25,927 nucleotides of DNA, taken from positions 1-25,927 of the IMG/VR virus record IMGVR_UViG_3300037258_000670; one strand, 5' to 3'. Below the pieces are notes generated by a model. It saw only the letters and a list, made by a program, of their open reading frames with translations, was not told where the DNA came from and searched no databases. Positions within the stretch are counted from its first letter, which is position 1. The number at the start of each line of letters is the position of its first letter. Origin of the DNA: a virus. The translations under genes were made by a program, and so were the position numbers. Below are positions 1-25,927 of this stretch, piece by piece.

Positions 1-768
1 GCCATAGATTATGCTCCGCAGTGGGCTGCCAAAACTGGCTGCACCGTTGACTCACCAGGAGAGTGCCCGCCACAAAATGCAACGGACTTCGGGACCTTTT
101 GTGGAGCGGCAGCGGCACACTATCCTAATCAAAAGTATTGGGAGGTATGGAATGAGCCGAATTTGCAATTCTTTTGGGAACCCGGAGCCGATGCAACGGC
201 ATACACAGCAGACCTCAACGCGTGCTATACGGCGATTAAAGCTGTCACCCCCGGCGCGTTTATATTAGGCGGCGCGCTCTCGCGATCGACGACGTTCACT
301 GGCAGCATATCACCGACCGATTTTGTCACCACCATGTATTCGCAAAGTGCGGAATTTGATGGTATATCGATGCATCCCTATACTTACCCGTACAGTCTCA
401 GCAGCGGCAATCAAGACAATGGCTGGGTGCAAATGGCAAATGTACGAAGCATCATGGTGAGCAATGGAGACACCGCAAAGCCTATTTGGATAACTGAATA
501 TGGCGCACCGACTTGCGGGCCTGGGGTTGCCATGCCGCTCGATTATGTAGGCGAAACTGGCAACGACTACATGACCATTCCTGCACAAAAGGCACTCGCT
601 GACCAAGTTATAGCCGACCTTCCAAATAAGGCATACATTCAAAAAGTCTTTTGGTACACTCTCATCGACTCAAATTCGAATAACCCATCTACGCGTGAAA
701 ACTGCTTTGGCAGTCTCTACAGCAGCGGCAACGCGAAGCCGGCGTGGACATCGCTCAGGAGCAACTAA
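1..768 (+). CDS. Glycoside hydrolase, GH39/GH5-like TIM barrel (5' end missing)
   Basis: The frame is open from base 1 to the TAA at 766, so 255 residues of the C-terminal part are present and the start lies off the window. Clan GH-A hallmarks are visible. WEVWNEPN has the acid/base Glu at codon 154-156. IWITEYGAP has the likely nucleophile Glu at codon 496-498, about 114 residues later. Between them is an ISMHPYTYP strand motif, and the protein ends in a FWYTLID strand. The pattern resembles PslG-type GH39 and GH5 enzymes that cut polysaccharides. In a phage this would fit a capsule or exopolysaccharide depolymerase, but no tailspike fold is visible in this fragment. A host-derived gene is also possible. 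Catalytic class is confident; substrate is unknown. Confidence 0.85.
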   Translation, partial: AIDYAPQWAAKTGCTVDSPGECPPQNATDFGTFCGAAAAHYPNQKYWEVWNEPNLQFFWEPGADATAYTADLNACYTAIKAVTPGAFILGGALSRSTTFTGSISPTDFVTTMYSQSAEFDGISMHPYTYPYSLSSGNQDNGWVQMANVRSIMVSNGDTAKPIWITEYGAPTCGPGVAMPLDYVGETGNDYMTIPAQKALADQVIADLPNKAYIQKVFWYTLIDSNSNNPSTRENCFGSLYSSGNAKPAWTSLRSN

Positions 769-837
769 AAAGGGTTCTACTCTCGGCTTAATGCGGTAGG
801 ATATTCACATCCAACCGCCAGATAGGGTGGCGAGTGG

Positions 838-850
838 TATCCTGACTTTG
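838..850 (+). promoter_or_regulatory. -10 box TATCCT just before ATG 851 (leaderless start)
   Basis: TATCCT at 838-843 is followed by 7 nt and then ATG 851. A start site 7 nt after a -10 box would coincide with the A of the ATG. No Shine-Dalgarno sequence precedes 851. This supports ATG 851 over the upstream in-frame GTG at 827. Confidence 0.5.
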
Positions 851-1129
851 ATGCCGGAGAACACCGCCGACCACGACCTTCTCATCGAACTCCGTACTGA
901 AATGCGCGGAGCGCGCTCTGATATACAGGACCTACGGTCAGGGCTCACCAATCGCGTAATGAACCTGGAGGCTAACGCGGTCAACAAAATCCAGTTCGAC
1001 GACCATGAAACGCGCCTCCGTGTCGTCGAAAGAAAGACCGAGTATGCGCTCACGACAATTCGCGTATGGGGAAGCGTAGTGGGTTTACTTCTCGGATTAT
1101 TGGAAATCGGGCTGCATTTCCTGGCATGA
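851..1129 (+). CDS. Small coiled-coil protein with C-terminal membrane helix (XhlA-like)
   Basis: The product is 92 aa from ATG 851; an in-frame GTG at 827 would add 8 residues. The N-terminal two thirds is charged and heptad-like (ELRTEMRGARSDIQDLRSGL and following), predicting a coiled coil. The last about 20 residues (VWGSVVGLLLGLLEIGLHFL) form one membrane helix. This architecture, a soluble coiled coil with a C-terminal anchor, matches phage XhlA/holin-accessory proteins and small tail-associated anchors. Its stop overlaps the start of the next small gene (ATGA). The name is by architecture only; I see no family-specific motif. Confidence 0.7.
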   Translation: MPENTADHDLLIELRTEMRGARSDIQDLRSGLTNRVMNLEANAVNKIQFDDHETRLRVVERKTEYALTTIRVWGSVVGLLLGLLEIGLHFLA

Positions 1130-1245
1130 GTTGGTACACCAGACTGCTCGTTTTGTTTGCGTGGCGCTCGAGGTGCTGCGGGGCGAAGATTTGGTCCTGG
1201 AGCTCGACGCACCATTACTGCGGGAATTGCGGAGAGCCTGCGTAG
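1126..1245 (+). CDS. 39-aa Cys/His-rich small protein
   Basis: ATG 1126 overlaps the stop of the upstream gene in an ATGA arrangement, which implies translational coupling. The product is 39 residues. A short hydrophobic stretch (LLVLFAW) is followed by a Cys/His cluster: CC, then HHYCGNCG. Four Cys and two His in about 22 residues suggest a zinc-binding knuckle. I recognise no family. The alternative is chance, but the exact 4-nt overlap and the CxxC next to HH favour a real gene. Confidence 0.45.
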   Translation: MSWYTRLLVLFAWRSRCCGAKIWSWSSTHHYCGNCGEPA

Positions 1246-1281
1246 CTATCCACAGCGGCCATTGCTAGCGTGCTATGGTGC

Positions 1282-1295
1282 TATCCTACAGTTAT
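1282..1295 (+). promoter_or_regulatory. -10 box TATCCT before ATG 1296 (leaderless start)
   Basis: TATCCT at 1282-1287 is followed by 8 nt (ACAGTTAT) and ATG 1296. The same hexamer occurs before ATG 851, and the spacer resembles the one before ATG 8704 (ACAGCTAT). It argues for the start at 1296 rather than the in-frame ATG at 1275, which lies upstream of the box. Confidence 0.55.
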
Positions 1296-2084
1296 ATGAA
1301 CCCACTTCTCAGACTCGGCACATTGGGCCTCGGCGGCGCCGTTACGACAATTGCAATCTTTTTTTCATCAATCATCGGGGGGAATTATCAAGGCCTCATC
1401 CTCAACCACGTCGCGAGCATCGTCCAAGGCCAAAACACGCGAACCGTCGTCTCACTCAACGCCCCGAACTGGGGAATAGGACAGCCGCTCGCGACGCCTC
1501 AAATCGCATCGTTCGCCACCACGACCGGCGGCACACTCGCGTCATCGACCCCGCTTTCGTTCGAGGTGGCAGCGCTTGATGGCGACGGGACGACGACCGT
1601 CAGCTTGCCGATTTCTATCACCACGGACGCCAGCACGACCGGCAACGTCTCGGAGGCAATCAAGCTTTCTTGGTCGCCCGTCGTGGGAGCGCAGGGATAT
1701 GCCATCTACGTCTCGACGACCACGCCGGCCCTCTACAACACCTATTGGCTCGCGACCTCAACCGGCGGCGTGCCGAACACGGGCTTCACTTTCACCTCGA
1801 CCTCTACACCCCTCGCGGGCAGCTATACCAAGGACGACACCACCGCATTCGCGAACCGCGTCATGTCGGATGGAAGTAAAAGCTACTTCAACGGTGGTTC
1901 GTTCGGATTTGGCACTTCTACCCCCGCTAGCTCGACACCGGTAGACATTAACGGATACACACGCGCATCGCTCCCCGCGACCTCGACAGCCTGCTACGCG
2001 GGAACGGCCGGCGTAACTTTCTACAACACCGCCAACAGCCACGAGTGGGGGTGCAATGGGACCGCATGGGTCAAAATCTTTTAA
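1296..2084 (+). CDS. Signal-anchored Thr/Ser-rich fibre-like protein
   Basis: The product is 262 aa from ATG 1296. Residues about 5-30 form a hydrophobic signal or anchor (LGLGGAVTTIAIFFSSIIGG). The middle holds a fibronectin-III-like stretch (IKLSWSPVVGAQGYAIYVSTTT). The C-terminus has FGTSTPASSTPVDINGY followed by a short domain ending CNGTAWVKIF. From memory, such C-termini are common in surface and fibre proteins of Parcubacteria and in some phage tail fibres. Position just before the prohead protease suggests a virion or cell-surface attachment protein. The N-terminal anchor is unusual for a virion protein, so a secreted phage-encoded surface protein is an alternative. Confidence 0.6.
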   Translation: MNPLLRLGTLGLGGAVTTIAIFFSSIIGGNYQGLILNHVASIVQGQNTRTVVSLNAPNWGIGQPLATPQIASFATTTGGTLASSTPLSFEVAALDGDGTTTVSLPISITTDASTTGNVSEAIKLSWSPVVGAQGYAIYVSTTTPALYNTYWLATSTGGVPNTGFTFTSTSTPLAGSYTKDDTTAFANRVMSDGSKSYFNGGSFGFGTSTPASSTPVDINGYTRASLPATSTACYAGTAGVTFYNTANSHEWGCNGTAWVKIF

Positions 2085-2122
2085 GGATATCCACAGTGAA
2101 TTAGAAACGCTTGCCTTATTGC

Positions 2123-2138
2123 TATCATTGAACCAATT
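2123..2138 (+). promoter_or_regulatory. -10 box TATCAT before ATG 2139
   Basis: TATCAT at 2123-2128 lies 10 nt before ATG 2139 of the prohead protease. The gap is at the long end of the series of close -10 boxes in this window. No convincing -35 or Shine-Dalgarno sequence is seen. Confidence 0.4.
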
Positions 2139-3758
2139 ATGCCGGGACTTAAAATAAACGAAGAGTTAGCCGCAGACATCCGTGCACGCGTCAAGGCATT
2201 CGATTTCGGAGCAGTTGAAAAGCTCCGCAAAGCTGAAGATAAGAACGGCACCTTCGACGTCATCATCTCGACCGAGGACATCGACCGCGCAGGCGAAATC
2301 GTCAAGCAAAGCGGCTGGGAACTCGTCAACTACAAAAACAACCCAATCGTCCTCTGGGGCCACGACTACTACTCGCTTCCCATAGGTGTGTGCCTCGAGA
2401 CCTACCTGACCGAAAAAGACGGCGTGCCTGCGCTCGGCGCGCGCGGTGTCTTCCTCTCCGCCGACATCAACCCACTCGCCCAGCAAATTCGCAAACTCTA
2501 CGAGTTTGGCCTGAAGCAAGGCGCGGGCGTCGGCACGACCACCTCTGTCGGCTTCATCCCTAAGGAATTCGACGAGAAGCAGCGCAATGTCATCACCAAG
2601 GCGGAGCTCCTCGAGTTCTCGTTCGTCCCAGTCCCGGCAAACCAAGGCGTTGGACCAGCAGCAGGCCGCGCCATCACCTTCGCGGAAGCCAAAGAGCTCG
2701 ACCTCGATATCGCAGGCCTGAAAGTCAAAGGCATCGAATTCGCCGAGAAAGCCGAGGACGATGACGAAGCCCAGGAGGGTGACGACTGCACCGGCGACGA
2801 CGGCTCGACCGGCGTGCTCGCCAAAAACCCAAAAGACCCCAAAGGCCCGCTCGTTTGTGTCCCGAAGGAGGACGACAAATCCAAGACCGCTGACCGCAAG
2901 CCCGAGAAGGAGCTCATCAAAGTGCTGGCTGACGAGCACGCCCGCCACATTGGCGAGGTTGAAAAGGCCGTCGACGACTTCCGCGAAAAGCAGGAGGAGG
3001 ACGGCGCGAGTGTCGCGGACAACCTCAAAGACCTGCGCTCCTCACTCCTCGACGAAAACACGATGCACCGCGCGAAAGCTATCGCGTGCTTGCGCGGCTT
3101 CGAAGCGGACAACAAATCATTTGATAGAAAAGCACATCTCAAAACCTTGCGCGACGAGGACGATGCCTACAGTGCGTCGTGCAAAGCGGCTCTCGAGCAA
3201 TTCGAGGAGCGCTGCACCAAAGCCACGCCAGAGGACATTGATGGCCACGTGGATTGGTTCAGCAACGAGCTCGAGAAAGCTCAACGCGCGCATAAGAAAT
3301 CGCTCACCAAGATAGCCAAGGCCATGTGCCGCGACATCTTCGGGGAGGAGGAGCAGGCTGACGAGCAAGTCGTGGCAATCCTCAAAGAATACCTCGCACC
3401 GCACATCGACCCGCTTATCCTGAATTCGGTTGTCGCAAAAGTTGGCGCGCGAGTATCCGCGACAACGAAAGAAAGGCTGCGCGAGGCGCATGAACATTTG
3501 AAATCTGCTAGCGCCATTCTCGAGGCACTCCACGGAGGCCTCGCCGATGACGACGGGGAGGAAAAGTCGGCAGTAGACGACACAATCGTCACGACTCCCG
3601 TAAATGCTCGGTCGAGAACCCGCTCATCCTCTCGCTCTGAAGACCCTGCGCTCAAAGCGCACCTTCAGGCACGCGAGATCGTGGGCGGCATTGAAGCTGC
3701 GGCACGCGCGGCTCTCGGAACCATTAACACCGAGATACGCAACCGCAGCAAACAGTAA
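2139..3758 (+). CDS. HK97-type prohead protease with long charged C-terminal extension
   Basis: The product is 539 aa. Residues about 36-185 are the S78 prohead protease domain, which matures capsid proteins inside the prohead. FDVIISTEDIDRAGEIV starts it, VLWGHDY carries the catalytic His (H75), GTTTSVGF the catalytic Ser (S136), and AELLEFSFVPVPAN the third acidic position (E156 or E159). About 350 further residues are highly charged and helical, unlike the usual protease of roughly 200 aa, and look like a fused scaffolding or assembly domain. Residues about 215-243 form a small two-Cys module (GDDC...VCVP) that resembles the C-terminus of the 5105 gene. The major capsid protein follows 11 nt downstream. 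Confidence 0.92.
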   Translation: MPGLKINEELAADIRARVKAFDFGAVEKLRKAEDKNGTFDVIISTEDIDRAGEIVKQSGWELVNYKNNPIVLWGHDYYSLPIGVCLETYLTEKDGVPALGARGVFLSADINPLAQQIRKLYEFGLKQGAGVGTTTSVGFIPKEFDEKQRNVITKAELLEFSFVPVPANQGVGPAAGRAITFAEAKELDLDIAGLKVKGIEFAEKAEDDDEAQEGDDCTGDDGSTGVLAKNPKDPKGPLVCVPKEDDKSKTADRKPEKELIKVLADEHARHIGEVEKAVDDFREKQEEDGASVADNLKDLRSSLLDENTMHRAKAIACLRGFEADNKSFDRKAHLKTLRDEDDAYSASCKAALEQFEERCTKATPEDIDGHVDWFSNELEKAQRAHKKSLTKIAKAMCRDIFGEEEQADEQVVAILKEYLAPHIDPLILNSVVAKVGARVSATTKERLREAHEHLKSASAILEALHGGLADDDGEEKSAVDDTIVTTPVNARSRTRSSSRSEDPALKAHLQAREIVGGIEAAARAALGTINTEIRNRSKQ

Positions 3759-3769
3759 TCAAAACCTAT

Positions 3770-5032
3770 ATGGAATTTGAAGAAATCAAAAAGATGCACA
3801 TCACCGCGTTCGACGAGGTGATGAAAGAAAAGCTTGTCCCTATCATCGGGCAGGAAGTTGCCACGTCCGTTCAAAAGACGGTCGCAGGATTGAAGTTGCA
3901 ACGTGAAGTGTTCGGCCACGACATGACCGGCTTGTCTGAGTCGGCCAAGAAGGACTTCGTCAAAGTCGCACACAGCGCGCTTCGCGGTCAATTCAACATC
4001 GACACCAAAGCCAACGAGGCTTTGATCGAAGAGCAGGATAACCGAGGCGGCTATCTCGTCTCTCGCGAAATCGCGGACGCAATCATGCGCATCGCGGCAT
4101 CGGTTGGCACCATCATGAGTCAGGCGACGAAGTGGGACATGACCACTGACCAGCTTGCCGTCCCGAACTACACCGGCACTTTCTTGGAAGGCGACTTCCT
4201 CGGAGTTGACGCCCCAGGCGTTGTAACCGGCATCACGTTCGGTCAGGCACAGCTCATCGTCAAGAAGTGGCAGCTCGCGTTCGTGGTCGGCAACGACCTC
4301 CTCGCGGATGCTAACGTCAACGTCGCAGACTGGCTTCTCGCAATGGGTGGCGAGGCGCTCGCGAACAAGATTGACAAAATGGGCTTCGTCGGCGGCTCGA
4401 ATACCAACGACCCATTCACCGGCATACTCAATCTGCCTACTTCGACCACGGTTCAGCCAAACGGTCAGAACACCAACAAGGTTTACCTTGGCGGCAGCTC
4501 GACCTCTGGCGCGACCACATTCGCGAAGTACCTGGTCATGGAGGACAGCTCCGCATTGATCAGCTCGCTCGAAGAGTCCATCCTCGACGGCTCGGCGTTC
4601 TACATGAACCGCACGCTGTGGGCCAAGCTCCGCACGGAGAAGGACGGCGCTGGCAACTACATCCTTCCATACTCGGCCTGGGCAAAGAACCAGCCGGCTA
4701 TGGCCGACAATGCGGGCGGTGGCCCGGTCAAGCCAGCAGGAGAAATCCTTGGCTACCCGGTCTACACCAACCGTTGGATGCCTGCGGTTGGCGCTTCAAG
4801 CGTCAACGGCTTCAGCGACAGCACGAACCAACCATGCGTTATCTTCGGCAACATGAAGAGCATGGCGTTCGGCGACAAGGGCGAAATGGAAGTCGACCAG
4901 TTCACTTCCGGCTCGTTCGGTGGCAAGGAAGTGGCTTTGGCAGATCAACGCGGTATCGTCTATCGACGCCGCATTGCTCTCTCGGCAACGCTCCTTCGCG
5001 CATTCGCCATTGGTTATACCTCGGCGTCGTAG
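3770..5032 (+). CDS. Major capsid protein, HK97 fold
   Basis: The product is 420 aa. The N-terminal about 90 residues are helical and charged, as in the delta (scaffold-like) domain of HK97-type capsid proteins. HK97-fold signatures follow: EEQDNRGGYLVSREIADAIM, then an E-loop region (TTDQLAVPNYTG), ALANKIDKMGFVGG with DPFTGILN, and PAGEILGYPVYTNRWMP near the end. It sits directly after the protease, the usual order. Start ATG 3770 is preceded by GTAATCAAAAC, an 11-mer also found before ATG 5105, and not by a Shine-Dalgarno sequence. No portal is visible in the window. Confidence 0.92.
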   Translation: MEFEEIKKMHITAFDEVMKEKLVPIIGQEVATSVQKTVAGLKLQREVFGHDMTGLSESAKKDFVKVAHSALRGQFNIDTKANEALIEEQDNRGGYLVSREIADAIMRIAASVGTIMSQATKWDMTTDQLAVPNYTGTFLEGDFLGVDAPGVVTGITFGQAQLIVKKWQLAFVVGNDLLADANVNVADWLLAMGGEALANKIDKMGFVGGSNTNDPFTGILNLPTSTTVQPNGQNTNKVYLGGSSTSGATTFAKYLVMEDSSALISSLEESILDGSAFYMNRTLWAKLRTEKDGAGNYILPYSAWAKNQPAMADNAGGGPVKPAGEILGYPVYTNRWMPAVGASSVNGFSDSTNQPCVIFGNMKSMAFGDKGEMEVDQFTSGSFGGKEVALADQRGIVYRRRIALSATLLRAFAIGYTSAS

Positions 5033-5104
5033 TTCTCACTTTGATAGATGTTCGAATCCTCCGAGCACCTACCCTGTGCGTTTAATCGGTAATCAAAACT
5101 CACC

Positions 5105-5413
5105 ATGAGCGATGAATTGACCGCTTTGCAGCAAACTGCGGAGCAAGCTCGCGCGAAAGCCGACGAGCTCAAGGCAGCACTCACCGACGCTTCGTCCGAC
5201 GAGGACAAGGCAGCAGCGGAGCAGGCAGACACGGATGCCACCGCAGCAGAGAGCGCGTTCTCCACTGCCCAGGCGGCAGAAGAGGCCGCTCAAGCCGGTG
5301 CAGCACTCAAAGCAGGTGATGCTTGCGTGTGCCCAGACGGGCGCCCAGGCACCCTGTGGAGCGATGGAGCCGATGGCTTCGTTTGTCTCCCCAACCACGA
5401 CCAGAGCGAATAA
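5105..5413 (+). CDS. Small Ala/Glu-rich coiled-coil protein with two-Cys C-terminal module
   Basis: The product is 102 aa. Residues 1-70 are Ala/Glu/Lys-rich and strongly helical (coiled coil). Residues 71-97 form a compact segment, GDACVCPDGRPGTLW then GFVCLPN. That segment aligns with a module in the prohead protease extension: GDxC, then DG, then G-x-L, then VC-hydrophobic-P. Its place between capsid and decoration genes suggests a head assembly or capsid-associated role. No family recognised. The start is fixed by ATG 5105 after the GTAATCAAAAC motif. Confidence 0.65.
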   Translation: MSDELTALQQTAEQARAKADELKAALTDASSDEDKAAAEQADTDATAAESAFSTAQAAEEAAQAGAALKAGDACVCPDGRPGTLWSDGADGFVCLPNHDQSE

Positions 5414-5483
5414 CAGGCCACGCGGTTAGCTCACCGCAACCGCCGGATCGACGGCGACACGTGGCACACAACAACACACATCT

Positions 5484-5999
5484 ATGCGTTTTAACCCATA
5501 TGATGACGTCATGGTGCAACCTGTGGTGGCCAGCTCGGTAGCGGTTCAATCGCTCACCGGCAGCTCCGCAGTCAACCAGGACGGTCTTGATACCGGCACG
5601 GTGTTCGACGCCGACTCTATCATGGTGCACATCCGCGCCGAGATTGCTTCGGGCAGCCCGACCACTTCAACGGTGGCATGGAAGCTGCAGGAGTCAAACG
5701 ACAACGGCAGCACCGACAGCTACGCCGACGCGACGGACAACACCGGCACCGTGATTGGAGCGACGCTGAACGTCAAGACCGTTGCGGTAGACAGCTACGC
5801 GCGCGTTGAGGGCATTATGCTTCGCAACAACAGCCTTTCAGCCGCCCCATACGGTGGCCACAAGCGCTGGCTTCGCATCGTCTACACACCGGCATTCTCC
5901 GGCGGCACGAGCCCGGCAATCCTGGTTTCCGGTGAATACATCGGCGCGCCAGGGAACGGAGCCGTGCTCCCAGTCCGCACCACAACGTCAAATACTTGA
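5484..5999 (+). CDS. Probable head decoration / virion structural protein
   Basis: The product is 171 aa, mostly beta-type, rich in Ser/Thr/Gly/Ala with few Lys. Segments such as STVAWKLQESNDNGST, YARVEGIML and RWLRIVYTPAFSGGTSPAILVSGEY resemble small head-associated structural proteins found after capsid genes in HK97-type phages. There is no enzyme motif, signal peptide or membrane helix. Role is inferred from composition and position; a minor tail or head-completion protein is the alternative. Confidence 0.55.
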   Translation: MRFNPYDDVMVQPVVASSVAVQSLTGSSAVNQDGLDTGTVFDADSIMVHIRAEIASGSPTTSTVAWKLQESNDNGSTDSYADATDNTGTVIGATLNVKTVAVDSYARVEGIMLRNNSLSAAPYGGHKRWLRIVYTPAFSGGTSPAILVSGEYIGAPGNGAVLPVRTTTSNT

Positions 6000-6005
6000 T
6001 ACAAT
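6000..6005 (+). promoter_or_regulatory. Candidate -10 box TACAAT upstream of HNH gene
   Basis: TACAAT at 6000-6005 begins 1 nt after the stop of the upstream gene. It would give a leader of about 50 nt to ATG 6062, and that leader contains the hairpin at 6034-6051. No clear -35. Confidence 0.35.
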
Positions 6006-6033
6006 AGTATCGAGCTTTCGACACATGGCCTCA

Positions 6034-6051
6034 GTTCATGGGGCCATGAAC
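6034..6051 (+). promoter_or_regulatory. Hairpin in leader of HNH gene
   Basis: GTTCATG and CATGAAC form a perfect 7-bp inverted repeat around GGGC, ending 10 nt before ATG 6062. It could control translation of the endonuclease; hairpins that hide the start are known for phage homing endonucleases. Confidence 0.4.
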
Positions 6052-6061
6052 CGAAAGATTT

Positions 6062-6619
6062 ATGGCCGAAATAAAAGGACGAAAACAACCTCTCGGCTTT
6101 ATGTCCGAGGAGCACAAACGGAAGATTAGCGAAGCACAGAAGGGACGTTCGCTCACTGCTGAACATAGGGCTAAACTGCGTGGAAAGCGGCCACATGCAA
6201 AGCCTTGGAACAAAGGCAGGCGATATTCCCTTCGACACCACGCTCAGTTTTTCAAGGGTCAACCAGCGTGGAACAAGGGCAAACCTCTCTCTGAGGAGAC
6301 GAAACAAAAACTGCGTGATGCAATGAAGGGTAGGTTTGTCGGCTCCAAAGGTCCCGGATATATCGACGGTCGCACGCCCATTTACCAGATCATTCGTCAC
6401 TCACTCGAATACCGCCTTTGGCGCGATGCCGTTTTTGCACGGGACAAATATCGTTGCATTTGGTGCGGCGATGCACGCGGCGGCAATCTTGAAGCAGATC
6501 ATATCAAGCCGTTCGCTTATTTTCCGGAACTCCGATTTGCAATAGATAATGGCCGTACGCTCTGCCACGGCTGCCACAAGACGACTGATACTTATGGCCG
6601 CAAGGCCACCCACCACTGA
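6062..6619 (+). CDS. HNH homing-type endonuclease with NUMOD3 motifs
   Basis: The product is 185 aa. NUMOD3-like DNA-binding repeats occur at residues about 14-30 (MSEEHKRKISEAQKGR), 32-41 and 77-91 (SEETKQKLRDAMKGR). The C-terminal HNH domain has zinc Cys pairs CIWC (132/135) and CHGC (168/171), the catalytic pair in EADHIKP (D146, H147) and DNGRTLC (N163). It cuts dsDNA and probably moves itself as a free-standing homing endonuclease. It sits between two head genes, 1 nt before the connector start, and has its own candidate promoter and leader hairpin. It shares the ending xNGRTLCxxCHxxTxTxG with the HNH protein at 17700. Confidence 0.9.
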   Translation: MAEIKGRKQPLGFMSEEHKRKISEAQKGRSLTAEHRAKLRGKRPHAKPWNKGRRYSLRHHAQFFKGQPAWNKGKPLSEETKQKLRDAMKGRFVGSKGPGYIDGRTPIYQIIRHSLEYRLWRDAVFARDKYRCIWCGDARGGNLEADHIKPFAYFPELRFAIDNGRTLCHGCHKTTDTYGRKATHH

Positions 6620-6620
6620 T

Positions 6621-7496
6621 ATGGAACAAGTATCACCCTACGGACTAACGACTCTCGCGCGGGTGAAAGACCTGCTTTTTGACCCATCACTCACTGTCCA
6701 GCTCACGGGCACGACCACAAATGACAGCGCTGTTGTTTCGAGCACCGTCGTCCCGGCCGGCAAGGTCATTCGAATAGGCCAGACCATCACTGGACCAGGG
6801 ATACCTACGGGCACGACAATCGCTGGCACCGACGCCACCGGCAACACCCTGACGCTCTCGCAGAACGCGACTGCTGGCGCCAGCGTGACGCTCTATGTAG
6901 TCGACCAATCGGTTGCCTACGACACGGTGCTCACACGGCTTATAAACGCTGTGTCGCAATACATCGCCCAGGAGTGCGGGCGCACGTCGTTCGTCCAGCA
7001 GACGTTCACCAACGACACATATTCCATCGAAGAGCCCGACCAGGAGTTTCTCCAGTTGAGGAACTTCCCCGTCTTTTCCATTTCGAGCTTCCAGTGGCGC
7101 GCAGGCACGCCAAGCAACCCGAGCTGGACCGACTTCATCACTGACCAATATGAGCTGGTCGACCCAAGGACGGACCCCGTCTCAGGAGTGGTTTGGTATC
7201 CGAGCGGCATGGTGCGCGTCTATGGCGTGCTGCCGCGCATCTACAGCAACATGATCCGCGCGACCTATATCGCAGGCTATCCGGTCGACTGGCCGAACGC
7301 GGGGAATGGGACCACACATCGCCTGCCCGACGACCTCACCTATCTCTGCGAAAATCTCGTTGTTCGAAGGTTCAAGCGCCGCCAACTCGCCGGCATGAGC
7401 TCAACCGCACTCGAAGGAGCCACCCATAGCTGGCGCAACGAATTGGATGCAGACGACCTCGACGTGCTCGCGCAATACCGCGACCTTCATTTTTGA
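6621..7496 (+). CDS. Head-tail connector (gp6-like) with inserted Ig-like domain
   Basis: The product is 291 aa. The head-completion core is recognisable as YGLTTLARVKDLLF at the N-terminus and then, after a gap, YDTVLTRLINAVSQYIAQECGRTSF. In ordinary connectors these two segments are nearly adjacent. Here residues about 22-96 are an insertion containing IGQTITGPGIPTGTTIAGT and TLTLSQNATAG, a beta-domain pattern that recurs in the tail tube protein. The connector sits under the portal to join head and tail. ATG 6621 follows the HNH stop by 1 nt. Confidence 0.8.
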   Translation: MEQVSPYGLTTLARVKDLLFDPSLTVQLTGTTTNDSAVVSSTVVPAGKVIRIGQTITGPGIPTGTTIAGTDATGNTLTLSQNATAGASVTLYVVDQSVAYDTVLTRLINAVSQYIAQECGRTSFVQQTFTNDTYSIEEPDQEFLQLRNFPVFSISSFQWRAGTPSNPSWTDFITDQYELVDPRTDPVSGVVWYPSGMVRVYGVLPRIYSNMIRATYIAGYPVDWPNAGNGTTHRLPDDLTYLCENLVVRRFKRRQLAGMSSTALEGATHSWRNELDADDLDVLAQYRDLHF

Positions 7497-7498
7497 TT

Positions 7499-7948
7499 AT
7501 GGAATTTTCCGTCCAACTCGAAGGGCTGACTGGACTGGTTGAGAAGTTGAACCAGTCGCCGGCTATCGCGACACCGATTTTGCAGCGCGCCGTCGTTGCA
7601 TCGTCACTGGTGCTCGCGAAAAATACCAATGCCCGCACAGTGCCTATTCGAACGGGATTTTTGGTCAATCACTTTCAGTGGGTAGTCGGAAATCTCAAAG
7701 GTTGGTGGTATCCGACCGCATCCTACGCGCCACTTGTCGAGTTTGGCACCAAGCCCCATGTCATCCGGCCAAAGGATAAGCAAGCATTGTATTGGCCTGG
7801 AGCGGACCATCCAGTTCGCAGCGTCAACCATCCCGGCACCAAGGCAAACCCATATATGGAGCGTATACTTGCCGCAGCGACCGACGAAATCAACCAAAAG
7901 TTCGGCACCGCATTACAATCGATAATTCAGGCGCTCGCCGCCCAATAA
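7499..7948 (+). CDS. HK97 gp10-like head-tail joining protein
   Basis: The product is 149 aa from ATG 7499, 2 nt after the previous stop. The gp10-family pattern is visible: GLVEKLNQSPAIATPILQRAV, VPIRTGFLVNHF, YAPLVEFGTKPHVIRPK, and NPYMERILAAATDEINQKF. Members act in the head-tail interface or tail completion of siphophages, and position after the connector fits. No Shine-Dalgarno sequence; translation is probably coupled. Confidence 0.82.
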   Translation: MEFSVQLEGLTGLVEKLNQSPAIATPILQRAVVASSLVLAKNTNARTVPIRTGFLVNHFQWVVGNLKGWWYPTASYAPLVEFGTKPHVIRPKDKQALYWPGADHPVRSVNHPGTKANPYMERILAAATDEINQKFGTALQSIIQALAAQ

Positions 7949-7949
7949 C

Positions 7950-8483
7950 GTGTCACAGGAAATTGCGGGAGCAGAATACGGGGGATATGACAGCTCGAGC
8001 AACATCGCGCCGGCCTCGACGCTTGGCGGCTCGCTCGCGCAAAACATCAAGCGCGAAATCGTGCTCAACCTCAACGCTTTGATAAAAGCGGGCGTGCTGA
8101 ATTCTGTCCTGGAGCTCGATTACGGCAAAGACCCCACGACCATCGAACCGCCATCGGGCTATCCGTTCGCGCTCGTCGGCATGCCGACGGTTATGTCAGA
8201 CTACGAAGACCAAGCAACGAACCGAAGAACCTACCGCTTCGACACCCTCATCGTGACATCGTACGAGGCACTAGCCGACCAGACAGAAGGTGTTGAGTTC
8301 ATCCTCGACGCGGTGCTCAATCAGTTCGACAACAACTTCACCCTCGCGGGAGCCGCGATAGCCACCGTCTTACCCGTAGAGATTATGACGATGCCAGTAT
8401 CCACAGCGACCAAGGCTTTGGTGTGTTTTCTGGTAACATTGAAATGTCAGACACTTTTCGAAATAACAAATCCAACCCCATGA
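7950..8483 (+). CDS. Probable tail terminator / tail completion protein
   Basis: The product is 177 aa starting at GTG 7950, 1 nt after the previous stop. After a low-complexity N-terminus it has an alternating helix/strand core: REIVLNLNALIKAGVLNSVLELDYGKDP, RRTYRFDTLIVTSY, GVEFILDAVLNQF, and a final strand pair ending LVTLKCQTLFEI. This matches the shape of terminator proteins that cap the tail tube in siphophages. The place between gp10-like and tail tube genes is the expected one. The call rests mainly on order and fold-like pattern. Its 3' end overlaps the next gene. Confidence 0.65.
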   Translation: MSQEIAGAEYGGYDSSSNIAPASTLGGSLAQNIKREIVLNLNALIKAGVLNSVLELDYGKDPTTIEPPSGYPFALVGMPTVMSDYEDQATNRRTYRFDTLIVTSYEALADQTEGVEFILDAVLNQFDNNFTLAGAAIATVLPVEIMTMPVSTATKALVCFLVTLKCQTLFEITNPTP

Positions 8484-8692
8484 TTGAACAACCTGCTCAA
8501 AACAAAATGATGACCTCGGCGCCCAGCGAAAAGGCGGGATTTCACTTCTCTGGCGATGGCATTTGGCGTCCTGCATACATCTGGGCGGAGCACATTGAAG
8601 CCGCGACGAAAGAGTGGCTCAAAACGCGCAAATCAATCACCCCTATGCCCGAGCAATCCACAGCCCCCGTGGACACGGAGAATAAAGAGTAA
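8444..8692 (+). CDS. Unknown small protein before tail tube gene
   Basis: The product is 82 aa from ATG 8444; ATG 8480 or an upstream GTG at 8423 are alternatives. It overlaps the end of the terminator gene by 40 nt in another frame. The centre, FSGDGIWRPAYIWAEHIEAATKEWLKTRKSI, is aromatic and helical; both ends are polar and low complexity. No known motif. Position suggests a tail accessory. Confidence 0.55.
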   Translation: MSDTFRNNKSNPMIEQPAQNKMMTSAPSEKAGFHFSGDGIWRPAYIWAEHIEAATKEWLKTRKSITPMPEQSTAPVDTENKE

Positions 8693-8703
8693 ACTACAGC
8701 TAT
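8690..8703 (+). promoter_or_regulatory. -10-like box TAAACT before ATG 8704 (leaderless start)
   Basis: TAAACT at 8690-8695 plus 8 nt (ACAGCTAT) leads directly into ATG 8704. It overlaps the stop codon of the upstream gene. The spacer nearly equals that before ATG 1296. Confidence 0.45.
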
Positions 8704-9894
8704 ATGAAAGGCATCGGCAGACTTATACAGGTGGGGGTGGCGAAAGAGACTACGCGTGGCACAGCGATAAGTTCGGCCGCATTTTGGAACCCTTGGAACG
8801 ATTTAACTCTCGACGAAAAGAAAGAGTTTGCCGTTGACTCTCAGGCCTATGGCGTCATCGAAGACAGCGTCAATCTCACGCAAACAAAAAAATGGTCGCA
8901 AGGTTCACTTGCCGGAAACGTGCTTGACCAGAGTTTTGGCCTCATTCTCTATTCGATGTTCGGCACGCTCACCTCGCACTCGGCGCACTCCGGTGAGACT
9001 GTTGTCTATGACAACATCTTTAACGTCGGTGAGAGCGCACAACACCAATCGCTGACGCTTTTCTTGCATGACCCGCTCGCAGGCGTGGATTATTCTTATG
9101 CGAACGGTGTCGTAGAGAAGCTGGAGATAAACGCCGTCCTCAAGCAATTCGTCAATTTCAATGCAACCATCAAAGCACTTTCTGGTGCAGCGCAGAGCAC
9201 CTTTTCCCCATCAACCACGACGGAGAACCGATTTGTTCCACAATATCTTGCTGCGAAATTCGCGCTCAACTCTGCCGGCCTTGCAGGAACGCTTACCGCA
9301 ACCGGTACTGCGGCAAGCACCGTCCACGTCACGGCATGCAGCATCAATCCGCAAACCAACCTGAAAGTAGGCATGGGAGTGACCGGCACGAACATCCCCA
9401 CGAACACGACCATCGCAAAAATTGTCAGCGCAACTGCTTACGACCTTTCAGCAGCAACGACCGGCGCCATTGGCACGCAAACATTCACACCGGTAGCAAT
9501 TCCTCTCAAAAGCGCGAAGCTCACCATCAATGCGAGCGTTGAGGACCAGGATGTTCTCGGCAATCTCAATCCGGCCGACTTCCTCAACAAGGAATTTTCG
9601 GTCGAGGCGACGATGGAATGTATCTGGCAAAACGAAAGCGACTTCAAGGCACAGTTCATGGGGCCGTACCCACTTTCTATCCAGCTCGACTTCAAAAACA
9701 CGGATGTCACCATTGGCAGTACCACCAACCCCGAGCTCATCTTCACCATGTACAAATGCACCATCCAGGAACTCGGTCGCCCATTTAAGGTAAAGGATTT
9801 GGTCTACCAAACAATCAAAGTGAAGGCAGTGTACTCCGTCTCTGACACGACGATGATTACCTCAACCCTCACGAATACGGTGAACGGCTATTAG
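8704..9894 (+). CDS. Major tail tube protein with inserted Ig-like domain
   Basis: The product is 396 aa. The N-terminus GRLIQVGVAKETTRGTAISSAAFWNPW and later QGSLAGNVLDQSFGLILYSMFG, VEKLEINAVLKQFVNFNATIKALSG and FKNTDVTIGSTTNPELIFTMYKC resemble siphophage tail tube proteins that polymerise on the tape measure. Residues about 192-264 are an insertion (VGMGVTGTNIPTNTTIAKI, then YDLSAATTG) of the same type as in the connector. Such domains may decorate the tail surface. Tail tube assignment is from pattern plus position before the chaperone and tape-measure genes. Confidence 0.82.
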   Translation: MKGIGRLIQVGVAKETTRGTAISSAAFWNPWNDLTLDEKKEFAVDSQAYGVIEDSVNLTQTKKWSQGSLAGNVLDQSFGLILYSMFGTLTSHSAHSGETVVYDNIFNVGESAQHQSLTLFLHDPLAGVDYSYANGVVEKLEINAVLKQFVNFNATIKALSGAAQSTFSPSTTTENRFVPQYLAAKFALNSAGLAGTLTATGTAASTVHVTACSINPQTNLKVGMGVTGTNIPTNTTIAKIVSATAYDLSAATTGAIGTQTFTPVAIPLKSAKLTINASVEDQDVLGNLNPADFLNKEFSVEATMECIWQNESDFKAQFMGPYPLSIQLDFKNTDVTIGSTTNPELIFTMYKCTIQELGRPFKVKDLVYQTIKVKAVYSVSDTTMITSTLTNTVNGY

Positions 9895-9929
9895 TCTGAC
9901 AAGTGACTTGCGCGTTTTTGTAGCCGTTG

Positions 9930-9943
9930 TACAGTAGTGACAT
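9930..9943 (+). promoter_or_regulatory. -10-like box TACAGT before ATG 9944 (leaderless start)
   Basis: TACAGT at 9930-9935 is 8 nt before ATG 9944. TTGCGC at 9908-9913 gives a 16-nt spacer as a weak -35. Confidence 0.45.
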
Positions 9944-10075
9944 ATGATACTGATATTTGGTCTCGTTGCAGCAGGTGGTTTATTCCTATTGGGCACTGGC
10001 ATTTTGGCGCTTGCATGGCTCCTTGTCTTCGGGTTTTCACATGTTAAGAGGCTTATGCGCATGAAGGTATGGTAG
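9944..10075 (+). CDS. 43-aa single-pass membrane protein
   Basis: The product is 43 residues. One long hydrophobic helix (ILIFGLVAAGGLFLLGTGIL and onward to about residue 30) is followed by a basic tail (HVKRLMRMKVW). It fills the gap between tail tube and chaperone genes. Its last codons overlap the next start (ATGGTAG), suggesting coupling. It could be a small holin-like or inner-membrane protein. No homologue recognised. Confidence 0.6.
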   Translation: MILIFGLVAAGGLFLLGTGILALAWLLVFGFSHVKRLMRMKVW

Positions 10076-10410
10076 ACCGACAAAATCGAGAGTTCACGAC
10101 TCCCTTGGGCACGAAAGTCGTGCTGCGAACCTACCTCACCGGCCGCGAGTCTGCTGAGCTCAAAAACATCATGCTCGGGTCACTAAAGATGACCGTGAGT
10201 GACCTGGAAAGTAAGAAGGTGGACATGGGCGGTCTTTCCGGTTCGGTACTTGCGGAGCAGGAGCGCAAGACGCTCGAGTTCCTTATCGTCTCAGTCAACG
10301 GTGACGTTGAAAGTCCCGTAGAAAAACTGCTCGACCTGCCATCACCAGAATACGACGCGGTGCTCAAAGAAATCGAAACAATAAAAAACCCTACGACGCC
10401 GGAGAAGTAA
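10069..10410 (+). CDS. Tail assembly chaperone, short form (gpG-like)
   Basis: The product is 113 aa from ATG 10069, overlapping the stop of the 43-aa gene. Lambda gpG-like proteins bind the tape measure and recruit tail tube subunits. The pattern fits: FTTPLGTKVVLRTYLTGRESAELKNIM, an acidic/helical centre, and VEKLLDLPSPEYDAVLKEIETIK. The gene lies between tail tube and tape measure, where gpG/gpGT genes always lie. Near its 3' end it carries a slippery heptamer, and a second frame continues past its stop. Confidence 0.8.
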   Translation: MVDRQNREFTTPLGTKVVLRTYLTGRESAELKNIMLGSLKMTVSDLESKKVDMGGLSGSVLAEQERKTLEFLIVSVNGDVESPVEKLLDLPSPEYDAVLKEIETIKNPTTPEK

Positions 10411-10595
10411 GGGCGAGCTGGCACAGATACTTTTCAAACGGCGCAGTCGAATGGGATATCCAGCTCATTGCCATCCTCTGCAAAGAGATGAGCTGGGAAT
10501 ACGAAACATACCTGTCTCAGCCGACATGGTTCATCACCATGCTCTTGGAGTTGCTGAGAGCGGAGGCCCATGAAGCGAACGCTCGAAACGCATAA
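10069..10595 (+). CDS. Tail assembly chaperone, -1 frameshift form (gpGT-like)
   Basis: The predicted product joins 10069-10389 with 10389-10595, about 175 aa. After slippage the -1 frame reads PYDAGEVRASWHRYFSNGAV, then helical WDIQLIAILCKEM and SQPTWFITMLLELLRAEAHE, ending at TAA 10593. In lambda and many siphophages the T extension recruits tail tube protein to the gpG-coated tape measure. The extension has no good start codon of its own at its 5' end and is continuous from the slippery site. That makes frameshifting the most economical reading. Confidence 0.75.
10383..10389 (+). promoter_or_regulatory. -1 frameshift slippery site A AAA AAC
   Basis: In the reading frame of the 10069 gene the bases read A AAA AAC, a canonical X XXY YYZ heptamer. 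The -1 frame is open from here to TAA 10593-10595 and encodes a W/L-rich helical extension. Confidence 0.75.
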
Positions 10596-10628
10596 TCCCC
10601 ACGAGGCATTGTCCCGCGAGCCGTAGCG

Positions 10629-10641
10629 TACAATGGGGCTA
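10629..10641 (+). promoter_or_regulatory. -10 box TACAAT before ATG 10642 (leaderless start)
   Basis: TACAAT at 10629-10634 plus 7 nt leads into ATG 10642. The upstream in-frame ATG at 10633 overlaps the box, so 10642 is the preferred start. TTGTCC at 10609-10614 could be a -35 but the spacer is only 14 nt. Confidence 0.55.
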
Positions 10642-12810
10642 ATGTCTGAGTCGCAGCTCCAAATCGTCATCAGTGTCATCAATAACGCGGCTGGGCAGCT
10701 CGCGGAGGTGGGCACCCAGCTCTCCGCGCTCGCCGAAGAAACCGCCGCCGATGCGTCGGATATGTCCGCGAGCATGAGCGGCGCGGCCACGTCGATGACC
10801 GACAGTCTCACCTCGGCCGAGGACGCGGTGGTCGCAGCCGCCGAAGCGTCTCTGTCCCAGTGGACAGACGCTGCCGAAGGGATCGCCACGGCGGTGGAAG
10901 ATGCTACCCCGACCATAGACGAGGCGTTCAACAGCCTTGCGGAGACGAACGCCGCCGCCGCCGCACGGGTGCAGGCGGCATGGGCCGAGGACGCGGCCTC
11001 GATGGAAGCCGACTTGGCCAGTGCCCTCAATGGCGTTGACGAAGATTTTGATAAAACAGCCGAGGTTGCTTCGACGGCGGCCGGAGAGATGGAGTCGAGC
11101 GTTAGCTCAGTTGGCGGGAAAATCCAGGCCGTCGGCATCCAGCTTGGCATACTTGGAGCGGCGTTCGCCGCCCCCGCAGTCGAAGCAGTGAAGGCGGCCG
11201 GCGACCAAACCGATGCCTTCGACCAGCTCGGCAACACGGTAAAGAATGTCTATGCCTCGGCCTCAGCCCCTACGGCCGGACTTGCAACCGAAGTCGCCGA
11301 CCTCACGGCGAAAATAAATACAGAGAAGGCGACCATCGCCGAAGCGGCGGCCGGTTTGCAAAAATGGACCGGCACGACGGCCGAGGTGGCCGCCAATCAT
11401 GAGAAAGCCGCCGCCTCCATCCAGACCGCGCAGGTCAACCTACAGAAATATCAACAACAGCTCGACCAGCTTACCCAGTCAGAGCAGCTCGTCGGAGGGT
11501 CGGTAGCTGATACCACCGCCCAGTTCGAGGCAGCGGCACGGGCGAACACCAATCTTGGCTTCACTGCCTCGGACAGCGCCAATGCGCTCCAGTTCCTATT
11601 CGCCTCGACCAACAGCGTTTCGGAGACCATGAGCGCCTACCAGGACGCCATGGACCTCGCGCGCGCGAAGAACATCGACCTGAACACTGCCAGCAACGAC
11701 GTCATCCAGGCCATGAACGGCCAGGGCCGCGCGCTGCGGGACCTTGGCGTGAATGTCGCGGACGGGCTCTCAGGCCAAACCGCCCTTGCCGCAATACAAG
11801 CAAAAGTAGCCGGCTCGGCCGAAGATGCGGCTACCCATGGTCTGGGACCGTACAACGTCGCTACTGCCAATCTCAACAAAGCCATGGCCGATTTTGGCAC
11901 AACGGTCCTGCCTTTGCTCGCTTCATTCCTGGAATACCTTAGCGAGATAATCACCAAAGTAGACGGTTGGGCGCAGGCGCACCCAAAGCTCGCCGAAGCA
12001 CTGCTTATCTTCTCGGGCTTACTCGGCGGCATTCTCATTATTCTGGGAGCGGTTCTCGTGCCGTTCGGTCTGCTCATCATCGGTATCGAGGCGTTCAACA
12101 CCGCGCTCATCGCGCTCAACGTCACTATGTTCGCCGCGATTGGCGCGACCCTGCTGTATGTCGCGGCGTTCGTTGCTATTGTCGCTATCGTCGCGCTCAT
12201 CATCGTCTACCACCAGCAAATCATGGCTGCAATCAAGGCCGCCTGGGACTGGATAATCAATGAAGTGTCCAACGCCATGCTGGCAGCTTATAACGCGGTC
12301 GATGGCGGCCTGAAAAACATAAACAAAACCTGGACTGATATTTGGAACGGTGTCGTGTCTTTCCTCGGCACCATTTGGAATGACATAGGCGCGGCAGTGC
12401 AGAAAGGTATCAATTTTGTCGAGGGCATCATCAACAACTTCGCCACCACCATCCAAGGCATCTACAATAAAATAATGGCGCCCATCAATGCCATCACGGG
12501 CGCTGTCTCGAGCGTGTCAGGCGGAGTTGGCGGCGTACTTGGGGGAGCTATCAAAGCCTTCGCGTCGGGAGGCATCGTGAACGGGCCAACCCTCGCTCTG
12601 GTCGGAGAAGCCGGGCCAGAAGCTATCATCCCCCTTTCGGCTTTCAGCGGTGGCTCATCACTCGCGGGCGGCGGTGGCACGGGCAGTGGTGGAAACATTG
12701 TCGTGAACATCAATGGTGGTAGCTACCTCGACTCTCAAGGAGCCACGATGATCGCAAACGCGCTCGCTACCCAAATCCAACGACAACTCCGGCTCAAAAA
12801 CTATGCATAA
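10642..12810 (+). CDS. Tape measure protein
   Basis: The product is 722 aa from ATG 10642. It is Ala-rich and helical. Coiled coil is likely near residues 222-286. A run of hydrophobic helices lies at about residues 453-530 (LLIFSGLLGGILIILGAVLV and following), and a second amphipathic block follows. The C-terminus contains GGIVNGPTLALVGEAGPEAI, a hallmark of tape measure proteins. It sets tail length and may pass through the host membrane during DNA entry. At about 720 aa it predicts a rather short tail, using the usual rule that length scales with this protein. Confidence 0.92.
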   Translation: MSESQLQIVISVINNAAGQLAEVGTQLSALAEETAADASDMSASMSGAATSMTDSLTSAEDAVVAAAEASLSQWTDAAEGIATAVEDATPTIDEAFNSLAETNAAAAARVQAAWAEDAASMEADLASALNGVDEDFDKTAEVASTAAGEMESSVSSVGGKIQAVGIQLGILGAAFAAPAVEAVKAAGDQTDAFDQLGNTVKNVYASASAPTAGLATEVADLTAKINTEKATIAEAAAGLQKWTGTTAEVAANHEKAAASIQTAQVNLQKYQQQLDQLTQSEQLVGGSVADTTAQFEAAARANTNLGFTASDSANALQFLFASTNSVSETMSAYQDAMDLARAKNIDLNTASNDVIQAMNGQGRALRDLGVNVADGLSGQTALAAIQAKVAGSAEDAATHGLGPYNVATANLNKAMADFGTTVLPLLASFLEYLSEIITKVDGWAQAHPKLAEALLIFSGLLGGILIILGAVLVPFGLLIIGIEAFNTALIALNVTMFAAIGATLLYVAAFVAIVAIVALIIVYHQQIMAAIKAAWDWIINEVSNAMLAAYNAVDGGLKNINKTWTDIWNGVVSFLGTIWNDIGAAVQKGINFVEGIINNFATTIQGIYNKIMAPINAITGAVSSVSGGVGGVLGGAIKAFASGGIVNGPTLALVGEAGPEAIIPLSAFSGGSSLAGGGGTGSGGNIVVNINGGSYLDSQGATMIANALATQIQRQLRLKNYA

Positions 12811-12813
12811 AAT

Positions 12814-14439
12814 ATGGGACCGACTATCGCATCCTCGCAGATAACCGTTCTCGACGGCGCGAACGACATCACCAGCCTCATCGACTGGACGACTTTTGAC
12901 CTCACGATGGTGCTCACCAAGGAGAAGGGCGGTCTTCTCTTTGACGTTATGGTGCCGCAGGCGCCCACACTGCCGACACACATGCCGTCGTTGTCGGACA
13001 CAATCAGCGTCTACTATACGATTTTTGACAGCGCAGGGAACCCGACCGTACGTCAGATATTCGGCGGGACAGTCATCACGCTCGAGCAAGTCATCGATGG
13101 CGGAGTGTTGCAGCGCTATCATGTTACCTGCCAGGACTGGGGCTATGTGCTGGACTCCAAGCTCGTAAAAAAGACGTACGCCCAGATGGACCCGGCCGAC
13201 ATCGTCGCCGACATCATCGCAAACTTCTGTCCGGCAGGATTTACAACCAACCATGTGCAACGCGGCAATTTTCTCGTCTCACTCATTCAGTTCAACTATC
13301 AGCAGCCCAGCAAAGCGCTTGAGAGTTTAGCCAAGCAAATAGGATGGGACTGGTATATCGACCCTTTGAAAGATGTTCACTTCTTCTTCGCCGACACCTC
13401 AACTGGCTCGACGGAAACCAATCCCGCTCCGTTCGCAATTGATGATAGCGCCGGCAATTTGGAGTGGCCCACGTTGGACGTGACTGTCGACCTCTCCAAT
13501 ATGAAAAACAGCGTCTTCGTGGTTGGAGGCTCATATACGAAGATCTTCGCACTCGACCCTATCCCTCCTGAGCTCGCGCCCGTGGACGTCTACACCAGCG
13601 TCGCGGGAACGTTCGTCTACCCCCTCGCCTACCCCTACGATGAAAGCACCCTGACGGTGACGCTGGCGGGGGTGGGACAAGCAATCGGAACTGACCTGAC
13701 AACCGACCCGGCGACGGTGCAGGTGCTCTACAACGACACCGGACGGTTCATCCGCTTCACGACCGACCCCGGTGCTGGAAATCAAATCATCGTGCAAGGG
13801 GACGCCAAAGTGCCAATCCTCGCGCATGTTTCAAACCCCGCCGCAGTCACAGAATTTGGCGAATACCAGGACGTGATAGTCGACTCCAACATTCTTTCAG
13901 TTCAGCAGGCGCAGGCACGCGCGCAAGCCGAAATCATACAGTTCGGCCACCCCGTCTATGACGTGAAGTTCAGTACCATCTCACCGCTCTCGAACCTTCT
14001 GTTCATTGGTCAAACCATCAAGCTCAACTCGGTAAAGTTTGGAGTATCCAACTATCCACTCGTCATTCGCCGTATCGAATGCGTTGCAAGGACTCCGACC
14101 CAGCTTGAATATCAAGTCGAAGCGATGGGTTCGGATACTGTGACGTTCACCGACATCATGCTCACGCTTTTGCAGCAGACCAGCGGTCAGACGCAAACAG
14201 GCGCAAGCACGGTGCTGCAAGTCCTGCTTCCGTTCAATGAACAGCTCCTCGTTCTCGACACCGTTGAAGCGGTCGGCACGTTTGGTCCGTATGTGTGGGG
14301 ACCAACCGCGAGTCCGGGCCAAAGTGTCGAAGGCGGCTCCGGATACGGCTCATTCGGATACGGCAGTTCGTCAGTCGCGGGAATTGAGCCCGTTGCAGAA
14401 CAGCCGGAGGCTACCTGGGGATTTTTCACGTGGCGATAG
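12814..14439 (+). CDS. Baseplate hub / tail tip protein
   Basis: The product is 541 aa, 3 nt after the tape measure stop. It shows a hub-type beginning with ITVLDGANDITSLIDW, FGGTVITLEQVIDG and YHVTCQDWGYVLDSKLVKKT, then helical ADIVADIIANFCP and ALESLAKQIGWDWYIDPLKD. Further on are QAQARAQAEIIQFG and IGQTIKLNS, as in gp27/Tal-like hub proteins. The C-terminal about 50 residues are Gly/Ser/Tyr-rich (GGSGYGSFGYGSSS) and flexible. The hub closes the tail tube and connects it to receptor-binding proteins. Order after the tape measure supports this. Confidence 0.75.
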   Translation: MGPTIASSQITVLDGANDITSLIDWTTFDLTMVLTKEKGGLLFDVMVPQAPTLPTHMPSLSDTISVYYTIFDSAGNPTVRQIFGGTVITLEQVIDGGVLQRYHVTCQDWGYVLDSKLVKKTYAQMDPADIVADIIANFCPAGFTTNHVQRGNFLVSLIQFNYQQPSKALESLAKQIGWDWYIDPLKDVHFFFADTSTGSTETNPAPFAIDDSAGNLEWPTLDVTVDLSNMKNSVFVVGGSYTKIFALDPIPPELAPVDVYTSVAGTFVYPLAYPYDESTLTVTLAGVGQAIGTDLTTDPATVQVLYNDTGRFIRFTTDPGAGNQIIVQGDAKVPILAHVSNPAAVTEFGEYQDVIVDSNILSVQQAQARAQAEIIQFGHPVYDVKFSTISPLSNLLFIGQTIKLNSVKFGVSNYPLVIRRIECVARTPTQLEYQVEAMGSDTVTFTDIMLTLLQQTSGQTQTGASTVLQVLLPFNEQLLVLDTVEAVGTFGPYVWGPTASPGQSVEGGSGYGSFGYGSSSVAGIEPVAEQPEATWGFFTWR

Positions 14440-14442
14440 TGC

Positions 14443-14454
14443 TACAATATCGGT
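14443..14454 (+). promoter_or_regulatory. -10 box TACAAT before ATG 14455 (leaderless start)
   Basis: TACAAT at 14443-14448 is preceded by TGC (extended -10) and followed by 6 nt, then ATG 14455. No Shine-Dalgarno sequence. Confidence 0.55.
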
Positions 14455-15060
14455 ATGAAATCGCGTGAAGGTTTGCGTCTATCGGGCAAAATTACAATCA
14501 ACACCTATCGCGCGAGAATGGTGGAGGCCGTGACACCATTCCTTGAACATATTAAGTTTCTTCAGAGGCTCCCAAACGGTGCAGCAAAGCAGGAAATCCT
14601 CTCACTTCGAAAAACAATTGCAGACCTGAGGGCTTATCATTTCATCGGCACCGCCGTCGAATGCCCCAACCTCATCATGGACAGCCCTGGCTACGGGCTT
14701 GACCTTGTTATTCAACGTCTCGTCGGCATCAATACCTACTCTCTCAATCTCGGTTTCATAGAATTAGGGACAGGGACAACTCCTCCGACCGTCAATGATA
14801 CGGGTCTTACCACACCGGCGGTCCGACTCGCGGTTTCGTATCAGGAAGACTACGGCGCGACGGACGCCATCGTTCAGGCCTACGTATCCGATGCGGGACT
14901 TCCGAATGGAACCTACACTGAAATCGGCACATTCGTAGACGGCGACTCGACTATCGGGACTGGGCAGATATTCAATCACGCACTCTTCCTACCATCTTAC
15001 ACAAAGGTGTCGGGTCAAGATTCCACGATTGAAGTAGACATAGGCATCATGAATTCCTGA
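14455..15060 (+). CDS. Tail-associated structural protein of unknown role
   Basis: The product is 201 aa. A basic helical N-terminus (residues 1-60) is followed by a beta-rich domain: LGFIELGTGTTPPTVNDTGL, then VRLAVSYQEDYGATDAIVQAYVS and GTYTEIGTFVDGDSTIGTG. Similar GTGTTPPTVNDTGLxTP segments are common in phage tail proteins next to fibres. Location between hub and collar/fibre protein suggests a baseplate or fibre-attachment part. No catalytic motif. Confidence 0.6.
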   Translation: MKSREGLRLSGKITINTYRARMVEAVTPFLEHIKFLQRLPNGAAKQEILSLRKTIADLRAYHFIGTAVECPNLIMDSPGYGLDLVIQRLVGINTYSLNLGFIELGTGTTPPTVNDTGLTTPAVRLAVSYQEDYGATDAIVQAYVSDAGLPNGTYTEIGTFVDGDSTIGTGQIFNHALFLPSYTKVSGQDSTIEVDIGIMNS

Positions 15061-15095
15061 GTGTGGATAGTCGACCGAGCTCGCACGCAATCCGC

Positions 15096-15109
15096 TATAA
15101 TGCTGGTAT
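15096..15109 (+). promoter_or_regulatory. -10 box TATAAT before ATG 15110 (leaderless start)
   Basis: A perfect TATAAT at 15096-15101 is followed by 8 nt and ATG 15110. A weak -35-like TCGACC lies at 15071-15076 (19-nt spacer). Confidence 0.6.
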
Positions 15110-16594
15110 ATGCGGTCGTCCAACGTTTCGGTAGACCAACCTGCGCAGGCACAGCAATTTAACTCACTGCGAGCCGATGCTGCCGGCGGAGCAAGCCTTC
15201 TTGTCCATCAGCAGTTTGGCTATTTCACACTCTCGACAAACCCAGGTAACGGAAAAACACTGACCCTCACAATCAATGGCAGCGCCATTATCTTTACGTT
15301 TGTTTCATCTGTTGGCTCATCGCCAAACAATGTGCTCATCGGAGCCTCGGCCGTCGCGACTTGCGCCAATCTGCTAGCCCTTCTCAATCAACCGCAGACC
15401 TCAACCACGACCGGCGTTGCGCTCTCTATCGCCAATCAAATGCTCGTCGGCTTCCTGAGCTATTCGCTTGTTGGAACGACGCTTACGATATCGGGCAACA
15501 ACACACTGAATTTTGGTCCCGTCACAAGCTTCAGCGCGGCGACTGATGCGACGAGTGACGCGTGGACGTCGCAAACCATGCAGCTGTATGTCGAACCCGG
15601 AACGACGACGATTGCCGGAACAAATATCTCTTTCCTTGGCGGGTCAACTCCTACGTTCACGGCGCCCTCATCGCATCCTCGCATTGACTTGGTTACTATC
15701 AACGGCTCGGGCGCAATCGTACTGATCAACGGCACCGAAGGCGTATCACCGGCAATCCCTCCCTATCCAACCGGTTCGGTCGTTCTCGCTGAAGTCTTCC
15801 ACGTCGTCGGGGAGACGGCGTTATATGACAATGGCAATCAACAATCCGGCCAAGGATATATACAGAAAGACGCGAGGCCGTTTTTCAACATTACACAAAT
15901 CGTCCAAAGCGGTCTCATCATGATGTGGCCGGTAGCTCCGGTGCCTGCCACATGGCTGGCTTGCGACGGTTCGACGATTTCGCGCGCAACCTACCCAGCG
16001 TTGTTCGGCATCGTTGCTCCGGTCTTTGGCACGGTCACAGTCACTATTGCCTCTCCGACCGTCATATCCGCCGCCGCTCATGGACTTCAAATCGGCGATC
16101 AAGTCTACTTCACCACGACCGGCGCGCTGCCGACCGGCATCTCCCCGAACACGTTGTACTATATAATCAGCGCGGGGTATGGTGCGAACGCATTCCAAAT
16201 CTCCGCAACGCGTGGCGGCTCGGCTATAAATACATCCGGCTCCCAAAGCGGCGTTCACACCATGACCGTGTGCCCGTTTGGTCTCGGCGACGGTTCGACT
16301 ACGTTCAATCTCCCGGATATGCGCGCGAACGTGCCGGTCGGCTACAAGGCCGCCGACGCGAATATGGGCTACTACGGACAGAACGGGGGCGAAGCCACAC
16401 ACACACTCACGACGCCGGAGATGCCGGCACACACCCACTCAACAGACCCGGTAGATGGCAGTGCCTCCTTCGGCTACGAGGCGGGCAACAACGGGCAAGG
16501 TACAACGGTTGGCACTTCGGGCTCGGCCGGCGGAGGCGGCGCGCACAATAACCTTCAACCATATTTGACCCTATTATTCATCATCAAAACATAA
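15110..16594 (+). CDS. Tail fibre / collar protein with interrupted collar domain
   Basis: The product is 494 aa. The N-terminal about 260 residues are beta-rich virion sequence (TLTLTINGSAIIFTF, QLYVEPGTTTIAGTNI). From about residue 270 the phage tail-collar domain appears: IMMWPVAPVPATWLACDGST, YPALFGIV, FGLGDGSTTFNLPDMRANVP, EMPAHTHS and the typical end HNNLQPYLTLLFIIKT. The collar domain is split by an insert at residues about 308-390 (SAAAHGLQIGDQVYFTTTG, then LPTGISPNTLYYIISA) resembling FCCH-like beta domains of phage tails. It is a likely receptor-binding protein. Confidence 0.85.
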   Translation: MRSSNVSVDQPAQAQQFNSLRADAAGGASLLVHQQFGYFTLSTNPGNGKTLTLTINGSAIIFTFVSSVGSSPNNVLIGASAVATCANLLALLNQPQTSTTTGVALSIANQMLVGFLSYSLVGTTLTISGNNTLNFGPVTSFSAATDATSDAWTSQTMQLYVEPGTTTIAGTNISFLGGSTPTFTAPSSHPRIDLVTINGSGAIVLINGTEGVSPAIPPYPTGSVVLAEVFHVVGETALYDNGNQQSGQGYIQKDARPFFNITQIVQSGLIMMWPVAPVPATWLACDGSTISRATYPALFGIVAPVFGTVTVTIASPTVISAAAHGLQIGDQVYFTTTGALPTGISPNTLYYIISAGYGANAFQISATRGGSAINTSGSQSGVHTMTVCPFGLGDGSTTFNLPDMRANVPVGYKAADANMGYYGQNGGEATHTLTTPEMPAHTHSTDPVDGSASFGYEAGNNGQGTTVGTSGSAGGGGAHNNLQPYLTLLFIIKT

Positions 16595-16597
16595 TCC

Positions 16598-17650
16598 ATG
16601 AAAGACCCTATAGACTTGCTTGGTTCTCATCCCGTTGGCGCGCTCGAGCGTCGACCCGACTCACGCGATTATCAATTCGACCCGAAAGAAATCGCGCAGG
16701 CATCCGCACCTTTCTCCTGGCAGGAAGGAAATGGTCCAGACCCCGCGCTGGTCGCGCTCTACACCATCAAAAATCAGGGCAACAGCTATTCCTGCGGTGG
16801 CCAAGCCTTCAGCTACTACGGCCAGCGCCTCAGGAACGTCTACGCCAATGACCTTCGGGAACGCAGCGCCAAATACCCCTACAGCCAGGTTTTCGTCCCC
16901 GGAGGCGGCAGCAGCGACCGCGACCTCGCCAACATCGCCATCAAGCAGGGGTTTGGCCTTGAGACCGACACCCCGAGCTATCAGCAAGGAATGGTGCCCT
17001 CTGAGATATTCATGGAGCGCCCGCAGGATATCACTTCCACGGCCCGCATCGGCGCCGCAAAGGACCAAGCCAGCTTCGCCTACGCATTTCCCGACATAAA
17101 CATCGACAGCATCGCCCAGGCCGCCAGTGCGTGCCTTGGAGCAGTTATCGGAATCTGGGGCGAGAATAACGGCACGTGGCTCTCGACCGTGCCAGCGGTG
17201 GCAAAAACGACCGCGTGGGCACATTACATGCACGTGGCCCAGCCCCAGATCTACCAAGGCAAAAAGGGCTTTTGGTCCCCGCAGAGCTGGGGAAAGACGG
17301 TGGGCGAAGGAGGCTGGCAATTCATCACCGAGGACCACTTCACCGCAGGGATGATTTGGGCAGCGACGGTGCTCATCTACAATCCGGCGCCCGTCCAACC
17401 TCCGCGCCACACCTTCAACATCAACCTGAAACTGGGCGACCAGAACGACGACGTTATGGCCCTTCAGCAATACCTCGCCTACGACGGGGAGTTCAACGTC
17501 GCGCCGACAGGGTTCTATGGACAAATCACCGCACAAGCGGTCTTAAAATTCCAGATCAAATATGGTCAGGCCTCAGTCGCGACGCTCGAGGAACTCGGCG
17601 GGGACACTTGCGGTCCTGCAACGCGCCAAAAGCTGAACGGCCTTATCTAA
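16598..17650 (+). CDS. Papain-like (C1) peptidase with peptidoglycan-binding domain
   Basis: The product is 350 aa. Residues about 50-262 resemble C1 peptidases. IKNQGNSYSCGGQAFSYYG has the oxyanion Gln (Q60) and nucleophile Cys (C66). AWAHYMHV has the candidate His (H209 or H212), and KGFWSPQSWGKTVGEGGWQF matches the usual NSWG block, but with Gln (Q229) in place of Asn. Residues about 277-349 are a PG_binding_1 domain (LKLGDQNDDVMALQQYL, FYGQITAQAVLKFQ, GPATRQKLN). This suggests a cell-wall-targeted lysin or virion wall-entry enzyme. No signal peptide is seen. The neighbours are the fibre gene and the lysis genes. Confidence 0.82.
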   Translation: MKDPIDLLGSHPVGALERRPDSRDYQFDPKEIAQASAPFSWQEGNGPDPALVALYTIKNQGNSYSCGGQAFSYYGQRLRNVYANDLRERSAKYPYSQVFVPGGGSSDRDLANIAIKQGFGLETDTPSYQQGMVPSEIFMERPQDITSTARIGAAKDQASFAYAFPDINIDSIAQAASACLGAVIGIWGENNGTWLSTVPAVAKTTAWAHYMHVAQPQIYQGKKGFWSPQSWGKTVGEGGWQFITEDHFTAGMIWAATVLIYNPAPVQPPRHTFNINLKLGDQNDDVMALQQYLAYDGEFNVAPTGFYGQITAQAVLKFQIKYGQASVATLEELGGDTCGPATRQKLNGLI

Positions 17651-17663
17651 CTGCGCGGCATAA

Positions 17664-17699
17664 TTGTCCGATTGATACTCTATTGTTAAAATAAGTTGT
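17664..17699 (+). promoter_or_regulatory. Sigma-70-type promoter with leaderless GTG start
   Basis: TTGTCC (17664-17669), a 17-nt spacer and TAAAAT (17687-17692) form the best two-box promoter in the window. GTG 17700 follows after 7 nt. Confidence 0.6.
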
Positions 17700-18335
17700 G
17701 TGAAGACGGAACTGATTTGCGAAATCTGTGGTCTCATTTACTTTGTGTATCCCTACCGGAAAAGTAGCGCCAGATATTGCTCACGAAAATGCCTCAACAA
17801 AAGCAAAGAAAGCATCGTTCGAGATAAACATCAGAACTGGAAGGGAGGCAAACCGAAGTGCGCTACTTGCGACAAATCCCTGTCTCTCTATGGTTCGAAG
17901 CACTGCAAAAGCCACCGCGTTGTCGCCGACCCAGAGCGGTATCGAAGGTTGAAAGGAGCCGCCACTCGACGTTTCTGGCTAGGTCGGAAACACACACAAG
18001 CAACGATTGAAAAACTAAAAAGGGTTCATACGACTCATGGCCTCACTCCGGTCTTTCAGATAATTCGAGGGTCACAGCGATATAAGGATTGGCGACTTGG
18101 CATATTTCGGCGGGACTGGTTCAAGTGCGTCTTGTGCAGTTCGAACAAAAACATCCAGGCCGACCACTTCCCAAAGAGCTTCAAACAGATCTTAAACGAA
18201 GAGGCCATCATCTCTAGCATCGGAATACCGGACGATAGCCAACTATGGGATGTCAACAATGGAAGAACCCTTTGTTACGATTGCCACAGAGCAACCTCGA
18301 CTTGGGGTGTGCACAACTCAGTTGCTGCCGCGTAG
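17700..18335 (+). CDS. HNH homing-type endonuclease with zinc-finger N-terminus
   Basis: The product is 211 aa from GTG 17700. The N-terminus has a CxxC...CxxxC zinc motif (C7, C10, C27, C31). A second cluster follows (CATC at 54-57, C69, H72), then a NUMOD3-like block (FWLGRKHTQATIEKLKRVH). The HNH domain has CVLC (143/146), QADHFPK (D155, H156), VNNGRTLC (N187) and CYDCH (192-196). It lies between the wall peptidase and the holin candidate, with its own promoter, as expected of a mobile endonuclease gene. It shares the C-terminal motif with the 6062 protein but has a different N-terminus. Confidence 0.88.
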   Translation: MKTELICEICGLIYFVYPYRKSSARYCSRKCLNKSKESIVRDKHQNWKGGKPKCATCDKSLSLYGSKHCKSHRVVADPERYRRLKGAATRRFWLGRKHTQATIEKLKRVHTTHGLTPVFQIIRGSQRYKDWRLGIFRRDWFKCVLCSSNKNIQADHFPKSFKQILNEEAIISSIGIPDDSQLWDVNNGRTLCYDCHRATSTWGVHNSVAAA

Positions 18336-18342
18336 GTAGGTA

Positions 18343-18354
18343 TATAATGTGGGT
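18343..18354 (+). promoter_or_regulatory. -10 box TATAAT before ATG 18355 (leaderless start)
   Basis: A perfect TATAAT at 18343-18348 is followed by 6 nt and ATG 18355. TTGCTG at 18322-18327 is a weak -35 with 15-nt spacing. The box argues against the in-frame GTG at 18349. Confidence 0.6.
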
Positions 18355-18687
18355 ATGCCAAGCTATAAGGGTATTCTAGCCTCCAGCACCGACCCGACGG
18401 GTCAAACATTATCATTGACTATCGAGTCCGGTTCGAAAGTGCTCATCGGTATCATTGGGTGGTTTGCCGTGTCAAAGGGCATGGACGCAGCGACCGCCCA
18501 AACTCAGCTCCAGGCCATTATCGACCTGACAGCTCAATCCGTGCCAATGGTTTTCACTTTCTGGAATACAATGTTGACCGGCTATGGCCTGGTTCGTAAA
18601 CTGTTCTCGTACTTCAAAAACCCAGCTTCGGTCGCTCCGGTGGTTGTCGTACCGGTTCCCCCAATTCCTGCTCCGGCACAACAGTAG
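18355..18687 (+). CDS. Holin candidate, two hydrophobic segments
   Basis: The product is 110 aa. Hydrophobic segments lie at residues about 25-41 (VLIGIIGWFAVSKGM region) and about 61-79 (VPMVFTFWNTMLTGYGLV), followed by a basic stretch (RKLFSYF) and a Pro/Val-rich tail (VVVVPVPPIPAPAQQ). Size, membrane segments and position directly before a transglycosylase fit a holin that permeabilises the inner membrane at lysis. There is no family-specific motif. Confidence 0.6.
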   Translation: MPSYKGILASSTDPTGQTLSLTIESGSKVLIGIIGWFAVSKGMDAATAQTQLQAIIDLTAQSVPMVFTFWNTMLTGYGLVRKLFSYFKNPASVAPVVVVPVPPIPAPAQQ

Positions 18688-18766
18688 CAGCCGCGTGGCT
18701 GTCGAAGTTGAGAGAACCTCCGTCTGACCCGCTCTCAAAAATATCATCAACCTGTTACTCATTTTC

Positions 18767-19129
18767 TTGGCCCTCGGATTTGGAAAGCCAACTCCGGCAA
18801 TGGCTCAGGAAATCAATCAGTTTAATATCGAATATACCGCCTCCACTTCGGAGCTCATTGTCGACGCTTATGCGGCTCACGAGGGTATTCCCGCGCAGGA
18901 GCTATATGACACTCTCGACTGTGAATCGGGAATGCGCGCGAACGCGATAGGAGACCAAGGCACCAGCTATGGTGTCGCTCAAATTCATCTCGCTTCTCAT
19001 AGTGGTATCACCAAAGCACAAGCGCTCGACCCCTTCTTCGCAATAGGTTGGGCTGCACATCAATTCAAACTCGGCCACCAGCGCGAGTGGACGTGTTGGC
19101 GCGATATCCACGCCAGCGAAGGCGGTTAG
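18767..19129 (+). CDS. Lytic transglycosylase (SLT-like), probable endolysin
   Basis: The product is 120 aa from TTG 18767. The lysozyme-like core reads LYDTLDCESGMRANAIG (catalytic Glu at E53), GTSYGVAQIHLASHSGI, ALDPFFAIGWAAHQFK and WTCWRDI, as in small SLT domains that cleave glycan strands. The frame is open upstream to a TGA at 18725-18727. Codons 18737-18766 encode KNIINLLLIF, which together with LALGFGKPTPAMAQ makes a good signal peptide. No ATG, GTG or TTG lies in that stretch, so the true start may be non-canonical. A terminator follows at 19200. Confidence 0.8.
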   Translation: MALGFGKPTPAMAQEINQFNIEYTASTSELIVDAYAAHEGIPAQELYDTLDCESGMRANAIGDQGTSYGVAQIHLASHSGITKAQALDPFFAIGWAAHQFKLGHQREWTCWRDIHASEGG

Positions 19130-19152
19130 TCCCCGCCCACTGGCGAATTAAC

Positions 19153-19180
19153 AGGCTTAACCACGCGAACGATTAAGCCT
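19153..19180 (+). repeat. 8-bp inverted repeat downstream of lysis genes
   Basis: AGGCTTAA (19153-19160) and TTAAGCCT (19173-19180) are perfect inverted copies around a 12-nt loop, between the transglycosylase stop and the terminator. It could stabilise the mRNA 3' end or act as an operator. Confidence 0.4.
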
Positions 19181-19199
19181 CTTATAAACAAGCAAGAAA

Positions 19200-19221
19200 C
19201 CGCCCTACCGGGCGGCTTTTT
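19200..19221 (+). terminator. Intrinsic terminator after lysis module
   Basis: CCGCCC, loop TACC, GGGCGG, then CTTTTT: a 6-bp GC stem followed by a T run. It lies 71 nt after the transglycosylase stop and likely ends the late transcript. Confidence 0.85.
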
Positions 19222-19303
19222 GCGTGGAGAACCGAGAGCAAGAACGGCTCGCGACATTCTATCAGTTATCCACCCCTTCATGAAGTCGTTGTGATAGCGG
19301 GCG

Positions 19304-19309
19304 TACAAT
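19304..19309 (+). promoter_or_regulatory. -10 box TACAAT of small-protein operon
   Basis: TACAAT at 19304-19309 lies between the terminator and ATG 19342. GGCGT (19300-19304) and ACGCC (19311-19315) form a 5-bp inverted repeat over the box, a possible operator. The predicted transcript has a leader of about 25 nt with a Shine-Dalgarno site, unlike the leaderless late genes. Confidence 0.45.
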
Positions 19310-19331
19310 AACGCCAGAAGCAACCTGCAAC

Positions 19332-19337
19332 AGGAGG
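19332..19337 (+). promoter_or_regulatory. Shine-Dalgarno AGGAGG for 25-aa gene
   Basis: AGGAGG is followed by GCGG and ATG 19342. It decides the start of the short ORF and contrasts with most late genes. Confidence 0.6.
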
Positions 19338-19341
19338 GCGG

Positions 19342-19419
19342 ATGGCGAAGAAAAAGCGCCACAGAAAATGGTGGAGACGTTTCCTCAAAACCTACAGGGA
19401 GTATTGGAACCATGCTTGA
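19342..19419 (+). CDS. 25-aa highly basic peptide
   Basis: The product is 25 residues: a run of Lys/Arg/His with aromatic residues (MAKKKRHRKWWRRFLKTYRE and onward). It has a strong Shine-Dalgarno site and overlaps the next gene start by 8 nt (ATGCTTGA), suggesting coupling. The charge suggests nucleic acid or membrane binding. Too short for a family call. Confidence 0.5.
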   Translation: MAKKKRHRKWWRRFLKTYREYWNHA

Positions 19420-19663
19420 ACGTGTACCCGAGCTTAACTGGCCCGCGAACCTTTTCGCGCAGCCATTTCTGACCGCGAACACCACTGCGCCACTTATTGC
19501 GGGCGCCGGCAAAAAGTCGACCGACGCGCAACGTTGTGCATGTGGCTGCGGTTTCAATCACAACCATGCCGTCTCAGCTCTCGAGGGAGAGCACGGTAGC
19601 CGCCGCGTTATCTGGTTTCGCTCGATGCGGTGCAAATCCAAATATCTCGGGCTCGCGTCATGA
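19412..19663 (+). CDS. Small Cys/His protein, unknown
   Basis: The product is 83 aa from ATG 19412, within the end of the basic peptide gene. Residues about 43-50 hold CACGCGFNHNH, a compact metal-binding-like cluster, followed by EGEHGSRRVIWFRSMRCKSKYLG. It overlaps the next start (ATGA at 19660). Part of a tightly coupled four-gene operon. Function unknown. Confidence 0.5.
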   Translation: MLERVPELNWPANLFAQPFLTANTTAPLIAGAGKKSTDAQRCACGCGFNHNHAVSALEGEHGSRRVIWFRSMRCKSKYLGLAS

Positions 19664-19842
19664 CAAAGCTCTGCTTCTGCGGCGCCCGCAATGTCGAAGT
19701 GGAACATGCGACTTACGTCATTGGCGGCGTCCCTGCCTGCAATCGCTGGTGCTACGAGGAATTACTCGAAGCTGCCGGTGCGCGCCTTCACCACACGGTC
19801 ATGGTCACCTATCGCAGAGAAGGAGGCTACGTTGGAAGGTAA
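19660..19842 (+). CDS. 60-aa putative zinc-binding protein, copy 1
   Basis: The product is 60 aa from ATG 19660, overlapping the previous stop (ATGA). Candidate ligands are C5, C7, H16, C27 and C31, with EHATYVIGGVPAC then CY and a final VMVTYRRE strand. It aligns without gaps to the 20251 protein (28 identities in the first 55 positions by my count, all ligands kept). It may be a small nucleic-acid or protein-binding regulator. I recognise no family. Confidence 0.55.
   Translation: MTKLCFCGARNVEVEHATYVIGGVPACNRWCYEELLEAAGARLHHTVMVTYRREGGYVGR
19821..19826 (+). promoter_or_regulatory. Shine-Dalgarno AGGAGG for TTG 19832
   Basis: AGGAGG is followed by CTACG and TTG 19832. It supports a TTG start overlapping the end of the upstream gene. 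Confidence 0.55.
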
Positions 19843-19963
19843 CTACGAGGACCAACCATTCTACTGGACCGCGAGAAAGCCGGGAGTGTTTCGTACCTAC
19901 GCCGCACCGCTCATCTTGGTCGGTGGTGCGCTCCTGGCAATCGGGCTGTTCCTCTTCGCCTAG
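19832..19963 (+). CDS. 43-aa C-terminally anchored membrane protein
   Basis: The product is 43 aa from TTG 19832, chosen for its Shine-Dalgarno site. A polar N-terminus (EGNYEDQPFYWTARKPGVF) precedes one membrane helix to the C-terminus (PLILVGGALLAIGLFLFA). It is the last gene of the operon: the terminator begins at its stop codon. Function unknown; small size and topology would suit an anti-host or membrane effector. Confidence 0.55.
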   Translation: MEGNYEDQPFYWTARKPGVFRTYAAPLILVGGALLAIGLFLFA

Positions 19964-19984
19964 CCGCTTTCGAGCGGCTTTTTT
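19962..19984 (+). terminator. Intrinsic terminator with UUCG loop
   Basis: AGCCGCT, loop TTCG, AGCGGCT, then TTTTT. A 7-bp stem with a stable tetraloop, starting within the stop of the upstream gene. Confidence 0.9.
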
Positions 19985-20250
19985 GTTGACCCCGGCGAGC
20001 GCGCGCCCGAGTCCCTTCCAAAGGGCATGTACTGGGCCGCATTAACAGGAGATGGCGGAAACATTAAAAGATGATAGTCCTACGCATTTTGGTGACGAAA
20101 TTGGGTTGCAACCATCGCGATTTCCATTAGTTATGTCCCCGAGCTCAGAAAGGAGTTCAATGTTGGTGACTAACCCTGCGGTAGTGGGTAGGCTTGAAAG
20201 CCTTTCCCCAGTGAGACCTTCTGTCACAATTGCCATTAGAGTGTGGTGCC

Positions 20251-20439
20251 ATGGATATTCTCTGTTTTTGCCGTCGTGTGAGCATGGACATTGAACACGC
20301 GACCTATGCCATCAACGGTGTCCCCTGTTGTTCAGCAGAATGTTACGACAACGCCCTCGAGGCCCAAGGTGTTTGCCCCGGCCGGGTAGTGATGGTGACG
20401 GTTCGACGGCAGGGACGGGTTCAAGAGCTGGCATCGTAG
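20251..20439 (+). CDS. 62-aa putative zinc-binding protein, copy 2
   Basis: The product is 62 aa from ATG 20251. It aligns gap-free to the 19660 protein: C5, C7, H16, C27, C31, EHATY, GVP and VMVTxRR are all kept. The N-terminal half differs most around residues 8-14, and it has an extra Cys (C26). It is outside the terminator-bounded operon, so it is a separately placed paralogue. No Shine-Dalgarno site is seen. Confidence 0.5.
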   Translation: MDILCFCRRVSMDIEHATYAINGVPCCSAECYDNALEAQGVCPGRVVMVTVRRQGRVQELAS

Positions 20440-20647
20440 ATCTGCCAATCCCGCGATATCAACGTATCGTCAATATGTCGCCACAATTCCCAACGTTGTG
20501 CGACCCTTTTAAGACCCAGCCCGTTGCCCCATTCCAGGCCGTTGTCCTCCTCCCGTTGCATAAGAGCATTGGTTGGCCTCCGGTTTGCATCCTTGTCCTC
20601 TGGTCTAGATGGGCTAGTCCTGGGGGTTTGGGTTATAGCGAGCGAAA

Positions 20648-20830
20648 TTGAAAATTTGAATTCTAGCGGCGAGGATTTGACGAGCAGCTCACTTCCCGCC
20701 AAAGGCTGAGGATGCATACTCGTATAGTCACCTCGCATTGGGTACCTTCTACTCCTAGAGGGCGTAGTCGACTTTTTTACTCTAGCGAGCGCGTCTACCT
20801 ATTCCGCCACGCCAGAATTCAAATTTTCAA
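20648..20830. repeat. Inverted repeat pair enclosing tRNA-Leu-like segment
   Basis: 20648-20668 and 20810-20830 are 21-bp inverted copies with one mismatch, separated by 141 bp. Read on the minus strand, the sequence just inside the right arm has GGCGGAATAGGTAGACGC, the classic 5' D-arm of tRNA-Leu. The inner seven bases of the repeat could serve as an acceptor-like stem. No anticodon arm with T33 and no normal T loop can be drawn. I therefore call it a tRNA-like remnant or a small MITE-like or structural element, not a tRNA gene. Confidence 0.55.
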
Positions 20831-21150
20831 AGTACGCCTGTTATGCAATCGGGTTTGAGGTATCCGTCTGGCGAACCATTTTTGTTAGGCGATGTGTTCG
20901 CAGCCGCCGCTCGCTTTCTTTTATTTGTTGGTGGGTCGGCACGTCGGCTAGCGCTTCCAACTAGCGGCTTGCTTCTCTAACAGCGGTACTGGCGCTACCG
21001 CTAATACGGTCTACTCAAGCTTTCGATATACCATCTTCCAGCGCGGCACTTGGTATATTCTGAGACGAATGCCTCCGTCTCGCTTGCAAGCTTACTGCTC
21101 GACATGACCTTGGTTAAAGTGTTCAACGCGCCTCACCCATCAACAAACAA

Positions 21151-21181
21151 AAGACCCGCCCGTGTGAGGCGGGAGGGTCTT
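21151..21181 (-). terminator. Long hairpin, minus-strand terminator or leader element
   Basis: AAGACCC/GGGTCTT, one mismatch, then CCCG/CGGG around a 7-nt loop. On the minus strand it is followed by TTTTGTTTG, as in a terminator. On the plus strand it lies in the possible leader of the 21281 gene and has no T run. Confidence 0.55.
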
Positions 21182-21280
21182 CAACCCACGATACCACCTC
21201 ACATGGCATCACGAACATATGTAGTATATATCGATCTTCCACGCGCCGTTAGACGGGGTGTGGATAGCGGGGGATATGTT

Positions 21281-21841
21281 ATGGCAAAGCGAGACGCGTT
21301 ACGGCAGCTAAGTCGTAAGATTCCGACTTCACCGGAGATGAAGATTATAATGGAGAACCTCCGGAAGGACACCGACATTGCCGTTGCTATTGTCGCGTCC
21401 GCTCTCGTAGAATCTGCGTTGGAACGGTTGTTATCGATGAAGCTTGTCATCAGAAATAAAGACTTACTAGCCCGTCTGTTCCAAAACGAAGGCCCAATGG
21501 CCAATTTCCACGGCAAGATCCTTGTCGCGCAAGCGTTTGGGATTATTACGTCGCCTCTAGCAGAAGAGTTGCATACATTCAGAGCTATTAGGAACGCTTT
21601 CGCGCACGCGAAGATACCAATCACATTCGATAATGAAGTGGTCTTACGCGAGGTTTCCGATCTTAAGTTGATTAAGGTTCTATTTCGGCAGGAATTCAAA
21701 CCACCATCTACCGGCAAAGCATCGTTCCTTTTAGCGGTACAGATAACTCTCATGCTACTTGAGTGTTTTGCGGAGCATGACGGATTGGCCAGCTCTGCGA
21801 TTGCTGCACTTCGAAAAGTGGAAAAACAAGAGACCTCTTGA
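21281..21841 (+). CDS. MtlR/HEPN-like protein with Rx4H motif
   Basis: The product is 186 aa from ATG 21281; an in-frame ATG at 21203 would add 26 residues of weak quality. The helical core DTDIAVAIVASALVESALER, then LFQNEGPMANFHGKILVAQAFGII and FRAIRNAFAHAKIPITFD, resembles MtlR-type proteins found in mobile elements. RNAFAH (R, four residues, H) is the motif of HEPN ribonucleases. The role could be regulator or RNA-targeting defence/toxin; the sequence alone does not decide. Base usage is more AT-rich than in the late genes, suggesting acquisition. It is tail-to-tail with the immunity gene, with 2 nt between stops. Confidence 0.6.
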   Translation: MAKRDALRQLSRKIPTSPEMKIIMENLRKDTDIAVAIVASALVESALERLLSMKLVIRNKDLLARLFQNEGPMANFHGKILVAQAFGIITSPLAEELHTFRAIRNAFAHAKIPITFDNEVVLREVSDLKLIKVLFRQEFKPPSTGKASFLLAVQITLMLLECFAEHDGLASSAIAALRKVEKQETS

Positions 21842-21843
21842 GT

Positions 21844-22008
21844 TTACGCCCCAATAGCTACCCCCAGGCAGAACACCCACGGAAGTACCAACCATCCCAA
21901 CCCGAGATTGATGACGAACAGGTCGAGCGGCCGGTCAATGCCCCGCCACCAGCCTATGAGGGACGGTAGGAAGTAGAGCGGCACGAGATTGAGGAGAATT
22001 GCTGTCAT
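21844..22008 (-). CDS. Superinfection immunity (Imm-like) membrane protein
   Basis: The product is 54 aa from the ATG at 22008. Two membrane segments: LLNLVPLYFLPSLIGWWRG and LFVINLGLGWLVLPWVFCLG. The pattern PLYFLPS, Trp/Arg, then NLxLGWxVxxW matches the T4 Imm/superinfection immunity family, which blocks DNA entry of related phages. An in-frame ATG lies 18 nt upstream, but it precedes a TACAAT box, so the inner ATG is preferred. Confidence 0.75.
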   Translation of the reverse strand: MTAILLNLVPLYFLPSLIGWWRGIDRPLDLFVINLGLGWLVLPWVFCLGVAIGA

Positions 22009-22020
22009 CCGGGGATTGTA
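22009..22020 (-). promoter_or_regulatory. -10 box TACAAT before immunity gene (leaderless start)
   Basis: On the minus strand TACAAT (22020-22015) is followed by 6 nt and ATG at 22008. GATAAT at 22032-22037 on the plus strand may be a divergent -10 for the 22110 gene. Confidence 0.55.
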
Positions 22021-22109
22021 CCCCATGTGAGGATAATCCCGACCTGCGGAACCTACCGGAGTGAAACTGCGTTACCTGAAACGCCAGACAGGTGCCAGGA
22101 ATTTAAGCG

Positions 22110-22388
22110 ATGGTAGATCGAGCATCAAGCCGCAAGAGCGACGACGAGCTCGTCGCGATGCTGGACAAACGATATCTCTGGATAATCAAGGATAGACGAA
22201 AGACTCTGTTGGCCAGTAGGTCATGCCTCAGAGATGCATTACAGGAAGCCGCGTCAATGGGCCGCTTTTCGCGCCAATTGCTCACCATCAATGGCGGCCC
22301 CGACAACGCAGTCATGCTATACCCGGAGCAAATTAACTCAGTAAACCGACGCGCAGGCATTTCGCCACCAGAAGATGACGATAATTGA
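22110..22388 (+). CDS. Unknown 92-aa protein
   Basis: The product is 92 aa from ATG 22110. AGGA at 22097-22100, 9 nt before the ATG, is a possible Shine-Dalgarno site. It is helical and charged: DDELVAMLDKRYLWIIKDRRK, ASRSCLRDALQEAASMGRFS, then an acidic tail (PPEDDDN). No family recognised. It lies divergent to the immunity gene and convergent with the secreted minus-strand gene. Confidence 0.55.
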   Translation: MVDRASSRKSDDELVAMLDKRYLWIIKDRRKTLLASRSCLRDALQEAASMGRFSRQLLTINGGPDNAVMLYPEQINSVNRRAGISPPEDDDN

Positions 22389-22398
22389 CAAGCCGAAA

Positions 22399-22418
22399 CC
22401 GCCCCCAAAAGCGAGCGG
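22399..22418 (-). terminator. Weak hairpin after DUF1236-like gene
   Basis: On the minus strand CCGCTC and GGGCGG pair (6 bp, one G-U) followed only by TTT. A possible terminator for the 22779-22444 gene. Confidence 0.3.
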
Positions 22419-22443
22419 CTCCAGCAAGCTTTTCTCGAAGTGG

Positions 22444-22779
22444 CTAGTTCCAGGTATGCACGACTTTGCGTGTCGTGGTCACGACGACGACCGGTTGGTC
22501 ATTCACCATCCCATAGCTGTAGCCTGAGTACTGCGCACCACTCATGCCGTCAGGAAGCGGATACACCTTCACCGTGTTCGGCAGCACCATACCAACCTGT
22601 GGGTGCATCGAAGGGTCGGCATACGGGGTGTAGTGCATTGAGCGGTAGGTAGTGGTCAGCGTCTCGCCCTGGGTCGTGGTCCACGACGGCTGGGTGGGGT
22701 TCTCGTTCTGCGCAGAGGCAATTCCCACGCTCGCGACCAGCATAGAAGCGGCGGCGATTGAAAGCAGAGTGCGTTTCAT
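22444..22779 (-). CDS. Secreted DUF1236-like protein
   Basis: The product is 111 aa. A textbook signal peptide (MKRTLLSIAAASMLVASVGI, then ASA before QNEN) is followed by a polar linker and a C-terminal domain: GMVLPNTVKVYPLPDGM, then YSYGMVNDQPVVVVTTTRKVVH. That domain fits DUF1236, a periplasmic family I know chiefly from Rhizobiales. It has a clear Shine-Dalgarno site. Unexpected in a phage, it may be acquired from a host. Function of the family is unknown. Confidence 0.7.
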   Translation of the reverse strand: MKRTLLSIAAASMLVASVGIASAQNENPTQPSWTTTQGETLTTTYRSMHYTPYADPSMHPQVGMVLPNTVKVYPLPDGMSGAQYSGYSYGMVNDQPVVVVTTTRKVVHTWN

Positions 22780-22786
22780 ATGAATA

Positions 22787-22792
22787 CTCCTT
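22787..22792 (-). promoter_or_regulatory. Shine-Dalgarno AAGGAG for DUF1236-like gene
   Basis: AAGGAG lies 7 nt upstream of the ATG on the minus strand. A perfect ACCGT/ACGGT inverted repeat at 22805-22818 is just upstream and could be an operator. Confidence 0.65.
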
Positions 22793-22891
22793 CAAAGTTT
22801 TCTCACCGTGCAAACGGTACCCGTGGTCAGAAAACGACATCGGCTCGCCTTTGTTCCCATTACGCAGAGATTACAAACAGTAATGATTACC

Positions 22892-22917
22892 AAAAAAGCC
22901 GCCCCTCTCAGAGCGGC
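22892..22917 (-). terminator. Intrinsic terminator of minus-strand small-gene operon
   Basis: On the minus strand GCCGCTC and GGGCGGC form a 7-bp stem (one G-U), then TTTTTT. It lies 9 nt after the stop at 22926. Confidence 0.85.
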
Positions 22918-22925
22918 TTCATGGC

Positions 22926-23099
22926 CTAGCTGGTCGCCCAGGGCTTCAGTATACGCCTCCTTCCTGGCATCAAGTGGTCGTACTGATGTTTGGCTGCGCA
23001 GGCCTTCCGCCGTTTCTTGCAGGGATAGCAACGCGCGTTTTTGATGGGCCGTTGCCGTTCGACCTTGCGCCCGCAGCGGCATTTAAGCAGGTGGGTCAT
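22926..23099 (-). CDS. 57-aa basic zinc-finger-like protein
   Basis: The product is 57 aa from the ATG at 23099, inside the end of the upstream gene. CRCG (C7, C9) and CYPC (C24, C27) could bind zinc, surrounded by Arg/Lys (KVERQRPIKNARCYPCKKRR). This suggests DNA or RNA binding. An upstream in-frame ATG at 23123 is an alternative. Last gene before the terminator. Confidence 0.55.
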   Translation of the reverse strand: MTHLLKCRCGRKVERQRPIKNARCYPCKKRRKACAAKHQYDHLMPGRRRILKPWATS

Positions 23100-23277
23100 C
23101 CAGCTCGTGCCCATAGGACCCATCGACCTTCGCGAGTTCGATGCACCGGAAGCTGCAATAGTACTTCACCCACGACGCGAGAATTGCCGGGCACTTGCGA
23201 CACTGCCGCGGCTTACCGCCGTCGTGATTGAGCACTTTGCCTTGGAGAAAAGATGGTCTGAATTGTTTGATGTCCAT
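23083..23277 (-). CDS. 64-aa zinc-ribbon-like protein
   Basis: The product is 64 aa, starting 1 nt after the HNH stop. CRKC (C26, C29) and YCSFRC (C41, C45) form a four-Cys zinc motif of the kind found in small MYND-like or phage DNA-binding proteins. The gene order HNH, zinc ribbon, basic zinc protein suggests one transcription unit. Confidence 0.55.
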   Translation of the reverse strand: MDIKQFRPSFLQGKVLNHDGGKPRQCRKCPAILASWVKYYCSFRCIELAKVDGSYGHELDDPPA

Positions 23278-23278
23278 A

Positions 23279-23857
23279 TTACCTGGTTTTGTGCGGACAC
23301 ACCTTGTAAAAACCTTTTGCCATGTTGCAGTTGTGACACAACACTTGGTATCCCCTCGGAAACCCTTGCTTTCGGATCCAATGAAAGAAGTGGTGTCCGA
23401 CTACCTTTCGTTGCTTGTTGCCCCCTCCGTTTATATGGTCGAGGCAAAGGAACTGGTAGGTTGTCTCTCCGCAGCAGTTACATTTAGGCGGCTTACCGTC
23501 GCAGTATGCGCTCAAGACTTCCATGCGAACGCGTTGCGCCTTATTTCTATGTCCTAACTTGGCTAACTCGGTATTCGACTCCCTACGGCAGCAAAACTTG
23601 CAGCTTTCGCATATTCCCTTTCGATAGCAGGTTCCAAGGTAGAACGCGCCACGCGGTTTGTATTTTTTGCATCTTGAACAACGTCTTCGAATCGTACCGT
23701 TCACAACCTTTTCACGCGGAACGCGCTTGACGTGACCCATTCTTTGTCGCACGCAATCTTTGCAACTTGGGTATAGTCCGTCTTTGCCGTGCCGCCATTT
23801 GCCAAAGCACTCCACATACCGACGTCTGTTGCACTTCGTGCAACGCTTTTGTTTCAT
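23279..23857 (-). CDS. Zinc-rich HNH endonuclease
   Basis: The product is 192 aa from the ATG at 23857. Two N-terminal Cys-pair zinc units (CTKC 6-9 with CKDC 32-35; CSRC 60-63 with CESC 83-86) precede an HNH-type domain: CNCCG (126-130), CLDHINGGGNKQR (D140, H141, N143) and VLCHNCNMAKGFYKVCPH (C174, C177, C187, H189). This is a different HNH subtype from the two plus-strand genes. Role: dsDNA cleavage, probably selfish. It has its own close -10 box and is first in a small minus-strand operon. Confidence 0.85.
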   Translation of the reverse strand: MKQKRCTKCNRRRYVECFGKWRHGKDGLYPSCKDCVRQRMGHVKRVPREKVVNGTIRRRCSRCKKYKPRGAFYLGTCYRKGICESCKFCCRRESNTELAKLGHRNKAQRVRMEVLSAYCDGKPPKCNCCGETTYQFLCLDHINGGGNKQRKVVGHHFFHWIRKQGFPRGYQVLCHNCNMAKGFYKVCPHKTR

Positions 23858-23870
23858 TCATTACATTCTA
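23858..23870 (-). promoter_or_regulatory. -10 box TAGAAT before HNH gene (leaderless start)
   Basis: On the minus strand TAGAAT (23870-23865) is 7 nt before the ATG at 23857. It overlaps the end of the upstream ORF. Confidence 0.55.
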
Positions 23871-24085
23871 CCATGCTTCGGCAATTTTCCAATTGCCACA
23901 AGGTAGTCGATGAACGTATCGTATTCGCCGTGCATATATACCTCGGCGTCAAACCTCTTATATTCGGTTGGGTCCAAACAATCGCCACGATTGATAGCAT
24001 AATTCTCCTCGAGATAGATGATAACGCGCTCGAGAAAGCCACTGCTCAAGCTACCGGCAGTGGAGCGGCCTATCTTCCTCGACAC
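23861..24085 (-). CDS. Downstream half of a probably split gene
   Basis: The product is 74 aa if started at the GTG at 24085. SRKIGRSTAGSLSSGFLERV, then IIYLEENYAIN and DPTEYKRFDAEVYMHGEYDTFIDYLVAIGKLP is a compact helical protein end. It overlaps the upstream ORF by 16 nt in the -1 frame at a GTGTGT repeat. Removing one GT there would make a single ORF with 24354-24070. It looks like the C-terminal part of one phage protein. Independent translation from GTG is the alternative. Confidence 0.55.
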   Translation of the reverse strand: MSRKIGRSTAGSLSSGFLERVIIYLEENYAINRGDCLDPTEYKRFDAEVYMHGEYDTFIDYLVAIGKLPKHGRM

Positions 24086-24354
24086 ACCATTGACATCGAT
24101 CCGTTGAATTCGAGTTTCGCAAGCTCATGTAGGTCGGCCAGTATCTGGTGGTCGCGATAATCCTTCCCGTCCAAGTAGGCCCACAAGGGTATCACCGCAC
24201 CGTGATAGAAGCGCCTCTGTTTCTTGCTCTCCGGCAGCATGGGCGTGAGCCGCCACGGCACGCGCGGGTTGTCGCGGACGAAGGCCAGGAACATCGCGGA
24301 GTTTCTTTCTCCCATATTCAACGAATCCCCCGATGGTCGACAAATAATTTCCAT
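24070..24354 (-). CDS. Upstream half of a probably split phage protein
   Basis: The product is 94 aa from the ATG at 24354 (an inner ATG at 24315 is possible). The core FLAFVRDNPRVPWRLTPMLP, SKKQRRFYHGAVIPLWAYLDG and ILADLHELAKLEFNG looks like a real phage protein, but the last residues (MVCRGR) end abruptly where the second frame takes over. It lies in the minus-strand accessory/replication cluster. Function unknown. Confidence 0.55.
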   Translation of the reverse strand: MEIICRPSGDSLNMGERNSAMFLAFVRDNPRVPWRLTPMLPESKKQRRFYHGAVIPLWAYLDGKDYRDHQILADLHELAKLEFNGSMSMVCRGR

Positions 24355-24367
24355 AGTTCAGGGCGGC

Positions 24368-24772
24368 TTAGTTACTTATAGTAGCTCTTTTGAAATCAGT
24401 ATAATAAGGTGCGGAACGCGGATAGCTGGTAGTTTGTTCGTACTCACCTGTAGTTGGGTTTGCTATACAGGGGGATGATAGAGGACAATAGAGCTTTTTT
24501 TCGCTGGTGGTAGTGATACTATCTAAAACCTTTCGACATGCCGGCGTTGAAAAATTGCCCGTGTAACACAATTCTGATGTGGTGGTTGCCGCAGGGCAAT
24601 CATCTGTAACGACTACATTTTTGATCATGCCACCTCCACCAAAGAACGTGAGTGGGTGCCCACATGGAATTATTATCGCACCCTGATGCGCCGCAAGCTG
24701 CGCAGGAACTACCCATATCATCGCCACTGCCAGACCAACATGAACTCCAATTGAGAAAGAAGTGAATTTCAT
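24368..24772 (-). CDS. Secreted Cys-containing protein, unknown
   Basis: The product is 134 aa. Signal peptide residues about 1-28 (FSIGVHVGLAVAMIWVVPA, cleavage near LAA). The mature part has six Cys (PCGHP, DDCPA, ELCYTG, PACRK, LYCPL, SPCIA), a Gly run (FFGGGG) and many Thr/Ser, suggesting disulfides outside the membrane. No family recognised. It may alter the host surface. Confidence 0.6.
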   Translation of the reverse strand: MKFTSFSIGVHVGLAVAMIWVVPAQLAAHQGAIIIPCGHPLTFFGGGGMIKNVVVTDDCPAATTTSELCYTGNFSTPACRKVLDSITTTSEKKLYCPLSSPCIANPTTGEYEQTTSYPRSAPYYTDFKRATISN

Positions 24773-24788
24773 ACTTTAGTAGATTATA
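24773..24788 (-). promoter_or_regulatory. -10 box TATAAT before secreted protein gene
   Basis: On the minus strand a perfect TATAAT (24788-24783) is 10 nt before the ATG at 24772. It overlaps the stop codon of the C2H2 gene. Confidence 0.55.
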
Positions 24789-24897
24789 CGCCCCATAATT
24801 CTCCTTGATGCTTCTCCGAACAGTGCCACTCCAGCAGCTCGGCCGTAACGAATACCGAGAAGCACAGCGCACAGACGTACTTCTCCCCGTAGGTCAT
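24784..24897 (-). CDS. 37-aa C2H2 zinc-finger protein
   Basis: The product is 37 aa from the ATG at 24897, overlapping the upstream stop (ATGA). It is essentially one C2H2 finger: C9-x2-C12-x12-H25-x4-H30 with the usual hydrophobic core at F16 and L22. This is the canonical spacing of eukaryotic-type and Ros/phage-type fingers. Coupled translation after a possible DNA-binding protein and a nuclease suggests a DNA-binding accessory of the recombination module. Confidence 0.65.
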   Translation of the reverse strand: MTYGEKYVCALCFSVFVTAELLEWHCSEKHQGELWGV

Positions 24898-25319
24898 TCG
24901 ATGTCCGGCAACTGGTCAGGCGGCACCTCACCCGCTTCCTCATCGACCTCGACGCGCTCGGTCGCGCCCGATGAGACACGCGTTATCTCGATGTAGTTTT
25001 TCACACCCGCCTTCTTCATCTCCAGCACCAACTCTTCGCCCGGCTCGACCTCTGCAAGAGCTTGGACGAGGTAATGCGGGTCGTTGCCGACCTTCGCCTT
25101 CATGTGGCAGTCGTATTGCTTTTTCTCGCCGTCCTCTTCGAATATAAACCGGACGAAGTGCTCCTCCTGCCCGTCGACGTTCATTTTCTTGATGAGCTTG
25201 TCCTCGAGAATTCTAACGCGGTGTGGCCCGGTCGCGGTCACACCTCGGCTCCCTTTGATACCCAGGCGGAGCTTCGGGAGCAGCCCCGCCTTTGACACTA
25301 TTTCGCGTGAGATTTTCAT
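24894..25319 (-). CDS. Possible ssDNA-binding-like protein of nuclease operon
   Basis: The product is 141 aa, 3 nt after the nuclease stop. The centre is beta-rich: GVTATGPHRVRILEDKLIKK, EEHFVRFIFEEDGEKKQYDC, EELVLEMKK and KNYIEITRV. The tail is acidic (VEVDEEAGEVPPDQLPDIE). A beta-barrel-like core plus acidic tail next to a RecB-type nuclease would suit an ssDNA-binding protein, but I see no diagnostic SSB motif. Treat as hypothetical. Confidence 0.6.
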   Translation of the reverse strand: MKISREIVSKAGLLPKLRLGIKGSRGVTATGPHRVRILEDKLIKKMNVDGQEEHFVRFIFEEDGEKKQYDCHMKAKVGNDPHYLVQALAEVEPGEELVLEMKKAGVKNYIEITRVSSGATERVEVDEEAGEVPPDQLPDIE

Positions 25320-25322
25320 ATA

Positions 25323-25927
25323 CTATTTCGTTTTAGATTTCTTCGTAACATGTGGCTTGGCATCATCATCGTCAAAATACGTGTCGAGCGCTGTTGCGAT
25401 TTCCTGCTCGCCCGTGGTCATCTCGCGCTCCTCTCCCAACACCTCATCGACCGTCATAGCTGGCGAGAGCACAATCGGGTAATCGCGCTTCTTCGGCTCT
25501 TGCCCCTCGCACTCCTTCGACCAGATTTGTCGCGCAGCAAGGAACAGAGGGAACTGGTCATCGACCTCATTCCATTTATATCCAGCCTTGTTCTTCGCGT
25601 AGCCGACCTGGAGTATCGCAAGCTTCGCGGTTGACATGTCGCCAATGTTTGAGAACTCACCACGCCCCTGCATCTCGACCAACGCTTGCTTGTAAGCGGA
25701 CACTTGGAGCTCATACTCCGACCACACCTGTGAACTGGTTTTGAAATCGACGAGCCAGATTTGGTCGTCAATCTTGCAGATGTAGTCGATGGTGCCGGCG
25801 TAACCGAACTTCTCGCTGAATACCGTCAGGTCCCACGCGATGTGTTTTGGTTCGTTGTTGGTCTTCCAATCGACGAACGATTTGATACCGTCGACTTCTT
25901 CGAGTGTGAGCTCTTCCATTTTGTCGG
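25323..25927 (-). CDS. PD-(D/E)XK exonuclease, RecB/Cas4-like (5' end missing)
   Basis: The minus-strand frame is open to the right edge; an ATG at 25919 is internal-looking. Numbered from it: GYAGTIDYICKI (D45), WLVDFKTS (D58, K60) and ELQVSAYKQAL (Q72, Y76). These are the RecB-nuclease motifs G-x-x-D, D-x-K and Q-x3-Y. The C-terminus is long and acidic (FDDDDAKPH). Role: DNA end processing in phage recombination or replication. First visible gene of the minus-strand operon. Confidence 0.85.
   Translation of the reverse strand, partial: DKMEELTLEEVDGIKSFVDWKTNNEPKHIAWDLTVFSEKFGYAGTIDYICKIDDQIWLVDFKTSSQVWSEYELQVSAYKQALVEMQGRGEFSNIGDMSTAKLAILQVGYAKNKAGYKWNEVDDQFPLFLAARQIWSKECEGQEPKKRDYPIVLSPAMTVDEVLGEEREMTTGEQEIATALDTYFDDDDAKPHVTKKSKTK

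Follow-up and report, generated by a model that had tools for sequence, protein, structure and literature searches.

Connector and tail tube proteins of the locus

The window analyzed here is a 25,927-nucleotide stretch of viral DNA, taken at its full length, and all features described below lie on its plus strand. A head-tail connector of the gp6-like adaptor type is encoded at 6621..7496 (291 residues; PHROG 442, head-tail adaptor, E 5e-12). The open reading frame extends over 6549-7496, and the ATG at 6621 is the probable start, as in the related loci L012, L006, and L011, in all of which the protein begins MEQ. The tail tube protein is encoded at 8704..9894 (396 residues; PF18906 Phage_tube_2, E 8e-13; PHROG 290, E 3e-15). 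Searches of 50,697 phage records by tblastn, with the bare inserts described below and with the whole connector and tube, returned no match and no close cultured relative.

Both proteins contain an inserted β-barrel, which occupies residues about 21-99 of the connector (6681..6917), between core helices 1 and 2 (site A), and residues about 195-264 of the tail tube (9286..9495). An earlier note on this DNA had proposed that connector residues ~22-96 and tube residues ~192-264 are related, and this was borne out with the borders now given. The pattern it described, G-(Q/M)-x-(I/V)-TG-x-x-IP-x-(G/N)-TTIA, is literally present in both inserts; the accompanying LS-x-x-AT is found in the connector (LSQNAT), but the tube has LSAATT, which reads LS-x-AT.

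The two inserts are 30% identical, and the local BLOSUM62 score between them, 75, was reached by a single one of 5000 shuffles. When a profile of 8 tube inserts was compared with one of 10 connector inserts, the probability was 95.9 (P 6.4e-9). When the open reading frames of at least 60 residues in the window were searched with a 22-sequence domain HMM, the two inserts were the sole strong matches (E 2e-27 and 3e-26; next 0.009), and reversed and shuffled reading frames yielded 0 matches at 1e-3. It is strongly supported that the two represent a single domain, about 70 residues long, that folds autonomously and has the core pattern VGxxxxGxGIPxGTT. The domain is covered by no Pfam model and no NCBIfam model, and no match to an Ig-family Pfam model was found at E values up to 1, either with the full proteins or with 17 inserts. 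By sequence, the domain is not Ig-like.

The claim that each insert splits a family core was confirmed by alignment with insert-free relatives, the inserted residues not belonging to the core. The tube insert is precisely absent in L010, L013, L014, L015, and L016, and the connector site A insert is precisely absent in L013-L016. The Phage_tube_2 match resumes on either side of the insert in the window protein, which scored 49.1 bits, compared with 76.7 bits for the insert-free tube of L010 and 46.7 bits for that of the more distant L013. Similarly, the window connector scored 20.6 bits against PF05135 (Phage_connect_1), slightly below the family cutoff of 21.2, whereas the insert-free connector of L013 scored 39.3 bits and was matched without a break across site A, profile positions 3-42 corresponding to residues 11-53.

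Distribution and descent of the domain

Among 86 related loci, in which some of those from the second survey (L139-L215) are the same contigs as L001-L016, the domain was found at connector site A in 20, at a further connector site (site B) in 36, in the tail tube in 28, in a protein encoded beside the capsid gene (site D) in 7, and in a tail fiber-like protein (site F) in 2. A tandem second copy was present in 2 of the 28 domain-bearing tubes. The five sites belong to four protein families, all from a single virus group; the domain is not confined to connector and tube. A motif search of viral contigs revealed the domain in at least 127 further open reading frames, a sample biased towards the motif GTGIPxGTT, by which the copies were selected. 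The hosts of the 20 of these that were classified include tail fibers, collar proteins, and a tail protein that bears an amidase.

The window itself encodes domain-free homologues of the site D protein (5484..5999; PHROG 5707) and the site F protein (14455..15060), the latter being domain-bearing in L183 and L193; PHROG 4176 (tail fiber) matches both the window protein and its L193 counterpart. A different β-type module (GLQIGDQVYF..GALPTGI) interrupts the tail collar domain at 16028..16273, the position that the barrel domain occupies in L092 and L093. Comparison of this module with the barrel domain by hhalign gave a probability of 73.7 with a 50-row profile and 1.6 with a single sequence.

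When 97 copies, drawn from the window and the 86 related loci, were placed in a tree, they grouped by site, with 6 changes of site label against a minimum of 5 and a mean of 50 when labels were shuffled. Closest to the window tube copy are further tube copies, at 97% identity, and closest to the window connector copy is another site A copy, at 82% identity. The suggestion that one domain had been swapped between head and tail proteins is sustained as to modularity, the same domain with the same predicted fold being carried by two unrelated cores, but not as to recent head-tail trading, because the copies group by insertion site. Recent copying between connector and tube by gene conversion within this lineage might be considered, given two homologous, 30% identical copies in one genome, but it is highly improbable in view of this grouping across 86 loci and of the same-site kinship of each window copy.

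The insert-free L010 lies within the insert-bearing tube clade, behind a starred branch, so at least two gain or loss changes have occurred in the tube. Replacement in place is seen in the tubes of L144 and L154, of which the cores are 85% identical and the inserts 46%. There is strong support for a domain that enters virion proteins at loops without disrupting the host core, and that can be acquired, lost, duplicated in tandem, or exchanged for another version at the same site.

The rate of change differed between sites. In the tube, the insert was more conserved than the core in all 28 close pairs, for which divergence at four-fold sites was similar (0.55 versus 0.58); over the wider set, with L154 excluded, the insert was the better conserved part in 308 of 375 pairs. 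At connector site A, the insert was more conserved than the core in just 5 of 209 pairs; pairs with a core identity of at least 0.98 were left out of both wider counts. Identity of the tube insert was about 90% among relatives with a four-fold-site divergence of 0.55, and the tube copy is under strong purifying selection. A recent sweep as the source of the high tube-insert identity was rejected by the similar four-fold-site divergence. Aromatic residues are rare in the domain (3.9%), and only one well-filled alignment column contains more than 25% of them.

Predicted fold and nearest solved relative

The relatedness proposed earlier extended to the predicted structures, which agree in showing the same six-stranded β-barrel for both inserts. 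Modelled alone, the tube insert gave a pLDDT of 79.6 and a pTM of 0.73, with strands at 6-12, 36-39, 46-51, 57-59, and 67-73 and short bridges at 19-23. The connector insert was modelled with six strands, at 26-32, 38-43, 55-57, 66-70, 77-79, and 87-94, and with a pLDDT of about 80-94 across residues 21-90; the pLDDT was below 50 for most of the core in the rest of the connector model.

The best solved match was the same for both inserts, namely 8eci_1, the domain at the N terminus of the protein that decorates the capsid of Arthrobacter phage Bridgette. The tube insert matched residues 5-79 of this chain with a Z score of 9.5 (rmsd 2.0, 73 aligned), and the connector model matched it with a Z score of 8.8, the rmsd of 7.4 being inflated by an alignment that extends to residue 196. 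By hmmsearch, the domain matched the Bridgette protein over residues 11-73 with E 2.2e-9 when built from 58 copies and E 1.4e-4 when built from 17 inserts. The Bridgette domain and the inserts are thus alike in sequence across the whole barrel as well as in fold, and a relationship between them is strongly supported. They differ in setting: the Bridgette domain belongs to a free-standing capsid protein of 126 residues, whereas those of the window are inserted inside connector and tube. The sequence profile of the connector also found 8eci, the rest of its matches being weak, including the connector 8vd8 at E 0.51; no solved tail tube was found with sequence profiles of the window tube.

In the fold search with the tube insert, the best matches were the decoration protein and barrels, although a family missing from such a list, such as the Ig β-sandwich, may still share the fold. 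In Acinetobacter phage Mystique, residues 103-181/185 of the tail tube (PDB 9n71) matched both insert models with a Z score of 6.8, which, being below 8, may reflect only a common arrangement; a search for a paper on this structure found none, and no mention of the tail tube was found in PMC12507263. Weak matches of the tube insert included chains of RcGTA (165-251) and R4C (161-245), with a Z score of 5.4; values of 5-6 in this search were also reached by unrelated barrels, such as F1-ATPase.

Possible function and comparison with other accessory domains

In the mechanism proposed here, the barrel would plug into loops of virion proteins and leave their core function intact. Given that assembly and the passage of DNA have to remain possible for these cores, it would face outwards on the neck and tail tube, where it would pack on neighboring subunits or on the capsid vertex and thereby provide mechanical reinforcement. 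By analogy with other virion domains, reinforcement may be the likeliest single function, although it is proposed tentatively, with adhesion to cell-surface or environmental glycans a close second. The host-surface binding suggested in the earlier note is no more likely than a structural role, given the conservation of the tube copy, the rarity of aromatic residues, and a capsid decoration protein as closest solved relative; this kinship, together with the purifying selection acting on the tube copy, slightly favors the structural role.

Precedents for reinforcement are domain2 of YSD1 and the R4C adaptor, considered below, and the conserved, aromatic-poor tube insert is in keeping with it. 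The connector site A copy, which evolves faster than its core, is not, and lattice reinforcement makes little sense in tail fibers, in collar proteins, or in the tail protein with an amidase. The replacement in L154 by a 46%-identical module and the clean absence in L010 speak against a precise interface.

If adhesion were the function, barrels covering head, neck, tail, and fibers would each bind weakly, but in large numbers, to glycans of the host surface or the environment. The domain-bearing proteins span all regions of the virion, including fibers and collar, and exposure is their sole common feature. Moreover, PMC13033339 reports that Ig-like domains of the capsid and tail tube of the Douge phage bind mycobacterial glycans, and the R4C range matched in the fold search (161-245) coincides with the oligosaccharide-binding domain of the hub (162-243) described in PMC10276861, the matched chain presumably being the hub. 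The RcGTA and R4C matches are, however, no better than those of unrelated barrels, the scarcity of aromatics argues against adhesion, and purifying selection acts more strongly on the tube copy than on its core, in contrast to typical host-range determinants. Adhesive display ranks closely behind reinforcement.

An unlikely third reading is that of a near-neutral passenger, a stable module rich in Thr, Ser, Gly, and Ala with little function that spreads since surface loops tolerate it. The L010 absence and the L154 replacement, neither accompanied by other change in the core, and the rapid divergence of the connector copy would fit such a passenger, but the strong purifying selection evident from the tube-insert identity and the persistence of copies as site-specific lineages do not. 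On balance, we lean towards the reading of one autonomous plug-in barrel domain that projects outside neck and tube and most likely serves mechanical reinforcement.

With somewhat greater confidence, we propose that this uncurated non-Ig promiscuous domain is probably a general plug-in of tailed phages, which enters permissive loops of head, neck, tube, collar, and fiber proteins. Each site would be inherited separately and domains exchanged in place, so that virions of one virus group would be coated, in varying combinations, with one and the same barrel at up to five sites. No description of the domain in print was found in a literature search that missed most subscription journals. A curated family model would aid the annotation of many virion proteins now listed as unknown, and the virus group, with insert-free, single, tandem, and replaced versions side by side, offers natural experiments on accessory domains.

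Among the accessory domains of phage virions, the textbook example of promiscuity is the Ig-like domain. The present domain is a further case of this known kind, a second and apparently common barrel family that acts like the Ig-like ones and of which a relative has been solved on a capsid. The Ig-like domains of phages (Big_2, I-set, FN3) are likewise promiscuous accessory β-domains found on many structural proteins, as described in PMC13033339 and PMC10276861; unlike them, the window barrel has no Ig Pfam match, is six-stranded with the VGxxxxGxGIPxGTT core, and lies inside the host core rather than at a terminus. The R4C adaptor also carries an accessory β-domain near the capsid, an attachment domain for which a reinforcing role is proposed in PMC10276861, but that domain is N-terminal and described there as Ig-like, whereas the one in the window interrupts the core between helices 1 and 2. 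In the major tail protein of YSD1, domain2 is a β-sandwich between α1 and β4 that packs on the adjacent subunit and is reported to reinforce the tail tube mechanically (PMC8718954); it and the window tube insert are both β-domains inside a tail tube protein.

Sequence and fold of the shared domain

Genes in the 25.9-kb uncultured-virus record are ordered capsid, connector, tail-completion, tail-tube, tape-measure, hub-like and fibre, with two ORFs amid these structural genes (6062-6619 and 17700-18335) whose products we take to be HNH-type homing endonuclease-like. An earlier note had described a motif common to the connector and the tail tube. This motif was confirmed in both sequences, in a connector insert at residues ∼21-99 (gene 6621-7496) and a tube insert at residues ∼195-264 (gene 8704-9894), although its second half holds as described only for the connector (LSQNAT), the tube reading LSAATT instead. 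Local alignment of the two inserts gave a BLOSUM62 score of 75, matched by 1 of 5000 shuffles, and profile alignment of 8 tube with 10 connector inserts gave a probability of 95.9 (P = 6.4e-9) over 54 columns. When the ORFs of the window were scanned with a domain HMM, the only convincing matches were these two inserts. Two domain HMMs found nothing at 1e-3 in reversed and shuffled ORFs (sets of 7246 and 2423), whereas the real ORFs yielded 140 and 185, and 101 and 101, matches. We conclude that the domain common to connector and tube is real and well-bounded.

The tube insert modelled alone with 58 copies reached a pLDDT of 79.6 and a pTM of 0.73; in the full connector model, the insert was confident (blocks of 80-94) and the remainder poor. 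The predicted folds of the two inserts, proposed to be related, agree: each has six strands with matching spacing (the second being short in the tube model), and both have the same top PDB match. This was 8eci_1, the N-terminal domain of a capsid protein of Arthrobacter phage Bridgette annotated "Decoration protein" (PDB), with Z = 9.5 and an rmsd of 2.0 over 73 aligned residues for the tube insert and Z = 8.8 for the connector, where the rmsd is inflated because the alignment extends into the core. The sequence link of the domain to 8eci stands apart from the structure models. Lower matches at Z 5-7 (LKA1 tailspike, Mystique tail tube, Chi and lambda tail tips, F1-ATPase and ribosomal barrels) may reflect no more than a common small barrel. 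These results show a module that is predicted to fold autonomously and is tolerated within virion proteins.

Borders, occupancy and apparent replacement of the insert

The claim that the insert splits a family core was borne out by an alignment of 17 viral loci retrieved in scans with the two window proteins. The tube insert was absent as a single clean block from L010, L013, L014, L015 and L016, the L012 contig stopping at the insertion site. The connector insert (site A) was absent from L013-L016, and L014, L015 and L016 carry a related domain at site B instead, downstream of an LRNAPV stretch. Core families mostly score higher once the insert is absent: Phage_tube_2 gave 76.7 bits for insert-free L010, 49.1 for the window and 46.7 for the more distant insert-free L013, and Phage_connect_1 gave 39.3 bits for L013 versus 20.6 for the window. 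In the core tree, the L010 tube was nested among insert-bearing tubes behind a starred branch; therefore, the tube insert state changed at least twice.

Connector ORFs of L001, L002, L003, L005 and L010 have an in-frame N-terminal extension of ∼80-105 residues (GSGTSWTLANTPVSNSVALYASGVRLTPG..NDYTI-like), preceding the MEQ-type start of other relatives, that is a possible second decoration module; the L005 stretch had no match in Pfam or PHROG. In L007/L145 and L008/L146, the connector is split across two reading frames within the inserted domain, by either viral frameshift or sequencing error.

Occupancy was scored at E below 1e-4 in 86 related loci (L004, L013, L057 and L139-L221), some of which end before certain genes and several of which are re-fetches of earlier contigs. 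The domain was present at connector site A in 20 loci, at site B in 36, in the tail tube in 28 (two of which, L161 and L165, carry a second copy in tandem), in the homologue of window 5484-5999 in 7 and in that of 14455-15060 in 2. Both connector sites were filled in L193, L199 and L204, one further copy remained unassigned, and the window fills two of the five sites (site A and tube). Six tail-tube relatives (L216-L221) come from bacterial assemblies: two are labelled Nomurabacteria and one each Peribacteria and Falkowbacteria (all three Patescibacteria), Acidobacterium and an uncultured bacterium. They may be prophages of these candidate hosts, or phage contigs binned along with them.

Site labels needed 6 changes (minimum 5, shuffled mean 50) on a tree of 97 copies with few columns and many unresolved forks, which indicates that each site has its own lineage and that the window copies are not recent duplicates. 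The copy in the L154 tube (5974-7170) lies outside all other tube copies. Its core is 85% identical to that of L144 and its insert 46%, and because this fall is limited to the insert, along both protein and DNA, the insert was apparently replaced in place. It scores highest against the fibre-site copy of L193. L155 and L151 (84% against 52%) may represent another such replacement. Within the fibre gene at 15110-16594, a GLQIGDQVYF..GALPTGI..YYII module (16028-16273) interrupts the tail collar domain at the exact position of the barrel in L092 and L093, a position that appears open to repeated insertion.

Breadth and possible role

A GTGIPxGTT DNA pattern recovered at least 120 stretches from viral contigs, and iterated HMMs on the collected loci found at least 187 copies in at least 151 ORFs; ORFs outside the first scan set (L001-L017) numbered at least 127, in at least 53 clusters. 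Twenty of these were classified. Head assignments include decoration (L089, E = 3e-5) and a minor head protein (L052), and tail assignments a tail-tube-family protein (L068), a major tail protein (L030), an amidase/distal-tail protein (L061) and tail collar and fibre proteins (L098, L031 and L043); others are virion structural proteins (L032, L137, L019, L088 and L115), and four (L099, L059, L041 and L121) matched no PHROG at 1e-3. The tube-insert model had 602 BFVD matches at E up to 10 and 4 at 1e-3, including many phage proteins, named as well as uncultured. No Pfam or NCBIfam model covers the domain, and some PHROGs labelled "virion structural protein" include it.

Among 8 close tubes, the insert was 90% and the core 69% identical, the insert being higher in 28 of 28 pairs, with similar divergence at four-fold-degenerate sites (0.55 and 0.58, near saturation). 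The insert was also the more conserved part in 308 of 375 pairs of a wider tube set without L154. The connector showed the reverse, its insert being the more conserved part in 5 of 209 pairs at site A and in 249 of 622 at site B. The barrel would be placed on the exterior of neck and tube, because DNA has to pass through both, and there it may reinforce the virion structurally, a role we propose tentatively. Published precedents are of two kinds. Among structural ones, YSD1 domain2 is reported to pack on the adjacent tail subunit (PMC8718954) and the R4C adaptor attachment domain to touch the capsid, with an adsorption role judged unlikely (PMC10276861); among adhesive ones, Ig-like domains of the phage Douge capsid and tail tube are reported to bind mycobacterial glycans (PMC13033339). 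Adhesion is almost as likely as reinforcement. The occurrence of the domain in fibres and the faster evolution of the connector copy speak against reinforcement, but the conserved tube copy, the few aromatic residues (3.9%) and the relationship with a capsid decoration protein move the balance slightly towards it. The remaining weight falls on a near-neutral passenger or some other explanation. The domain is a good and testable example of modular virion decoration, a kind already known, for which Ig-like domains, distinct from it in sequence, are usually cited.
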